From positions 2,480,001 through 2,544,000 of the forward strand of contig CP080408.1 of assembly GCA_019448215.1 (NCBI GenBank): a stretch of 64,000 nt of DNA, written 5' to 3'. The translations under genes were made by a program, and so were the position numbers. The notes beneath the pieces were generated by a model, which saw nothing but the letters and a program-made list of their open reading frames with translations, searched no databases and had not been told where the DNA came from. The stretch's first letter is position 1. Each line of letters opens with the position of its first letter. Shown here piece by piece: positions 1 to 64,000 of the stretch. The stretch is from Thalassovita mediterranea (GTDB lineage: Bacteria > Pseudomonadota > Alphaproteobacteria > Caulobacterales > Hyphomonadaceae).

Positions 1-2
1 TT

Positions 3-1013
3 GGTGTGAATGACTTCGATGAAGTGATCTATGCGCCGTTCACCTGGGACATCAAACGCGGCTCCGTCGGCTTCTGGGTCGCAACCGAGAAGGTGGCCGG
101 CATGAAGCGCAAGAAAAGACGGAAAGTCGTGGCAAAGTTCGTCAAAGGGTATCTCAATGCCATGCAGACCTACGCCAAGTATGAGAACGAGCAGCAGGAC
201 GCGTTTCGTCTCGACAATTCGCCGGACGTCATTCAGCGGCTTTTCGAAGAGGCCTGGGAAGATCGCCGTGATTGGCTCTGGGATGACTATCTCAAACCAA
301 ACGGGCGAGGGTTTCGGGCAACGGACGAATTGCAGCCGCTCTCGAAAGAGGCGGCCAAATTCCAGAAAGCTGTCAACGACCTCGCAGCTTCCAAGGGCAT
401 CGATGTACCGGACCGGGCCGGGGAGTTGAAGGTGAAAGACGTCTGCGTGCGCCATGGCCAGGGAACAGCGTCGCTTGGCCTTCCACGCTATTATGTGCTC
501 ATCGAAGGACCGTCGAAGAATGCGACCGACGACATCATTATCGAATTCAAGCGCGCCCGTCAGTCTGCGCTCGAAGGGCTGACGCCGCCGACCGAGTTCA
601 ATGCTGGCGACAAGGCTGACCGCATCGCCCATGGCCAGCAGGTTCAGCTCGCGCATGGAGATATCTTCTATGGAGCCGTCGAAATCGATGGTGAGAGCTT
701 CATGAGCCGGGAACGCGCGCCCTTCCGCGATGACATCGACATGGACGACCTGTCGTACAAGATTTGGAAAAAATACGCGAAGGCTTGCGGTGCCGCCCTC
801 GCGCAGGCGCATGCGCGCTCGGACGACCTCGGGAAGCTGGACTATGATGTCGAGCCAGCCATTCTCGAGGCTGCTCATCCGCGCGGCCTGTTCATCGATG
901 ACATCGTCAGTTTTACCGAAGAGGCGGCCGACAGGTTGAAGCGGGACCATCAGATGTTCTGCGACGACCATAAGCATGGTGCGTTCGAGAATATCGAGAT
1001 GGTGTTCCGATAG
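3..1013 (+). CDS. DUF2252 family protein, 5' end outside window
   Basis: The reading frame is open to the window edge, so this is the C-terminal part of a longer protein. The first visible residues, GVNDFDEVIYAPFTWDIKR, match the conserved NDFDE...WDxKR segment that lies inside DUF2252 proteins (roughly 400 residues or more), not at their start. The in-frame GTG at position 6 is therefore unlikely to be the true start. DUF2252 proteins resemble aminoglycoside-phosphotransferase/kinase-like folds, but their function is not established. No partner gene is visible. The gene ends at a terminator shared with the convergent TonB-dependent receptor. Confidence 0.75.
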   Translation, partial: GVNDFDEVIYAPFTWDIKRGSVGFWVATEKVAGMKRKKRRKVVAKFVKGYLNAMQTYAKYENEQQDAFRLDNSPDVIQRLFEEAWEDRRDWLWDDYLKPNGRGFRATDELQPLSKEAAKFQKAVNDLAASKGIDVPDRAGELKVKDVCVRHGQGTASLGLPRYYVLIEGPSKNATDDIIIEFKRARQSALEGLTPPTEFNAGDKADRIAHGQQVQLAHGDIFYGAVEIDGESFMSRERAPFRDDIDMDDLSYKIWKKYAKACGAALAQAHARSDDLGKLDYDVEPAILEAAHPRGLFIDDIVSFTEEAADRLKRDHQMFCDDHKHGAFENIEMVFR

Positions 1014-1034
1014 GCACGAGGACATGACAAACAA

Positions 1035-1064
1035 AAAGGGCGGCAGATCACTCTGCCGCCCTTT
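1035..1064. terminator. Bidirectional rho-independent terminator
   Basis: A perfect 12-bp stem (1035-1046 with 1053-1064) closes a 6-base loop. Read on the minus strand, the stem is followed by TTTTTGTTTG, a good terminator tail for the receptor gene. On the plus strand it lies 21 bases after the DUF2252 stop codon. It serves both convergent genes. Confidence 0.85.
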
Positions 1065-1087
1065 CCAATTCTGGCAATCAGATCGCA

Positions 1088-3430
1088 CTAGCGGCGGAGC
1101 GTGAACTCCACACCGACGAGGCGGCCCTTCTTGAGCGGCGAGAACGTGCCAGCACCTGGGCGGTTCTGGTAAGGCGTCTGCACACCGTTCGACAGCGGGC
1201 CAGGGAATGGCAGCTGTGTGTCGTTACCGGCCTGGACGCTGTCGAGCAGGTTCTGGCCGAACAGCGAGACGGTGAAGCCATCATATGGGGTTTCCCAGCT
1301 GATGTTCGCCGAAAGCTGATGGGAATCCTGGATCCAGCCGAAGTTGCTATCGGTGTACGCGATGCGGTCGCGGTACTGATAGTTCGCGCGGCTGATCACG
1401 GCGCCCATGTCGCCAAGATCGATGTCATAGATCGCGCCAACACCGTAGGTGACTGGCGGAACGCGTGGCAGGTCGAGCTCTTTGTCGGCGTTGTTCACCT
1501 GGGTATCGCCCGAGATGTCGAAGCGGACATCGTCATACTCAGCGTCGATGAGGCCGGCATTGAAGTTGACGAGGAAGCTGTCGGTCACCGCAAAGCGGCC
1601 TTCAACTTCGATACCGGTGATCGTTGCGTCAGCGGTGTTCAGGATGTTCTGAACCACGCCCGATGGACCAGCCGTGTTCACTTCGCGCTGCATGTCCGTG
1701 ATCTTGGTCAGGAATGCTGCACCATTGACCTGGACGCGGCCGTCTTCGCTGCTGGATTTGAAGCCCAGTTCGAAGGCGTCGACTTCTTCTTCGTCAAAGC
1801 CGAAATTGCCGCCGGTCGCCGGGACGATCTGGTTCAGGAAGACTGCAACGTCCGTGATGCGGAAGTTGTAGCCGCCCGAGCGGAAGCCCTTGGTGTAGTA
1901 GCCATAGGTCTGGACATTGTCGTTCCAGAAGTATTGCAGGCCGACTTTTGGCGTCCAGTTCGACCAGTCATCACCATCGGAGAAGCCGTTCGGCTCTTGC
2001 GCGCCGAGTGCACCGAGAAGCGGGTTGAAGCCGTCCGTCGGGCAGGTGCCTTCGACAACCGAACACTCAAAGCGTGGACGGATGAAGGTGATGTCCGCGT
2101 CTTTCTCTTCCTTCGAATAACGAAGGCCGACAGTTGCGATCAGGTCAGGCGTGATCGAATAGTCGACGTTCGCGAACGCACCGTACACAGTGTGATCCTG
2201 CGAGCCGCCGCCGTAGAAGACCCAAGGAATGGTCGCCGGAAGTGGTGCCGGACGGGTCGTCGGCAGGTTACGGATCTCGGTATAGTCGAGCGTCTGGTTG
2301 AAGTAGTAGACGCCCGTGGTGAGGTCAGTCTTGCCGAACGTGCCAGCGTAACGCAGCTCGTTGGAGATCTGCTCCTGCAGGAATTCTGCGTCGGAGTGGA
2401 ACAGGGTGAACGGCGTCGCGTCGATGTCGCTGCCCATGCTGGCAGAGTCATATTCGCGGTAGCCGAGGATGTTGGTGATCGTGCCGTTGCCGAAGTCAAC
2501 GTCATAGTCGGCGCGCAGCGATGCGAAGACGGTTTCGGCCTCGCCGGTGCCCGGGCTGTTGATCGAGAAGTCGAAGCTGTCGCGATCAAAGTAGGACCGG
2601 TTCTGGCCGGAAGGGCCGTCAACGCGGCTGTCGCTGTACTCAGCCTTCGCGAGGAAGGTGAGGCGGTCGGTGGCGAACCATTCCAGGGCGCCGCGATAGA
2701 TCGCGACCTGGGCTTCGCCGTGATTGTCGCCGTCGTTCAGGTTTTTGAAGTAGCCAGCGTCGGTATTGTAGTACGCACCGATCTTGCCGTTCAGGACGCC
2801 ATCGATCAGCGGACCGGAAACGGTGCCCTGGATCGTGGAGTTGAGGCCGCCGCGATCATCGTCGATCGGGCCGTCAAACGTTGCCTGTGCCTTGTAGCTG
2901 AACTCGTCGGTCGGGTTGCCCGTGTTGACGACCAGTGCACCACCGGTGGTGTTGCGGCCGAAGAGCAGGCCTTGCGGGCCGCGCAGGACTTCGACGCTGT
3001 CGAGGTCGAACAGGTCAACGACGACGCCGTTGTTCACGCCGAGATAGACGCCGTCGATGAAGACGCCAACGGCTGGGTCGATGGACGGGATCGAAGAGTT
3101 CACGCCAAGGCCGCGGATTGCGAAGTTCGCGGTGCCGCGGGCCGTGCCGACGTCGTCGAGCGAGACGTTCGGGGTGGTGTAGGACAGGTCTTCGAGGTTG
3201 GTGACGTTCAGTGCGTCGAGCGTGTCTTCGTTGAACGCTGTGACGGAAACAGGAACATCCTGCACGTTTTCGACGTTCTGCTTTTTCGTTGCCGAAACGG
3301 TGACGGTCTGGAGGACGCGGTCAACAGCGGACTCGCGCTCTGCGTCAGGCGCATCCTGTGCAAAGGCAGGCGCTTGCGAGAGCACCGCGGCAGAAGCCAC
3401 GGTTGCGAGGAGGAATTTGCTGCGTTGCAT
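1088..3430 (-). CDS. TonB-dependent outer-membrane receptor
   Basis: A 780-residue outer-membrane receptor that would import a ligand using TonB energy. The ATG at 3430 is preferred because it begins a clear signal peptide (MQRSKFLLATVASAAVLSQ, cleavage near AFA-QD), while the upstream in-frame extension has no export signal. After it come a TonB-box-like segment (TVTVSATKKQN), a plug domain with PVSVTAF and VEVLRGPQGLLFGRNTTGGA, and a beta-barrel ending in aromatic/charged residues (GRLVGVEFTLRR). The plug signature is typical of the iron-complex/vitamin type receptor family common in Caulobacterales and sphingomonads. The ligand cannot be read from sequence. The neighbouring crotonase-fold and amidase genes are on the same strand but 220 bases upstream. 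A long antisense ORF across it is a codon shadow. Confidence 0.93.
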   Translation of the reverse strand: MQRSKFLLATVASAAVLSQAPAFAQDAPDAERESAVDRVLQTVTVSATKKQNVENVQDVPVSVTAFNEDTLDALNVTNLEDLSYTTPNVSLDDVGTARGTANFAIRGLGVNSSIPSIDPAVGVFIDGVYLGVNNGVVVDLFDLDSVEVLRGPQGLLFGRNTTGGALVVNTGNPTDEFSYKAQATFDGPIDDDRGGLNSTIQGTVSGPLIDGVLNGKIGAYYNTDAGYFKNLNDGDNHGEAQVAIYRGALEWFATDRLTFLAKAEYSDSRVDGPSGQNRSYFDRDSFDFSINSPGTGEAETVFASLRADYDVDFGNGTITNILGYREYDSASMGSDIDATPFTLFHSDAEFLQEQISNELRYAGTFGKTDLTTGVYYFNQTLDYTEIRNLPTTRPAPLPATIPWVFYGGGSQDHTVYGAFANVDYSITPDLIATVGLRYSKEEKDADITFIRPRFECSVVEGTCPTDGFNPLLGALGAQEPNGFSDGDDWSNWTPKVGLQYFWNDNVQTYGYYTKGFRSGGYNFRITDVAVFLNQIVPATGGNFGFDEEEVDAFELGFKSSSEDGRVQVNGAAFLTKITDMQREVNTAGPSGVVQNILNTADATITGIEVEGRFAVTDSFLVNFNAGLIDAEYDDVRFDISGDTQVNNADKELDLPRVPPVTYGVGAIYDIDLGDMGAVISRANYQYRDRIAYTDSNFGWIQDSHQLSANISWETPYDGFTVSLFGQNLLDSVQAGNDTQLPFPGPLSNGVQTPYQNRPGAGTFSPLKKGRLVGVEFTLRR

Positions 3431-3650
3431 GATTTTTATAACTCCCGAATGATTATTTTTGTGATTGCAAGGTACGATTCCCAATAAATGCTGGAGATCG
3501 CGCCGCAGCACGCCATAAAGTGCGCTGCTGCAAATTCTCAATGGAAGAAATCAGCGTTATGCAAAAATACTTCACTAGTGATGTATAGATGCATCACTTT
3601 TGGCCCGTTCGCCCTTCGCGCCGGTGCAGTGCAGCAACAGTTTTGGTGAT

Positions 3651-4439
3651 CTAGCCGGACGGGAAGCTGGCTTTGCGCTTCTCAAGGAATGCCGTGTAGC
3701 CTTCGCGGAAGTCAGGCCCGGCGGCGCCTTCGAGCATATAGCGCATGAGGTCTTCTTCGCTCGCATTGCGCTCGATGTCGCCAATCATGGTCTTCAGCGT
3801 CTTCACAGACCAGGATGAGTTCGCGCCAATCTCTTGGGCTATCTTCCGGGCCGCGTCGACCGGACTGGCGTCTGAGGCGACTTCATTCACCAGCCCCATC
3901 TTATGGGCGTCTTCACCTGAGAAACGCCTTGCAGAGAACAGCATGTGTTTTGCGTTGGATGGACCGATCAGGTGGACCAGGCGCTTGAGGTCGGCTGGTG
4001 GGTACACAATGCCCAGTTTCGCAGGCGGCAGCCCGAACGAGGCGTCTGCAGCTGCGATACGGATATCACAGGCGACCGCGAGCGCGATGCCAGCGCCGAA
4101 ACAGCTGCCTTCTACAGCGGCGATCACCGGCTTGGAGCAGTTCTCGATGGCTTTCACCGCGTCGGAAATGATCGCAGTTGTGTCACGCGTGCTCGCTTCA
4201 TCTGCGTAGATGGTCTCGAATTCGGAGATATCGACGCCCGCAGCAAAATGGCCGACTGCTCCCCCGTGAATGACCAGCGCCTTGGCCGCGCTATCAGCGT
4301 CCACAGTTCGCACAAGCACCGGCAAGGCCGACCACATGGACATGCTGAGCGCATTGCGCCTTGCGGGCGCATTGATGACGATTTCTGCGCAGCTACCTGA
4401 GCCTGAGAGAAATACGGGGCGGTTTTCCGATGTGGACAT
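3651..4439 (-). CDS. Crotonase-fold enoyl-CoA hydratase/isomerase family protein
   Basis: A 262-residue crotonase-superfamily protein, the usual length for the family. The CoA-binding core is visible (KPVIAAVEGSCFGAGIALA, then the CDIRIAA strand) with an oxyanion-hole-like segment GHFAAGVDISEF. When aligned by eye with mitochondrial enoyl-CoA hydratase, both catalytic glutamates are replaced: the GGGCELA position reads GAGIALA and the FGQPE position reads FGLPP. Ordinary enoyl-CoA hydration is therefore doubtful, and a different CoA-ester reaction is possible. It follows the amidase gene by 31 bases on the same strand, so the two are probably co-transcribed. Confidence 0.85.
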   Translation of the reverse strand: MSTSENRPVFLSGSGSCAEIVINAPARRNALSMSMWSALPVLVRTVDADSAAKALVIHGGAVGHFAAGVDISEFETIYADEASTRDTTAIISDAVKAIENCSKPVIAAVEGSCFGAGIALAVACDIRIAAADASFGLPPAKLGIVYPPADLKRLVHLIGPSNAKHMLFSARRFSGEDAHKMGLVNEVASDASPVDAARKIAQEIGANSSWSVKTLKTMIGDIERNASEEDLMRYMLEGAAGPDFREGYTAFLEKRKASFPSG

Positions 4440-4470
4440 TGGCCACCGCTTTCAGCTTACGGGTGGCCCG

Positions 4471-5955
4471 TCAAGTCGCGATCAACTGCGGTCGCCGGGA
4501 AATCCACGGTCTGGCCTGTTCGAGCTCATAGGCGAGCGCAAGCAGCAAACCATCGTCGCCCTGACGGCCCGAGAACATCGAGCCGATCGGCAGTCCGCCT
4601 TCAGACCAGAAGAGCGGCACACTCATGGAGGCGGCGCCAGAGACGTTCATGTAAGGCGTGTAAGCAACATAATCGGTGACCGACTTCATCACCGTGTCGA
4701 AGTCACCATCGGGCGCCTGCTCACCAATCTTCGGCGGCAGCTTGGTCACTGTTGGCGTGAGCAGCACGTCGAACTCATCGAACCAGCTTGCATAGACGGA
4801 AGAGAAGGCCTGGAGATCGGCAACAGCCTCAGCAAACTCGCCCCGGCGTTCACTGAACAGGGCGGCGAGGCCGAGCGTCCAGGGCTCGATTGTTTCAGGC
4901 GAGGGCGGCGTCCCAAGCGCTGCGGCGGCGTCCTGCATGAACTCTGCGGCACCAGCGGCCCAGAAAAGGATGAACTGGTCCTGGAATTTGCGTGCATCGA
5001 CTGGCAGGTCCCACTCGATCACCTCATGTCCGAGCTCGCGGCAGAGCTCTGCGGCCTGTTCGGTCGCGGCTCGTACCTCTGGATCCAGTGCTGCATCGGT
5101 GCCCGGATCAGTCGTCAGGGCGATCTTGAGCCGGCGCGACGATGGCCCCGTGATCTCTCCGATCTTGGGCTGGCTCTCACCTGTTTCTGCGGCGGCGAAA
5201 AGCGCTGCGCTATCGCGCACGGTGAGGGTGACGGCATGATTGACGCTGAGATCGACGGGCGCGCTGCTCGGCGGGGCTGCAAGGGCACCGCGCGAAGGTT
5301 TGAGGCCAAACAGACCGCAGCACGCTGCCGGGATGCGGATAGACCCGCCCCCGTCACTGGCATGCGCAAAGGGGACAATTCGTGCCGCCGTCAGCGCGGC
5401 AGCGCCGCCCGATGAGCCACCTGGAATACGCGATGGATCCCAGGGGTTGCGCGTCGGCCCTGTCACAAGCGGCTCGGTCGACGAAATCAGGCCCATCTCA
5501 GGCGTGGTGGATTTACCGATGGAGACGACACCCGCCTCACGCCATTTCGCGGCAAAGACCGAATCTTCCTCGGCGAGGTTCCCGCGGAAGGCGCGGCTGC
5601 CATACATGGTCGGCGCGCCCTTCCAGTTGACGAGGTCCTTGATCGCTGTCGGCACGCCGCCAAACGAACCTTTCGGAGAGGCCGCCGCGCGTGAGCGGGC
5701 GAGGTCATAGGTCTTCGTCGCGAAGGCGTTGATCGACGGGTTCACGGCTTCTGCGCGGGCAATTGCGGCCTCGGTGAGCTGCAGCGAGGTCGTCTCTCCG
5801 CGCGCAATCATCTGCGCCATGGCAATGCCATCCAGATCGGCAGATCCTGCGCCTGCGGCCATGACAGTTGCAGGGGCGCAGGCCTTCGCGAAAGGCAGAA
5901 AGGCGGCGAGCGTTGTGCCACCTGCGAGCAGGCGGCGGCGTGTCATAGTCGTCAT
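4471..5955 (-). CDS. Amidase (amidase-signature family), Tat-exported
   Basis: A 494-residue amidase-signature hydrolase that would cleave an amide bond with a Ser-cisSer-Lys triad. The N-terminus carries a twin-arginine-type export signal (TRRRLLAGG followed by a hydrophobic stretch to about residue 33), which suggests a periplasmic enzyme. Lys106 lies in [15 protein letters not shown], the cis-serine in PGGSSGG (about 179-184), and the nucleophile is probably Ser205 in [10 protein letters not shown]. The substrate is unknown; family members act on fatty-acid amides, peptide amides and others. Divergent from sdaA across about 120 bases. Confidence 0.9.
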
Positions 5956-6079
5956 AGGTGTCCTCCCGGCGGCCTCTGTCGGGCCATATGTGCGCCAGCC
6001 TGCGTTGGTCTTGCCGCAAAGGCAAGCAGGTTATAGCCCGGTAGGCGTTCTAGTTTTTCGCATATCGGACATAATCTGC

Positions 6080-7459
6080 ATGCTGTCAGTTCTTGACCTT
6101 TTTCGTATCGGGCTGGGCCCGTCGAGCTCTCATACCGTAGGGCCAATGCGCATTGCGCGCCGCTTCCTGCAAGAAGCTGACAGGGCAGGGCGGCTGGACG
6201 GCGCCGTCCGGGTTGAGGTCGCGCTTCAGGGCTCGCTTGCGCTCACGGGTGTCGGGCACGGCACCGACAAGGCGGTCATGCTCGGCCTTGAAGGTATGCA
6301 GCCAGAAACCGCTGACCCGGCAGAGGCCGAATCGCGTTTCCGCGAAATCGTCCAGACCAAATCCATTCAGCTGGATGGCGGCCCGAAGATCGACTTCAAT
6401 CCGCTGAAAGACCTGAAATTCTGCACGGACGTTGTTCCCGACCTGCACCCCAATGGCATGGTGCTCACCCTGTTTGGCGCCGATGGGACTGAACCCTATT
6501 CGCGGGAATATTACTCCACCGGCGGCGGCTTCATCGCCTCCCGCAAACAGCTTGAAAAGCCAGCCAGCGGCGACCTTGTCGCCAGCGCACGCGGCGCGCC
6601 GCACCCCTTCCGGTCCGCGGCGGAAATGATCGAGCTTTGCAAGAGCCAGGGCTGGCGTGTCGATGAGCTTGTCCTCCACAATGAGGATGCACGAAGATCG
6701 CGCGACAAGACACAGAAAAGGCTAGATAAAATCGCACAAACCATGATGAAGTGCATCCGCAATGGCCTGAAATCCGAAGGCACGCTGCCAGGCGGGCTGG
6801 ATGTGAAGCGCCGCGCGCCAGACCTCCATCGCCGCCTCGTCGACAATCCGGGCTCCAATGAGCGCGAGCAGCTGTTCGACTGGCTCAATGTCTATGCCAT
6901 GGCGGTGAATGAAGAGAACGCGGCGGGCGGGCGTGTCGTGACCTCACCTACCAATGGGGCAGCGGGCATCTTGCCGTCCGTCATGCGCCATTATTGCTGT
7001 GATGACGACAAGATCGATCTTTCCAAAGCGCGCCGTTTCCTGCTGACGGCCGGGGGCATCGGCCTTCTCTACAAACAACGCGCGTCGATCTCCGGCGCAG
7101 AAATGGGCTGTCAGGGAGAGGTCGGCGTTGCCTGCTCGATGGCGGCTGGCGGGCTCGCCGCCGTCTGGGGCGCCGACGCCGAAACCGTCTGTGTCGCGGC
7201 CGAGATCGGCATGGAGCACAATTTGGGCCTGACCTGCGACCCGGTTGGCGGACTGGTCCAGATCCCGTGTATTGAGCGCAACGCCTTTGGCGCGGTGAAG
7301 GCCGCCAACGCTGCGCGACTCGCGCTTCAGGGCACGGGGCATCACAAGGTCAGCCTCGATCAGGTCATTGAGACAATGCGCCAGACGGGCAATGACATGT
7401 CCAACAAGTACAAGGAAACCAGCACGGGTGGCCTCGCGGTGAATGTCATCGCCTGCTAG
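6080..7459 (+). CDS. sdaA: L-serine dehydratase (L-serine ammonia-lyase), single chain
   Basis: A 459-residue iron-sulfur L-serine deaminase converting serine to pyruvate and ammonia. The ATG at 6080 is chosen because the protein then begins [22 protein letters not shown], the family's N-terminal motif; an in-frame upstream extension is the shadow of the divergent amidase. The N-terminal beta domain and the C-terminal alpha domain are fused, as in E. coli SdaA. Cysteines in [18 protein letters not shown] and [16 protein letters not shown] match the [4Fe-4S] cluster ligands. The gene stands alone; a downstream hydrolase gene follows after about 70 bases. Confidence 0.95.
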
Positions 7460-7528
7460 CAGAAATGATAGGGTCTTCCGCGCCGTCATGGATTGGTGAA
7501 GCGTGACTCACGTGTCACCATCCGGATC

Positions 7529-8596
7529 ATGGATGGCTTACAGACGAAAACGCCGGCAAAGCCCGGCCTGACTTACCCGTTCGATGAACAGGTCCCCGAG
7601 CAAGGCGAAACGACAGAGATCATTCCCGGTCTCTACTGGGTGCGCATGCGCCTGCCGTTTGCGCTGGAATGGATAAATCTCTGGCTGATCGATGATGGCG
7701 AGCGTGGCTGGACCATCGTCGATACCGGCATGCCAATGCCCGAAACCAAGGACGCCTGGCGCACCATCTTCGAAAACTGTCTGGGCGGCCGGCCCGTCTG
7801 GCGCGTGATCGTCACACACATGCACCCAGACCATGTCGGCAATGCGGGTTGGCTGACGCGCAAATTCCCCGGCGCCGAGCTCTGGATGAGCCAGCTGGAA
7901 TACATTTCCTGCCGTATGCTGGTCGCAGACACGGGCCGCGAAGCGCCTGCGGCGGGCACCGACTTCTATGTCGCTGCAGGCTGGAATGAGGCGCAAGTCG
8001 AGACGTATCGCAGCCGGTTCGGCCGCTTCGGCAAGGGCGTGAGCCAGATGCCGGACGCGTATCGTCGCCTCTTCGATGGCGAAACCATTCGCCTCGGTGG
8101 TCGTGACTGGCAAATCGTGATGGGCAATGGCCATTCGCCCGAACATGTTTGCCTTTTCTGCAAGAGTGAGAATGTGATGATTTCCGGCGACCAGCTTTTG
8201 CCGCGCATCTCCTCCAACGTGTCCGTTCACCCGACAGAGCCGAAGGCAAATCCGCTGAAGGACTGGCTGCAGAGCTGCCGGAAGCTGAAATCCGCAGTGG
8301 GCGACGACGTGTTGGTGCTGCCTGCGCACAACACACCGTTCCGCGGCGCGCACAAGCGTCTCGACCACCTCATTAGAGGACACGATGTCGGCCTGAAGCG
8401 ATTGGCCCAACGCCTTGCAGAGGGGCCGCGCCGCGTCGTCGACACCTTTCCTGCGATCTTCGGACGCAAGATCGGCGAGGACTCGCTCTCGCTCGCGACG
8501 GGGGAGGCGATTGCCCACCTCAACTACCTCATTGCTGAAGGTATGGCGGTTGTTGAGCGCGATGGCGATGGTGTGGACTGGTACCGTGCAGTCTGA
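7529..8596 (+). CDS. Metallo-beta-lactamase-fold hydrolase
   Basis: A 355-residue metal-dependent hydrolase. The zinc motif HMHPDH is at residues 97-102. Further ligand positions are recognisable in NGHSPEH, SGDQLL and the late LPAHNTPF. This order is typical of cytoplasmic MBL-fold proteins of the glyoxalase II-like group, with a C-terminal helical/winged-helix extension. The ATG at 7529 is preferred over a TTG at 7493. No signal peptide. The substrate cannot be inferred; the neighbours (serine dehydratase, signal peptidase) do not suggest a pathway. Confidence 0.85.
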   Translation: MDGLQTKTPAKPGLTYPFDEQVPEQGETTEIIPGLYWVRMRLPFALEWINLWLIDDGERGWTIVDTGMPMPETKDAWRTIFENCLGGRPVWRVIVTHMHPDHVGNAGWLTRKFPGAELWMSQLEYISCRMLVADTGREAPAAGTDFYVAAGWNEAQVETYRSRFGRFGKGVSQMPDAYRRLFDGETIRLGGRDWQIVMGNGHSPEHVCLFCKSENVMISGDQLLPRISSNVSVHPTEPKANPLKDWLQSCRKLKSAVGDDVLVLPAHNTPFRGAHKRLDHLIRGHDVGLKRLAQRLAEGPRRVVDTFPAIFGRKIGEDSLSLATGEAIAHLNYLIAEGMAVVERDGDGVDWYRAV

Positions 8597-8783
8597 ACAG
8601 ACGGCGAAGCAGACGGGTCACATGTCCTGATGAATCGCAGAAGCGACCAATGATCTACTTGACCGCAGCGCCCTCTGTGCTCAAAGCCATGACGGCCCGG
8701 AACCTTTGCGGTGTCCGGCAAGTATCTGTTTTCTAAGCCGGTCGTGTCCTGCGGCCCTTTCAAGGGATCTGTGTCAGCCTGTC

Positions 8784-9659
8784 ATGAGCACTTCATCCGA
8801 CATGACTGAATCAGAGCCCGAGGACACCCGGACGCTCAAGCAGAAAGTGCTGCACGAATTGCGGGAGTGGGCGGTCACGCTGCTCATCTTCATTCCTGCG
8901 TTCTACATGTTCTCATTCCTGATCTATGAGCAACGCGTCATTCCATCTGAAAGCATGGTGCCGAACCTGCAGGTTGGTGACCGCGTCGCCGTTAACAAGT
9001 TCGCCTATGGCTACAGCCGCTACAGCCTTCCCTGGGGAGCCTGGCGCCTGATCCCCGAAGGCGAGGGCCGAGTGTTTGGCAGCAAGCCTGATCGCGGCGA
9101 CGTCGCAGTCTTCATGCATCCGCACACCGACAGGGTCATGATCAAGCGCATCATTGGCCTGCCGGGCGACCGCGTTCAGATGATCAATGAGCAGCTCTAC
9201 CTGAACGGTGAGCCAATCGACCGCGAATTTGTCCGTAGCATCACCTATCGCCCGCATGATTTCCGGGGAACGGAAACCGCGCGTGAATACCGCGAGACGA
9301 TTGGCGATAAGTCGTGGCTGACCCATCAGTGGCAGCAGGGCCCAAGCCAGGTCCGCAGCCTCGACAATACGCCCGTCTTTGAGGTTCCTGAAGGTCACTA
9401 TCTCTTCATTGGCGACAATCGCGACAATTCTGAAGACGGCCGTTCAGTCACGGGTCACTGCCCGGTGGGCGATGATGGTGTCATCGACGAAGCCGGTTGT
9501 GAACTCGCGCCCGGCGTCTCTGCAGAGCGTGCCTCTGTTGGCTATGTCCCAGCTGAAAACCTGATTGGCCGCGCCGATACGGTGCTGCTTTCGACCTATT
9601 CCTGCTCGCGCGCTGATGCCGATCCGTGCATGAAAAAGCGTCTCTGGAGAGGGCTCTAG
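8784..9659 (+). CDS. lepB: Signal peptidase I
   Basis: A 291-residue inner-membrane type I signal peptidase that removes signal peptides from exported proteins. One N-terminal membrane segment (about 30-47) is followed by IPSESM, which holds the catalytic Ser57. The general-base lysine is Lys121 in DRVMIKRIIGLPGDRV, and box E is GDNRDNSEDGR. The ATG at 8784 gives a normal N-terminus; upstream in-frame residues have no family resemblance. Alphaproteobacterial lepB often sits beside acpS and rnc, which are not here. The protein has an insert after the second conserved box and a cysteine-containing C-terminal loop. Confidence 0.96.
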   Translation: MSTSSDMTESEPEDTRTLKQKVLHELREWAVTLLIFIPAFYMFSFLIYEQRVIPSESMVPNLQVGDRVAVNKFAYGYSRYSLPWGAWRLIPEGEGRVFGSKPDRGDVAVFMHPHTDRVMIKRIIGLPGDRVQMINEQLYLNGEPIDREFVRSITYRPHDFRGTETAREYRETIGDKSWLTHQWQQGPSQVRSLDNTPVFEVPEGHYLFIGDNRDNSEDGRSVTGHCPVGDDGVIDEAGCELAPGVSAERASVGYVPAENLIGRADTVLLSTYSCSRADADPCMKKRLWRGL

Positions 9660-9732
9660 ACCTTACTCCTTAGGCGCGAATTCTGGCGCGATCTTTGCAA
9701 ATTCCTAATCCGTATCTGCTTAAAGGTGCGGC

Positions 9733-10905
9733 ATGGAAAAGAACCGCTTTCGCCTCCTGCGTTTCGATAAAGTGACCGAGGATCTGTGGTCGCAATTTCA
9801 CGCGCTGCGCGATGCGCGCCCTCGCTACAATGATCCTTTCTTCGATCCGGAATATGCGCGGCTTGTTTCGCAAGTGCGGCCGGATGCGCGCCTCGGACTG
9901 GCATTTGAGGGCGACGAACTCATCGGTGCCTGGCCGATCCACAGAAGGCCCGGCGCCTGGGCGCGTCCGATAGGTGGGCCGTTCTCCGACTGGCATGGGC
10001 CGGTTCTGTCAGTGAAGACAGATCTTACAGCGCATGCTTTCCTGCGCGGTATGGGCGTGCTCGGCATGTCGAGCTTTGGCTGGTTGCCGCAGGACAGTGA
10101 AAGTGAAGGTCGTCTGACTATTGCAGGCGCAAATATGAGCGACGTCAGTGCTGGCTGGGACAGCTTCATGGAAAATCAGGGCGAGCGCTGGCCCAAGCAT
10201 TTCAAGAAGATGCGCCGGCTTGCCCGCAACATGGAGCGCGATTTCTCCGAAGTCGAATTCCGCTTTGACGACCAGAGTGACGACACGTTCAGCCGCCTCA
10301 TCTTCCTCAAGCGTGAGCAGTTCAGGCGCACAGGCCGCCACGACGTGCTCGGCACGCGTTGGGCCCATCAACTGCTCGACGCGCTTCGTCACCAGAAAGA
10401 TGAAAGCTTCCGGCTGCGACTGATCAGCCTGCATCTCGATGGACAGCATGCTGCCAGTGAACTGGTGCTCCAGTCGCGCAATGTGATGCATGGGTGGATT
10501 ACCGCCTATGAGGCTGATTATGCGCAGTATTCCCCCGGCAATTTCGTTGTCCAGTTCATGCTGGAAGAGATGGCCAACCGTGATGGACCAAAGGTCTATG
10601 ATGCCGGCCCGGGCCTCGACCACTACAAGCGCCACTATTCCAATTTTCAGCTGCCTGTCGGCTCCGGCGTTGTGCGCAGCCGCGCGCTCGCTATCCGGCC
10701 GGACCGTATCCTTGGCTACGCCTGGCGCACGGGCGAGCAGAAGCTGAATGATCGCGTGTCGGGTGTCATGAAATCAGCCCGCCGCCGCCTCGATCAGGTC
10801 TGCATCAGTGAGATCAAACCTGCTGGCCGTCTCATGGGCATTGGCAACTCATTGCGGCGCACTGCGGCAGCTATTGATCTTGCCGACACTAGTGCGTCCA
10901 GTTAA
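9733..10905 (+). CDS. GNAT/FemAB-like acyltransferase (CelD/BcsL type)
   Basis: A 390-residue cytoplasmic protein resembling the GNAT-family proteins annotated as CelD/BcsL, distant relatives of the FemAB peptidoglycan aminoacyltransferases. The second half contains the acyltransferase-like core: a helical segment around FLKREQFRRTGR, the strand with HAASELVLQSRNVMHGWITAYEADYAQYSPG, and the D-x-GPGLDHYKRHYSN segment. Related proteins act in exopolysaccharide and holdfast synthesis in Caulobacterales, so a role in modifying a cell-surface polymer is possible. That is inference, since no polysaccharide genes are nearby. It follows lepB by 73 bases on the same strand. Confidence 0.7.
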   Translation: MEKNRFRLLRFDKVTEDLWSQFHALRDARPRYNDPFFDPEYARLVSQVRPDARLGLAFEGDELIGAWPIHRRPGAWARPIGGPFSDWHGPVLSVKTDLTAHAFLRGMGVLGMSSFGWLPQDSESEGRLTIAGANMSDVSAGWDSFMENQGERWPKHFKKMRRLARNMERDFSEVEFRFDDQSDDTFSRLIFLKREQFRRTGRHDVLGTRWAHQLLDALRHQKDESFRLRLISLHLDGQHAASELVLQSRNVMHGWITAYEADYAQYSPGNFVVQFMLEEMANRDGPKVYDAGPGLDHYKRHYSNFQLPVGSGVVRSRALAIRPDRILGYAWRTGEQKLNDRVSGVMKSARRRLDQVCISEIKPAGRLMGIGNSLRRTAAAIDLADTSASS

Positions 10906-10978
10906 GCGCTTCATCAGTTGAGCCGGTTGTGCGAGTCGTGAAAGGCTCGCCTCCGCTTTCGATTTGGGATGAAGTGTA

Positions 10979-11587
10979 ATGAGTGCAGCCAAGCGCGAAA
11001 AAGCCAAAACAGCGCGCGGGCCGATCATCGTTTCCCGTCATGGCCGTCCAGCTCTGGACCGGACGGCTGGGCCGCGACTGGACTGGCGTGAATACCGCGA
11101 CTGGTGGGACCGCTATGAGATCGGCAGCCTTGCCGAAGGCCAGCAGGCACCTGAGAACCTCAAGGCCGCTGTCGCCGACGCTGATATTGTCCTCAGCTCA
11201 ACAGCGCCCCGTGCAATCGAGACGGCGATACTGGCCTCAGGCCGTGAGCCGGAAACCTTTCCGGTCTTCGTGGAAGCTCCATTGCCACCGCCGCGCCTGC
11301 GCAACCGCAAATATCTTCCAAAGACGTGGAATGTGATCGCCCGTACGGCCTGGCTCTACGGCCACAGCCTTGATGGCGAGAGCAACCGTCAGGCCCGTGA
11401 GCGGGCTAACAAGGCTGCCCAGCATCTGCATGAGGCTGCAGCTGACGGGAAGGTGTACCTTGCCGCGCATGGCTGGTTCAATCGCATGTTGAGACCGGCC
11501 ATGGCGCGTATCGGCTGGGTCTGCGTGCGCGATGGTGGCGACAATTACTGGAGCTACCGCATCTACGAATATCGCGGGAAATCTTGA
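10979..11587 (+). CDS. Histidine phosphatase family protein
   Basis: A 202-residue member of the phosphoglycerate-mutase-like (histidine phosphatase) superfamily. The catalytic RHG motif is at residues 20-22 (IIVSRHGRPAL). A second conserved region, LSSTAPRAIETA, matches the usual S-x-x-x-R-A-x-x-T pattern, and AAHGWFNRML near the C-terminus supplies the second histidine. The substrate is unknown. Located 72 bases upstream of xseB on the same strand, so it may be read into the xseB-ispA-dxs transcript. Confidence 0.83.
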   Translation: MSAAKREKAKTARGPIIVSRHGRPALDRTAGPRLDWREYRDWWDRYEIGSLAEGQQAPENLKAAVADADIVLSSTAPRAIETAILASGREPETFPVFVEAPLPPPRLRNRKYLPKTWNVIARTAWLYGHSLDGESNRQARERANKAAQHLHEAAADGKVYLAAHGWFNRMLRPAMARIGWVCVRDGGDNYWSYRIYEYRGKS

Positions 11588-11659
11588 TCCCTGACCATTG
11601 TGATGCAGCCAGCGCCTGCTTAGGGTGCGGCTGCTCAACGAGTATGAGGACTGGCTCTC

Positions 11660-11908
11660 ATGAGCGATCAGACAGTGACAGACATCGAGAAGATGAGCTT
11701 CGAGCAGGCCCTGCGGGAGCTTGAGACCATTGTACGCCAGCTGGAAGGCGGCGAGGTCGAGCTTGAGAAGTCCATCGAAATCTATGAACGTGGGGCGAAA
11801 CTGAAATCGCACTGCGAAGCCCGGCTGAAAGCGGCAGAGCTCAAGATCGAGCAGATTGTCCAGGGCCCGGATGGCAAACCCACAACCGAAAGCGCAAGCT
11901 TCGAGTAA
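11660..11908 (+). CDS. xseB: Exodeoxyribonuclease VII small subunit
   Basis: An 82-residue small subunit of exonuclease VII, which assembles around XseA to degrade single-stranded DNA. The core FEQALRELETIVRQLEGGEV followed by LEKSIEIYERG is diagnostic of the family, and the length is normal. It starts the conserved xseB-ispA-dxs arrangement, with the ispA start only 10 bases after its stop. Confidence 0.95.
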   Translation: MSDQTVTDIEKMSFEQALRELETIVRQLEGGEVELEKSIEIYERGAKLKSHCEARLKAAELKIEQIVQGPDGKPTTESASFE

Positions 11909-11918
11909 GGAACCGCTT

Positions 11919-12803
11919 ATGGAGTTCGAGACGCGCCTGACCGAGATCGCCGACAAGGTAACGGTCGCGCTGGATCAGCTCATTCCGCCTGCGCAGGGGC
12001 CAGAGGCTGACCTGATGCGGGCGATGCGGCACGCAGCCCTCGCCAACGGCAAGCGGATGCGCCCCTTCTACGTGATTGAGACGGGCGCGCTGTTCGATGC
12101 CGACCATAAGGCGCTCCTGCGGACGGCTGCGGCGCTCGAATGTGTCCACACCTATTCGCTGGTCCATGACGATCTTCCCTGCATGGATGATGACGATCTG
12201 CGCCGGGGCCAGCCGACCGTGCACAAGGCTTTCGACGAAGCGACCGCCGTCCTCGCTGGCGATGCGCTGCTGACGCTCGCCTTCAAGATCCTCGCCAGCG
12301 ACGAGACCCACAACGACCCGGCTGTGCGCCTACGTCTGATTGAGCGTCTCGCTGATGCGTCCGGCGCGACCGGCATGGTCGGCGGCCAGATGATCGACAT
12401 GCTGCAGGAAGCAAGCCCCCGCGACCTCAACACGATCACCCGCATGCAGCGCCTCAAAACCGGCGCGCTCATTTCTTATTCGGTTGAAGCGGGGGCCATC
12501 GTCGGCGGTGCGAGCGCCAATGCCAAGCACGCGCTTGCTGGATTTGCGCAGGACCTCGGTCTCGCCTACCAGATTGCAGATGACCTTCTCGACGCCACGG
12601 GTGACCAGGAGGTTGTCGGAAAAACGCTGCGCAGCGACGAAGCCGCCGGCAAGGCGAACTTTGTGACCATTCTGGGGATTGAGGGCGCGCGCGAACGCAT
12701 AAATCTTCTTGCAGCACAGGCTCGCCAGCACCTCGATTTTTTCCGTGGTCGCGCCAATATCCTGCTGCAATCGGTTGATTATGTTCTGGACAGGACACGC
12801 TAA
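11919..12803 (+). CDS. ispA: Farnesyl diphosphate synthase (polyprenyl synthetase)
   Basis: A 294-residue short-chain prenyl transferase that condenses IPP with DMAPP and GPP to give farnesyl diphosphate. The first aspartate-rich motif DDLPCMDDDD begins at residue 84 and the second, DDLLD, at 221. GKRMRP, QPTVHK and GGQMIDM are also present. The FARM and the residues before it fit a C15-type product. The ATG at 11919 is chosen because residues upstream overlap xseB out of frame and are not family-like. Acts in the cytoplasm, directly upstream of dxs, which supplies its precursors. Confidence 0.95.
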   Translation: MEFETRLTEIADKVTVALDQLIPPAQGPEADLMRAMRHAALANGKRMRPFYVIETGALFDADHKALLRTAAALECVHTYSLVHDDLPCMDDDDLRRGQPTVHKAFDEATAVLAGDALLTLAFKILASDETHNDPAVRLRLIERLADASGATGMVGGQMIDMLQEASPRDLNTITRMQRLKTGALISYSVEAGAIVGGASANAKHALAGFAQDLGLAYQIADDLLDATGDQEVVGKTLRSDEAAGKANFVTILGIEGARERINLLAAQARQHLDFFRGRANILLQSVDYVLDRTR

Positions 12804-12851
12804 GGACTGTCTGAACGCAAAAAAGACTGTCCGTTGAAAGGACCCGGCTGC

Positions 12852-14774
12852 ATGAGCTTGCCTGCGAAAACCCGCCTTCTTGATACGATCAATTCCCCGG
12901 CTGATCTGAAGTCTCGCTCACGCGAGGATCTGAAGCAGATTGCTGATGAACTGCGTGCGGAAGTGATCGACGCAGTGTCCGGCACTGGCGGTCACCTCGG
13001 TGCAGGTCTCGGCGTGGTTGAGCTGACGCTTGCCATTCACGCCATTTTCGACACGCCATCCGACAAGCTCATCTTTGACGTCGGTCACCAGTGCTATCCC
13101 CATAAGATCCTGACGGGTCGCAAGGACCGTATCCGCACGCTTCGCCAGGGCGGCGGGCTTTCCGGCTTCACCAAGCGCGATGAGAGCGAATACGACCCGT
13201 TCGGCGCCGCTCACGCGTCGACGTCCATTTCGGCTGGCCTCGGTTTCGCGAAATCGCGCGACCTGCAGGAAAAGGACAACAAGGTCGTCTGCGTCATTGG
13301 TGACGGCGCCATGTCCGCCGGCATGGCCTATGAGGCGATGAACAATGCAGGCTCTGACCTGAGCGACATGCTCGTCATCCTGAACGACAATGACATGTCC
13401 ATTGCGCCGCCGGTCGGCGCGATGAGTCATTACCTGTCGAAGCTCGTTTCCTCGCGCTCCTATCGGGGGCTGCGCAAGTTTGCCAAATCCATCGCCAAGC
13501 CGATCGGTCTGGAAAGCCAGGCCCGCAAGGCTGAGGAATACCTTCGCGGCTTCGCCATGGGCGGCACGATGTTCGAGGAGCTTGGTTTCTACTATGTCGG
13601 CCCGATCGACGGCCATGACCTCGACGTGCTCCTGCCAGTGCTTGAGAACTGCAAGGCAATGGAAACCGGCCCGGTCCTGCTTCACGTCGTGACGCAGAAG
13701 GGCAAGGGGTATGAGCCGGCCGAGAACTCCGCCGACAAGTATCACGGCGTCGCAAAGTTCAATGTCGTCACAGGCGAGCAGCAGAAATCCGCCGGCGGTC
13801 CGCCTGCCTACACGAAGGTCTTCGCAAAGGCCCTGATCGAGGAAGCGCGCCGCGACGACAAGATTGTCGGCATCACGGCTGCCATGCCGGGCGGCACAGG
13901 CATGGACCTGTTCGAGCAGGAATTTCCTGAGCGCATGTTCGATGTCGGTATCGCCGAACAGCACGCTGTGACCTTCGCTGCCGGTCTCGCCGCTGACGGC
14001 ATGAAGCCGTTCGCAGCGATCTATTCGACCTTCCTCCAGCGCGGCTATGACCAGGTCGTCCACGATGTGGCGATCCAACGTCTTCCGGTCCGCTTCGCGA
14101 TTGACCGTGCCGGTCTCGTCGGTGCCGACGGCCCGACCCATGCTGGCAGCTTCGATATCGGTTTCCTCGGCGCACTGCCGGGCATGGTCTGCATGGCCGC
14201 GGCCGATGAAGCCGAACTGGTGAACATGGTCCGCACGGCTGTCGAGATTGACGACCGGCCGAGCGCCTTCCGCTATCCACGCGGCAATGGCATCGGCATT
14301 GAGCTTCCTGCCCAGCCGAAAGCACTCGAGATCGGCAAGGGCCGTATCGTGCGCGAAGGCTCCACGATTGCGTTGCTGTCCTTCGGTGCACGCCTGCAGG
14401 AATGCCTGAAAGCGGCTGAAATGCTCGCTGCGCAGGGCCTTTCCTGCACCGTGGCGGATGCACGCTTCGCCAAGCCTCTGGATGAGGAGCTGGTGAACCG
14501 TCTGGCCCGCGAACACGAAGTGCTCCTCACCGTGGAAGAAGGCGCGCGCGGCGGTTTTGGCGCGTTCGTGCTGCATCATCTCGCGGAGACAAATGCCTTC
14601 GATAACGGCCTCAAGGTCCGCACGCTTCACCTGCCGGACATCTTCCAGGATCAGGACAAGCCAGAGATCATGTATGCGCAGGCAGGCCTCGATGCACACA
14701 GCATCGCGACCCGTGCAATCGATGCTCTCGGGCGTGGTGATATGCGTGAAATCGACCGCTTCGCGCGCGCCTGA
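12852..14774 (+). CDS. dxs: 1-deoxy-D-xylulose-5-phosphate synthase
   Basis: A 640-residue thiamine-diphosphate enzyme joining pyruvate and glyceraldehyde-3-phosphate, the first step of the MEP isoprenoid pathway. The TPP-binding region runs from GDGAMSAG (150-157) to LNDNDMSI. The transketolase-type glutamate lies in [15 protein letters not shown], and [15 protein letters not shown] is a DXS hallmark. The ATG at 12852 has AAAGGA nine bases upstream; a TTG 18 bases earlier is less likely. Last gene of the xseB-ispA-dxs cluster. Confidence 0.97.
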
Positions 14775-14861
14775 CGCTTTAGCCGATTTTCTGCCTAACT
14801 TTTCGGTTAGCCCGTTTGCCATGACGGCGGCTACAGATATGGTCGCTACAAATCGGTTTCC

Positions 14862-15539
14862 ATGAGGAAGACAATGAGATCTCTAGTGCTCGCCGCAATC
14901 GGCGCTTTCATGCTGGTCGGCTGTGAAACTGTCCCAGTCGAAGTGAACATGCAGCCATCGGCGTTCCAGACGGCCGTGTCGCGGGCGACCTCTGCCTGGC
15001 ACCCATATGCGGGCATCGAAGATCTCAACACGATGCTGGAAACCCAGACGCTTTCCACGGCCCAGCGTGCGCGCGTCCTGTATGAGCGTGGCCGCATCCG
15101 CACCGAAAACGCGATCGAACTGCCAAACGGCATCCAGGACCTGCAGCAGGCCACAGAACTTGAGGCGACCATCGTGCCGGAAGAGGGCGTCGCCCCCATG
15201 CAGCCAATCCCGGACACCTCCTCCATGATCCGTATCGCCGAAGCCAAGCTCCAGCTGTCGCGCGCCCGCCTCGCAGGCCTCCAGACGCTGCCGCAATGGT
15301 TCGACGACAAGGTCGCTGTTTCCGAAGTCGCCGAGGCGGCAGAGCGCTATCGCACCTCTGGCCTTGCCCCAGACCCATTCGATGCGGGCCTGCTCGAGGC
15401 AGCTGGCTATCTCTGCCGCAATGACGGAGCCGGCGCTGGCAAGTGGCAGCTTGGCGAGAACACCAGCCACCTCTCCGATCTGGATTGGTGCCCGGCACCG
15501 ACCGCTGCTCCAGCGCCAACGCCGCAGGCTTCTTCCTAG
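14862..15539 (+). CDS. Predicted lipoprotein, unknown function
   Basis: A 225-residue protein with a lipoprotein signal: a short charged start, a hydrophobic core and the lipobox LVGC with Cys21. The residue after the cysteine is Glu, so outer-membrane sorting is plausible. The middle (residues 50-115) is helical and tetratricopeptide-like (TAQRARVLYERGRIR), consistent with a small TPR fold, and the tail is Pro/Ala-rich (TAAPAPTPQ). Two further cysteines occur near the C-terminus. I do not recognise a named family. It stands between dxs and an acyl-CoA synthetase operon. Confidence 0.7.
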   Translation: MRKTMRSLVLAAIGAFMLVGCETVPVEVNMQPSAFQTAVSRATSAWHPYAGIEDLNTMLETQTLSTAQRARVLYERGRIRTENAIELPNGIQDLQQATELEATIVPEEGVAPMQPIPDTSSMIRIAEAKLQLSRARLAGLQTLPQWFDDKVAVSEVAEAAERYRTSGLAPDPFDAGLLEAAGYLCRNDGAGAGKWQLGENTSHLSDLDWCPAPTAAPAPTPQASS

Positions 15540-15659
15540 CGCATCACTCCCCGGTTTTTTGGACGGATTTCGGCCTGTATGCGACAGGTCGCACTTCCAT
15601 GACTGGCGTGCTCGTGATTGAGTGCGCGCGACCTATCAAAACTATTAGGGAGTTACGTC

Positions 15660-17405
15660 ATGGCCGCTGATGCCGCACCCGCCTGGCCTGCAATGACTAT
15701 TGCGCAGGCGAATGAAATGCTTGCCCAGCCAGGAACGCCGCTTGCCGTTGCAGAAGGCGAGATTAATGGCGTGACCATGCGCTATTACCCTGAGGCGCCG
15801 CCGACGCTCCGTTTCCTCGTGGAGGCGTCGCAGGCGCATGGCGAGCGTACCTTCCTCGTCTATGAGAATGAGCGCGTGACCTTCAACGCACATTGGCGGG
15901 CCGTCAGCCATTTCGCCCATGTCCTGAAGTCCGAGTTCAACGTGCAGAAGGGCGACCGCGTCGCCATCATCATGCGCAACTATCCACAATGGCCGGTTGC
16001 CTTCTTCGCGGCGCTCAGCATTGGCGCAATCGCAACGCCAATGAACTCATGGTGGACCGGCGAGGAGCTTGAATACGGCCTCCAGAATGCCGGCGTGAAG
16101 GTCGCGGTCGTCGATCCGCAGATCTTTGAGCGCATGCGTGAGCACATGTCTGGCCTCTCTGATCTGGAAGCCGTCATCATCGCGCGCGAAACCGAAGAAG
16201 AGCGCAACAATCCGCGCGTCCACAATTTCGAGAGCTTCATTGGTGAGCCGAACAGCTGGGCCGACCTTGAGAATAAAGGCCTTCCTGAAATCGATCTCGG
16301 CCCGGATGATGACGCGACCATCATGTACACGTCCGGCACGACAGGTAAGCCCAAGGGCGCGCTGGCGACCCACCGCGCCGTCATCTCGAACTTCCTCAAC
16401 TCCATGACCTGTCAGGCGCGCATGTTCCTGCGCCGCGGTGAGCAGCCCCCCGAGCCGGATCCGAACGAGCAGCGCGCGACGCTTCTTTCCATCCCATTCT
16501 TCCATGCGACCGGCTCATTCGCCGTTCTCATCCCCACGCTGCTGCGCGGTGATAAGATCGTCAGCATGTACAAATGGGATGCAGGCAAGGCGCTGCCGAT
16601 CATCGAAGCGGAGAAGATCTCCACCATTGGCGGCGTGCCGGCCATTGCATGGCAAGTGCTCGAGCACCCGGACCGCGACAAGTATGATCTCTCCTCGATC
16701 CTCGCCGTTTCCTATGGCGGTGCGCCGTCTGCGCCAGAGCTTGTCGCGACGATCAAGAAGCGCTTCCCGGAAGCCATGCCCGGCAATGGCTGGGGCATGA
16801 CAGAGACGTGCGCCACAGCGACCCTGAATATCGGTGAAGACTATGTCCACCGCCCGACCAGCGCGGGCGCCCCGCCGAAAGCGGTCGAGCTGAAAGTCGT
16901 CAGCCCGGACGGCGACACCCTGCCGCCAGGCGAGGTTGGTGAGCTTTGGTGCAAGAGCCCGGCAAACTGCAAGGGATACTGGAACCGCCCGGATGCAACC
17001 GCCGAGACCTTCAAAGATGGCTGGGTTGTCACCGGCGACCTGGCCCGCCTCGATGAGGACGGTTTCCTCTTCCTCGTCGACCGCGCCAAGGACATGCTGA
17101 TCCGCGGCGGTGAGAACATCTACTGTATCGAGGTCGAGAACGCCCTTTATGACCACCCGGCGGTCATGGACGCATCTGTTGTCGGCATTCCGCACAAGGT
17201 GCTGGGTGAGGAAGTTGGCGCCGTGGTCCAGCTGAAGCCCGGCAAGTCCGTGACGCAGGATGAGCTTCGCGCGCACGTCGCCAGCCAGCTCGCGGCCTTC
17301 AAGGTCCCGGTGGAGATCAAGTTCCAGGATGAGCCGCTTCCGCGCAACGCCAATGGCAAGATCCTGAAGCCGGCCCTGCGAGAGCAGTTTACGCCGCGCA
17401 GCTAG
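15660..17405 (+). CDS. Acyl-CoA synthetase (AMP-dependent ligase)
   Basis: A 581-residue adenylate-forming enzyme that activates a carboxylic acid, probably a fatty acid, to its CoA ester. The ATP-binding motif is TIMYTSGTTGKPKGA. GWGMTETCATATLN, the hinge motif in DRAKDMLIRGGENIYCIEVE and the C-terminal lysine region PRNANGKILKPAL are all intact. The ATG at 15660 has TAGGGAG just upstream, while the in-frame extension to 15618 has no good ribosome site. It leads an operon with an aldo-keto reductase (15-base gap) and a methyltransferase. Substrate chain length is not determinable. Confidence 0.93.
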   Translation: MAADAAPAWPAMTIAQANEMLAQPGTPLAVAEGEINGVTMRYYPEAPPTLRFLVEASQAHGERTFLVYENERVTFNAHWRAVSHFAHVLKSEFNVQKGDRVAIIMRNYPQWPVAFFAALSIGAIATPMNSWWTGEELEYGLQNAGVKVAVVDPQIFERMREHMSGLSDLEAVIIARETEEERNNPRVHNFESFIGEPNSWADLENKGLPEIDLGPDDDATIMYTSGTTGKPKGALATHRAVISNFLNSMTCQARMFLRRGEQPPEPDPNEQRATLLSIPFFHATGSFAVLIPTLLRGDKIVSMYKWDAGKALPIIEAEKISTIGGVPAIAWQVLEHPDRDKYDLSSILAVSYGGAPSAPELVATIKKRFPEAMPGNGWGMTETCATATLNIGEDYVHRPTSAGAPPKAVELKVVSPDGDTLPPGEVGELWCKSPANCKGYWNRPDATAETFKDGWVVTGDLARLDEDGFLFLVDRAKDMLIRGGENIYCIEVENALYDHPAVMDASVVGIPHKVLGEEVGAVVQLKPGKSVTQDELRAHVASQLAAFKVPVEIKFQDEPLPRNANGKILKPALREQFTPRS

Positions 17406-17420
17406 GCAGAAAGGGACGCC

Positions 17421-18428
17421 ATGACGGACCGCAAGATTGGTGACACGATGGTCTGGCCCATCGGGCTTGGCTGTATGAACCTCAGCCATGCCTATGGGCC
17501 ACCAACGGCACTCGAAGAGGCCTCGGCCCTGCTCAACGGCGCACTCGATCAGGGCTGCAACTTCCTCGACACGGCAACGATTTACGGCGCCGGCACGAAT
17601 GAGGAACTGATTGCATCCTCAATCGGTCATCGGCGCAATGAGTACTTCCTCGCCAGTAAATGCGTGCTGGCGGTGAAGGATGGCAAGCGCGTGCTCGATG
17701 CGCGCCCAGAGTCGATCAAGGCGGCTTGCGACGCCAGCCTGAAGCGGCTCAATACGGACGTCATTGATCTCTATTACATGCACCGCCCGGACCCGAATGT
17801 GCCGATCGAGGACTCGGTCGGCGCGCTGTCTGAGCTAGTTGATGCAGGCAAGATCCGCTTCGTCGGTCTCAGCGAGATGGGGGCAGGGCTGGTGCGCCGG
17901 GCACATGCCGTGCACCCGATTGCCGCGCTTCAGACTGAGTATTCACTCTGGGTCCGCAATCCGGAGATTGCCGTGCTGGAGCTCTGCAAGGAGCTCGACA
18001 TCGCCTTCGTGGCCTTCTCGCCAGTCGGCCGCGGCTTCCTTGCGGACCCGCCCTATGATCCGGCGAATATGCAGGACGGCGATATGCGCCGGCTCTTCCC
18101 GCGCTTCTCAGCGGAGAATTATCCCGGCAATCTCGCTTTGCTTGAGCAGGCACGCAGCCTCGCCTCGGAAGTCGGCTGCACCGTGGCGCAACTCGCGCTC
18201 GCCTGGCTGCTGGCGAAGGGAGATCACGTCCTCCCGATCCCCGGTACGACGCGTACAGATCACCTGAAAGACAATATCGAAGCAGGCCGCATCACGCTCC
18301 CGGCGCATATTGTTGAACAGCTCGATGCGCATTTCACGCCGCAGTCAGCGGTCGGTCCGCGCTATGCACCGCCAATGCAGGCAACGGTGGATACCGAGCG
18401 GTTCGAATTTGAGCGGGACGAGGCCTGA
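17421..18428 (+). CDS. Aldo/keto reductase
   Basis: A 335-residue NADPH-dependent TIM-barrel oxidoreductase. The catalytic tetrad is complete: Asp50 and Tyr55 in FLDTATIYGAGTNEELI, Lys80 in YFLASKC and His121 in YYMHRPDP. The C-terminal cofactor region (LPIPGTTRTDHLKDN) is present. It resembles the AKR groups that reduce aldehydes and ketones of xenobiotic origin. The stop codon abuts the start of the next gene (TGA|ATG), so translation is probably coupled. Confidence 0.92.
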   Translation: MTDRKIGDTMVWPIGLGCMNLSHAYGPPTALEEASALLNGALDQGCNFLDTATIYGAGTNEELIASSIGHRRNEYFLASKCVLAVKDGKRVLDARPESIKAACDASLKRLNTDVIDLYYMHRPDPNVPIEDSVGALSELVDAGKIRFVGLSEMGAGLVRRAHAVHPIAALQTEYSLWVRNPEIAVLELCKELDIAFVAFSPVGRGFLADPPYDPANMQDGDMRRLFPRFSAENYPGNLALLEQARSLASEVGCTVAQLALAWLLAKGDHVLPIPGTTRTDHLKDNIEAGRITLPAHIVEQLDAHFTPQSAVGPRYAPPMQATVDTERFEFERDEA

Positions 18429-19112
18429 ATGTCAGGCGACCAAGACGATATCGGCTCCAGCGGCAAATCCGTCGCGCTTGAGGCCCGCAATACCGGCGAG
18501 GACGGACGGCGCTATTCGCCATCGGCTGCGCGAAACGGCGAGGCGATCGGTGACGTGCTCGCCGCGAATATGCCGATTGATGGCCAGATTCTCGAAATCG
18601 CGTCCGGCACCGGTGAGCATGGCGCCCGGTTTGTTGAGCGTTTTCCAGAGCTTCGCTGGACTTACTCAGATCTCGACGAGATCAGCATGGCCAGCCAGGC
18701 CGCATGGGTGACGCACGCCAAGGCGGGTGACAGGCTTTCTGGTCCCGTCCGTATCGATGCTTCGGAGGAGAATTGGGGCGAAGCTGAGCGCCCGGGGAGC
18801 TTTGACGGCATCTTCTGCGCCAACATGGTCCACATCGCGCCGTTTGAAGCTGCCGAAGGCCTCGTCAAAGGGGCCGGGCGTCTTCTGAAGCCGGGCGGCA
18901 AGCTCATGCTCTACGGGCCATTTGCGCAGGATGGTGAAATCGCGCCGTCCAATGCTGCCTTCAGCGAAGACCTGAAGCGCCGCGACCAGAGCTGGGGCGT
19001 GCGCGACCTTGTGCAGGAAGTCCTGCCACTGGCCGTGAGGGCTGGCCTGACACTTGAGACCATCGTCGACATGCCCGCCAATAATCTGAGCGTCATTTTC
19101 CGCAAGGGATAA
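18429..19112 (+). CDS. DUF938 SAM-dependent methyltransferase-like protein
   Basis: A 227-residue class I methyltransferase fold. The SAM-binding motif I is ILEIASGTGEHGARF, followed by the acidic YSDLD at the end of strand 2 and the motif FDGIFCANMVHIAPF. The conserved opening (ARNTGEDGRRYSPSAARNG) is characteristic of DUF938 proteins. The methylated substrate is not known. The gene directly abuts the aldo-keto reductase and converges on zntB with one base between stop codons. Confidence 0.85.
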   Translation: MSGDQDDIGSSGKSVALEARNTGEDGRRYSPSAARNGEAIGDVLAANMPIDGQILEIASGTGEHGARFVERFPELRWTYSDLDEISMASQAAWVTHAKAGDRLSGPVRIDASEENWGEAERPGSFDGIFCANMVHIAPFEAAEGLVKGAGRLLKPGGKLMLYGPFAQDGEIAPSNAAFSEDLKRRDQSWGVRDLVQEVLPLAVRAGLTLETIVDMPANNLSVIFRKG

Positions 19113-19113
19113 T

Positions 19114-20100
19114 TTAGAGCCAGCGCATGCGCCTGAACAGCAAAAGCAGGCCAGCGGTGACGGCGCCCATGATCACGCAAAGGATCGTAAAGCCTAGCGG
19201 GCTCGCCGCACCTGGCATGCCGCCAAGGTTCACGCCGAACAGACCCGTCACAAATCCCAGCGGCAGGAAGACGGCCGAGATGATCGCCAGCACAAACAGG
19301 CGCTGGTTCATCCTTTCGGCGCGTTCCTCGACGACCTGTTCCTGAAGGACAAGAGAGCGCTCACGGATGGCATCTAGCTCTTCGCCAATACGTGTGACCC
19401 GGTCGCCAATTTCGCGCAGGTGAAGCACGTCGCCCTGCGAGAGGATGCCTTCACCCTCTCGCGCAAGGTGTGAGAGCGCCTCACGCTGGGGGATGATGTA
19501 ACGGCGCAGCGCCAGTACTTTCCGGCGGAAGTTTGCAAGCGCTGTCTTCGGCAGGCTGGCGCCCGGCTGCAGCAATTCGTCCTCGAAATCGTCAGCTTGG
19601 CTGTCGAGTTCAGCGACGATTGGTTCGATCCTGTCGGTAAGGCGGGCCGCGATGAAGGTGATGATCGCGCCAGTCGATTCCGGCACGTCGCCCGCCATGA
19701 TCTGGTCGCGCAGATCCTGAGCTGCGCGGATGTGGAAGGCCCGCAGCGACACGACGACATTTTCGGTCATCCAGATGCGGATGGCGATCATGTCTTCTGG
19801 TTGTGAGCCCTCATTGAGGTTCACACCGCGCAGATTGACGAGCAGGCCGGAGCCGTGCCGGATGCAGCGGGGGCGCGTATCCTCCTGAAGCAGAGAAGCG
19901 TCGATGACATCGTCGATGCCACTCGTCCCGGTCAGCCAGTCGCGCACCTCTGGCGACAGCCGGTTGAGGTGGAGCCAGCGATAGACGCCGGGGCGTTCGG
20001 CCGGGGCAGACTTTACGTCCTCCCAGCTCAGGCGTTTAACGCCGCCATCGCTGTCGAACTCAAAGCCATGAATAAGCGGCGTGGCGGACGGTTCGCTCAT
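19114..20100 (-). CDS. zntB: ZntB/CorA-family metal transporter
   Basis: A 328-residue member of the CorA/ZntB 2-TM family of divalent metal transporters. Most of the protein is the cytoplasmic alpha/beta and long-helix domain. Two membrane segments lie at the C-terminus (FVLAIISAVFLPLGFVTGLF and LGFTILCVIMGAVTAGLLLLF), separated by the pore-loop motif GVNLGGMPG. The GVNxGGMP variant is the one seen in ZntB rather than the GMN-centred CorA loop, so zinc transport is the better guess. Its ATG overlaps the stop codon of the upstream lipoprotein gene (ATGA). Confidence 0.85.
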   Translation of the reverse strand: MSEPSATPLIHGFEFDSDGGVKRLSWEDVKSAPAERPGVYRWLHLNRLSPEVRDWLTGTSGIDDVIDASLLQEDTRPRCIRHGSGLLVNLRGVNLNEGSQPEDMIAIRIWMTENVVVSLRAFHIRAAQDLRDQIMAGDVPESTGAIITFIAARLTDRIEPIVAELDSQADDFEDELLQPGASLPKTALANFRRKVLALRRYIIPQREALSHLAREGEGILSQGDVLHLREIGDRVTRIGEELDAIRERSLVLQEQVVEERAERMNQRLFVLAIISAVFLPLGFVTGLFGVNLGGMPGAASPLGFTILCVIMGAVTAGLLLLFRRMRWL

Positions 20101-20531
20101 CTGCGGCGCTGTTCCATGGCGACATAGCCGAGCGCTTCGACCCAGACGATGACGTCCTCGCCGACGCCCTCATCACGCAGGAAAGCGGCGAAGGCCGGCA
20201 TGAATTCCTGCGGGCGAGAGCAGAGGGCCACTGCATCATTGAGTTCTGGCAGGACGATCCTGTCAAAGTCGCGGGCCAGATCGGTAAAATCGTCCGCCAG
20301 CGTCGCGAGCTGGATCGCAAGAAGCGGCCCCGGATTCTCGATGTCGCCGGAAACCCGCCGCAGCGCCCTGATGGTGTCGAGGTTGGAATATGCGAAGCGT
20401 TCGAGGACCTGATCGGTCTTCCACTCGATCCATTCAGGCGTGCAGGGGTCTGGCTGTGTGACGCAGGCGGTCAGCGTGGCTGCCGCAACTGCGACACCGG
20501 CGAGGCGGGTGGATATGCGTCTGGATGTCAT
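20097..20531 (-). CDS. Small predicted lipoprotein, unknown function
   Basis: A 144-residue protein with a signal sequence ending in the lipobox LTAC (Cys23). The mature part is predicted helical, with cysteines at CTPEW and LCSRP that could pair in the periplasm. No family recognised. It sits between the thiolase-like gene (25 bases upstream) and zntB (4-base overlap) and appears translationally coupled to the latter, so it may be an accessory of the transporter; this is inference. Confidence 0.65.
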   Translation of the reverse strand: MTSRRISTRLAGVAVAAATLTACVTQPDPCTPEWIEWKTDQVLERFAYSNLDTIRALRRVSGDIENPGPLLAIQLATLADDFTDLARDFDRIVLPELNDAVALCSRPQEFMPAFAAFLRDEGVGEDVIVWVEALGYVAMEQRRR

Positions 20532-20556
20532 CCTTCAGACATACCGCACAGAGAGG

Positions 20557-22065
20557 TCACGCAAAGCTGAAATGTGTGACTTCACCTTCCGTTCGGGTCG
20601 TAACGCGCGCGCCGACGGGGCTTTCTTCCTCACGCAGGCGGTCTAGCGCGGCCGGATCTGCGACAGCGAGGAAACGCTTGCCTTCGTCGGTCCGCCCGAA
20701 GATGACGCCATGCTGCGGGCCATCGCGGCCATGCACCACCGTGTAGCTTTCCACCGTGCCGCCATCTGGTTGCGGATCAAGCTCGACCTGCTCGGTTGGC
20801 TTTGCCGACGGCGCGACTGGCTTGTAGGCATCCGGCCGCGTGGTGGACCAGACACCGACCGCTTCCTTGGTCATCCAGCCACCATTGGCGAGGACGAGGC
20901 CGAAGGCGCCTGCTTCATCACGCAGTTTGTGCGCCATTTCCGCAAGGCCATGCATGGAGTAGTTGTTGCCCGGCCCGCCAAAGAAGGGGAGCCCGCCCGT
21001 CAGTGTCAGGGGACGCTCATCGGTGAACGGGTCAATGCCCATGGCCGCCGTCGACGAGAAGACAGCGCATGGGAAACAGGAATAAAGGTCGAAATAGGCG
21101 ATGCCGCCAGAGGTGCGGCCTGCCTGCTCAAGCGCGCGGGAGATAGCGGTTTCCATCGCCCAGGAGCCGTCAATCTTTGGACGGAGCGAGAGAAGGTCGT
21201 CGCTCGCCTCGCCGCCGCCATGGAGATAGACACGCTTGTCCTTGGCGACGCCCAGCTCATCTGCCTTCTCCTCGGACATGATAAGGATGGCGGCGCCCTG
21301 GTTCACCGCATCTTGCGCGATATGCCATTTCAGGAATGGGTCAGCGAACTCGTAATTCTTCGGCGACGGGGTCGCGAGAAACTCTTCCGAACGCTCCACT
21401 GGGAACTGGGAGTACTCATTCTTCGACGCGACTCTCGAGAAGGGGTGGAAAAGCTTTGCCATGGCTTCGCGCTGGCCAGACCGGGTGCGGCCTTCGCGGG
21501 CGGCAATCGCATTCTCGAACAGGGCGTAGAAGAAGGCCGGTGCGATCAGGCCGTGCTTGATCTCGGCGCGCGACAGCATCTCGCCGCCAAGACCGCGGTC
21601 TTCGTAGTCGGCGTCGTCGCTATCGGTCCAGTTGATCTCGACCTTGTTCTTCAGCGCACCCTTGGACGCGCGGTTGGCTTCGGAGCCTGCGACCAGCGCG
21701 ACATCAAGTTCGCCTTCATAGATGCGGTTGGCCATTTCGTTGGCGAGGGCCTGCGGGCTCTGGCCGCCAACATCCGAATAGATGAGGCGGGCTGGCTTTG
21801 CGCCGATATCGCGCGCCAGCGTACCGGGCAGGTTGGTGTTGTGGCCGTGTGGGTGCTTTGCGCCGCGCACAGAGTCTTCGAAGATCCGCACGAAGGTCAG
21901 CGTGTCGATGGCGGAGGCTTCGATGCCTGCATCCTCGATGGCGGCTTTTGATGCCGTGACGGCGAGGCTGAGCGGCGATGGCGCGCCATCCGGGCCCTTG
22001 GTGCCGTCCCATTCGCTCATCGATTGTCCGACGCCGACCAGTACCGGCATTGACCCTTTAGCCAT
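20557..22065 (-). CDS. Thiolase-like protein (TLP1 type) with extra C-terminal domain
   Basis: A 502-residue thiolase-superfamily protein annotated in relatives as acetyl-CoA acetyltransferase. The two thiolase halves are recognisable (VLVGVGQ at the start; EGELDVALVAGSEA; ANGGWMTKEAVGVWST near the end), followed by a roughly 80-residue C-terminal domain (SYTVVHGRDGPQHGVIFGR) of the kind added in TLP1 proteins. The nucleophile region reads SDVGGQSPQ around residue 101, where thiolases have an N-C-x-S-G-type sequence, so the active-site cysteine is missing. The ATG at 22065 has AGGGAG upstream. Divergent from topoisomerase IB. Confidence 0.85.
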   Translation of the reverse strand: MAKGSMPVLVGVGQSMSEWDGTKGPDGAPSPLSLAVTASKAAIEDAGIEASAIDTLTFVRIFEDSVRGAKHPHGHNTNLPGTLARDIGAKPARLIYSDVGGQSPQALANEMANRIYEGELDVALVAGSEANRASKGALKNKVEINWTDSDDADYEDRGLGGEMLSRAEIKHGLIAPAFFYALFENAIAAREGRTRSGQREAMAKLFHPFSRVASKNEYSQFPVERSEEFLATPSPKNYEFADPFLKWHIAQDAVNQGAAILIMSEEKADELGVAKDKRVYLHGGGEASDDLLSLRPKIDGSWAMETAISRALEQAGRTSGGIAYFDLYSCFPCAVFSSTAAMGIDPFTDERPLTLTGGLPFFGGPGNNYSMHGLAEMAHKLRDEAGAFGLVLANGGWMTKEAVGVWSTTRPDAYKPVAPSAKPTEQVELDPQPDGGTVESYTVVHGRDGPQHGVIFGRTDEGKRFLAVADPAALDRLREEESPVGARVTTRTEGEVTHFSFA

Positions 22066-22181
22066 CTGAAAACTCCCTGAAATATCTCTGCGCACTGTCC
22101 GGTCTAGGCGGGCGGCTTGCAAGCCATGACGCTGCGCCAAATGGTGCAGGAACCGGCAGCGCTCTGGCAGGTTTTGACTTC

Positions 22182-23159
22182 ATGCCTTTCTCACTCGCCC
22201 GCGAATCTCTCGACCCTGCTGATGCGGGTCTCGTCTATGTCTGCAGCTCGGAGCCTGGCTGGACGCGCCGCCCGCATGGTCGCGGCTTCACCTATCTCGA
22301 CGAGCAGGGCGATGTCCTGAAGGGTGACGACAGGGAGAGGGCGGAAGCGCTCGTCCTGCCGCCAGCCTGGGCCGATGTCTGGATATGCAAGCAGCCGAAG
22401 GGCCATCTTCAGGCGACCGGCAAGGACGAGGCCGGGCGCACACAATACCGCTATCATGAGGACTGGCGCGCCCATTGTGAGGGCGTAAAGTTCTCTGACA
22501 TGCTTGCTTTTGGCAGTGCCTTGCCGCGTATCCGCAAACGCGTGAAGGCCGTGCTTGAAGACCCTGAAGACCATGTTGAGCTCGCCACTGCCGCCATCGT
22601 CCGCCTGCTCGATAAGGGTGCCATCAGGGTCGGCTCTGAGCGGCACGCAAGGAACGGCACTTTCGGTGCGTCGACGCTCTACAAGCGCCACGTTCGCCAG
22701 ACGGACGAAGACACCATCCGCCTCAAGTTCAAAGGCAAGGGCGGCAAGGAGCAGGAAGTCTCCATTTGCGATGAAAGTCTTGCCCATGCCGTTGGTGAAC
22801 TCCAGTGCCTGCCGGGACAGTCGCTCTTTGACACGCCGGATGGGCATGTCGGATCGACCCGTGTGAACCGTTTTATCCGGGACGCAGGGGACGGGGGATT
22901 TACGGCGAAGGATTTTCGCACATGGGCTGGGTCAGTTGCTGCTGTCGAAGCGCTCCGCAAAGGCGCGAGCAGCATCAAGGGCATTTCCGAAGCCGCCGCA
23001 GAGCGGCTCGGCAATACGCCAACCATCGCCCGTAATTCGTATATCCATCCAAAGCTGGTGGAGATGGCCCGCAACGGCGAAACGCCGGATGCTGAGGCCG
23101 GGCCGGTTCGCCTACGCAAGGATGAGCGCAGGCTGTACGCGGTGCTTGAGGAAGGCTGA
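22182..23159 (+). CDS. DNA topoisomerase IB
   Basis: A 325-residue poxvirus-type topoisomerase IB, which relaxes supercoils through a 3'-phosphotyrosyl intermediate. The N-terminal domain (about 1-85, WTRRPHGRGFTYLDEQG) and the catalytic domain are both present. Catalytic residues by motif: Arg149 in AIRVGSE, the lysine in LKFKGKGGKE, Arg246 in AKDFRTWAGS and Tyr287 in ARNSYIHP. The length matches bacterial homologues, which are found sporadically. No other DNA-metabolism gene is adjacent. It converges on yjdM with three bases between stops. Confidence 0.93.
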   Translation: MPFSLARESLDPADAGLVYVCSSEPGWTRRPHGRGFTYLDEQGDVLKGDDRERAEALVLPPAWADVWICKQPKGHLQATGKDEAGRTQYRYHEDWRAHCEGVKFSDMLAFGSALPRIRKRVKAVLEDPEDHVELATAAIVRLLDKGAIRVGSERHARNGTFGASTLYKRHVRQTDEDTIRLKFKGKGGKEQEVSICDESLAHAVGELQCLPGQSLFDTPDGHVGSTRVNRFIRDAGDGGFTAKDFRTWAGSVAAVEALRKGASSIKGISEAAAERLGNTPTIARNSYIHPKLVEMARNGETPDAEAGPVRLRKDERRLYAVLEEG

Positions 23160-23162
23160 GTC

Positions 23163-23498
23163 TCAGGCCTTTTTGACGAACTCGGTCTTCAGCCCCATCT
23201 GGCCGATGCCGTCGATCTTGCAATCGATGTCGTGATCTCCGTCGACAAGGCGGATGTTCTTCACCTTGGTGCCGACTTTCACGACCGAGGAAGACCCCTT
23301 CACCTTCAGGTCCTTGATCACCGTGACAGTGTCACCGTCCTGAAGCTCTGTGCCGTTTGCGTCCCGCCAGACCTTGTGGTTCGGGTTGAGGGACGCGTCG
23401 GCGGACCATTCATGCGCGCATTCCGGGCAGACCAGCAGCTCACCATCCTCATAGGTGAAGGCAGAGCTGCAAGCCGGACATGGCGGAAGCGTGCTCAA
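23163..23498 (-). CDS. yjdM: YjdM/PhnA family zinc-ribbon protein
   Basis: A 111-residue protein with an N-terminal zinc ribbon (CPAC at 8-11 and CPEC at 24-27) and a C-terminal beta domain ([20 protein letters not shown]) characteristic of the YjdM family, formerly called PhnA. Despite the historical name, a role in phosphonate use is not supported; the function remains unclear. Its ATG overlaps the stop of the CoA-transferase beta subunit gene, which implies translational coupling with that operon. Confidence 0.9.
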
Positions 23499-24124
23499 TT
23501 GACGATCTTCGCGGCGGTCTTCTCATAGACCTCATCGCGCTCGACGCCTGGGGCGAGTTCGATGATCTCGAGACCGCCATCGACCACGTCGAAGACGCCG
23601 AGGTCGGTGATGATGCGATTGACCACGCCCTTGCCGGTGAGCGGCAGGGTGCACTCCTTGATCAGCTTCGGCTCCCCCGATTTCGAGGTATGGTCCGTGA
23701 TCACGACAATGCGTTTCACGCCGGCAACGAGGTCCATCGCCCCGCCCATGCCTTTGACCAGCTTGCCGGGGATCATCCAGTTGGCGAGGTCGCCGTTTTC
23801 GGCAACTTCCATGGCGCCAAGGATGGCCATGTTGATCTTGCCGCCGCGGATCATCGCAAAGCTCATGGAGCTGTCGAAGAAGGCGGTGTGGGGCAGCTCA
23901 GTGATGGTCTGCTTGCCGGCATTGATGAGGTCAGCGTCTTCCTCGCCCTCATAAGGGAAAGGGCCCATGCCCAGCATGCCGTTTTCAGACTGGAGCGTCA
24001 CGGAAACGCCGTCCGGAATATAGTTTGCGACCAGCGTCGGGATGCCGATGCCGAGATTGACATACATTCCGTCTTCAAGCTCCTGCGCGGCGCGCTTGGC
24101 CATGTCATCACGTGTCCAGGGCAT
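23495..24124 (-). CDS. scoB: 3-oxoacid CoA-transferase subunit B
   Basis: The 209-residue beta subunit of a family I CoA-transferase (succinyl-CoA:3-ketoacid type), which moves CoA from succinyl-CoA to a ketoacid such as acetoacetate. The active-site glutamate is in [29 protein letters not shown] and [11 protein letters not shown] are typical of the family. It overlaps the alpha-subunit gene by one base and yjdM by four, so all three form one operon. Confidence 0.93.
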
Positions 24125-24828
24125 CAGGCGGTCTCCTTCTTCCGGGTCGTGCGTTGCTCGATGCGCTTTTCGAACTCGCCCTCTACAAGCCTGTGCACGA
24201 AGACGCCCGGCAGGTGGATGTGGTTCGGGTCAAGCTCACCCGGCTCGACGATTTCCTCGACTTCCATGACGCAGATCTTACCGCACATGGCGGCAGGCTC
24301 GTTGAAGTTACGCGCGGTCTTGCGGAAGATGGCGTTGCCGGTCGTGTCGGCTTTCCATGCTTTCACGATGGCGAGGTCAGCGAAGATGCCCTCTTCGAGA
24401 ATGTATTTCTCGCCGTGGAATTCTTTCACTTCCTTGCCTTCGCCGATCTGCGTGCCGTAGCCGGTCTTGGTGTAGAAGCCCGCGATGCCAGCGCCGCCAG
24501 CGCGCATACGCTCGGCCAGCGTGCCTTGCGGGTTGAACTCCAGCTCCAGCTCTCCGCCGAGATACTGGCGCATGAATTCCTTGTTCTCGCCGACATAGGA
24601 CGAGCCCATCTTCTTCACCTGCTTGCTCTCAAGCAGGACACCGAGACCGAAGCCGTCGACGCCTGCATTGTTGGAGTAGATGGTGAGGTCTTTGGTGCCC
24701 GCATCGCGGATGGCAGCGATGGAAAGCTCTGGAATCCCGCAGAGGCCAAAGCCGCCCGCAGCGATCGTCATGCCGTCAAATAGCACGCCATCAAGGGCGG
24801 CTGCGGCGCTGTCGTAAATCTTGCTCAT
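24124..24828 (-). CDS. scoA: 3-oxoacid CoA-transferase subunit A
   Basis: The 234-residue alpha subunit partner of ScoB, forming the cytoplasmic heterotetramer. The CoA-binding motif is visible as [19 protein letters not shown] near the start, then [16 protein letters not shown] and the [13 protein letters not shown] loop. First gene of the scoA-scoB-yjdM operon. With the acyl-CoA synthetase and acyl-CoA dehydrogenases in this window it fits ketone-body or short-chain acid catabolism. Confidence 0.93.
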
Positions 24829-24997
24829 GGGGCAAATGCTTACGCTTGGGGCAGGGGGCTTTCAAGGGACAGTTTACGTCAGGAAAGATGAACAGTTTCG
24901 CTCAGTCGTGCGACGTCGAAGTTTTTGGACGGGGCCATTGCGCGGGGATAATTTTCTATCCAGGGTGAAAACAGGAAATGGCTGATGGAGACACCCC

Positions 24998-25666
24998 ATG
25001 CTGAAACACCTCGCTATACCTGCGCTCGTACTTGGGAGCTCGATTGGCATTATTAGCACGGCGAGCGCACAGGAGGATGAAAATCGTGCGCTTGTCATGG
25101 CGGAGGCAAATTATCTCTGCACGAAGACAGGTTCTGTCCGGATCGATAGCGGTTTCACGACTGAAGTGACGATCGATAATTCGACGAATATCTATCATGG
25201 GGGCAATGCCAAGACGATTTACGTGGTCGACGCGCCGGGCGGCGAGGGTTCAGTCGGCGCCGACGCGGGGGCCGGGGAAATCCGGACTTATCCGGCGGCC
25301 ACGCGCAGGCTCTCGCGTACGCACCCTCTGAAGCGGCTGGATGAGCGTCTCGCGCTTTCGTTCAACGATTGGGGACAAGCACTGGCTGGCGAAACGACCG
25401 TCATCTTCACGCATGAAGATGGGAAGATCACTTATCGTGAGCGTGTCGATTTCGGTGGCGGGGCTGGCCGGTTCATCAACTGGGACCAGTACGGGACGTG
25501 CAAGCGGTTCACGTCGGATGCGGATTTGCCTCAGACCGTTGCAATGAAAGAGGGACTTTCTGGCGAAGCAGCCGAGACCTTTCTCGATGAGTGGGAAGCT
25601 GAAATTGAGGAGATGGTGGAGCAACAGCGCGGCGACGATCATTCAGGGGATGCGCCTTCAAATTAG
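24998..25666 (+). CDS. Exported protein of unknown function
   Basis: A 222-residue protein with a cleavable signal peptide (cleavage near ASA-QE, residue 25). The mature part is predicted beta-rich in the first two thirds (TEVTIDNSTNIYHGG, TTVIFTHEDGKITYRERVDF) and ends in a helical, acidic tail. Two cysteines (NYLCTKTG, YGTCKRF) could form a disulfide. I do not recognise the family. Monocistronic, closed by a strong terminator, and divergent from the CoA-transferase operon. Confidence 0.65.
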   Translation: MLKHLAIPALVLGSSIGIISTASAQEDENRALVMAEANYLCTKTGSVRIDSGFTTEVTIDNSTNIYHGGNAKTIYVVDAPGGEGSVGADAGAGEIRTYPAATRRLSRTHPLKRLDERLALSFNDWGQALAGETTVIFTHEDGKITYRERVDFGGGAGRFINWDQYGTCKRFTSDADLPQTVAMKEGLSGEAAETFLDEWEAEIEEMVEQQRGDDHSGDAPSN

Positions 25667-25690
25667 GATCGGCAGCATCAATGAGTAGAA

Positions 25691-25725
25691 AAAGCCCGGC
25701 GCGTGGTGCGCCGGGCTTTCCTTTT
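25691..25725 (+). terminator. Rho-independent terminator
   Basis: A 12-bp perfect stem (25691-25702 with 25708-25719) and 5-base loop, followed by CCTTTTT, 24 bases after the upstream stop codon. Confidence 0.9.
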
Positions 25726-25801
25726 TGCGTCTGGTGGGTGGGCTGGTGGCTCTTTTCTGACTGTCGCCAGTTTCGAGCCACTGCCGTGGCCTTCCAAACC
25801 T

Positions 25802-25826
25802 ATTATCGATCCACTGGATCGATAAT
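25802..25826. repeat. 25-bp near-perfect palindrome downstream of groEL
   Basis: ATTATCGATCCA and its exact complement flank a single base. There is no T-tract on either side, so it is not a standard terminator. It lies between the plus-strand terminator and the groEL stop codon. It may be a transcript-end stabiliser or a protein-binding site. Confidence 0.6.
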
Positions 25827-25844
25827 TCTGCTTCGCAGACCGGT

Positions 25845-27521
<1,677 letters not shown>

Positions 27522-27558
27522 TCAGTTCGAAGTTTGTGTTTGGAAAAAGGGGGAGCGC

Positions 27559-27846
27559 TTACTCGACGATGCCGAGAATGTCGCTTTCCTTCATGATCAG
27601 AAGATCCTGGCCGTCGATCTTCACTTCCGTGCCGGACCATTTGCCGAACAGGACGCGGTCGCCAGCTTTGACTTCCAGCGGGATGATCTCATTGTCGTCA
27701 CCGCGAGCGCCGGAGCCAACAGCGACGATTTCGCCTTCCTGTGGCTTTTCCTTTGCGGTGTCCGGAATGATGATCCCGCCAGCGGTTTTGGCTTCTTCTT
27801 CAACGCGTTTTACGAGAACGCGGTCATGCAGAGGACGGAATTTCAT
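27559..27846 (-). CDS. groES: Co-chaperonin GroES (10 kDa)
   Basis: A 95-residue co-chaperonin, the lid of the GroEL chamber. The start [14 protein letters not shown], the mobile-loop region [20 protein letters not shown] (20-39) and the [18 protein letters not shown] strand are typical. First gene of the groESL operon, with a CIRCE inverted repeat about 50 bases upstream. Confidence 0.99.
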
Positions 27847-27897
27847 TTGATCACTTACCTTTGGTTTCGCCCCGGCGGGGCAATATGTTCTTTTGTG

Positions 27898-27924
27898 TTA
27901 GCACTCACAGAGGGCGACTGCTAA
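27898..27924 (-). promoter_or_regulatory. CIRCE operator (HrcA site) of groESL
   Basis: TTAGCACTC-N9-GACTGCTAA differs from the consensus TTAGCACTC-N9-GAGTGCTAA by a single base. Such sites bind the HrcA repressor. It sits between the promoter and the groES start. Confidence 0.93.
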
Positions 27925-27931
27925 CGGCGCT

Positions 27932-27960
27932 GAGTTAGGAGCGCTGCCAAGCCACGTCAA
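27932..27960 (-). promoter_or_regulatory. Probable groESL promoter
   Basis: On the minus strand TTGACG (27955-27960) and TAACTC (27932-27937) are separated by 17 bases and end just before the CIRCE element. This places CIRCE at about the transcription start, the normal repression geometry. Confidence 0.6.
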
Positions 27961-28139
27961 CACCCCGGACAGCGAAATTTTTTGTCGAGAAGGCCGATTT
28001 TCGAGCTCGCGGCGCAGGCGCAATTAGCAGCCATGGTCGGCGGCTGCCAACACGCTGAAATCGTTGAAAAATATTGACAGCCTCATGAGGTCTCGCAAAC
28101 TCCGGAATAGTGAGTCCGTCAACAATAGGAGGCATTCGG

Positions 28140-28409
28140 ATGGCAGATGATGATTTCAGGGATCGACTGAAAGGCGGCGGCCTTTTGACGGCGGAAGTGC
28201 TCTATTACAGACCGGATTATCCAAGCCTTCTCCAGAGTTTTGTCTGGCAGACAGTGGACATCGCCCCGAAGTTTCCCCGGCTTGCCGGTTTCCTTGATCG
28301 CTGGCGCCGGGAGATCGATGCTGTGATCCACTCGGTCAACATCGCACATTCGGATCTTCTCAAACCCGCTGAAGTGCGCCTCGTTGGGGACAGCCTGAAA
28401 CTTCACTAG
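28140..28409 (+). CDS. usg: Usg family protein
   Basis: An 89-residue small protein matching the alphaproteobacterial Usg family: LTAEVLYYRPDYPSLLQSF, then IAPKFPRLAGFLDRWRREID and IHSVNIAHSDLLKPAE. The family is named from a gene upstream of trpF in Caulobacter; its role is unknown. The ATG at 28140 is preceded by AATAGGAGG. A possible -35 (TTGACA, 28074-28079) lies upstream, but no convincing -10 was found. Divergent from groESL. Confidence 0.85.
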   Translation: MADDDFRDRLKGGGLLTAEVLYYRPDYPSLLQSFVWQTVDIAPKFPRLAGFLDRWRREIDAVIHSVNIAHSDLLKPAEVRLVGDSLKLH

Positions 28410-28431
28410 CGATTTAGCCAAACACCAATAT

Positions 28432-28466
28432 CGCCACGCGGGACTTCCCGCTGGCGGTGCGCTTTT
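28432..28466 (+). terminator. Probable usg terminator
   Basis: CGCCA-c-GCGGG / CCCGC-TGGCG form a 10-bp stem with one bulge and a 4-base loop (28432-28456), followed by GTGCGCTTTT, 23 bases after the usg stop codon. Confidence 0.65.
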
Positions 28467-28491
28467 ACTCTCGCCCTGAAGTGACAGGGCC

Positions 28492-28568
28492 GGGCGCGTC
28501 CAGGGTGGACGCTTTAGGTAATGCCAGCCTTTCGGCGTGGCTGTAGAGCGTGCGCCATGGACGCGCCC
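28492..28568. ncRNA. Candidate structured RNA element (nested stems)
   Basis: An 11-bp perfect outer stem (28492-28502 with 28558-28568) encloses a 5-bp stem (ACGCT 28509-28513 with AGCGT 28547-28551). This encloses a 7-bp hairpin GCCAGCC-TTTC-GGC-g-TGGC (28523-28541). A separate hairpin GCCCTG/CAGGGC (28473-28490) lies just before it. The strand and any transcript are unknown, and the class is not recognised. Confidence 0.35.
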
Positions 28569-28946
28569 TTGCGAAGGGTATCGACCGTTCGGATGTCTCA
28601 CTCCCGGCCCGTCTCGGAAACATTTTCGTACACAGGACAGCCTGCGCAGCACTGATTACCCCACATGACGCCGACCACATGGCAGGGGCGTTACACCCCG
28701 CCCGCAGCACCGGTCACCTTCGCACTCCGCTCATGGGCAGCGTTGGCCGCGCAAGAGCCCTCCCGTCTCTGCCAGCGCGCGCCGGGGTCTGTACCGGCAC
28801 GTGCAGCTTTGATGAGAACCAACACCTTCCGGTCGGTCCGGACCGCCCTGTCTGGTGATGGGAGGCGTGTAGTATGGGGCGGGTTTGTGAGGGTGGGGAT
28901 GGATTTGTTTTGTCCCACAGCCCCCTTCGACCTGCTTCGCAGGCCA

Positions 28947-28968
28947 CTTCCCCCGCATGCGGGGGAAG
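28947..28968. repeat. 22-bp perfect palindrome, repetitive-element type
   Basis: CTTCCCCCGCATGCGGGGGA plus AG (28947-28968) equals its own reverse complement. A second small hairpin CCTGC-TTC-GCAGG lies at 28931-28943. Similar CCCCCGCATGCGGGGG elements are dispersed in many alphaproteobacterial genomes. Confidence 0.7.
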
Positions 28969-29010
28969 AAGAGCACCATTAGCGGTGCGCTTTCGCCCCC
29001 GCTTTCCGTA

Positions 29011-29055
29011 GATGCCTGCGTCCTTCGGCTTCGCTCAGGATGAGGGGCAGGCATC
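29011..29055. repeat. Palindromic repeat with GATGCCTG ends
   Basis: GATGCCTG (29011-29018) pairs with CAGGCATC (29048-29055). Inside, TCCT (29021-29024) pairs with AGGA (29037-29040) around a CTTCGGCTTCGC-type loop. The CCTTCGGCTTCGCTCAGGAT core resembles dispersed repeats of this bacterial class. Confidence 0.6.
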
Positions 29056-29106
29056 CATGGTGGGACCCAAAGCCGGAAGCTAACGGTTCAGCCGAAGCAC
29101 CTTGGA

Positions 29107-29124
29107 CCCCAGCCTTCGCAGGGG
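29107..29124. repeat. Short palindromic repeat CCCC-N10-GGGG
   Basis: CCCCAGCCTTCGCAGGGG is a third short hairpin of the CCTTCGC-loop type in the same intergenic cluster, 37 bases before the thioesterase stop codon. Confidence 0.5.
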
Positions 29125-29160
29125 TTGTCGGGACGTGGGGCCGAGGAAAAGTCCGCCTTC

Positions 29161-29649
29161 CTAATCCCTTGGGCCGTGAATGGCTTCCACCGTACGGATG
29201 GCTTTCCAGGCGAGTACTTTTACCAGCAGTTTGCCTTCGGCATTGCGCCACTCGGCTTCGATATAGCCTGTCGATTTCGAGCGGTTCACGACATGCGCCT
29301 TGATGGTGATGTCGCCGTGACTGACGGGCCGGAAGAGCTTGATCTGGAGGTCCTGCGTGGTGAAGGCCTCACCGTCGGTGAGGGCGGAGAACATGCAGAT
29401 GGAGACGACGTGGTCGGACAGGGCGCCGACCCAGCCGCCAAAAGCGCGGCCCGGCTGGATGTCGTGGCTGCCATCGTTTGGCCAGACATAGTGGACGCGG
29501 CCCGGCTCGATTTCCTTCAGCCAGTCTTCGGGCATGATGCCGAGCTTGGCGATGCCTTTTGGCTTGCTTGGCCAGTCGCCGGAGCTGATCCCCTTCAGGA
29601 AGCCCTGAAACATCGGCGAATAGTCTTCTGGATTATAGGCGAGGCTCAT
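29161..29649 (-). CDS. Hotdog-fold thioesterase, PaaI type
   Basis: A 162-residue acyl-CoA thioesterase-like hotdog protein. The core segment RAFGGWVGALSDHVVSICMF matches the helix that carries the acidic catalytic position, with Asp in the usual place. FRPVSHGDITIKAHVV and the WRNAEGKLLVKV strand complete the fold. It overlaps csaA by 4 bases and probably ends an SDR-csaA-thioesterase operon. The substrate is unknown, though the surrounding genes suggest a lipid-derived CoA ester. Confidence 0.8.
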   Translation of the reverse strand: MSLAYNPEDYSPMFQGFLKGISSGDWPSKPKGIAKLGIMPEDWLKEIEPGRVHYVWPNDGSHDIQPGRAFGGWVGALSDHVVSICMFSALTDGEAFTTQDLQIKLFRPVSHGDITIKAHVVNRSKSTGYIEAEWRNAEGKLLVKVLAWKAIRTVEAIHGPRD

Positions 29650-30017
29650 GCGAGGCGGGCTCCGTTCGGGACTGGCGTATCTGGTGCGGCCAGCACAATC
29701 GCGCCGCCGTCGTCGGGGAAGCCAAGGGTCAGGACTTCGGACATGAACTTGCCGATCTGGCGTGGTGGGAAGTTCACCACGGCCATGACCTGACGCCCGA
29801 CAAGCTGTTCGGGCGTGTAGTGTTCGGTGATCTGGGCCGAAGATTTCTTTTCGCCGACGCCCGGGCCAAAATCGATCAGCAGACGGATGGCAGGCTTGCG
29901 TGCGCCCTCGAGCGGAGCCGCTTCCAGCACTGTGCCGATGCGCACATCGATCTGGCGGAACGTGTCGAAATCGGTCGGAGCTGCCGGGCCATCGCCCGGC
30001 AGGTCTACCTTATGCAT
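29646..30017 (-). CDS. csaA: CsaA-like tRNA-binding domain protein
   Basis: A 123-residue protein made of a single tRNA-binding (EMAP-II/OB) domain, as in Bacillus CsaA. FRQIDVRIGTVLEAAP at the start and QLVGRQVMAVVNFPPRQIG in the middle are the family's key segments. CsaA has been described as a chaperone with export-related activity. It is co-directional with an SDR gene 14 bases upstream and overlaps the downstream thioesterase. Confidence 0.9.
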   Translation of the reverse strand: MHKVDLPGDGPAAPTDFDTFRQIDVRIGTVLEAAPLEGARKPAIRLLIDFGPGVGEKKSSAQITEHYTPEQLVGRQVMAVVNFPPRQIGKFMSEVLTLGFPDDGGAIVLAAPDTPVPNGARLA

Positions 30018-30031
30018 GGATCTGGTCTTTC

Positions 30032-30802
30032 CTAGACGATGACCGAGCCGCCATCGACGACGATCATCTGGCCGGCCATGTATTTGCCAGCGTCAGATGC
30101 GAGGAAGACGGCTGCGCCGGCAATATCGACCGGGTCACCGATGCGACGCATTGGCGTGCCTTTTTCGATGCGGGCGGCGTTTTCTGGGTTTTCCCAGAGC
30201 GCCTTGGCGAAGTCGGTCTTGATGAGGCCGGGGGCGACGCAGTTGACGCGGATATTGTGCGGGCCGAGCTCGATCGCATAGTTGCGGGCAAGCTGGAAAT
30301 CAGCTGCCTTGGAGATGTTGTAGGCGCCGATGACAGGAGAGCCCTTGAGGCCACCAATCGACGAGATGATCACGATTGCGCCGTCCTTGCGCTCTTTCAT
30401 CTCTGGCGCGACCATCTGGATCAGCCAGTGATTGGATATGATGTTGTTGGAGAGGATTTTCTCGAACTGTTCGTCGCCAATCTCTTCCATCGGGCCGTAA
30501 TACGGGTTGGAGGCGGCGTTGCAGACGAGAATGTCGATCTTGCCGAAAGAGGCGCGCGTCTCGTCCACGAGGTGCTGAAGCTCATCCTTGGAGGAGATGT
30601 TGGCCGGCACAGAGATCGCCGTGCCTGCGCCGTGCTTTTCGTTCAGCGCTTCAGCGACTTCCTGACAGGGGCCTGGCTTGCGCGAGGAAATGACGACCTT
30701 TGCGCCTTGCTCTGCCATCTCTTCGGCGATCGATTTGCCGATGCCGCGGGACGAGCCGGTGATGAGCGCGACCTTGCCGGTGAGATCGAAAAGACTGGCC
30801 AT
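30032..30802 (-). CDS. Short-chain dehydrogenase/reductase
   Basis: A 256-residue NAD(P)-dependent oxidoreductase. The nucleotide-binding motif is TGSSRGIG (15-22), followed by NAAS and the catalytic serine strand VIISSIGG. The active-site pair is YNISK, and NCVAPGLIKTDF is the usual post-catalytic segment. The ATG at 30802 is preferred because GGAGGAAACC precedes it, while the ATG 12 bases earlier lacks a ribosome site. The substrate is unknown; 3-oxoacyl or sterol-type alcohols are possible given the neighbourhood. Confidence 0.92.
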   Translation of the reverse strand: MASLFDLTGKVALITGSSRGIGKSIAEEMAEQGAKVVISSRKPGPCQEVAEALNEKHGAGTAISVPANISSKDELQHLVDETRASFGKIDILVCNAASNPYYGPMEEIGDEQFEKILSNNIISNHWLIQMVAPEMKERKDGAIVIISSIGGLKGSPVIGAYNISKAADFQLARNYAIELGPHNIRVNCVAPGLIKTDFAKALWENPENAARIEKGTPMRRIGDPVDIAGAAVFLASDAGKYMAGQMIVVDGGSVIV

Positions 30803-30901
30803 GGTTTCCTCCATTTATTTCACATGTGCAGTATCTGGCGCCGCACCATATTCAAATCGCGCGCGCTGCCAATACCTTGCGGAAACCTGATGGAGTGAAA
30901 C

Positions 30902-31255
30902 TCAGCTGCGTAGGGCCGCGACCGCGAAGAGGGCCCAGCCAATGAGCAGGCCGACACCGCCAATCGGGGTGATGGCGCCAAACCAGCGCGGGGCGCCGAG
31001 CGTCATGGCGTAGAGCGTGCCGGAGAAGATCAGAGCGCCAATGATCATGGCCCAGCCGCCCGCAGAGAAGAGTCCCGTGCGGCCTGACAGGCTCGCTGCG
31101 AAGACGGCGACCGCATGAACAAGAAGATAGAGCGTGGCGGTTTCCCACCAGCCGCGGCTTTCCGGGGTGAACCGGCCAGACATGCCATGCGCGCCGAATG
31201 CGCCGAGGGCGACACCGGCAAAACCGAGGACTGAAGAGATAAGGGTCAACGCCAT
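30902..31255 (-). CDS. DUF423 small membrane protein
   Basis: A 117-residue integral membrane protein with about four hydrophobic segments. The start ALTLISSVLGFAGVALGAFG followed by AHGM and the ending ITPIGGVGLLIGWALFAVAA match the DUF423 family (YgdD type). The function is unknown. It lies 76 bases downstream of the monooxygenase gene on the same strand. Confidence 0.88.
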   Translation of the reverse strand: MALTLISSVLGFAGVALGAFGAHGMSGRFTPESRGWWETATLYLLVHAVAVFAASLSGRTGLFSAGGWAMIIGALIFSGTLYAMTLGAPRWFGAITPIGGVGLLIGWALFAVAALRS

Positions 31256-31331
31256 TTGGGGCCTCCAGCCAGCAGTCCTAGGGCAGGCAGCTGGAGGCCA
31301 TCAATGGTGCATTCCGTCTCAGTCGGCTCGA

Positions 31332-32834
31332 TCAGGCGGCGTTCGCTGAGGCCTTCCCGACAAGCTGGCCTGAGGCGTCTTCATAGACGAGGGAAGCCTC
31401 ATCGAGGTCGACCTCCGGAAGGGCGTCCTTCTCGTGCCAATAGTCCTGCGTGTGCTGCCATTCAGGATGATCGATCCGCTTCGGCATCAGGTGCTGGCCG
31501 CGCTGCAGATAGCCGGGGTTGAAGTCGACTGCGTCCATCCAGCTCATCCGTTCGAGACTGCGTTCGGTTGCAGGCACTTGCGGGCGCACTTCGGCGGCGC
31601 CGGTCTGGTCCATATGCTCCAGCAGGCGGACCATGAAGTCGCCGAGCAGGTCGACACGCAGCGTCCAGCTTGCGCGGAAATAGCCGAAGACGAAGAGCAT
31701 GTTCGGCACATCCTCAACCATCATGCCGCGCCAGGTGAGCCGGTCATTGAAGTCGACCGTCTCGCCATCGACCACGAAGGGAATGTTGCCCAGGAATTTG
31801 AGATTGAAGCCCGTCGCCGAGATGATGATGTCGGCTTCGAGCACTTCGCCAGATTTGAGTTTGATGCCTTCCGGGACAAAGCGGTCGATATGGTCGGTCA
31901 CCACACTGGCCTTGCCGCTGGCAATGCCCTGGAAGATGTCGCCATCGGGCACGAAGGCGATGCGCTGGCGCCATGGCCGGTAATTCGGCGTAAAGTGCTT
32001 CATGTCGAAGTCTTCGCCGAGGAAGGCTTTGACCGCTTCCAGCAGTTCGCCCTTCACGGCATCCGGCTCTTCCTTGGCGCGCTGGGTGAAGTCGCGCTGG
32101 TCGACGAGAACCTTCTTGCGGATGATTGTGTGGATCCATTCCTCATCGATCTCGAGCCGGCGAAGCTCGTCTGCGAGTTCATTGATGTTGCGGCCCGGCG
32201 CGAAATAGGTCGGTGAACGCTGGAGCAGCGTGACGTGGGCGCAGTCGCCCGCAATGTTCGGCACCAGCGTGGCGGCAGTTGCGCCAGAGCCGATGACGAC
32301 GACTTTCTTGCCGGAAAGGTCGATATTGTCCGGCCAGTTCTGCGGGTGAACGATCTCTCCCTTGAAGCTGTCCATGCCGTCCCAGTCGGGCGTGTAGCCT
32401 TTGTCGAGATCGTAATAGCCCTGACACATCCAGAGGAAGCGCGCCTTTAAGGTGTGCTCGCCGTCAGGGGTCTCATAGGTAACCGTGTAGAGCTTTTCAG
32501 CCGAGGACCATTCGGCCTTGGTGATCTTGTGATTGTAGTGGATGAGCGGGGCGAGGCCGTTCTCTTCGATGAACTCGCCCATATAGGTGAGGATCTCTTC
32601 GGCCGTGGCGATGGGCGGGCCGGTCCATGGCTTGTCGCGGTAGCCGAAGGTGTAGAGGTCGCTGTCAGAGCGGATGCCGGGATAGGTGTGCACCTTCCAC
32701 GTGCCGCCAAAGCCGTCCAGCGCCTCAAAGACGGCGACCTTCTTGCCCGGGCAGCGGGTTTTCATGTGGCGGGCTGCTCCAACGCCGGAAATACCGGCAC
32801 CGACGATGAGCACATCGAGTATCTGTTCGCTCAC
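31332..32834 (-). CDS. Flavin monooxygenase, Baeyer-Villiger type
   Basis: A 500-residue flavoprotein with two Rossmann motifs: GAGISG near the N-terminus for FAD and GSGATAATL for NADPH. Between them FKGEIVHPQNWP fits the BVMO/FMO fingerprint FxGxxxHxxxW(P/D) exactly. Such enzymes insert oxygen next to a ketone carbonyl or oxidise heteroatoms. The GTG at 32834 is preferred, as GGGAGG lies just upstream and the FAD motif then falls at residues 12-17. A serine hydrolase gene precedes it and could act on an ester or lactone product, which is inference. Confidence 0.92.
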   Translation of the reverse strand: MSEQILDVLIVGAGISGVGAARHMKTRCPGKKVAVFEALDGFGGTWKVHTYPGIRSDSDLYTFGYRDKPWTGPPIATAEEILTYMGEFIEENGLAPLIHYNHKITKAEWSSAEKLYTVTYETPDGEHTLKARFLWMCQGYYDLDKGYTPDWDGMDSFKGEIVHPQNWPDNIDLSGKKVVVIGSGATAATLVPNIAGDCAHVTLLQRSPTYFAPGRNINELADELRRLEIDEEWIHTIIRKKVLVDQRDFTQRAKEEPDAVKGELLEAVKAFLGEDFDMKHFTPNYRPWRQRIAFVPDGDIFQGIASGKASVVTDHIDRFVPEGIKLKSGEVLEADIIISATGFNLKFLGNIPFVVDGETVDFNDRLTWRGMMVEDVPNMLFVFGYFRASWTLRVDLLGDFMVRLLEHMDQTGAAEVRPQVPATERSLERMSWMDAVDFNPGYLQRGQHLMPKRIDHPEWQHTQDYWHEKDALPEVDLDEASLVYEDASGQLVGKASANAA

Positions 32835-32940
32835 TTTTGTCCTCCCTTGGACATTCTTTTGGCGTAGCCTAGCACCGCTGAAGCCGTCCGACATAGGGGA
32901 GAGTGCCTATGTCGCGGGGGAACGCTTCGACTGGCGAGGT

Positions 32941-34413
32941 TTAATCCTCGCGCCTGTAGCTGCGATAGCTATGCTGGACGAGCGAAACGATATTGCCGTC
33001 GCCATCGCGCTCGAAGATGACGGGCTCGCCTTCGGTCTCATCGTCACGTTCGCGGTAAAAGCGATCGCCTTCCTCATGGACATAGATTTCCATGTTCTTC
33101 ACCGGATCGGCGTCGAAAACTGAAATCGAAAAGAGTTTGCCGTCGTCGATGCCGATATAGCGGTCCCAGTCATAATTGGGGGTGGCGTAGTAGCCTTCAT
33201 ACTGGCTGAGATCGATGTCGGGCGTGTCGGCTTCGGCCTGATCCTCGTCTTCGCCGCTGTCGTCATCCTTGCCATAGAGGCCGGTCACTTTGTCGTTCAG
33301 GAAATCATAGGCAAGGCGTGTATAGGTGCCGGGCGATACGTCGTTCGCCGTCATCATCATCACATAGCCGGTCCTGTCTGGAAGGCGCATTGCAAAATCG
33401 GTGCGCGCGCCGGGGCAGTAGCCACCATGCCCCCAGAGCGTTTTCTCGCCCCAGCGCCGCGCCCCATAGGCAAGACCCCAGGCCGGATCCTCAAAGTCGG
33501 GCCCGACCCAGTGAACGCGTTGCATGTTGCCGAGCGTGGTCGCCTTCAGGATTTCCTCGCCGCCCGTTTCATGCAGCCGGAAGTGCCAGCTGGCAAACTT
33601 CGCCATGTCGTTGACGCTGGATGCGATCCCCGCAGCGGGTGCATAGGCGCGGAAGCTGTGCTCCTGAACCGGAGCGCGCTCTCCATTGGCGTTGCGGACA
33701 TAGTAACCGCGGGCAAAGCCATTTCCGACTTCCTCGAAAGGCATGTCGGTGCGTGTTTCGCCCATGCCGAGTGGGGCAAGGATCGTATCATTGACGTATT
33801 CGCCCCAGGTCTTGCCGCTCGCCCCGGCGATGGCTTCACCGATCAGCGCCATGCCAAGGTTGGAATACTGCCAGTGATCATAGGGGCGGTAGAGCTGATC
33901 GTGGGCGCTGGTGCTGGCCATCAGCGTCTCTGCGTCCGGAAAGGACGTGTCGGCCCAGAAGTCCTCGACCCCTTCGCGTGGAAGGCCTGAGACATGGCTC
34001 AATATATTGCGCAGGGTTGCAGTCTCTTCAGCGCCTGTCTCGTCGCTTGGTCCCTCGGTGTCGAGATAGGTGAAGATGGTTTCATCGAGGTCCAGACTGC
34101 CGTCCTCAACCAGCGACATGGCAGCGACGCCGTTGAAGAGTTTCGAAACCGAACAGATGCTGAAAACTGTATCGCCGCTGACCGGCGTGCCCGTTTCGAG
34201 GTCCTCAACGCCGTAATTGTAGGACCAGACAAGTTGTTGATCGTGGATGAGGCCGATGGCGGCCCCTGGTACGGCCTCTTTCTCTAGCCGGGCATCGATG
34301 ATTGCTGCGAGGGCCCGATAACGCGACTCAAGCTGCTCCTCGGCGGATTGGGCGCCTGATGGAAGAACAAGAGCGGCCGCGCAGGCGCCGCCAAGAACAA
34401 GACGTTTCATCAT
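32941..34413 (-). CDS. Exported serine hydrolase, beta-lactamase/esterase family
   Basis: A 490-residue class C beta-lactamase-like serine hydrolase with a signal peptide (MMKRLVLGGACAAALVLPSG, cleavage near QSA). The catalytic SxxK motif is S88-V-S-K91, and the second motif is Y-S-N in QYSNLGMALIGE. HGGYCPGARTDF corresponds to the third, H-x-G-type motif. A C-terminal 100-residue domain with an acidic linker (DDDSGEDEDQAEADTPD) follows. Three consecutive ATGs make the exact start uncertain (34416, 34413 or 34410). Family members are esterases or D-aminopeptidases. Confidence 0.88.
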   Translation of the reverse strand: MMKRLVLGGACAAALVLPSGAQSAEEQLESRYRALAAIIDARLEKEAVPGAAIGLIHDQQLVWSYNYGVEDLETGTPVSGDTVFSICSVSKLFNGVAAMSLVEDGSLDLDETIFTYLDTEGPSDETGAEETATLRNILSHVSGLPREGVEDFWADTSFPDAETLMASTSAHDQLYRPYDHWQYSNLGMALIGEAIAGASGKTWGEYVNDTILAPLGMGETRTDMPFEEVGNGFARGYYVRNANGERAPVQEHSFRAYAPAAGIASSVNDMAKFASWHFRLHETGGEEILKATTLGNMQRVHWVGPDFEDPAWGLAYGARRWGEKTLWGHGGYCPGARTDFAMRLPDRTGYVMMMTANDVSPGTYTRLAYDFLNDKVTGLYGKDDDSGEDEDQAEADTPDIDLSQYEGYYATPNYDWDRYIGIDDGKLFSISVFDADPVKNMEIYVHEEGDRFYRERDDETEGEPVIFERDGDGNIVSLVQHSYRSYRRED

Positions 34414-34472
34414 CATACCCTCCAGTCGTTTCTCAGAGGGCACATTAGCAAAGGAATCGCGCGTGACGAGAT

Positions 34473-34889
34473 TTATTCGGCCGGGATCGAATAGGTCACG
34501 ATGACGTGGCTTGCGACCTTGTCAGAGCCTTCGGCGCGAATCTCCACCTCGGCGACGGCGAGTGTCTTTCCGAGCTTCATCAGCTTTGCCTCTGCGATGA
34601 CGGCTTCGCCGATACAGGGGCGCAGGAAGTTGATGTTGAGGTTGCTCGTCACCGTCATCGGCGTAATCCCGAGGCGTGTGAAGATCGCCATATAGGTAAC
34701 GCTGTCAGCCATGGTCATCTGCGTCGGCCCGGAGATATAGCCGCCGGGGCGCAGGTGTTCGGGGCCTGCCTTCAGGCGCATGATGGCGTGGCCGTCCTCC
34801 ATCAGAATGACTTCGGACCGGTTCTGGGAATTGTTGAAGGCCTTGGCGAGAAAGGCGTTTGCTTCCTCCACAGTAACTTTAGACGTCAT
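34473..34889 (-). CDS. Hotdog-fold thioesterase, PaaI type
   Basis: A 138-residue PaaI-like acyl-CoA thioesterase. The core helix reads RPGGYISGPTQMTMADSVTYMAIF, with Asp in the catalytic acidic position. NLNINFLRPCIGEAVIAEAKLMKLGKTLAVAEVEI is the typical strand region. The ATG at 34889 has GGGGAG upstream; longer in-frame starts are non-homologous. This is the second hotdog gene in the run of minus-strand catabolic genes and is divergent from the VOC gene. Confidence 0.88.
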   Translation of the reverse strand: MTSKVTVEEANAFLAKAFNNSQNRSEVILMEDGHAIMRLKAGPEHLRPGGYISGPTQMTMADSVTYMAIFTRLGITPMTVTSNLNINFLRPCIGEAVIAEAKLMKLGKTLAVAEVEIRAEGSDKVASHVIVTYSIPAE

Positions 34890-34987
34890 GTCTCTCCCCG
34901 CGTCAGTGATTGATCCCGGTCTCCGGTTTCGACAGTGTAGGCAAGAGGAAAGACCCGCCAAGAGGTCACGATAGGGAAGGAAACCGG

Positions 34988-35392
34988 ATGTACGATCCGC
35001 TGGAGGGGTCACACACGGCACCGAAATTTGCTGCGCCCGACCCGGGTGAGGCCGCCCGCTGGTACGAAAAGCATCTCGGCTTTCGGACCGCCGTTTTTGA
35101 TGATGGGAATTACGCTATTGTCCGGCGCGGCAAACTTGCGCTGCATCTATGGAAATGCGCGGACCGGGCGATTGCCGAGAATACCGCCTGCTACACCGAA
35201 ATTGCGTGTGTCGAGCATCTCGACCTGCTTCATGCCGAATGGCTGGAAGCGTCGACCTATAGCGACTTCGTGCCAGGGCGCATCGAGGCTGAACCAAAGG
35301 ATCAGCCCGGCCATGGCATGCGCGAATTTCATCTCTGGGACCCTGCCGGAAACCTTATCGGGTTCGGCGCAAGTATAGACAAGAAAGGCTAG
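34988..35392 (+). CDS. VOC-superfamily (glyoxalase/dioxygenase-like) protein
   Basis: A 134-residue protein with one vicinal-oxygen-chelate fold: PDPGEAARWYEKHLGFRTAVF at the start and MREFHLWDPAGNLIGFG at the end are the classic beta-alpha-beta-beta-beta module pattern. Candidate metal ligands include a histidine in LALHLWK and a late glutamate (REFHLWD). The ATG at 34988 has GGGAAGGAAA upstream. It precedes a conserved unknown by 5 bases, so the two are co-transcribed. Confidence 0.83.
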   Translation: MYDPLEGSHTAPKFAAPDPGEAARWYEKHLGFRTAVFDDGNYAIVRRGKLALHLWKCADRAIAENTACYTEIACVEHLDLLHAEWLEASTYSDFVPGRIEAEPKDQPGHGMREFHLWDPAGNLIGFGASIDKKG

Positions 35393-35397
35393 CCAGC

Positions 35398-36495
35398 ATG
35401 CTTACATGGGGCGACGAATATCCGATCCACCAGACACCCGAACCGGTCTGGGTCGCAGGGTCTGACCGCAATTTCTACGACCGCTACTTTTTCAATGGCT
35501 ATTCGAAGGATGGCTCTGTCTTCTTCGGCGCGGCCTTTGGCGTCTATCCGCACCTCAACATCATGGATGGCGCGTTTTCCGTCCTGAAGGACGGGGTTCA
35601 GCATTCGGTTCACCTGTCGCGGGTCATGCACCACGAGCGGATGGATACGCGCGTCGGGCCAATGAAGATCGACGAGCTCCAGCCGCTTCACTCGGTGAAG
35701 ATCACGCTGAAGGGCGCTGAGGGTATCTCGGGCGAGCTGACTTTTGAAGGGCGCCACTTCCCGGTTGAGGAGCCACGCTTCCAGCGCCGCTCAGGCTCGC
35801 GCACGGTGATGGATGTCACCCGCATGACGCAGAACGGCTACTGGAATGGCTGGATCGAGGTGGATGGTGAGCGCATCGAGGTGTCGAGCTATTACGGCAC
35901 GCGCGACAGAAGCTGGGGTGTACGGCCAATCGGGGCGCAGGACCCGCAGCCTGTCGTTCCGGAAAAGCCGTTCCAGTTCTACTGGGTCTGGACGCCGCTC
36001 AATTTCGAGAATCTCGCCGTCTATTTCCACGTCAATGAGGACGAGAAGGGCGAGAGCTGGAATACGCGCGCTGTGCTTGGCATGGACGGCGCCGATGCGG
36101 ACGGTCTGATGCATCTCGATCATCCGAAATTCTCGGCTGAGTATGAGGCCGGCACGCGGCGCATCAGCAAGGGCCTGCTTGAGGTCACTGATACGCAAGG
36201 CCGCCTGCACAAGGTGCATTATGAGCCGCTTTCCATCTTCCAGATGAAGGGGCTTGGCTATGGCCATCCGAGCTGGGGCCACGGCGTCTATAAGGGCGAG
36301 TATGCGATCGAGCGGGAGGACTTCAAGCCGGGCGTGATGACCTGGAAGGAGCCGACCAATCTGCACATCCAGGCGATCTCCAAGGTCACCCATGAAGGCC
36401 CTGACGGAAAATCGTCAGAAGGGATCGGCGCGCTGGAGCAGCTCTTTATCGGGCCGCATGCGCCATCTGGCTGGAAGGACGTTCTGGACGCCTAG
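35398..36495 (+). CDS. Conserved protein of unknown function, possible lipocalin-like fold
   Basis: A 365-residue soluble protein without signal peptide. It is rich in beta strands and aromatic residues (YDRYFFNGYSKDGSVFFGAA; FYWVWTPLNFENLAVYFH; SSYYGTRDRSWGVRP). The arrangement, with an RDRSWG motif in the middle, resembles the two-domain lipocalin fold of the AttH/CrtC-type hydratases, but this is a fold-level guess. The RDRSWG-type proteins I know of are unnamed and often lie near steroid or lipid catabolism genes. Transcribed with the VOC gene; the stop overlaps that of the convergent epimerase. Confidence 0.6.
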   Translation: MLTWGDEYPIHQTPEPVWVAGSDRNFYDRYFFNGYSKDGSVFFGAAFGVYPHLNIMDGAFSVLKDGVQHSVHLSRVMHHERMDTRVGPMKIDELQPLHSVKITLKGAEGISGELTFEGRHFPVEEPRFQRRSGSRTVMDVTRMTQNGYWNGWIEVDGERIEVSSYYGTRDRSWGVRPIGAQDPQPVVPEKPFQFYWVWTPLNFENLAVYFHVNEDEKGESWNTRAVLGMDGADADGLMHLDHPKFSAEYEAGTRRISKGLLEVTDTQGRLHKVHYEPLSIFQMKGLGYGHPSWGHGVYKGEYAIEREDFKPGVMTWKEPTNLHIQAISKVTHEGPDGKSSEGIGALEQLFIGPHAPSGWKDVLDA

Positions 36496-37469
36496 CCCCA
36501 GAGGTCTCTTGAGGGCGGGAAAACGGTTCCGCCCTCATATTTCAGGCCGTGCTCGACATCCTTGGAGAGCCAGAGCGGGCCATCAAGATCGACGGCGTCG
36601 GCGAGCGTACCGAGAAGAACGGCCGGGGCCATGCTGATGGAGCCTGCCACCATGCAGCCGACCATGACGCCGAGACCGCAGGCCTTCGCCTCGCGGACCA
36701 TGGCGATGGCTTCGGTGAGGCCGCCGGTCTTGTCGAGCTTGACGTTCACCGCGTCGTAAAGCCGGGCGAGGTCCTGCACCTGCTCCCGTGTATGGGCGCT
36801 CTCATCAGCGCAGATCGCGACTTCCGGCGGGCGCTTCAGGAGCGCGCCATCTTTGCCATCAGCAAAGGGCTGTTCGATCAGGACGACGCCGAGCGTGGCG
36901 GCTTCACGGGCAAGACCGGGCAGGGCGCCAGCTTCCAGCTGTTCGTTTGCATCTAGAATGAGGCGGGCGTCTGGACGGGCTTCGTGGACGGCGCGTACGC
37001 GGTCCATATCGCCGTCGCCGCCAAGCTTGACCTTAAGCAGTTTGCCGGGCGCCTCGCTGGCTGCTTTCGCCATCTCATCTGCGCTGGAGAGGACGATGGT
37101 CACGGCCGTTTCCAACGGTGCCGGGTCTGGCAGGCCTGCGAGCTGCCAGACGGGTTTGCCCGTCCGCTTGGCCTCAAGATCCCACATGGCGCAGTCGACG
37201 GCGCAGCGCGCTGCACCGGCAGGCATGAGGGTCTGGAGATCTTCCCGCGTGAGGCCGCCTTCGATGGCAGCGCGGTGTTCTTCTATGGCAGCGATGACGC
37301 TTTCGAGCGTTTCGCCATAGCGTCCATAGGGCACGCTTTCGCCGCGGCCCGCCGCGCCATCGTGCTGCAGTGTTACGAGCACTGATTCGGCAGACGTCTT
37401 GGCGCCACGTGAGATGGAAAATTCCCGCGCCAGCGGGGATGAGACGTGCTCAATTGAAAGCGTGATCAT
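36492..37469 (-). CDS. Dipeptide epimerase (enolase superfamily)
   Basis: A 325-residue enolase-superfamily enzyme of the L-Ala-D/L-Glu epimerase type, which would recycle murein-derived or other dipeptides. The catalytic lysines are in LLKVKLGG (KxK) and VNVKLDKTGG. The metal ligands sit in LDANE, LIEQPF and CADES. The cap domain with REFSISRG and YGRYGET is typical. The ATG at 37469 is preferred to a TTG two codons earlier. It converges on the lipocalin-like gene with a 4-base overlap. Confidence 0.9.
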   Translation of the reverse strand: MITLSIEHVSSPLAREFSISRGAKTSAESVLVTLQHDGAAGRGESVPYGRYGETLESVIAAIEEHRAAIEGGLTREDLQTLMPAGAARCAVDCAMWDLEAKRTGKPVWQLAGLPDPAPLETAVTIVLSSADEMAKAASEAPGKLLKVKLGGDGDMDRVRAVHEARPDARLILDANEQLEAGALPGLAREAATLGVVLIEQPFADGKDGALLKRPPEVAICADESAHTREQVQDLARLYDAVNVKLDKTGGLTEAIAMVREAKACGLGVMVGCMVAGSISMAPAVLLGTLADAVDLDGPLWLSKDVEHGLKYEGGTVFPPSRDLWG

Positions 37470-37570
37470 ATGCAATAAGCTCTAGCTGTATTGCCGGATG
37501 TTGTAAGCAGCTTGCTGTCATGCTCAAGGTCCGCGCGCGTAGACGCTTGTGAGCGAGAAACAGGACCGGC

Positions 37571-38698
37571 ATGCCAGTTACGCCCGAATATGAGCTGACG
37601 ACCGACGCCGCGCGCGGACGGCTCAGCGTGTCCGGCGACTGGACCGTCCACACGATCGGCAAGATTTCGGGCCGGTTGGCATCGGAAGACACATCAGGCC
37701 TGGAGGCGCTCGAAGTCGATTGCGCAGAGCTTGGCAAGCTCGATACGGCGGGCGCTTTCGTCATTGACCGCTTCGCCTGCCGGTCTGGCGCGGGCAAGGT
37801 CGACCCGGTGAATGCGAGCGAACAGGCCTCAGCGCTTCTCAAGCAAGCCGGCGAATTGCGCCCCGAGGGCGAAGACGAAGTGCGCAAGAGAGAGTTCGGC
37901 ATAGTCGACCTTCTGGAGCGGACCGGCCGTACCACGATGCATTTTATCGAAGAGACGGTCGAGACGCTGTCCTTTCTTGGTGAGACCATCATGGCGATGG
38001 CTCACATCGTGACCCGCCCATCCAAGATGCGCTGGACAGCGCTCGTCTCTGTCATGGAAGATTCCGGCCTCGACGCGGTGCCGATCGTGGCCTTCCTGTC
38101 CTTCTTTGTCGGCATGGTGATCGCCTTTATCGGCGCGACGACGCTTTCGGAGTTCGGCGCAACGATCTTTACGGTCGAGCTGGTCGGGATTGCGGTCCTG
38201 CGTGAATTCGGCGTGGTGCTGACAGCGATCATCCTGGCTGGCCGCACAAATTCCGCATTTACAGCGCAGATCGGCGCAATGCGGATGCGTCAGGAGGTCG
38301 ATGCGATGACAACGCTGGGCCTGAACCCGATGGACGTGCTGGTCGTGCCGCGCGCCTTTGCGATGCTGGTCATGACGCCTGTGCTGACGCTGATCGCCAT
38401 CCTGTTCGGTGTTGGCGGCGGCGCATTTGTCAGCTGGCTGGCGCTCGACATCAACCCCACCGTCTTCATGAATCGCATCCAGAGCTATGTGCCGATCGAG
38501 AATTTCTGGGTCGGTATGTCCAAGGCACCGGTCTTCGGGCTTGTCGTAGCACTGATTGGTTGCCGGCAGGGCCTTATGGTGGGCGGCAGCGTCCAGTCAC
38601 TGGGGCAGTCCACAACCAAGTCAGTCGTGCAGGCGCTTTTCTCCATCATCGTGATCGATGCGCTGTTCGCCATCTTCTATATGGAGCTTGGCGTATGA
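37571..38698 (+). CDS. mlaE: MlaE-type lipid ABC permease fused to an N-terminal STAS domain
   Basis: A 375-residue inner-membrane permease of the MlaE/YrbE family, which moves phospholipid or other lipid between membranes. Residues 1 to about 95 form a STAS-like domain (LSVSGDWTVHTIGKISG, LEVDCAELGKLDTAGAFV), the part that in E. coli is the separate MlaB. The permease domain follows, with VLREFGVVLTAIILAGRTNSAFTAQIG and MRMRQEVDAMTTLGLNP, which are the MlaE signature segments. The stop codon overlaps the start of the ATPase gene. Leads the transporter operon. Confidence 0.93.
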   Translation: MPVTPEYELTTDAARGRLSVSGDWTVHTIGKISGRLASEDTSGLEALEVDCAELGKLDTAGAFVIDRFACRSGAGKVDPVNASEQASALLKQAGELRPEGEDEVRKREFGIVDLLERTGRTTMHFIEETVETLSFLGETIMAMAHIVTRPSKMRWTALVSVMEDSGLDAVPIVAFLSFFVGMVIAFIGATTLSEFGATIFTVELVGIAVLREFGVVLTAIILAGRTNSAFTAQIGAMRMRQEVDAMTTLGLNPMDVLVVPRAFAMLVMTPVLTLIAILFGVGGGAFVSWLALDINPTVFMNRIQSYVPIENFWVGMSKAPVFGLVVALIGCRQGLMVGGSVQSLGQSTTKSVVQALFSIIVIDALFAIFYMELGV

Positions 38699-39465
38699 GC
38701 GAGGATGTTGCCATCAAGGTGCGCGGCCTCACCACCGCCTATGGCACTCACACCGTGCATGAAGAGCTCGACCTCGACGTGATGAAGGGCGAAGTGCTCG
38801 GTGTGATCGGCCCGTCTGGTACGGGTAAGTCCGTCCTCCTGCGCGCCATTGTCGGCCTGAAACGGCCCGAGACAGGGACGGTGGAGGTCTTCGGCAAGAA
38901 CGTCACGGATCTTGAAGGCGATGATCTGCGCGAGGTGCAGAACCTCTGGGGTATCATGTTCCAGGACGGTGCGCTGTTTTCGAACCTCACCGTGCGTGAA
39001 AACGTTATGGTCCCGATGCGTGAGCACACCGACCTTCCAGAACCGCTTATGAAGCAGCTTGCCGACCAGAAGCTGCGCATGTCAGGCCTTGATGACAGCG
39101 CCGGGCCGAAATTCCCGTCAGACCTCTCTGGTGGCATGCGCAAGCGGGCCGCCCTGGCGCGTGCTCTTGCGCTAGACCCGCCGATCCTGTTCCTCGATGA
39201 GCCGACGGCCGGCCTCGACCCGATCACGGCGGCGGGCTTTGATACGCTGGTGCGCGAGCTGCAGAGTGCGCTGTCGCTCACCGTGTTTCTTGTAACCCAT
39301 GATGTTGATACGCTGGTTGCGACGTGTGACCGGATCGCGGTACTTGGCCGTAAGAAGGTCATTGCGACAGGCACGATTGATGAGCTGCGCCGCAATGACG
39401 ACCCCTGGATACAGGACTATTTCTGCGGCCCGCGTGGGCGCGCAGCACAGGCTGGAGAGAGCTGA
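38695..39465 (+). CDS. mlaF: MlaF-type ABC transporter ATP-binding protein
   Basis: A 256-residue ATPase that powers the lipid transporter. Walker A is GPSGTGKS (39-46), the signature is LSGGMRKRAALARALALDPP and Walker B is ILFLDEPTAGLDP. The MlaF-type Q-loop segment reads IMFQDGALFSNLTV. The true start is the ATG at 38695, overlapping the permease stop (ATGA); its own stop overlaps the MCE gene by one base. Confidence 0.95.
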   Translation: MSEDVAIKVRGLTTAYGTHTVHEELDLDVMKGEVLGVIGPSGTGKSVLLRAIVGLKRPETGTVEVFGKNVTDLEGDDLREVQNLWGIMFQDGALFSNLTVRENVMVPMREHTDLPEPLMKQLADQKLRMSGLDDSAGPKFPSDLSGGMRKRAALARALALDPPILFLDEPTAGLDPITAAGFDTLVRELQSALSLTVFLVTHDVDTLVATCDRIAVLGRKKVIATGTIDELRRNDDPWIQDYFCGPRGRAAQAGES

Positions 39466-40427
39466 TGGAAACACGCGCGAACTATGCGCTGATCGGCGCA
39501 TTCGTCATTATCGCGGCGCTCGCCGCGCTCGGCTTTGTGCTGTGGCTTGGCCAGTCGCAGTTCAACCGCGAATATGACGTCTATGATGCGGTCTTCGAAG
39601 GCCCGGTGACGCTCGAGGAGGGCGCGTCGGTTCGATATATCGGCATCAAGGTCGGCGAGGTCACCTCAATCGGCATTGACCGGAATGATGCCTCCAAGGT
39701 CCGCGCGCGGCTGCGCGTGGACAATGAGACGCCAGTGAAGACAGACTCCACGGCGTCTATCGAATTTGCAGGCATTACCGGGGTCACCTTCATCCAGATC
39801 AATGCGGGGGCGCCGGAGGCTGAATGGCTGAAGCGGGCGTCGAACGAAAACATCCCGGAGATCAAGACTGAGTCCAATCCGCTTAGCGCGCTGGTCTCCA
39901 GCGGCACGGAAGTCATGGGCCGCGCGACGCTCGCTCTGGAGCGGATCGATGAGCTGCTCAGCCAGGAGAATATCGATGCCGTGTCGAACACCGTGCAGAA
40001 TGTCGAGGCGATCACTTCGGCATTGAGCGGCAATGGGGAGATATTCACGGACGTGAATGACTTGCTCCAGAACGCCAATGCCGCCGCGCAGAGTTTCGAC
40101 CAGGCCTCGCGTGACCTCGGCCAGCTTGGCCGCGACGCGAGCGTCGAGGTCAAACGGATCGGTGAAGAGATTTCCGCGATCACTGAAGATCTTGAAGCGG
40201 TCACGACGTCTGCCCAATCCGCCATTGAGCGGGTCGAGGGCGCTGTTGATTCCGCAGCGACCGTGATCGAAGGGCCGGGGACAGATGCCGTTGTCGATTT
40301 CCGCATCGTCGCGCAGGATCTGCGTGTCCTCATCGCCCGGCTCGACCGTCTGACCCGCGAGATTGAGCAGAACCCGCAGGGCCTCCTGCGGAGTGACCCA
40401 TTGCCATATGAGAAGGATGGAGAATGA
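39465..40427 (+). CDS. mlaD: MCE-domain (MlaD-type) periplasmic lipid-binding subunit
   Basis: A 320-residue substrate-binding subunit. One N-terminal membrane anchor (IGAFVIIAALAALGFVLWLG) is followed by a single MCE domain (VYDAVFEGPVTLEEGASVRY to VTFIQINAG). A long helical, coiled-coil-like region (about 135-300, ELLSQENIDAVSNTVQN onwards) resembles the needle- or ring-forming helices of longer MCE proteins. It overlaps both neighbours in the operon. Confidence 0.92.
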   Translation: METRANYALIGAFVIIAALAALGFVLWLGQSQFNREYDVYDAVFEGPVTLEEGASVRYIGIKVGEVTSIGIDRNDASKVRARLRVDNETPVKTDSTASIEFAGITGVTFIQINAGAPEAEWLKRASNENIPEIKTESNPLSALVSSGTEVMGRATLALERIDELLSQENIDAVSNTVQNVEAITSALSGNGEIFTDVNDLLQNANAAAQSFDQASRDLGQLGRDASVEVKRIGEEISAITEDLEAVTTSAQSAIERVEGAVDSAATVIEGPGTDAVVDFRIVAQDLRVLIARLDRLTREIEQNPQGLLRSDPLPYEKDGE

Positions 40428-41047
40428 CCTCCAAGAGAAGCATCTGGCCCGCAGGCGCGCTCGCTATCCTGATGGCCGCTGGCGGCTGTGTGTCCGTCCT
40501 GCCCGAACAGCCAAAGCCTGAAGCCGTCTACCGGCTGGCAGAGCCGCAGGCGCTCGCTGAACTGCGCACACATGTCGTGATCCGTGAGCCTGATGCGCCG
40601 CGCCTTTTTGCGTCGCGCACGATTACCTCGCAGAGCCCGGATGGCGGACTGAAAGTCGTGCCGGGTGTTGCCTGGGCTGACCGGGCGACGCGCATGTTTC
40701 AGGTGACGCTGCTGGATGCTTTCCAGGGCGATGCGCCGGGTCTAGCGGTCGATGATGTGACAGGCGTGAGCGGCGAGTATGAGCTCTACTGGCGCGTTTC
40801 GAAATTCTCATTGGAGGGGCTGGAAGGCGTTTGTGAACTTCAGCTGACACTTCTGAATGGCCGTAGCCGTGTGCCCGTGGCGCAGCAGTCCGTCTCGGCG
40901 CGCGCAGCATCGACGGCGAAGGGCGATCTGGCCCGTGCGCGGGCGCTGTCCGACGCGGGACGACTTTGTGTCGAGAAAGCCGCTGTCTTCATCGCTGACC
41001 GGGCCGTGCCGGTTGAGGATCAGGATGCCGACACGCTTGGCGGCTGA
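40424..41047 (+). CDS. ABC-type transport auxiliary lipoprotein (PqiC/YmbA-like)
   Basis: A 207-residue lipoprotein with the lipobox AAGGC (Cys22). YRLAEPQALAELRTHVVIREPDAPRLF and VVPGVAWADRATRMFQVTLLDAF follow the pattern of the PqiC/LptE-like auxiliary family that partners MCE transporters. It would sit on the inner leaflet of the outer membrane and link the MCE bridge to it. It overlaps mlaD by 4 bases. Its stop directly abuts the stop of the convergent kinase gene. Confidence 0.85.
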   Translation: MTSKRSIWPAGALAILMAAGGCVSVLPEQPKPEAVYRLAEPQALAELRTHVVIREPDAPRLFASRTITSQSPDGGLKVVPGVAWADRATRMFQVTLLDAFQGDAPGLAVDDVTGVSGEYELYWRVSKFSLEGLEGVCELQLTLLNGRSRVPVAQQSVSARAASTAKGDLARARALSDAGRLCVEKAAVFIADRAVPVEDQDADTLGG

Positions 41048-43417
41048 TCAGGCGATCGCAACTTTCGGACGGTGAATGGTTTTGCTGACCGGCAGGTAGA
41101 AGCTGACCATCGTTCCCTTGCCAACCTCACTGGCGATCGAGAACCGGCCGCCATGCATTTCAGCGAAGGATTTGGTGAGGGCGAGGCCGAGGCCCGTGCC
41201 TTCATAATTGCGCTCGCGTGTTTCCTGAACCTGTTCGAAAGGCTGGGCGAGGCGCGGCAGGTGTTCTTTTGGAATGCCGACGCCGGTGTCGCGAACGGCG
41301 ACCCGGACGAAATCGCCCTTGTCCTGTACCGCCACGATGATCTGCCCGCCTTCGTCGGTGAACTTGATTGCGTTGGAGAGGAGGTTCAGCACCATCTGGC
41401 GCACCGCGCGGTGGTCTGCATCGACCTCTGGCAGGTCGTCTGCCGCTTGCAGGGACAGTTTGACATTCTTTTCTTCCGCCTTGCGCCGGATCATGCGCAC
41501 AGCTGCATCGACGGGGTCGACCAGATCGATCGGCTTTGGATCGATCGTCATCTTGCCGGCCTCGATCTTTGCGATGTCGAGGATGTCGTTGATCATGTCG
41601 AGAAGGTGCTGGCCCGAGGTCAGAATATCACGCGCATAGTCGCGGTAGCGCTGGTCACCGAGGGCGCCATACATCTCATTGACGAGGATTTCGGAGAAGC
41701 CATTGATCGCGTTGAGCGGCGTGCGCAGCTCATGGCTCATATTGGCGAGGAAGGCGCTCTTGGAGTCTGCAGAACGCTCGGCCTTGGCCTTCTCTTCATT
41801 GTACTTGCGGGCGAGTTCGGCATTGTGGCCTTCAGATCGGGCCAGTTCCTGCACAGCAGAGCTGAGCTTCTTTTTCTGGCGGAGGAGTTCGTCCTCGCTT
41901 TTCACGTCCTGCGTGACGTCCAGCCCGAATGTGATGACGCCGCCAGCGGGCGAGCGTCGCTCAACGATCTTGAACCACTGGCCCGTTGCCAGTCCAACGA
42001 TCGTGGTGTGCGGGTCGTCCTCTGAGCCGCGCTGGCTGACCGTAGTTGCGGTGCGGGCGAGCATGACCGTCTCATAGGCAACGCCGACCCTGACGACATC
42101 CTCAAGCTGGAAGAGCTGAACGAAGGCCTTGTTCCAGAAGGTCAGCCTGCGCCGTCCGTCCCAGAGGGCGAACGGACAAGGGAAGTTCTCGATGGCCACA
42201 CGAAGGCGCGCCTCGGAGGAGCGCTGGCGCTCTCTCTGGCGGACCGCTTCAGTAACATCAAAGACGACGCCGCTCATGGTCGCCTCGGCGCCATGGTCGA
42301 TGCGGTCCATGCTGCCGCGAAATTCCACCCAGGTTTCGCCGCGTGACATCTTCGTCGCGACGTCGACCGACATGGGTTTACCCGTGCGGCAGGTCTCCAT
42401 TGCGCGCTGAAAATGCTCGCGATGATCAGGAAATACCTGTTCCAGCAGTTCGGCGAGATCGATTTCACCGGCGAGCTGGAAGCCGAAGAGGCGGGCGGTC
42501 GGCTCGTTGATCCAGGCTTTGCCGCTTCCGGGCATGATCTGCCAGGCACCGACCTGGCTGTTCTCAGCCGCGGTGGCGACGCGCACGGCCTTCGGGTCTT
42601 CACGGCGGGGTTCTGCGACCTGCGGCCTTGGCGTGCGCGCTGCGCGGTAGAGGCCGAACACGGCAAGCGCCGGCGCACCGAGAAGGATCGCATAGAGGAG
42701 AAACTGGAGCGCGTTTGCCTGGGTCAGGACAGGACTTGCGCGATTGAGACAGAGGCGAAAGTTAGCGCCAGCGACATCGGAACAAGCCGTCAGAGAGCGA
42801 TCCATCGGCCCCTGCCAGCGAAAATTGCTCTGGCCAGCCAGGATCGCGGCATTCGGGGGAAGGACATTCTGGCCACCAATCGACACGGTGCGTTCACCAT
42901 CCAGAATGATGCGCTGGGCTGCATTCGCGCCCGTCAGCCATTTGTCGAGGGACACGCGGGAGACGATGCCGGATGTTTCGTCCAGCGGATGGACCAGCAT
43001 GATCTCATTATTTGGCGTCAGGCGCAGGCGCACACCGGCGGCGATCATTTCCTGCGCGAGCTCGGCAAGCTGGCGATTGCGCTCGTCATTGGAGCTGCGC
43101 GCTGCCTGAATGGATATGATGCTGTCTACGCCGATCTCGCTGGCATCGATGTCGCTGAGGCTACGACCTGAGGCGCGCAATGCGTCGAGACGCTCGCCTG
43201 CGCGATCCGCAGCCGCATTGAGCGCGTATCCCGTCAGCAGCGCGTCGCGTTGGGCAAGGCGAATGGCACTGTCGTCGCGGCTGCTCTGGCTGTTCCACGC
43301 CACCATTGCGATGGACGCAACCAGGATCAGAAAAGTGACGACCAGAACGGCAGCTGAGGCCTGGCGGCCTTCGGCGCTCCGCTTGGGAGGCTTTACCCTG
43401 TCTTTCAGCTTCGCCAA
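41048..43417 (-). CDS. PAS-domain sensor histidine kinase, PleC-like
   Basis: A 789-residue membrane sensor kinase. TM1 is about residues 23-42; a periplasmic sensor region runs to about 235; TM2 lies near 237-258. Two PAS domains follow (about 280-395 and 405-510), then a coiled-coil linker and the HisKA domain with FLANMSHELRTPLNAINGF, where the phospho-accepting His is residue 562. The ATPase domain has NLLSNAIKF, DTGVGIP and GTGLGLAL. The HisKA sequence resembles PleC/DivJ-type kinases of Caulobacterales, but no receiver domain or paired response-regulator gene is present, so the partner is unknown. Confidence 0.88.
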   Translation of the reverse strand: MAKLKDRVKPPKRSAEGRQASAAVLVVTFLILVASIAMVAWNSQSSRDDSAIRLAQRDALLTGYALNAAADRAGERLDALRASGRSLSDIDASEIGVDSIISIQAARSSNDERNRQLAELAQEMIAAGVRLRLTPNNEIMLVHPLDETSGIVSRVSLDKWLTGANAAQRIILDGERTVSIGGQNVLPPNAAILAGQSNFRWQGPMDRSLTACSDVAGANFRLCLNRASPVLTQANALQFLLYAILLGAPALAVFGLYRAARTPRPQVAEPRREDPKAVRVATAAENSQVGAWQIMPGSGKAWINEPTARLFGFQLAGEIDLAELLEQVFPDHREHFQRAMETCRTGKPMSVDVATKMSRGETWVEFRGSMDRIDHGAEATMSGVVFDVTEAVRQRERQRSSEARLRVAIENFPCPFALWDGRRRLTFWNKAFVQLFQLEDVVRVGVAYETVMLARTATTVSQRGSEDDPHTTIVGLATGQWFKIVERRSPAGGVITFGLDVTQDVKSEDELLRQKKKLSSAVQELARSEGHNAELARKYNEEKAKAERSADSKSAFLANMSHELRTPLNAINGFSEILVNEMYGALGDQRYRDYARDILTSGQHLLDMINDILDIAKIEAGKMTIDPKPIDLVDPVDAAVRMIRRKAEEKNVKLSLQAADDLPEVDADHRAVRQMVLNLLSNAIKFTDEGGQIIVAVQDKGDFVRVAVRDTGVGIPKEHLPRLAQPFEQVQETRERNYEGTGLGLALTKSFAEMHGGRFSIASEVGKGTMVSFYLPVSKTIHRPKVAIA

Positions 43418-43501
43418 GGGCGCGCCCCTTACTAACCCAGTCCACCTTCCTGCATGACCAGAAAAGCTTTTCGTTAGGGTTAATAAGGGTGCCTTGCGTC
43501 C

Positions 43502-46099
43502 TTAGCCGAGAGCGCGTGCGAGGATGTCGGACGCGTTCTTGGAAAGCGACTGAGATTGGAGCTGTTTCAGCACCTTTTCAGCGCTCGCTTTGGCGACAGG
43601 TTCCAGCTTGCGCCACTGCTCGAAGCTGGTGAGCAGGCGGGCGGCAAGGGCCGGGTTGCGCTTGTCGGCTTCGAGGATGATGTCGCCGATCACCTTGTGT
43701 CCCTCACCATCGCGGGCGTGGAAGGCGGCAAGGTTGGTCATGGAGAAGGCAGCTGCGACCGACCGCACCCGGTTAGGGTTCGACAGATCGAAGTCTGGAT
43801 GCTGCGACAGGCGGCGCGCATCGTCTGCCGCCCCCTGACCGGCCTGGACGGCAAACCATTTGTCGATGACCAGCGGATTCTCTTTCCAGGTTTCGTAGAA
43901 GGTCTCGATGGCTTCATCGCGCTCTGGTGTCTGGAACGGCACGAGCGTGCGGAGGCAGGCGAGGCTTTCGGTCATGTTCGAGGCGGCATCGAACAGGCTC
44001 TTCAGCTTGCGCGACGCGTCGGCGGTGTCGAGCGCGCCGGTCAGGCCGATCATGGCAGAGCGCAGGGCGCGGATGCCTGCCTGCTCGGCATTCGGCTCAA
44101 ACGGGGCAGGGGACGGCTCAGCGAGGATGCGCTCAGCGTCGGCCTTGAGGTTCTCACCGAGTGCCTTGCGCAGGCGTTTGCGGGCATCGTTCAGGCCTGC
44201 CGGATCAACCGGCTCGCGGTGCTGGAAGAGTTCGCCGATATCGGGCAGCGCGGTGAGGAGCGCAGCAAAGGCCGGGTCGCTCTCATTTGCGCGGACGGCA
44301 TCGCCGAGCGCGCCGACGAGTGCTTCGTCTGGTGGCGATTGCGGATTGTCGAGCAGGCGGAAAATCTCAACGCGTGCCAGCGTCTGGAAATTGTCCCAGA
44401 TATTGAACGGGTCGCTCTCTGCGGCCGCAAGCTCCAGCAGTGCCTCATTGGTGAGTTCGCGATCGATGCGGACCGGCGCGCTGAACTGGCGATTGATGGA
44501 GAGAAGTGGCTTGTCGGTGGCGCCCGTGACCTTCAGGTCGACGGTCATCTTCTCATCTTCAAGCACGAGGACGCCTTCGCCATTCTCCCAGCCTTCGACG
44601 CTGACATGGCTTCCATTGCCGTCGAGCAGGGCGGTGCGAAGCGGGATTGGCACCGGCTCTTTGGTTGGCTGGCCGGGCGTTGCTGGCGTCTTCTGCGAGA
44701 GAGTGAGGGTGAGCCTGCTATTGGCGGCGTCCCAACTTTCCTCCACCTTCACTTCGGGCGTGCCGGCCTGCGCGTACCAGCGGCGAAACTGGCTTAGATC
44801 CTTGCCGGAGGATTTCTCGAAACAGCTGTAGAAGTCCTCGATGGTCGAGGCTGTGCCGTCGTATTCGTCGAAATAGATCTGCATGCCTTGGTTGAAGGAA
44901 TCGATCCCGATAAAGACGGTCAGTGCACGGATAAGCTCAGAGCCCTTTTCGTACACCGTAGCCGTATACAGATTGTCGATAGACCCATATTTGCTCGGCC
45001 GGACAGGGTGGGCGAGCGGCCCAGCGTCCTCAGCGAACTGGCGGGCGCGAAGGCGCATGACGTCCTTGATGCGCTGGACCGGGCGTGAGCGCAGGTCCGA
45101 TGAGAATTCCTGATCGCGGAAGACGGTCAGGCCTTCCTTGAGGCAGAGCTGGAACCAGTCGCGGCAGGTGATGCGGTTACCGGTCCAGTTGTGGAAATAT
45201 TCGTGGCCGACAATGCTCTCGATCGCTTCGAAGTCAGCATCTGTCGCGCTCTCCTGGCTGGCGAGAACGTAGGCCGAATTGAAGATGTTGAGGCCCTTGT
45301 TCTCCATGGCGCCGAAATTGAAGTCGCGCACGGCCACGATATTGAAGACGCCGAGATCATAGGCGCGGGCGAACCGCTCCTCATCCCATTTCATCGAGGC
45401 CTTGAGGCTTTCCATCGCCCATTCGGCGCTGGCGGCCTGACCCTTGTCGACATAGACGCCGAGGTCGACATGGTCGCCATTCATCGTGGTGAAGGTGTCG
45501 CGCCAGACATCATAGTCGCCGGCGCAGAGCGCAAAAAGGTAGGACGGCTTTGGGTGCGGATCGTCCCATTCGGCATAGTGGCGGCCATCGGAATGATCGC
45601 CGCTTTCGCCCGGCGTGCCATTGGAAAGCAGGATCGGGTATTTCGACTTGTCGGCATCCATGCGCACATGGAAGCGGCTCATCACGTCCGGACGGTCAGG
45701 CCAGTAGGTGATGTGGCGAAAGCCCGTCGCTTCGCACTGGCTGCAGAAGCGCCCACCAGAGATGTAGAGACCAGAGAGAGCGGTATTGGCGGACGGGTTG
45801 ATGGTGACGTCCGTCTCTAGGACGAATTCATCCGGGACTTTGTGGATCGTCAAAGTCTCGTCCGTTCGCTCATAGGCGTCCGGGCTGAGCGTCTTGCCGT
45901 CGAGGCGGATGTCATTGGGCTTGAGTTTGACGCCGTCGAGAACGAATGGGCCGGGCTGCGTGCGGCGCACCGTCATGCGGGCCTTCACCCGTGTCTCGGC
46001 CGGCTCCAGAGAGAAATCCAGCGAGACCTGATCGATCTCGAACGGATAAGGCGTGTACTCTTCCAGCTTTACCGAAACGGGCGTGTCTGTGCGCAGCAT
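43502..46099 (-). CDS. pepN: Aminopeptidase N (M1 family)
   Basis: An 865-residue zinc aminopeptidase that removes N-terminal residues from peptides in the cytoplasm. The zinc motif HEYFH is at residues 299-303, with the third ligand in the following helix; the exopeptidase motif GAMENKG lies upstream of it. The length and layout match the E. coli-type PepN (about 870 residues), including the C-terminal helical domain. Monocistronic; 83-84 bases separate it from neighbours on each side. Confidence 0.96.
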   Translation of the reverse strand: MLRTDTPVSVKLEEYTPYPFEIDQVSLDFSLEPAETRVKARMTVRRTQPGPFVLDGVKLKPNDIRLDGKTLSPDAYERTDETLTIHKVPDEFVLETDVTINPSANTALSGLYISGGRFCSQCEATGFRHITYWPDRPDVMSRFHVRMDADKSKYPILLSNGTPGESGDHSDGRHYAEWDDPHPKPSYLFALCAGDYDVWRDTFTTMNGDHVDLGVYVDKGQAASAEWAMESLKASMKWDEERFARAYDLGVFNIVAVRDFNFGAMENKGLNIFNSAYVLASQESATDADFEAIESIVGHEYFHNWTGNRITCRDWFQLCLKEGLTVFRDQEFSSDLRSRPVQRIKDVMRLRARQFAEDAGPLAHPVRPSKYGSIDNLYTATVYEKGSELIRALTVFIGIDSFNQGMQIYFDEYDGTASTIEDFYSCFEKSSGKDLSQFRRWYAQAGTPEVKVEESWDAANSRLTLTLSQKTPATPGQPTKEPVPIPLRTALLDGNGSHVSVEGWENGEGVLVLEDEKMTVDLKVTGATDKPLLSINRQFSAPVRIDRELTNEALLELAAAESDPFNIWDNFQTLARVEIFRLLDNPQSPPDEALVGALGDAVRANESDPAFAALLTALPDIGELFQHREPVDPAGLNDARKRLRKALGENLKADAERILAEPSPAPFEPNAEQAGIRALRSAMIGLTGALDTADASRKLKSLFDAASNMTESLACLRTLVPFQTPERDEAIETFYETWKENPLVIDKWFAVQAGQGAADDARRLSQHPDFDLSNPNRVRSVAAAFSMTNLAAFHARDGEGHKVIGDIILEADKRNPALAARLLTSFEQWRKLEPVAKASAEKVLKQLQSQSLSKNASDILARALG

Positions 46100-46182
46100 G
46101 ATTCATCCTCTGTCGTCGTCCTGAACGACAGATAGGATGTCTCCGGCGGGCTCTCAATCACCCGCGAGGGGCTGGGCTGATA

Positions 46183-46755
46183 TTACTCGGCGGCCTGACG
46201 CGGGGCGCTTGCGACATCATAGATGTGGCGCAGCGCATCCTTGGCTGGTTTCAGCAGCGCCTTCATCTCATCTGGCACCTGATCCGGGTGGCGGGCGGTG
46301 AACTCTGCCATCTTGCGGACCATGGAAAGAAGCTGAGGCGAATTCACGATCAGGCGGGCCTGATATTCGATCTTGTGCGGGTCGCGGTCGTATTCGGAAC
46401 CCGGCACGCGCCAGCCGCCCCAGTCATTCTCATCGGTCATGACAACCGGGAATGTGCCCGGGAAGGGGTGGGCGGAGACATCGTCGCTTTCCTGCCAGCG
46501 ATTCTTGGCGCGCTGGATGCGCCAATGCTCGGCCGTTGGGTCATCGTCCATCCGTGACTTGGATCGCCCGTGCATCACTTCTTCGGAGACAAGCTCGGTG
46601 GCGGAGAATTCGCGGCCAAGGCCGACGTCATAGGTAACGCGCAGAGGCTCTTCGACATCCTTCACCCAGTGAGGGATGACCTTCTCGACGATTGCCCATG
46701 TGCCGACAGGTTTGATGAAAACCCGCTGCGACTTGTGAAACAGTGCCTTAGCCAT
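46183..46755 (-). CDS. Conserved hypothetical protein
   Basis: A 190-residue soluble protein without signal peptide or membrane segment. The N-terminal part (FHKSQRVFIKPVGTWAIVEK) looks like a small beta-barrel, and the middle is rich in Trp/Asp (NDWGGWRVPGSEYDRDPHKIEY). The last 60 residues are helical. I do not recognise a named domain. It probably belongs to a lineage-restricted family, which is inference. Confidence 0.6.
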   Translation of the reverse strand: MAKALFHKSQRVFIKPVGTWAIVEKVIPHWVKDVEEPLRVTYDVGLGREFSATELVSEEVMHGRSKSRMDDDPTAEHWRIQRAKNRWQESDDVSAHPFPGTFPVVMTDENDWGGWRVPGSEYDRDPHKIEYQARLIVNSPQLLSMVRKMAEFTARHPDQVPDEMKALLKPAKDALRHIYDVASAPRQAAE

Positions 46756-46929
46756 TCGCGTACTCCAGTCTTCGCGATGCTATGGCACAGCAGTTTTGAA
46801 ACGCGGTGAAACAGGTCTGTGAAATTTCACCTATCTCGCTGCAGCTTCCTTACCTTGCGATACCGCTTTTCGCCCGCTGAGACCGCGCTATGGTTGGCTT
46901 CAAAGGCTTACAAAGGGAGATGAGGTCGT

Positions 46930-48045
46930 ATGAATTTCGACTTTTCAGAGGACCAGAAATTTCTCGCGGGCGAGGCGCGTAAATTTCTCAATGCACAGTG
47001 CACCACCGCGCATGTCCGTGAGGTGCTGAACGACGACGACAAGAGCCATCATGAGGGCGTCTGGAACAAGGTCGTCGAGATGGGCTGGATCGGGACGGCA
47101 ATCCCGGAAGAGTATGGCGGGCTTGACCTCGGCATGCTGGAACTTTGCGTGATCGCAGAAGAAATGGGGCGCGCGCTGGCGCCGGTGCCTTTTGCATCGA
47201 CCACCTATTTCTTCGCAGAGGCGCTCAAGGCCGCCGGCTCTGAAGAGCAGAAGAAAGACGTCCTCGAAAAGGTCGTCAGCGGCGAAGTCGTCGGCTGTTA
47301 TGCCGCGAGCGAAGGCCCGGGCAATCCGGAGCCGTCCAAGCTGAAAACCACTTTCGATGGCTCCAAGCTCACCGGCACGAAAATCCCGGTCACCGATGGT
47401 GACATAGCGACCCACGCTGTGGTGCTCGCGAAGGAAGGTTCCGGCGCGAGCCTCGTGCTGGTCGACCTGACCGGTGCAGGCGTCAGCCGCAAGAAGGTCA
47501 GCACGCTGGAGCCGACCCGTAGCCACGCCGAAATCACCTTCGACGGTGCCCCGGCCCAGCGCCTCGGCAAGGCCGGCGAAGGTGAAGATTATCACAACCG
47601 CGTGCTCGACCGCGCAGCTGTCCTGCTGGCGTTCGAACAGCTTGGCGGCGCAGATCGCTGCCTCGAAATGGCGACCGAGTTTGCAAAGGATCGCTACGCC
47701 TTCGGTCGTCCGATTGGCGGCAACCAGGCGATCAAGCACAAGCTTGCCGACATGTATGTGAAGAACCAGGTCGCGCGCTCCAATTGCTATTACGGCGCGT
47801 GGGCGCTTTCGACCGATGCGTCAGAGCTGCCGGAGGCTGCGGCATCATCCCGCCTTGCGGCGAGCGAAGCCTACTGGTTTGCTTCCAAGGAGAATATCCA
47901 GACGCATGGCGGCATGGGTTTCACCTGGGAGGTGGACTGCCACCTCTTCTACCGCCGGGCCAAGCTGCTCGCGGTGCAGGCTGGATCGCCAAAGGTCTGG
48001 AAAGAGAAACTCGTTAGCGCGCTTGAGCGCAAGAATGCTGCCTAG
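46930..48045 (+). CDS. Acyl-CoA dehydrogenase family protein (first of a pair)
   Basis: A 371-residue acyl-CoA dehydrogenase, slightly short for the family. FSEDQKFLAGEARKFL at the start, GYTAIPEEYGG-like GTAIPEEYGGLDLG, and the C-terminal helix THGGMGFTWEVDCHLFYRRAK are typical. The usual catalytic glutamate in the late loop (YEGT region of the medium-chain enzyme) has no counterpart here. With the second dehydrogenase 11 bases downstream, it probably forms a heteromeric enzyme as in sterol side-chain degradation. Confidence 0.9.
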   Translation: MNFDFSEDQKFLAGEARKFLNAQCTTAHVREVLNDDDKSHHEGVWNKVVEMGWIGTAIPEEYGGLDLGMLELCVIAEEMGRALAPVPFASTTYFFAEALKAAGSEEQKKDVLEKVVSGEVVGCYAASEGPGNPEPSKLKTTFDGSKLTGTKIPVTDGDIATHAVVLAKEGSGASLVLVDLTGAGVSRKKVSTLEPTRSHAEITFDGAPAQRLGKAGEGEDYHNRVLDRAAVLLAFEQLGGADRCLEMATEFAKDRYAFGRPIGGNQAIKHKLADMYVKNQVARSNCYYGAWALSTDASELPEAAASSRLAASEAYWFASKENIQTHGGMGFTWEVDCHLFYRRAKLLAVQAGSPKVWKEKLVSALERKNAA

Positions 48046-48056
48046 GAGGACTTAAA

Positions 48057-49259
48057 ATGGACTTCAATGACACAAAAGAAGAAGCCGAATTCCGCGTCGA
48101 GGCGCGCAGCTTCCTTGAAAAACACCTGAAACCGAAAGACGCCAATTCCCCGCGCCGTCCAACGGGCGAGGATTTCCTGAAGCGCGCCAAGGAATGGCAG
48201 AAAACCAAGGCCGAAGGCGGCTTCGCGCAGATTACCTGGCCCAAGGAATGGGGCGGTCGTGGCGGCACGGCCATGCAGCAGGTCATCTGGAACCAGGAAG
48301 AAGCCAAATTCGACGCACCAACCGGTCCGTTCACGATCGGCCTTGGCATGTGCGTGCCGACCGTCATCGCGTTTGGCTCAGATGAGCACAAGAAGCGCTA
48401 TGTCGAAAAGGCGCTGCGCGGCGAGGAAATCTGGTGCCAGCTCTTCTCTGAGCCGGCCGCAGGTTCCGACGTTGCGGGTGTGAAAACCCGTGCCATCAAG
48501 GACGGCGATGAGTGGGTCATCAATGGCCAGAAAGTCTGGACCACGGGTGCGCACTTCTCTGATTACGGCATCGTGCTGACCCGCACCGACCCGAAGGCCC
48601 CAAAACACAAAGGCCTCACCATGTTCATCGTGGACATGCACCAGAAGGGCGTTGAGGCGAAGCCGATCCACCAGGCATCAGGCGGGCGCGAATTCAACGA
48701 AGTCTACTTCACCGATGTTCGCATCCCTGACTCCGACCGTCTCGGGGAGGTCGGCGATGGCTGGAAGGTCGCACTGGTCACGCTGATGAATGAGCGTCTG
48801 GCTGTCGGTGGCTCGCCGGGCCCGGACTGGAAAGAGATCATGGAATATGCCCGCGATACGGGCTCGCTCACCGATCAGGCTTTCCGTGAGAAACTTGCTG
48901 ACTGGTATGTTGCCGCACAGGGCTACAGCCTGACCAAGTTCCGCACGCAGACAGCGCTGTCGCGCGGTGATACGCCGGGGCCTGAAAACTCCATCGGCAA
49001 GATCATCACGGCGAACCAGCTTCAGGACATCTGTAACTCGGCCATCGAGATGCAGGACCATTACGGCATCATGAATGATACCGACACGATGCCTGCGAAT
49101 GCGCTGTTCCAGCAGAGCTTCATGTGGGCGCCGGGCCTTCGCATTGCGGGCGGTACCGACGAGATTCTGAAAAACATCATCGCCGAACGCGTTCTGGGCC
49201 TGCCTCAGGATGTTCGTGTGGACAAGAAAGTACCGTTCGACGAATTGAAACAGGGCTAA
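48057..49259 (+). CDS. Acyl-CoA dehydrogenase (second of a pair)
   Basis: A 400-residue FAD-dependent acyl-CoA dehydrogenase. The FAD/substrate segment WCQLFSEPAAGSDVAGVKTRA and WVINGQKVWTTGA are intact, and the family end motif reads RIAGGTDEILKNIIAERVLGLP. At the position where the medium-chain enzyme has its catalytic Glu (YEGT) this protein has AGGT. Co-transcribed with the preceding dehydrogenase; together they would introduce a double bond into an acyl-CoA. Confidence 0.93.
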   Translation: MDFNDTKEEAEFRVEARSFLEKHLKPKDANSPRRPTGEDFLKRAKEWQKTKAEGGFAQITWPKEWGGRGGTAMQQVIWNQEEAKFDAPTGPFTIGLGMCVPTVIAFGSDEHKKRYVEKALRGEEIWCQLFSEPAAGSDVAGVKTRAIKDGDEWVINGQKVWTTGAHFSDYGIVLTRTDPKAPKHKGLTMFIVDMHQKGVEAKPIHQASGGREFNEVYFTDVRIPDSDRLGEVGDGWKVALVTLMNERLAVGGSPGPDWKEIMEYARDTGSLTDQAFREKLADWYVAAQGYSLTKFRTQTALSRGDTPGPENSIGKIITANQLQDICNSAIEMQDHYGIMNDTDTMPANALFQQSFMWAPGLRIAGGTDEILKNIIAERVLGLPQDVRVDKKVPFDELKQG

Positions 49260-49280
49260 TCAGGTCTCTCCTTGCGATTG

Positions 49281-49307
49281 CGGGCGCAGGTGTTAAGCCT
49301 GCGCCCG
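49281..49307 (+). terminator. GC-rich hairpin after the dehydrogenase pair
   Basis: A 10-bp perfect stem (CGGGCGCAGG with CCTGCGCCCG) and 7-base loop, 21 bases after the stop codon. It lacks a clear T-tract, so it may be a weak terminator or a 3'-end stabiliser. Confidence 0.55.
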
Positions 49308-49332
49308 TTACGCGTTCTAGAGGGGAGTTTTC

Positions 49333-50016
49333 ATGAAACGTCTACTGGCCTGTGCCGCTGCTGCGTTCGCTGTCGGAGCTCCTCTCGTTCAGGCGCAGGA
49401 AGCTGCCCAGCCGCAGCGCGCGCAGGCAGCTTCCCCCAATCCGATGATCATCGCGCTGAAGGGTCTGCAGGTCGCCGTGCTGGCCAATCCGGATGGCGGG
49501 ATTGCCTCGGTCCAGTCCGAAGAGGGCGACCCGGCAATCGTGGTCTTCCTAACCCCCGGCGCCGCGCAGGCGCAGCTTGCCCCGCTAGAAGACCAGTCCA
49601 TGAAGATCCGCATCGTGGATCTCGGCCGTCTGCTGCTCGACTGGAAGGGCGCGATCATCTTTCAGGGCTCGCAAGCTGAAATCGCGAACGCCCGTGAGCT
49701 GACCCCTGAGGTCGGTGACTTCATGGCGCCGGTCTTCTTTGTGACGAGCGGCAGCCTCGAAGTGCAGCTGCAGACTGCTGAAGGCCCGGTGACACCTGTC
49801 ATGACCAGCTATTCCGACGCGCAGGCGCTCTCAGAAAAGCTATCGGGTAGCGACGAAACGGCGAGCGACCCGGTCAACATTATTCCGATCGAGTTTGCGA
49901 CCTTTCTACAGGCGATCGAGGATCATGGTCAGGATGTCGGCTACCGCTTCTTCACCCACCCTGAGACGGTCATCGCCATCAATCAGAGCCAGCGGGCGGC
50001 AGCCGGCGGCCAGTAG
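49333..50016 (+). CDS. Exported protein, possibly Tic22-like
   Basis: A 227-residue protein with a signal peptide (MKRLLACAAAAFAVGAPLVQ, cleavage near AQA). The mature part has alternating strands and helices, with LKGLQVAVLANPDGGIAS, FLTPGAAQAQLAPLE and VGDFMAPVFFVTSGSLEVQ. This pattern recalls the periplasmic Tic22-like fold, but the resemblance is weak. Monocistronic between the acyl-CoA dehydrogenases and the epoxide hydrolase-like gene. Confidence 0.6.
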   Translation: MKRLLACAAAAFAVGAPLVQAQEAAQPQRAQAASPNPMIIALKGLQVAVLANPDGGIASVQSEEGDPAIVVFLTPGAAQAQLAPLEDQSMKIRIVDLGRLLLDWKGAIIFQGSQAEIANARELTPEVGDFMAPVFFVTSGSLEVQLQTAEGPVTPVMTSYSDAQALSEKLSGSDETASDPVNIIPIEFATFLQAIEDHGQDVGYRFFTHPETVIAINQSQRAAAGGQ

Positions 50017-50136
50017 CGGGCAGGCGGGCGGGCTTCCCCGACGCGATCATTGCAGGGCTGCAGGATGGGTGCGAGACTTCGCGCTTCAGACATCCCGTTC
50101 CGTCTGCGATGGCGGTGCTAAAGCAGGAAGCGCGAC

Positions 50137-51105
50137 ATGCCCGAATTTTTCCACGTCGAGACCAATGGAATTAAATTGCGGGCGGCCGCAGAGGGGCCCG
50201 AGGATGGCCCGCTTGTCCTCTTCGTGCACGGCTTTCCGGAGAGCTGGTATTCCTGGCGCCATCAGCTGACGGCTGTCGGCGGGGCAGGGTACCGCGCGGT
50301 TGCGGTCGATGTGCGCGGCTATGGCGGCTCTGACAAGCCAGAGCCGGTCGAAGCCTATGATATGGAAACCATCACGGCGGACATTGCCGGTGTGGCGAAG
50401 GCGCTCCAGCCTGATAGCCCTGCAATTGTGGTCGGTCATGACTGGGGCGCGCCGATCGCGTGGAATTCGGCGCTTCTCTATCCTGACCAGTTCAAGGCCG
50501 TGGCCGGCCTTTCGGTCCCGTATCTTCCGCTGGGCGACAAGCCTGCTATCCAGGTCTTCCGCGAGTTTTTCACCGCGCGCGGCATGTTCTTCTATCAGGT
50601 CTATTTTCAGGATCAGGGCCCGCCGGAGGCAGAGCTCGAGGCGGACCCGGCCGCGACCATACGCAAGTTCTACTATGCCATCTCAGGTGATGCGCCTGAC
50701 GGGACGTGGCCGATCGATAAGAAGCATGGCGACACGCTGCTTCATCGTCTGCCGGAGCCAGACATGCCGCTGCCGTGGCTGAGCGAGGAAGATGTCGCCT
50801 ACTACGACTCCCAGTTTCGCGAATCCGGCTTTCGCGGCCCGCTGAACCGCTATCGCAATCATGAGCGTGACCACGCTTTCCTGACATCGCTGGACGACAG
50901 CAAGATCTACCAGCCGAGCCTGTTCATCGGCGGCACGCGTGATCTCGTCCTGAAGATGTTTCCGGGCGATCCCGTCGAAGCGATGAAGCCTAATCTGCCA
51001 AATCTGAAGGCGGCCCACCTGCTGGAAGGTTGCGGCCACTGGACCCAGCAGGAGCGTCCGGATGAGGTGAACGCGATCCTGCTGGATTGGCTGAAATCAC
51101 TCTGA
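50137..51105 (+). CDS. Alpha/beta hydrolase, epoxide hydrolase-like
   Basis: A 322-residue alpha/beta-hydrolase. The HGFPES oxyanion motif is at residues 31-36 (HGFPESWYSWRHQ), and the nucleophile elbow is GHDWG with Asp102. An aspartate nucleophile fits an epoxide hydrolase or haloalkane dehalogenase, and the HGFPESW motif favours the former. The catalytic histidine lies in EGCGHWTQQERPDEV near the C-terminus. Its last 9 bases overlap the end of the convergent amidohydrolase. Confidence 0.9.
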   Translation: MPEFFHVETNGIKLRAAAEGPEDGPLVLFVHGFPESWYSWRHQLTAVGGAGYRAVAVDVRGYGGSDKPEPVEAYDMETITADIAGVAKALQPDSPAIVVGHDWGAPIAWNSALLYPDQFKAVAGLSVPYLPLGDKPAIQVFREFFTARGMFFYQVYFQDQGPPEAELEADPAATIRKFYYAISGDAPDGTWPIDKKHGDTLLHRLPEPDMPLPWLSEEDVAYYDSQFRESGFRGPLNRYRNHERDHAFLTSLDDSKIYQPSLFIGGTRDLVLKMFPGDPVEAMKPNLPNLKAAHLLEGCGHWTQQERPDEVNAILLDWLKSL

Positions 51106-52473
51106 CGCTGTCTCGCTGAAGAGAGCGAGCGCCGCAGCGGTCATGGAGCTGACGCCGGTCTTGATGGTCGGCGCTGCGTCCGGCGCAAAGAAAGGTGAGT
51201 GGAGCGATGGTAGCGGGTCGCCGCCATTCTGCGCGGCGGCATAGGTGTCCGGATTGATCGCGCCCAGCCAGAAGATCAGGCCGGGGACATCTTCGTCTGT
51301 ACGGCCGTACTGGGAGAAATCCTCACCGCCCATGACCGGCGTCACTTCCATGACATTCTCCTCGCCAATGGCCGCGCGAATCGCGGTCATCGCTTTGTCG
51401 GCGAGGGCAGGGGTGTTGTAGGTCGACGGGGTGTAGTCATTGTCGATGGAGATTTCAGGCTCTGGCGCGCCAAAGGCTTCGGCCTGCGCCTTGGCGATGC
51501 GCGTGATGCCATCAAGCAGAAGCTGGCGTGTCGCATCATCATAGGAGCGGACGGTCAGGAGGAGTTCTGCACCGTCCGAAATGATGTTGTGTTTCGCGCC
51601 CGCGGTGAAAGAGCCGACGGTGACCACGGCAGGTGTCTGCGGGTCGACATTGCGTGAGACGAGGGTCTGGAGCGCCATGACGATGGAGGAGCCGATGACG
51701 ATCGGGTCCTTGGTCGTGTGAGGGTAGGCGCCGTGACCGCCAACGCCTTTGACCAGGATATCGACGCTATCGACATTGGCGAGGGCGTAGCCGGACGAAT
51801 AGGCCACCGTGCCGGCGGGTGAGCTGGCGCTTACGTGAAGCGCCAGATTATAATCCGGCAACGGAAAATCCTGATACAGACCTTCCTCAAGTAGAGCTTT
51901 TGCGCCGAGGCCCAACTCTTCCGCAGGCTGAGCTAGCATGACGAGCGTGCCTGACCAGTCGTCCTTATTCTCAATCAGTTCGCGCGCCGTGCCGACCCAG
52001 CTGGTCATGTGGATGTCGTGGCCGCAGGCGTGCATGACGGGGCTTTCTACGCCGGTCCATGTCGTACTGATCACCTCTGAGGCATAGTCGAGGCCGGTCT
52101 GTTCGGGCACGGGCAGCGCGTCCATATCCGCGCGGATGAGGACGGTTGGGCCCTCACCGTTCTCATAGACGCCAACGACGCCATAGCCGCCGACACCGTC
52201 GCGGACCGTGCCTTCATCGCGCTGAGACTTCGCGCGCGTCCACTCATCGCCAAGCCCTGTGGTAACGGTAAAGCCCAGCGCCTCAAGCTCAGCCGCCATG
52301 ATCGAGGCGGAGGTCGATTCCTTGAAGGAGAGCTCCGGATTGGCGTGCAACCAGGTGTAGAGTTCAACGAGGTCGGTGCCCGGTTCCGGGACTGATTGCT
52401 GCGCAAAGGCTGGCATCGACAGCATCATGCAGAGGGCGGATGCGCAGGCGGTCAGTTTCAGTCTGGAAACCAT
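51097..52473 (-). CDS. M20-family amidohydrolase, exported
   Basis: A 458-residue metal-dependent amidohydrolase of the M20D group (IAA-amino-acid/hippurate hydrolase type). A signal peptide (about residues 1-25, ending PAFA-QQ) predicts a periplasmic location. Metal-binding segments are visible at HACGHDIHM and GGEDFSQYGR, with the intermediate acidic motif PAEELGLGAK. VKGVGGHGAYPH belongs to the dimerisation domain. It would cleave an N-acyl amino acid or similar amide. Confidence 0.93.
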   Translation of the reverse strand: MVSRLKLTACASALCMMLSMPAFAQQSVPEPGTDLVELYTWLHANPELSFKESTSASIMAAELEALGFTVTTGLGDEWTRAKSQRDEGTVRDGVGGYGVVGVYENGEGPTVLIRADMDALPVPEQTGLDYASEVISTTWTGVESPVMHACGHDIHMTSWVGTARELIENKDDWSGTLVMLAQPAEELGLGAKALLEEGLYQDFPLPDYNLALHVSASSPAGTVAYSSGYALANVDSVDILVKGVGGHGAYPHTTKDPIVIGSSIVMALQTLVSRNVDPQTPAVVTVGSFTAGAKHNIISDGAELLLTVRSYDDATRQLLLDGITRIAKAQAEAFGAPEPEISIDNDYTPSTYNTPALADKAMTAIRAAIGEENVMEVTPVMGGEDFSQYGRTDEDVPGLIFWLGAINPDTYAAAQNGGDPLPSLHSPFFAPDAAPTIKTGVSSMTAAALALFSETASE

Positions 52474-52548
52474 GGTCGTGTCCCTTTTCGTTTTCGTGAG
52501 GGAGACACTATCAGACTTTTTCGCCTCGGCCAGAGATGGGCCCGGATA

Positions 52549-53175
52549 TCAGTCCGGGGCTGACGAGTTGTGAATGTGCGGCCTGTAGCCTGCGGCCAGA
52601 GCTGCAAGGGTCGCGCGTGGTGTCAGCACGCTGACGGGCGCCCCGGGAAGGCGGGATGCGGGGCCATAACCTTCGAAGCTCCACGGCAGGCAAGCGTCTT
52701 CGAGCTTCAGCCACGCCTGATCTTGCCAGTCGAACATGGTGCCGTCTGGAAGGCTGGAGGCTTGGGCCTGCGGCGCCGTTACCTTGCCGCGCAGTCGATC
52801 CTGCATATCGCCAACGATCAGCCTGTCGATGTCGGCGACGCGCGCCGTGTCGGTCACTTGTCCGGCCTGCACGAGCGCATCCTTGAACGCGCGCGCATTG
52901 TCCCGTCGGCATTCAAAGCAGGGGCGATGACCGGCTGCGAGCGCCGTTGCCTCATCGAGAAAGAAGAGTTCGGTATACTGGCCAGGCGCCATCAGCTGGC
53001 GTTTACGGCCCTTGAAATCGAGCAGGCAGATAATCCACTGCCTGCTCTTCCAATGGGTGCGCTTCAGCGTGCGGTCTTCCGTGTGGAAGCAGCCGCCACG
53101 ATTGCCCATGAACGTCCCGCGCGCCGATACCGCATGGATTGCGGCATACGGATCGACGCGGTTCTGAAGCGGCAT
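52549..53175 (-). CDS. Conserved unknown with CxxC motif, adjoining metG
   Basis: A 208-residue soluble protein with no recognised domain name. The segment GHRPCFECRRDNARAFKDAL contains a C-x-x-C pair, which is reminiscent of the Ada-type metal-binding motif but too little to assign. FMGNRGGCFHTEDRTLKR and WICLLDFKGRKRQLM are the other distinctive parts, and the C-terminus repeats an ALAAGYRPH motif. The ATG at 53175 lies one base after the metG stop, so the two are probably translationally coupled. Confidence 0.7.
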   Translation of the reverse strand: MPLQNRVDPYAAIHAVSARGTFMGNRGGCFHTEDRTLKRTHWKSRQWIICLLDFKGRKRQLMAPGQYTELFFLDEATALAAGHRPCFECRRDNARAFKDALVQAGQVTDTARVADIDRLIVGDMQDRLRGKVTAPQAQASSLPDGTMFDWQDQAWLKLEDACLPWSFEGYGPASRLPGAPVSVLTPRATLAALAAGYRPHIHNSSAPD

Positions 53176-53176
53176 G

Positions 53177-54919
53177 TCAGCTTTCGCCGCCGAACCGCTC
53201 TGTCCATTCAGCGACCTGATCATCCTCAATCTTGCGGAAGAGGACATCCGGCGGTGAGATTTCGTGGCCGCGCGGCAGGGCATCGAGTAGCGCCGGAATA
53301 TCGGCAAATGCCTCTTCGCTGAGGGTGCGCCGATCTTCCGGAACGCCCAGCGCATCAAGGATCATCGCCGCCGCTTCAGGGATGATGGGCTGGGCAATGA
53401 TGCCGTACAGGGCCGCAAGGTTAAGGCCTGCGCGAACGCCGACGGCGGCCGCATCGACATCATTCTTGTATTTCACCCATGGCTCAGCCTTGGTGAGGTA
53501 TTCATTGCCGGCTGCCCAGATGGCGCGCGTTTCCGCGGCCGCCTTGCGGAAGTCCATATTCTCATAGTGCTGCACCAGTTGTGGCAGGCGGGTCTCAAGC
53601 TCGGCCACCATCCAGCTTTCAGCCTCGCCCGCTTCGCCGCCTTCCGGCACTTTGCCGTCAAACTTGGATGCGCAGTATTTGGTGATCCGGTTGACGAAAT
53701 TGCCGAGCACATTGGCGAGGTCTGAATTGATTGAGGACTGGAAGCCCTCCCATGTAAAGGCCGCGTCCGAGCCTTCCGGCGCATTCGCAGTCAGGTACCA
53801 GCGCCAATAGTCAGCTGGCAGCAGGTCCAGCGCCTGGTCCATGAAGACGCCGCGCTTGTTTGAGGTGGAAAACTTGCCGCCATACCAGGTGACCCAGTTG
53901 AAGGCTTTCAGCCGGTCGACGAGCTTCCATGGCTCCTGCGAGCCGAGAATTGTGACCGGGAAGCCAACCGTGTGGAAGGCGACATTGTCCTTTCCCATGA
54001 ACTGGACATAGTGGACCTCATCAGCGCCCTCATCGGTGCGCCACCAGCGACGCCATGCCTCTGGCTCGCCTTTGGCTTTGGCCCATTCCTCGGTTGCGGC
54101 GATATATTCGATCGGCGCATCGAACCAGACATAGAAGACTTTGGTCTCGAAGCCCTCGCGGATCGAACCGTCAGGGTTGGTGACAGGCACGCCCCATGAG
54201 AGGTCCCGTGTGATGGCGCGGTCGCGCAGGCCTTCGTCGAGCCATTTCAGCGCGATGGAGCGGGCCAGCGGCGGCCAGTCGGTCGAGGCTTCGATCCAGG
54301 CCTGAATACGCTCCTGCATCTGCGACTGCAGCAGGAAAAGATGGCGCGTCTCACGCACTTCGACATTCCGTGAGCCGGAGACAGCAGAGTATGGATTGAT
54401 GAGATCAACCGGGTCGAGCAGGCGTCCGCAATTATCGCACTGGTCGCCGCGCGCTTTCTCGAATTCGCAGTGCGGGCAGGTGCCCTCGACATAGCGGTCA
54501 GGCAGGAAACGCTCATCATCGATCGAATAGACCTGCCGCATGGTGCGCTCTTCGATGAGGCCGTTTGCCTCCAGCACGTGCGCGAAATGCTGGGTGAGCG
54601 CGGCGTTTTCGGCGCTGCAGGAGCGGCCAAAGTGATCATAGGAGAGCAGGAAATCCTCACCCGCTTTTTTCTGGATCTCATGCTGCTCATCGACATACTG
54701 GCGAACCGGCACATTCGCGGCTTGGGCGGCGAGTTCTGCAGGTGTGCCGTGCTCGTCGGTCGCACAGATATAGAGAACGTCATGACCGCGCAGGCGCTGG
54801 AACCGCGAATACACGTCTGCCGGCAGCATGGACCCGGCAAGATTGCCGAGGTGTTTGACCCCGTTGATATAGGGCAGGGCAGAGGTGACCAGAATTCTGC
54901 GGGGGGCGGACTTCGTCAT
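53177..54919 (-). CDS. metG: Methionyl-tRNA synthetase
   Basis: A 580-residue class I aminoacyl-tRNA synthetase charging tRNA-Met. The HIGH-type motif is HLGN (residues 23-26, [11 protein letters not shown]), and the KMSKS-type loop reads [10 protein letters not shown] zinc-binding knuckle [17 protein letters not shown] lies in the connective peptide. The C-terminal anticodon-binding domain is present, but the extra EMAP-II tRNA-binding domain is absent; a CsaA-like protein of that fold is encoded elsewhere in the window. ATG at 54919 preferred; 54934 is an alternative. Confidence 0.96.
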
Positions 54920-55027
54920 TATGGCTTCCGTCATTCTCGATTTGGGCGCATCTTCCTCGGCGCCAAGCTGTGAGGGGGCACTCTTAGGCGCGGCGAACAA
55001 AAAATGAAACGGGTTTAGGAGGAAACA

Positions 55028-55489
55028 ATGCCACGTCTTGCAGGCATCAATCTGGTGGGCGTCCTGGTCTCAGCCATCGTCATCTATTTTATAGGCTTTC
55101 TTTGGTACGGGCTGTTCTTTGCCGAAGTTTACATGAATGCGCAGGGCATTTTCATCAATGAAGCGCGCGACGCGATGAACTTCCTGACGGCAAGCGGCAT
55201 CGCGACCGAGCGTCAGGAGGATGCCAATCCAATGTGGATGCTGGGCGGCTTTCTGGTGCCTGTCGTGCTGTCCTTCGGGCTGGCCTGGCTGATGCGCAGA
55301 GGCAGCGTCGCGGGCCTTGGGGCTGCGATATCGTTCGGCCTGAAACTGTCGCTGCTGATCGGCATCCCGCTTATGGCGTATGACTTCTTCTATACGCCCT
55401 GGCATTCGACCGGCGGCTTGCTGGTCGATCTATCGCACACTGTGGTGACCTTCGTCGCCGGGTGCGCGGTACTGTCGAAACTGGACTGA
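55028..55489 (+). CDS. DUF1761 membrane protein
   Basis: A 153-residue inner-membrane protein with four hydrophobic segments ([57 protein letters not shown] and the C-terminal [12 protein letters not shown]). The start with [13 protein letters not shown]-like residues fits DUF1761. The function is unknown. It converges on the OmpA-like gene across a shared terminator. Confidence 0.8.
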
Positions 55490-55495
55490 GGACAA

Positions 55496-55528
55496 GAAAA
55501 GCCCCGGCATGTTCTGCAATGCCGGGGC
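55496..55528. terminator. Terminator between convergent genes
   Basis: A 10-bp perfect stem (55501-55510 with 55519-55528) and 8-base loop. On the minus strand it is followed by TTTTC, so it best serves the minus-strand OmpA-like gene. It may also stop transcription of the DUF1761 gene. Confidence 0.8.
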
Positions 55529-55556
55529 CTATGGCCATGGTTAATGCGCGTTGCGC

Positions 55557-56000
55557 CTAGCTAACCCTGGCCGGAATGGTCTGAAGCTCGATGTCCACCG
55601 TTCGGGACATCACTGAGTTACCGAGATCGGTGTCGATCGCGACGTCGGAGGCGCGGATTCCCTGAGCGAGAAGCTCATTCATCACACTGTTGCGCCGGTC
55701 TTCGGCGAGGCCGACCACGGGTGCCTCGCTTGAGCTGTCGCCCGCAATGGCGGTGGCGTTGAGGCGCTGGACCGAACAGCCTGCCAGCTGCTCGCTGATC
55801 TGACCGATCGCGTCGCGCGCAAAAGGTGTGAGGGTGGCGGTGCCGGGCTCAAAATAGATTTTCAGGCGAACAAGGTCGCAGCCGGACGGCTGCGGAGCAT
55901 AGTAAGGCTCTGACGGCGGCGGGGTGCGCGCCTCGTCTGCAAAGGCGGGACCGGCGGCGAGCGCGAGGCCCATCATGCAGGGCAGGATATGACGTTTCAT
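55557..56000 (-). CDS. Small exported OmpA-like domain protein
   Basis: A 147-residue protein with a signal peptide (MKRHILPCMMGLALAAGPAFA, residue 21). The mature part reads like a shortened OmpA-C domain: VRLKIYFEPGTATLTPFARDAI is the IYFxxxxxxLTPxA start, and GLAEDRRNSVMNELLAQGI corresponds to the LSxxRAxxVxxxLxxxGI helix. The canonical Asp/Arg peptidoglycan-binding positions are only partly kept. The ATG at 56000 is chosen because the longer frame runs antisense across the tRNA gene. Confidence 0.75.
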   Translation of the reverse strand: MKRHILPCMMGLALAAGPAFADEARTPPPSEPYYAPQPSGCDLVRLKIYFEPGTATLTPFARDAIGQISEQLAGCSVQRLNATAIAGDSSSEAPVVGLAEDRRNSVMNELLAQGIRASDVAIDTDLGNSVMSRTVDIELQTIPARVS

Positions 56001-56140
56001 CTCAGTGCTCCTTGCTGTAACACTGATTAGGCAACGCCTTTGCGGTGATTTGGTGCCCAAAAACGTTAAAATCCGGCGCTGCGATGACCTTGCAAAGGAA
56101 TCTTGCCCCGCCCAGCGGCACGGCGTAAAGGGCAGGGGTT

Positions 56141-56216
56141 GCCGGTATAGCTCAGCTGGTAGAGCACCTGATTTGTAATCAGGGGGTCGGGGGTTCAAGT
56201 CCCTCTGCCGGCACCA
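56141..56216 (+). tRNA. tRNA-Thr (anticodon TGT)
   Basis: All arms are visible: acceptor GCCGGTA with TGCCGGC, D-arm GCTCAGCTGGTAGAGC, anticodon stem CCTGA/TCAGG with loop TTTGTAA (anticodon TGT), and T-arm GGGGG-TTCAAGT-CCCTC. The CCA end is genome-encoded. The minus-strand translation RDLNPRPPDYKSGALP is the familiar antisense-tRNA artefact. Confidence 0.97.
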
Positions 56217-56323
56217 CTCTCCAACCCGTGCGTTTGTGTGTGACTGCAGTTCCTGTTGCGAAAACGTCATGTGCGGCGTTTAGGAGGCGCGGTCGACGAA
56301 ATGTATTGCGTGCGGAGGATTTC

Positions 56324-57223
56324 ATGCGGTTAGGTCTGGTGTTCGGTCTGGTATTGCTGGCCGGTTGCGGTGCGAAGGTTCCGGAGATCAAGTCACCCAC
56401 CCCGGTTCTGCCCGAAGCGGAGGCGCCAACTGTCTTCACGCGGGCCTACAGCCTCACTGAATCCCCCGATGGCATGATCCGCGTCTTCGCGAAGGAGGCG
56501 CGCGACGACACCTATCTCTTCGAGATGCGCAAGCAGGCCGATGGTAGCTGGTCTGAGCCATCGAAGCTCGAGTTTCCATCGCGCAAGAAGCTGACCACGC
56601 CGTCCTTCAGTCATTCTGACGGAATGCTCTACTACGCATCTGACGAAGATATCTTCGAGCGCGGCCAGCGCGACGCCAACATCTGGCGCGTGGCGCCAGG
56701 CGAAGACGGCTGGGGTGAACCTGAACCGCTTCCCGCTTCCGTCAATTCCGGCGCTGATCAGCTGAACCCTGCAATGGATAGCCAGGGTCGGCTCTATTTC
56801 ACTGACAATGGCTATGACAGCAAAGGCAGCCACGACATGTTCGAGGCGAGCTTTGACGAGTCGGCAGGCGAATGGACCGTCTCTGCCATGCCTGACGCCT
56901 TCAACACGTTCCGGGCCGAGGCTCACCTCGCCGTTACCCCTGATGGCGGGCGTATCTTCTTCTATAGTGCGCGCACGCCGAAGCTCGGCAGTGTCGACAT
57001 CTGGACGGCCGAGCGCGGCGCCGATGGGGTTTGGGGTGCGCCGCAAAATCTTGGTGAGCCGGTGAATACGCCCGGCATCGATTTCGGCGCCGGAATGTCG
57101 GGGGACGGATCAATCCTGTTTTTCTCTCGTGAGGGAGAGCTGATGATGATCTCACTAGATGCCGCGCTTGCGGGCGTCGGGACGGTTGAAGGCGGCGCGC
57201 CTTCAACGGATGCTGCAGATTAG
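56324..57223 (+). CDS. PD40/TolB-like beta-propeller lipoprotein
   Basis: A 299-residue lipoprotein with lipobox LAGC (Cys15). The mature part has repeated beta-propeller strands of the WD40-like PD40 kind: SFSHSDGMLYYASDEDIF, NPAMDSQGRLYFTDNGYD, HLAVTPDGGRIFFYSAR and FGAGMSGDGSILFFSRE. TolB and OmpA-fused proteins use the same blades to bind periplasmic partners. The ATG at 56324 has GGAGG 8-10 bases upstream. Follows the tRNA gene; ended by a terminator. Confidence 0.85.
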   Translation: MRLGLVFGLVLLAGCGAKVPEIKSPTPVLPEAEAPTVFTRAYSLTESPDGMIRVFAKEARDDTYLFEMRKQADGSWSEPSKLEFPSRKKLTTPSFSHSDGMLYYASDEDIFERGQRDANIWRVAPGEDGWGEPEPLPASVNSGADQLNPAMDSQGRLYFTDNGYDSKGSHDMFEASFDESAGEWTVSAMPDAFNTFRAEAHLAVTPDGGRIFFYSARTPKLGSVDIWTAERGADGVWGAPQNLGEPVNTPGIDFGAGMSGDGSILFFSREGELMMISLDAALAGVGTVEGGAPSTDAAD

Positions 57224-57279
57224 CGCCGCGCCCGAAAGTCTCCCCCGTTCCAGAGCCAAATCTGTGGACAATCCAGACT

Positions 57280-57303
57280 GGGCCGCCTCGTGCGGCCCTT
57301 TTT
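57280..57303 (+). terminator. Rho-independent terminator
   Basis: GGGCCGC-CTCGT-GCGGCCC followed directly by TTTTT, 57 bases after the propeller lipoprotein stop. Confidence 0.9.
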
Positions 57304-57469
57304 GTTATGTGGGTAAAGAGATTTTGAAGTGCTTGCGGACGTCGCTTGGCGACATGGGTAGTCGAGATAAAGCCCCGAGCGCCTGCTTTTCGATAGGTAT
57401 TCTATCGAAGCAAGAGCGAGCGTGTTCGAATATGAGCGAATACATGAGTATTCTGTATTTATTCGTGTG

Positions 57470-57485
57470 TGTCACGTCCGTGACA
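57470..57485. promoter_or_regulatory. Candidate operator palindrome
   Basis: TGTCACGTCCGTGACA is a perfect 7-bp inverted repeat with a two-base centre, about 135 bases before the lipoprotein start. The symmetry suits a dimeric regulator. It is not a Pho box (which uses direct repeats) and does not match a CRP/FNR site well. Confidence 0.5.
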
Positions 57486-57618
57486 GTCGTGTGAAGCTTT
57501 TGTGATGTCGCATTACTGTCTTTGAGGTGTGTCATAGCGCCCCCGAGATCGGGAGTCGGCAGGGGCTGAGTTTCCGATCCACGTGATTGAACTCAGTTAA
57601 CCCTGAAGGGGGCTTCTT

Positions 57619-60498
57619 ATGAAAAAGGCGAACACCTTGCGTCTGGCTTTCACGACGAGCGTTCTCGCGCTCGCCGTTGCGGCCTGTTCGGACACCAGCA
57701 TTTCTTCACCTGGCGCTCCGGCCGTTCCTCCACCACCTCCGCCGCCAACTTCGCCGCCCCCACCACCTCCGCCATCTTCCACCATCCAGCTTGTTCCAGC
57801 TGCTGGCTGCCCGACCGGCACGACTTCAATCACGCTGCCAGCGATCGCCTCTGAGGGCTTCTCCAGCATGGACGTGTGCGCCATTGGCGACGCAGCTGGC
57901 TCGAACACCACGATCACCCAGGATGTGAACATCCCGGCCGGCGTCGCTGTCGCTATCCGCGGCGCTGTGTTCATCGGTGAAGACGGTGGCACCTCTGCAA
58001 CCCTGACCATCGGTGAAGGCGCGCGCCTCTTCGGTGCTGCTGTCGACGGCACGGGCGACGGCTCCGACGACTACATCGTCATCAACCGTGGTTCGCAGAT
58101 CGATGTGAACGGCACAGAGACCGGCGTCGTCCGCATGACGGCCCGCGCGGCCATCAACGATGAGGAAGTCGGCTCCAGCCTGATCGACAATTCGACCAAC
58201 GCACAGTGGGGTGGCCTGATCATCAACGGTTCTGCGCCGATCAACGCCTGTATCGACTCCACCGCGACCGGTGGCACGGCAAGCTGTGAGAAGTCTGGCG
58301 AAGGCGCTTCGGGCCTCTTCGGCGGCGCTGACGCCGACGACGACTCCGGTGAGATCAACTATCTCAGCGTCGAGTTCGCAGGCGCACGCCTGACCAATGA
58401 AGACGAGCTCAACGGCATTGCCTTCCAAGGTGTTGGCAACGCAACCGAAGTCTCCCACGTCCAGGTCCACAACAACCTCGATGACGGCATCGAATGGTTC
58501 GGTGGCACCGTGAACGCACGCTACGTCGTAGTGACGGGCGCTGGCGACGATTCGCTGGACTGGACCGATGGCTGGCAGGGCAACCTGCAATACGCGGTCG
58601 TCTACTCTGACGTGCCATCTTCTGGCGACCCGCGCGGCATCGAGGCCGACAACCGCGACGGCGACAATGACAAGACGCCATTCTCGGCGCCGAACCTGTC
58701 AAACTTCACGCTCATCGGCACCCAGGGCAATCAGGCAGGTATCCTGCTTCGCCGTGGTACCCGCGGTACCGTGGTCAACGGCATCGTTTCGGGCGGCTTC
58801 ACGCCAGGCCTCGATATCGATAGCGGCCAGACTTACACCAACCTGAACGATGGCACGCTGACCGTTGCTTCGCTCTTCATTGATGCAGCCCAGACGCTCG
58901 CAACCGATAGCGATGACGGCCCGCTGCCAGCATACGCTGCAGCCAACAATATCCGTGGCGGCGAGAACTCCCTGCAGAACCGGTTCTTCCCGGGCACGCA
59001 GGAGCAGAACGTTCCGCGTTCGAACGCGCTGAATGGCAATGCCTTCTTCGACAACGTCAACTATGTCGGCGCGTTTTCTGCCAATGAGACGGTCTCCAAC
59101 AACTGGGCGAATTTCGCCAAGACCGGCACGCTGTTCGCGCCAGTTGGTTGCCCGACCGGCACGACTGAGAGTGGCACGCTTGACGGCAAGACGCTCTGTC
59201 TGGTCCCGGGCGGTAACCTGACCTCGAACCTCACCCTCTCCAATGGCGACCAGCTCATCTATGAGCTCGACGGTGTTGTGGGTGTCGGTGTCGACCTTGG
59301 TCCAGACCCTGCTTCGCCAGTGCCGGGCGGCGTCTCCGCAACGCTCACCATCGAGCCGGGTGTTACGGTTGTCGGTGCTGACGCCGACGCGTACCTCATC
59401 GTTCGCCGCGGTTCGCGCCTTGTGACCAACGGCACGGCAAACGCGCCTGTGGTGTTCACCGCGAAGAGCGCGATTGAAAACCCATCCACGATCGAAGCGT
59501 CCACCAAGGGTATCTGGGGCGGTATCGTCATCAATGGCCGCGCGCCGATCAACGCCTGTATCGACGCTGGCGCAACCGGCGGCACGGTCAGCTGTGAGAA
59601 GTCCGGTGAAGGTGCCTCTGGCCTCTTCGGCGGCGCCACCGCAAACGATGACAGCGGCCGTCTTCGCTACACCCGCGTCCAGTATGCCGGTACCCGCCTC
59701 ACCAATGAAGACGAGCTCAACGGCATCGCCTTCCAGGGCGTCGGCAGCGGCACGGAAGTCAGCTATGTTCAGGTTGCCAACAACCTTGACGATGGCATCG
59801 AATGGTTCGGCGGCACGGTCTCTGCTGACCACGTGGTCGTGACCGGTGTCGGCGACGACTCCCTCGACTGGACCGATGGCTGGACGGGCTCCGTGCAGTA
59901 CGCGATCGTCTATCCGGGCGTCTCGCCAGACATGTCGGGTGACCCGCGCGGCATCGAAGCTGACAACCGTGACGGCGACAATGACAAGACGCCATTCTCG
60001 GCGCCGAACCTGTCGAACTTCACGCTGATCAATTCCGGTGACGCAGCCACCCAGCAGGGTGTCCTCCTTCGCCGGGGTACGCGCGGCGTGATCGCTAACG
60101 GCATCATCGCTGACTGGTCAGTTGGCCTCGATGTCGACAGCTCACAGACCTACACCAACTTCGGTGACGGTACGCTGCGCATCAAGTCGCTCTTCCTCGA
60201 CAATGCCGAGAACTTCGCGACCGATAGCGACCGCCCAGGTGGCACGAACGAAGGCACGCCTGCTTTCGCAGCTGGCGACAACATCGTCACCGGCACCAAC
60301 AGCCTCAGCGGCTTCACCTTCGTGCCGAACGCAACCGGTGTCGTGCCGGGCAGCGCAGAGCTTGGTGTGACGCCGTTCGCAGTCGGCGGGATCGGCAACC
60401 TCCAGACCACCACGCACATCGGTGCCGTTGCGAACGCAAACGACACCTGGTTCCGCGGCTGGACGGTCGACATCACGGGTGCCGAAACCACCAACTAG
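57619..60498 (+). CDS. Large lipoprotein with duplicated beta-helix-like module
   Basis: A 959-residue surface lipoprotein. Lipobox VAAC with Cys23 and Ser at +2, then a polyproline linker (about 33-54). The rest is two copies of one module of roughly 420-450 residues (about 60-490 and 510-959). Each contains a Cys pair (NACIDS/AGATGGT...SCEKSGEGASGLFGG), NEDELNGIAFQGVG, NNLDDGIEWFGGTV and DDSLDWTDGW. A 31-residue block starting GDPRGIEADNRDGDNDKTPF is identical in both. Short repeated strands with Asn/Gly/Asp turns suggest a right-handed beta-helix with possible calcium sites. It precedes a TonB-dependent receptor and gspC, so I infer a T2SS-exported lipoprotein or receptor partner. Confidence 0.85.
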   Translation: MKKANTLRLAFTTSVLALAVAACSDTSISSPGAPAVPPPPPPPTSPPPPPPPSSTIQLVPAAGCPTGTTSITLPAIASEGFSSMDVCAIGDAAGSNTTITQDVNIPAGVAVAIRGAVFIGEDGGTSATLTIGEGARLFGAAVDGTGDGSDDYIVINRGSQIDVNGTETGVVRMTARAAINDEEVGSSLIDNSTNAQWGGLIINGSAPINACIDSTATGGTASCEKSGEGASGLFGGADADDDSGEINYLSVEFAGARLTNEDELNGIAFQGVGNATEVSHVQVHNNLDDGIEWFGGTVNARYVVVTGAGDDSLDWTDGWQGNLQYAVVYSDVPSSGDPRGIEADNRDGDNDKTPFSAPNLSNFTLIGTQGNQAGILLRRGTRGTVVNGIVSGGFTPGLDIDSGQTYTNLNDGTLTVASLFIDAAQTLATDSDDGPLPAYAAANNIRGGENSLQNRFFPGTQEQNVPRSNALNGNAFFDNVNYVGAFSANETVSNNWANFAKTGTLFAPVGCPTGTTESGTLDGKTLCLVPGGNLTSNLTLSNGDQLIYELDGVVGVGVDLGPDPASPVPGGVSATLTIEPGVTVVGADADAYLIVRRGSRLVTNGTANAPVVFTAKSAIENPSTIEASTKGIWGGIVINGRAPINACIDAGATGGTVSCEKSGEGASGLFGGATANDDSGRLRYTRVQYAGTRLTNEDELNGIAFQGVGSGTEVSYVQVANNLDDGIEWFGGTVSADHVVVTGVGDDSLDWTDGWTGSVQYAIVYPGVSPDMSGDPRGIEADNRDGDNDKTPFSAPNLSNFTLINSGDAATQQGVLLRRGTRGVIANGIIADWSVGLDVDSSQTYTNFGDGTLRIKSLFLDNAENFATDSDRPGGTNEGTPAFAAGDNIVTGTNSLSGFTFVPNATGVVPGSAELGVTPFAVGGIGNLQTTTHIGAVANANDTWFRGWTVDITGAETTN

Positions 60499-60516
60499 GT
60501 TCAATCCAAAGTTCGG

Positions 60517-60553
60517 GGCAGGGCAGTTTTCCTTCAAAAAGGGCTGCCCTGCC
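60517..60553 (+). terminator. Intercistronic hairpin between lipoprotein and receptor
   Basis: GGCAGGGCAG (60517-60526) pairs perfectly with CTGCCCTGCC (60544-60553) around a 17-base loop. No T-tract follows. It may attenuate transcription or protect the abundant upstream message after processing. Confidence 0.5.
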
Positions 60554-60609
60554 TCATCACATTCTGTCGCACATTCGAGAGGGGAGCCTCTCAGCCCGAG
60601 GGGGAAGTC

Positions 60610-63309
60610 ATGAATAAACCCGCTAATTACCTGCGCTTCGCACTGCTGGCCGGTGCTTCCGCAGCGTGTCTCGCTTCCGTTTCGGTCGCGCAGGACACCA
60701 CCGCCCAGGACACGACTGCAAACGAAGAGTCCGCTGAAGAGCTTCGCCAGCAAAGCGTCGTCGTTCGCGGCCAGTTCATTCCGGATGAGAAGCGCTCGAC
60801 CTCTGAGGTGTCGAGCCTCATCGACGCCGGCGATTTTCAGGTGACCGGTGATAGCGACGCAGCCGCAGCGCTTGCGCGTGTCGCAGGTATCTCAACCGCG
60901 CAGGACCGCTTCGTCTATGTTCGCGGTCTCAATGAGCGCTATTCCAGCGCCACGCTGAACGGCTCACCTCTGCCGAGCCCTGAGCCGCTGCGCCGCGTGG
61001 CTCCGCTCGATCTCTTCCCGACCTCTGTGCTCGAAAGCATCCTGGTCCAGAAAACATTCTCGCCGCAGCTGCCGGGTGAATTTGGCGGCGGTCTCGTCGA
61101 CATCCGCACCAAGGCGGTTCCGGACGAAGCTTTCTTCGAGATCTCTGCTTCGGTGTCCGGTGACACTGAAACAACCTTCCAGGACGGTCTTCTCTATGAT
61201 GGCACCGACCAGGACTTCCTCGGCCTCTCCGGATCCGAGCGCGACATGCCGACCATTCCGGAAACCGGCGTCGATGCAGATTTCGCCCGCGCCCTGACGG
61301 ACAATTCAAGCCTCCTTATCATTCAGGAAGGCACGGTTCCGGCTGATGTCGGTTTCAGCCTGTCTGGCGGTAACCGCTATGACCTGAACCAGGACATCTC
61401 CATGGGTGTTCTCGTGGCAGCGTCCTACTCGAATGCATGGCGCACGCGCCAGGGCACGCGCGGCTTTGCCGACAGCGCAGGCACCGGCCTTTCCGAGCGT
61501 TTCAACTATGACTTCTATTCGACGGAAAACTCCGTCGATGTGAACGGGTTCGCAACGATCGGCTTTGACCTATACGACAATCACGAGGTCAAGGGCACGG
61601 CGCTCATCGTGCGGTCGTCAGACAAGGAAGCACGCACCGTTCAGGGCGTCGACTTCGACGACAACTTTGAGCGCGATGATGCGATCGAATGGTTCGAGCG
61701 CCAGCTCTGGACCACGCAGCTCGCCGGTGAGCACTACTTCCCGGGCCTCATGGACCTGAAAGTCGAGTGGCGCGCGTCCTATTCCGAAGCGCTTCGCGAT
61801 GCGCCGTACCAGTTCAACATCCTGTATCAGGATTCCGGCAACGGCCTGCAGACCCTGTCGAACGCAGCTGACACGACCTTCGGCTTCAGCCGCATCGATG
61901 ACAGCTCACGCGACCTTGGTATCGACTTCGAGCTTCCGCTGACCTTTGGCGGCAGCGATTGTAACTTCTTCTGCGAAACCGACCTTCGCGCCGGCTATGC
62001 CTATGTCGAGAATGACCGGACCGCGACCTCGCGCCTGTTCGCGATCGAAGGCCTGCCAACCTCCAGCACGCGTATCGATTACCTGTTCAATGCGCTCGCA
62101 GGCACAGGCGAACTTGATGTCAGCTCCATCGGCGGCTCCGCCTTCCCGGAGCGCTATCAGGCAACGCTTGAAGTCGATGCCGGCTATGTCGGTCTCGACA
62201 CGCAGATCACGCCGTACGTGCGCGGCGCTATCGGTGCCCGTTATGAGCGCGCGATTGAGGTCGTCGACACGCTGGTCATCGGTGCAGATCCATCAACCAA
62301 CTTCGTTGAGGCCTGTATCGAACGCCAGCCCGACAGCAGCTGTGAGCACACCGAAGACGTGCTGCCGGCGGCAACCATTACCTGGAACCCGTTTGATGAC
62401 CTTCAGGTCCGCGCTGGTTATTCCGAAACGCTGACTCGCCCGCAATTTCGCGAGCTGGCACCGACGGAATTCCTCAACACTGAAACCGATGTGAACTTCC
62501 TCGGTAACCCGTTCCTCGTGAACGCCGAAATCAAGAACTATGACATTCGCGGCGAATACTATTTCGGCAGGGACCAGTTCCTGACGCTCGGCGTCTTCTA
62601 CAAGGACATGACGCGCCCGATCGAGGAGATCAACCAGCGCACCGGTGACACGCCGAAGACGACCTTTATCAACGTGCCAAGTGCAGAGCTCTACGGCGCC
62701 GAGATCGAGTATGAGCAGCGCCTGCCGCTGTTCGACCAGTTCGGCTGGGACTTCTTCCGCGACCGCGACCTGACGGTGAAGGCCAACTACACCTGGTCTG
62801 ACTCCGAAGTGTCGGCTGGCCGCAACCCGAACGACCTCGGCCTGACCAGCGCAGAGTTCTGTGCCCGGTTCGAAGATGAGTGCGTTGTCACCAACCAGCA
62901 GCCGCTTGACCCGGAGCCGTTCCTGCTGCCGGGCGCCGGCCTCATTGAGGATGGCCGCCAGCTTCAGGGCCAGTCAGAGCATCTCGCCAACTTCCAGCTC
63001 ATCTATGAAGATGTCGACGCAATGCGTGAAGTCAGCCTTCTGGTGAACTATGCAAGTGAGCGGATCCGTTCTGGCGAGGCGCTTGCGCTCAACATTCCGG
63101 CGATCATCGAAGAGCCGCCGGTCACCGTCGATATCGTCTGGAACCAGGGCTTCATGGCCTGGGGCGGTGAGTATGAGTTCTCGGTCAAGGTCGAGAACCT
63201 GTTCGGCGACTCCTATGAAGCCTACCAGACCGCTGGCGGCGACCGCGTGGATGTCGATGTCTATGACCTCGGCACGTCCATCGGCTTTGGCCTGAAGCGC
63301 CGCTTCTAG
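60610..63309 (+). CDS. TonB-dependent outer-membrane receptor
   Basis: An 899-residue receptor with a signal peptide (about 27 residues, ending VSVA-QD). The plug domain carries FVYVRGLNERYSSATLNGSP, LPSPEPLRRVAPLDLFPTSV and FGGGLVDIRTKAVP, the marks of the large TBDR group with the RGLxxRYxxxxLNGxxLPSP signature. The barrel ends in LGTSIGFGLKRRF, with the C-terminal aromatic needed for Bam-mediated insertion. It lies between the duplicated lipoprotein and gspC and is probably co-transcribed with them. The ligand is unknown. Confidence 0.95.
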   Translation: MNKPANYLRFALLAGASAACLASVSVAQDTTAQDTTANEESAEELRQQSVVVRGQFIPDEKRSTSEVSSLIDAGDFQVTGDSDAAAALARVAGISTAQDRFVYVRGLNERYSSATLNGSPLPSPEPLRRVAPLDLFPTSVLESILVQKTFSPQLPGEFGGGLVDIRTKAVPDEAFFEISASVSGDTETTFQDGLLYDGTDQDFLGLSGSERDMPTIPETGVDADFARALTDNSSLLIIQEGTVPADVGFSLSGGNRYDLNQDISMGVLVAASYSNAWRTRQGTRGFADSAGTGLSERFNYDFYSTENSVDVNGFATIGFDLYDNHEVKGTALIVRSSDKEARTVQGVDFDDNFERDDAIEWFERQLWTTQLAGEHYFPGLMDLKVEWRASYSEALRDAPYQFNILYQDSGNGLQTLSNAADTTFGFSRIDDSSRDLGIDFELPLTFGGSDCNFFCETDLRAGYAYVENDRTATSRLFAIEGLPTSSTRIDYLFNALAGTGELDVSSIGGSAFPERYQATLEVDAGYVGLDTQITPYVRGAIGARYERAIEVVDTLVIGADPSTNFVEACIERQPDSSCEHTEDVLPAATITWNPFDDLQVRAGYSETLTRPQFRELAPTEFLNTETDVNFLGNPFLVNAEIKNYDIRGEYYFGRDQFLTLGVFYKDMTRPIEEINQRTGDTPKTTFINVPSAELYGAEIEYEQRLPLFDQFGWDFFRDRDLTVKANYTWSDSEVSAGRNPNDLGLTSAEFCARFEDECVVTNQQPLDPEPFLLPGAGLIEDGRQLQGQSEHLANFQLIYEDVDAMREVSLLVNYASERIRSGEALALNIPAIIEEPPVTVDIVWNQGFMAWGGEYEFSVKVENLFGDSYEAYQTAGGDRVDVDVYDLGTSIGFGLKRRF

Positions 63310-63377
63310 ACTGTACGTGTGAGCTGCGCAGCACCCGCGCAGGCTTTCAACACGTACCAGTTGAGATATACGGGAAC

Positions 63378-63400
63378 GGGGGCAGGTTGATCCTGCCCCC
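63378..63400 (+). repeat. Intercistronic hairpin before gspC
   Basis: GGGGGCAGG-TTGAT-CCTGCCCCC forms a 9-bp stem with a 5-base loop, ending 18 bases before the gspC start. There is no T-tract, so read-through from the receptor gene is plausible. Confidence 0.6.
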
Positions 63401-63418
63401 GGACCATTGAGGGATGGT

Positions 63419-64000
63419 ATGGATTTACAGGGACGATTTTCGCTGCCGGACAATGCCGGACGCCTGCTCGATGGCGTGCGCACCGTGCTGCAATTCGTCC
63501 TCGTCATCGTGATGGCCATGCTGGTCGCGCGCATTGGCTGGCTGCTCATAGCGCCATCGGATGCGGTGTCGTCGCTGACGGTGCGGCCGCTGCCCGCGCC
63601 GATCCAGCAGGTGACGCGGTCCAATGTTCGCGGCGATCTTTCCCTTCTGATGACAACCAACCCGTTCGTCTCATCCGGCCGCGCGCCAAGCGCCGTGCCA
63701 GACGCGCCAGAGACGACGCTGAACCTCAAGTTAGCAGCCATCTTCATGTCGACCGACCCGGCTGCGGATTCGGCGACGATCGTGACGCCCGACAATCGCT
63801 CCCAGCGCTTCCAGCCGGGCGATGAGATCATTCCGGGCACAGAACTTGTGCGAGTCCTCAGCGACCGGGTCATCATCTCGCGCAATGGCACTGATGAGAC
63901 ACTCATGCGCGGTGGCCGCGAAGCAGGCCTGTCCGTCATTGGCGATGCCGCTGAAGTTGCCGGAGAGCCTTCCACGACGGTTGCCGCGCGTACCCCCTTG
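63419..64000 (+). CDS. gspC: Type II secretion system protein GspC, 3' end outside window
   Basis: The first 194 residues of an inner-membrane T2SS subunit that links the secretin to the inner-membrane platform. A single N-terminal membrane segment (about 23-45, LQFVLVIVMAMLVARIGWLL) is followed by a Pro-rich linker and the HR domain: TTLNLKLAAIFMSTDPAADS, then ATIVTPDNRSQRFQPGDEI and GTELVRVLSDRVIISRNG. This strand pattern is diagnostic of GspC (T2SSC domain). GspD and the remaining gsp genes are expected beyond the window. The start ATG at 63419 follows GAGGG. Confidence 0.9.
   Translation, partial: MDLQGRFSLPDNAGRLLDGVRTVLQFVLVIVMAMLVARIGWLLIAPSDAVSSLTVRPLPAPIQQVTRSNVRGDLSLLMTTNPFVSSGRAPSAVPDAPETTLNLKLAAIFMSTDPAADSATIVTPDNRSQRFQPGDEIIPGTELVRVLSDRVIISRNGTDETLMRGGREAGLSVIGDAAEVAGEPSTTVAARTPL

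Follow-up and report, generated by a model that had tools for sequence, protein, structure and literature searches.

A lipoprotein–TonB-dependent receptor pair and its relation to the adjoining type II secretion genes in Thalassovita mediterranea

A surface lipoprotein encoded beside a TonB-dependent receptor (TBDR) partner is familiar from the SusCD and BtuBG systems, and RagA is a TBDR from a locus, rag, of which several exchanged alleles are known. In Porphyromonas gingivalis, the lipoprotein-gene variant ragB-1 is co-transcribed with ragA-1 as locus rag-1 (PMC10525598). This is a partial precedent for paired alleles, and the exchange of a pair as such is thus not unheard of, although ragA-ragB is a SusCD-type locus of Bacteroidota with no known type II secretion system (T2SS) context. 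In Caulobacter crescentus, the gene elpS (cc0170) is followed by cc0171 and gspC-N, and a similar organisation has been named for Xanthomonas campestris, Sphingomonas alaskensis and Hyphomonas neptunium (Le Blastier 2010, PMC2996285). The elpS promoter is reported to be PhoB-dependent (PMC5172544), and the PhoB regulon of Caulobacter to include the T2SS and several TBDRs (PMC11208175). In Flavobacterium johnsoniae, PUSIII and PUSIV contain the lipoproteins FI and FII together with TBDTs, FII being located in a phoBR cluster (PMC8115612).

The window studied here is a stretch of 64,000 nucleotides of the genome of T. mediterranea, of which Hyphomonas is close kin. As stated in the initial annotation, the genes for a lipoprotein (LIP), a TBDR and gspC follow one another on the same strand, on which coordinates and Pfam matches agree. 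The features of the locus are:

57505..57522, plus strand: Pho-box-like direct repeat, 114 nt before the LIP start, matching 10 of 14 positions of the PhoB consensus; weak when taken alone
57619..60498, plus strand: LIP, ElpS-like lipoprotein of 959 aa in a two-domain form, with a lipobox before C23
57619..57684, plus strand: lipoprotein signal peptide of 22 aa, followed by the Cys codon at 57685-57687
57706..57714, plus strand: SPG motif starting 7 residues past the lipidated Cys, with a Pro-rich linker after it
57787..59076, plus strand: first beta-helix domain, about residues 57-486 (predicted model)
59134..60495, plus strand: second beta-helix domain, residues 506-959 (predicted model)
60515..60555, plus strand: hairpin between LIP and TBDR, from folding against shuffles
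60610..63309, plus strand: TBDR of the pair, 899 aa, with Pfam TBDR plug and barrel
63373..63405, plus strand: GC-rich hairpin directly 5' of gspC, from folding against shuffles
63407..64000, plus strand: gspC, cut by the window end, with a start at TTG 63407 or ATG 63419; gspD-N lie outside the window

The gspC product matches Pfam T2SSC (E 1.9e-20) and starts more probably at ATG 63419 than at TTG 63407. The gsp genes expected past position 64,000 were all found on the same contig of this single-contig genome, with gspD, E, F, G, H, I, J, K, L, M and N following in order; they were named by position and length, gspC-H and gspJ-N were used as queries, and T2SSK was confirmed by profile. The gaps of 111 nt between LIP and TBDR and of 97 nt between TBDR and gspC both fold better than shuffled sequences (z -3.1 and -6.5), in line with the hairpins described earlier. 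The exact motif of the hairpin before gspC is present in 6 of the 12 relatives' loci checked. For the region as a whole, terminator-like hairpins were not more numerous than in shuffles (5 vs 5.0). Upstream of LIP, a PD40-type lipoprotein gene ends at 57223, and a terminator-like hairpin at 57280-57298 separates it from LIP.

The locus resembles that of C. crescentus in its gene order, in a lipobox lipoprotein with the TBDR directly 3' and in the alphabetical gspC-N series (PMC2996285). ElpS had been cited as an analogy; the two loci are of the same type. One difference is that ElpS, at about 50 kDa (PMC2996285), is taken here to be a single domain, whereas LIP has two.

The own genome, with approximately 3,000 genes (an estimate from 3.2 Mb), contains only 22 TBDR barrel matches, and yet a TBDR was located directly 3' of LIP in 75 of the 76 evaluable loci of the first set (own locus and relatives), which shows that the adjacency is not due to chance. 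In the named records, a TBDR adjoins LIP in 68 of 74 evaluable loci (61 downstream, 7 upstream) and is not found next to it in the other 6; when the six loci already in the first set are removed, the number is 62 of 68. The synteny, a search for which had been proposed as a check, is strong. Within Caulobacteraceae, LIP homologues are found in the same arrangement in L138 (Phenylobacterium) and L155 (Brevundimonas); L155 also has a second gspC-like frame upstream. We conclude that LIP and TBDR form a true unit. By analogy, this pair is comparable to SusCD and BtuBG, in that a lipoprotein gene adjoins a TBDR gene across lineages, but LIP is predicted to fold as a beta-helix and matches no SusD family, and a complex with ligand hand-over is putative, the observations being co-divergence and co-exchange.

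The Pho-box score of 10 out of 14 upstream of LIP was also reached by 159 of 966 control stretches, while an 11/14 version is found in the genomes G004, G014 and G020. Boxes scoring at least 11/14 were present in 61 of 147 LIP upstream regions, as compared to 76 of 2,940 control stretches. Some gammaproteobacterial pairs adjoin phoB/phoR-like genes, and among the neighbours of T2SS-unlinked pairs, PhoR was identified in 5 of the 100 that were scanned. The enrichment of Pho boxes and the phoB/phoR-like neighbours suggest that the job of the pair is probably phosphorus scavenging. In F. johnsoniae, too, a phosphate-induced TBDT accompanies an ElpS-related lipoprotein, modelled as polygalacturonase-like (PMC8115612), albeit in Bacteroidota and without a known T2SS link. 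The reports that Caulobacter cc0171 is constitutive and that intracellular phosphate showed no detected change (PMC2996285) count against phosphate capture. We nevertheless favor, with some confidence, the explanation that LIP and TBDR together make up the functional unit, acting as a capture-and-import module under phosphate starvation, and that the T2SS is separate from it.

According to this explanation, low phosphate would activate PhoB and thereby switch on LIP, as shown for Caulobacter elpS and as suggested here by the upstream boxes and pho-like neighbours. The lipobox is evident from the sequence, and LIP would be lipidated and face outward on the outer membrane, an exposure shown for ElpS only, tethered by the SPG motif and the Pro-rich linker. 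Its two beta-helix domains would bind a macromolecule or glycan that contains phosphorus, and might also cleave it; this ligand may then pass to the matched TBDR for TonB-driven import, as adjacency, co-divergence and joint exchange suggest. The neighbouring T2SS would be a separate machine, PhoB-regulated in Caulobacter as well, that probably secretes hydrolases and, in the case of ElpS, probably also a putative protease that sheds the lipoprotein. LIP and TBDR would be co-adapted and exchanged jointly as a cassette, while the signal peptide, the promoter box and the T2SS stay.

The duplication of the lipoprotein was confirmed, with halves that are 57.5% identical over 426 aligned residues, and the predicted model of both halves agrees with the beta-helix proposed for it, such that LIP is predicted to consist of two right-handed beta-helices. 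In a variant of the favored explanation, LIP would be a surface enzyme of the polygalacturonase or lyase kind that frees phosphate or sugar, the TBDR would import the product, and the T2SS would secrete other enzymes of the same programme. The modelled halves each match polygalacturonases, alginate epimerases, lyases, phage tailspikes and others in VIA-align (Z about 18-22), and acidic residues are invariant among 42 two-domain sequences in both the first half (D288, D289, E292, D310, D314 and E342) and the second (D724, D725, E728, D746, D750 and E780). Moreover, ElpS overproduction is associated with higher secreted alkaline phosphatase activity (PMC2996285), and the Flavobacterium relatives are those modelled as polygalacturonase-like (PMC8115612). 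However, the likeness to polygalacturonase-type enzymes is one of fold, with 7–16% identity in the rows shown and a best Foldseek E of 1.8e-3. The catalytic profile of that family was not matched in Pfam at E 1e-3, and LIP showed no family in Pfam or NCBIfam at this threshold, and thus neither a SusD family nor a known catalytic one. Searches of LIP against PDB sequences gave chance-level rows only (E near 1). The enzymatic variant is considered possible, if rather doubtful.

The history of the pair was analyzed in 55 T2SS-linked loci, where distances for LIP and TBDR were highly correlated (r = 0.95), whereas either of them correlated with gspC-G at 0.48–0.55. Conditioned on gspD, gspE and gspF, the partial Mantel correlation between LIP and TBDR was 0.92 (p = 0.001, the lowest attainable value). 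When LIP or TBDR was paired with gspC and gspG, the partial correlations were small (0.09–0.16) but also significant. Among 100 locus pairs with a close T2SS, 31 had distant LIPs as well as distant TBDRs, and in none was only one of the two distant. A mere effect of rate on co-divergence was ruled out, as the trees differ in topology and not in branch lengths alone. When pair type is mapped onto a T2SS tree comprising 28 loci, it switches six times or more. Types A and B were defined from the LIP and TBDR trees, which by construction gives one change on the LIP tree. The trees were quick ones made without a mixture model, and a warning that long branches come together at G036 was raised for the TBDR tree.

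Two genomes of the same genus as the window's, G017 and G002, illustrate the exchange. Expressed as fractions of the window self score, gspD and gspE both stand at 0.98 in G017, as compared to 0.35 for LIP and 0.24 for TBDR; in G002 the values are 0.91 and 0.93 for gspD and gspE, 0.34 for LIP and 0.23 for TBDR. Identity to the window falls just after the lipobox and signal peptide and resumes at gspC. Past the new stop codon are remnants of a type-A TBDR end, which score 77 and 52 as compared to at most 45 and 39 for shuffles. Judging from these alignments, both LIP and TBDR appear to have been replaced, with a scar of the former receptor left behind. Six comparisons covering five further type-B loci (L037, L069 twice, L059, L044 and L110) revealed no scars. 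As an alternative to replacement, the two pairs may have stood in tandem before one was lost, and G056 does contain both types, on separate contigs and with a listed contamination of 6%. The spacer before LIP (57250-57550) is variable even between near relatives, so the 5' border of the exchange is set by the conserved signal peptide only. Joint exchange is also an ambiguous sign of partnership, since adjacency alone suffices for one recombination tract to span both genes. On balance, we lean toward the view that LIP and TBDR are a widespread, matched pair, distinct from the SusD and BtuG types, whose alleles are exchanged as whole pairs. Mature LIP and TBDR would be replaced together, while the signal peptide on one side and the T2SS operon on the other stay constant, with at least six type changes in 28 loci of one family, and specificity would be a swappable cassette. 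In the literature searched, mainly open-access journal papers, no exchange of an ElpS-type pair was found; the exchange beneath a constant T2SS is the new observation here, and neither it nor pairs in T2SS-less genomes are known to be described for the Caulobacter locus. The near-identical genomes that naturally differ in pair type, A or B, offer a testable case for the matching of lipoprotein and TBDR, which also bears on the lipoprotein surface route without a T2SS and on the phosphorus source captured.

Exchange might instead be driven chiefly by phages, or by toxins of the colicin kind, for which the exposed receptor is the point of entry, with both types taking the same ligand. The TBDR had no relative among PDB sequences at E 0.01, and structural comparison gave no ligand assignment because many TBDRs tie, but its structural matches include FhuA with T5 pb5, BtuB with colicin E3, and BtuB with BtuG or a surface lipoprotein; receptors of the same fold are thus used by phages and colicins, and the repeated type changes fit such pressure. 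This scenario leaves the joint movement of LIP unexplained, and we regard it as unlikely.

The initial annotation had combined all three genes into a dedicated export-and-capture unit, in which the T2SS exports LIP to the surface to serve the TBDR; as weighed here, this model has a single operon and includes GspN. The capture pair withstands analysis, given its adjacency and synteny, but the T2SS as an integral part is not supported. In the own locus and those of relatives, gsp genes lie downstream of the pair in 56 of 74 cases; for distinct named loci the count is 20 of 63, confined to Lysobacterales and some of the Alphaproteobacteria. The pair does not occur solely with a T2SS: 11 genomes without GspD or GspK (G062, G070, G077, G078, G098, G185, G222, G225, G302, G384 and G457) all retain LIP adjoining TBDR. 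Absence required no GspD above the cut-off or at E 1e-80 and no T2SSK match; G040 (26 bits, 805-aa frame), G200 (31 bits, 753-aa frame) and G090, with GspK and a 303-bit GspD-like match, were left out of this count. The T2SSK model matches 8 of 14 control genomes, several of which are known to lack a T2SS, and weak rows are thus no proof of a T2SS. GspD was present in 47 of 56 LIP genomes as compared to 159 of 341 others (Fisher p 1e-7, uncorrected for phylogeny), a co-occurrence above expectation which favors the export scenario and implies that, in many lineages, LIP may be functionally linked to the T2SS. The own genome also has a gspN gene, and GspN-dependent surface export of lipoproteins is known from Acinetobacter baumannii, with PulA of Klebsiella as a confirmed further case (PMC12802150); as in the PulA and InvL systems, a lipoprotein and a T2SS with GspN coexist in one genome. 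Unlike those systems, LIP persists without a T2SS, its exchange leaves the gsp genes unaltered, and ElpS is still proteinase-K sensitive, and hence surface-exposed, in a gspC-N deletion, release alone being T2SS-dependent (PMC2996285). The T2SS-less pairs, the independent exchange and the exposure of ElpS without gspC-N argue that the T2SS is not integral to the pair, and a role in placing LIP on the surface is quite improbable. The T2SS would be a neighbour that is neither essential to the pair nor its dedicated exporter; the published layout had entangled two things, a unit and an adjacent secretion system, which can now be separated. For the other suggestion, a receptor acting as substrate sensor for the T2SS, no support was found, and the continued ElpS production in a cc0171 deletion (PMC2996285) is not a test of such sensing.

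The SPG motif was also considered as a general surface-export signal and rejected. In a search of the own genome with a profile of the LIP N-terminus, the SPG end was reached by LIP alone, and 26 other rows end at position 29 or earlier. Among the gammaproteobacterial named loci, SPG, searched as a crude pattern, was present in 4 of 29, with a GGDI-type start instead in 8 of 29.

We conclude that the lipoprotein gene (LIP) and the TonB-dependent receptor gene (TBDR) are the unit, rather than this pair together with the type II secretion system (T2SS; genes gspC-N). The genome is a single contig of 3.2 Mb, and the gene order in the window is uninterrupted:

57619-60498: LIP, encoding the 959-aa ElpS-like lipoprotein
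60610-63309: TBDR, directly 3' of LIP
63407 or 63419 (start): gspC

The initial annotation suggested looking past position 64000 to confirm the remaining T2SS genes, and gspD to gspN were located there, outside the window and after gspC. The layout is already known in outline. In the available text of Le Blastier et al. (PMC2996285), the Caulobacter order is given as cc0170 (the lipoprotein ElpS), cc0171 (its neighbouring TBDR) and gspC-N, and a similar organisation is named for Xanthomonas campestris, Sphingomonas alaskensis and Hyphomonas neptunium. The closest named-record match among the matches listed is a Henriciella sp. locus (L117), in which the second LIP domain is 96% identical. A PD40-repeat lipoprotein gene lies upstream at 56324-57220 and is kept in place in several close relatives; the PorE-like and CHU_0125 models match it below their cut-offs.

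LIP homologues were identified in 88 of 101 genomes (own genome and 100 relatives), some being weak N-terminus-only matches, and gspC in 80. The locus set comprised 80 regions fetched around the stronger LIP matches and the own locus, without contig-end fragments (G007, G015, G027, G029, G032), weak matches (G013, G094, G097) and region L061, in which the script found no LIP. The proposed synteny of lipoprotein and receptor in relatives was borne out, with a TBDR directly 3' of LIP in 75 of the 76 loci with sufficient sequence; the single exception, L116, is a second LIP-like frame in genome G042. The gsp genes were located 3' of the pair in 56 of 74 loci, and upstream in three (L060, L072, L074) of the other 18. 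In locus L005, 4 nt are shared between the end of gspN and a small lipoprotein-like gene (4403-4939), possibly a T2SS accessory lipoprotein.

In the 80 best-scoring loci out of at least 581 confirmed matches to named records, a TBDR adjoins LIP in 68 of 74 evaluable loci, 61 downstream and 7 upstream, with no TBDR within 1,500 nt in the other six. Removal of six loci duplicating the first set gave 62 of 68 with an adjacent TBDR and 20 of 63 with downstream T2SS genes, the latter belonging, where an order was assigned, to alphaproteobacterial orders and Lysobacterales; one Sphingomonadales locus has T2SS genes upstream. Locus L177, with T2SS genes in a record titled Acidobacteria, duplicates that of G055, a member of the same family as the window, and was excluded.

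In a phylum-wide sample of 397 genomes, LIP was present in 56 and GspD over the cut-off in 206; comparison of the two lists, ignoring kinship, showed GspD in 47 of the 56 LIP genomes and not in 9. Eleven genomes gave no GspD match above the family cut-off (five genomes; other secretins reach about 90-110 bits in this search) or none at E 1e-80. None of the eleven had a T2SSK match and the first five had no gspC match, while LIP-TBDR adjacency was kept in all eleven. The lipobox and SPG motif are present in the first five and in L224; in the remaining five, the script's crude lipobox match stopped short of the SPG motif. In G021 and G025, metG and gspC are near each other and the pair is located elsewhere, and G013 has T2SS genes and no full LIP.

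The pair also moves jointly. As fractions of the self score against the window, G017 displayed 0.98 for gspD and gspE, 0.89 for gspC and 0.82 for PD40, but 0.35 for LIP and 0.24 for TBDR, and the corresponding values in G002 were 0.91, 0.93, 0.74 and 0.78, but 0.34 and 0.23. The G017 T2SS is nearly identical to that of the window. In 150-nt steps, G017-window identity falls from 0.79 at the signal peptide to 0.27 one step further on and recovers to 0.83 at gspC; the spacer preceding the signal peptide also varies. In both genomes, the stop codon of the incoming receptor gene is followed by a remnant that matches the 3' end of the old, type-A receptor, with local scores of 77 in G017 (shuffle maximum 45, 500 shuffles) and 52 in G002 (maximum 39); none was found in five other type-B loci.

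Across 55 T2SS-linked loci, some nearly identical, the LIP-TBDR distance correlation was 0.95, as compared to 0.48-0.55 for either gene against gsp genes; controlling for gspD, E and F gave a partial correlation of 0.92, against 0.09-0.16 with gspC or gspG. Among 100 mutually non-independent locus pairs with similar T2SS, both LIP and TBDR differed strongly in 31 and only one of them in none. The LIP and TBDR trees (28 of the 55 loci) each show the same two-type split, and pair type changes at least six times on the T2SS tree of 28 loci. Joint movement of neighbouring genes requires no partnership; in the two scarred cases, G017 and G002, the exchanged tract stops near the pair borders. As far as the available source text goes, ragAB provides a precedent for paired alleles. 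Both types occur in the G056 assembly (contigs C42 and C60, loci L069 and L200), which may be a mixture, the listed contamination being 6%.

The pair is most likely a PhoB-controlled capture-and-import pair; the T2SS often lies beside it and shares its starvation programme. Pho boxes were scored, with start codons set by script, as the best 18-nt match (out of 14) to the PhoB consensus. Scores of at least 11 were obtained for 61 of 147 distinct LIP upstream regions versus 76 of 2,940 random stretches from the same loci, and of at least 12 for 15 versus 16; the window LIP scores 10. Scanned neighbours of T2SS-unlinked pairs (100 of 142 candidates) included five PhoR matches and seven response regulator receiver domains. 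In Rheinheimera-type loci (L149, L160, L166, L168), we take phoB and phoR to adjoin the pair, with pstB as a neighbour in L149 and phoU in L160, as read by eye from protein starts. The same 100 neighbours included TonB_C (4), DUF3450 (4) and ExbB (2), perhaps a dedicated energising system.

The available portions of published work report that PhoB is needed for the elpS promoter (PMC5172544), that its regulon includes the T2SS and several TBDRs (PMC11208175), and that related Flavobacterium lipoproteins adjoin phosphate-induced TBDTs (PMC8115612). According to the accessible text of PMC2996285, ElpS is still surface-exposed after gspC-N deletion, and its release, and only its release, is T2SS-dependent, probably via a secreted protease; that text describes a cytoplasmic control for the exposure assay, and no periplasmic control was found in it.

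The LIP N-terminus consists of a lipobox, a short SPG motif and a Pro-rich linker, followed by two homologous domains 57.5% identical to each other. The AlphaFold2 model (mean pLDDT 87.5) displays two right-handed beta-helices. Among the 50 matches listed by VIA-align, each half resembles beta-helix proteins of many kinds (Z about 18-22), a likeness that speaks to the fold and not to what the protein does. The TBDR is modelled as an ordinary plug-and-barrel receptor. LIP probably has between one and three domains, depending on the locus: G438 has a 1398-aa frame with three domain matches, and frames of about 1,340-1,410 codons occur in L190, L132, L140 and L141. In a Xanthomonas arboricola record (L150), LIP appears as two neighbouring frames, and the gene order is the same as in the window.
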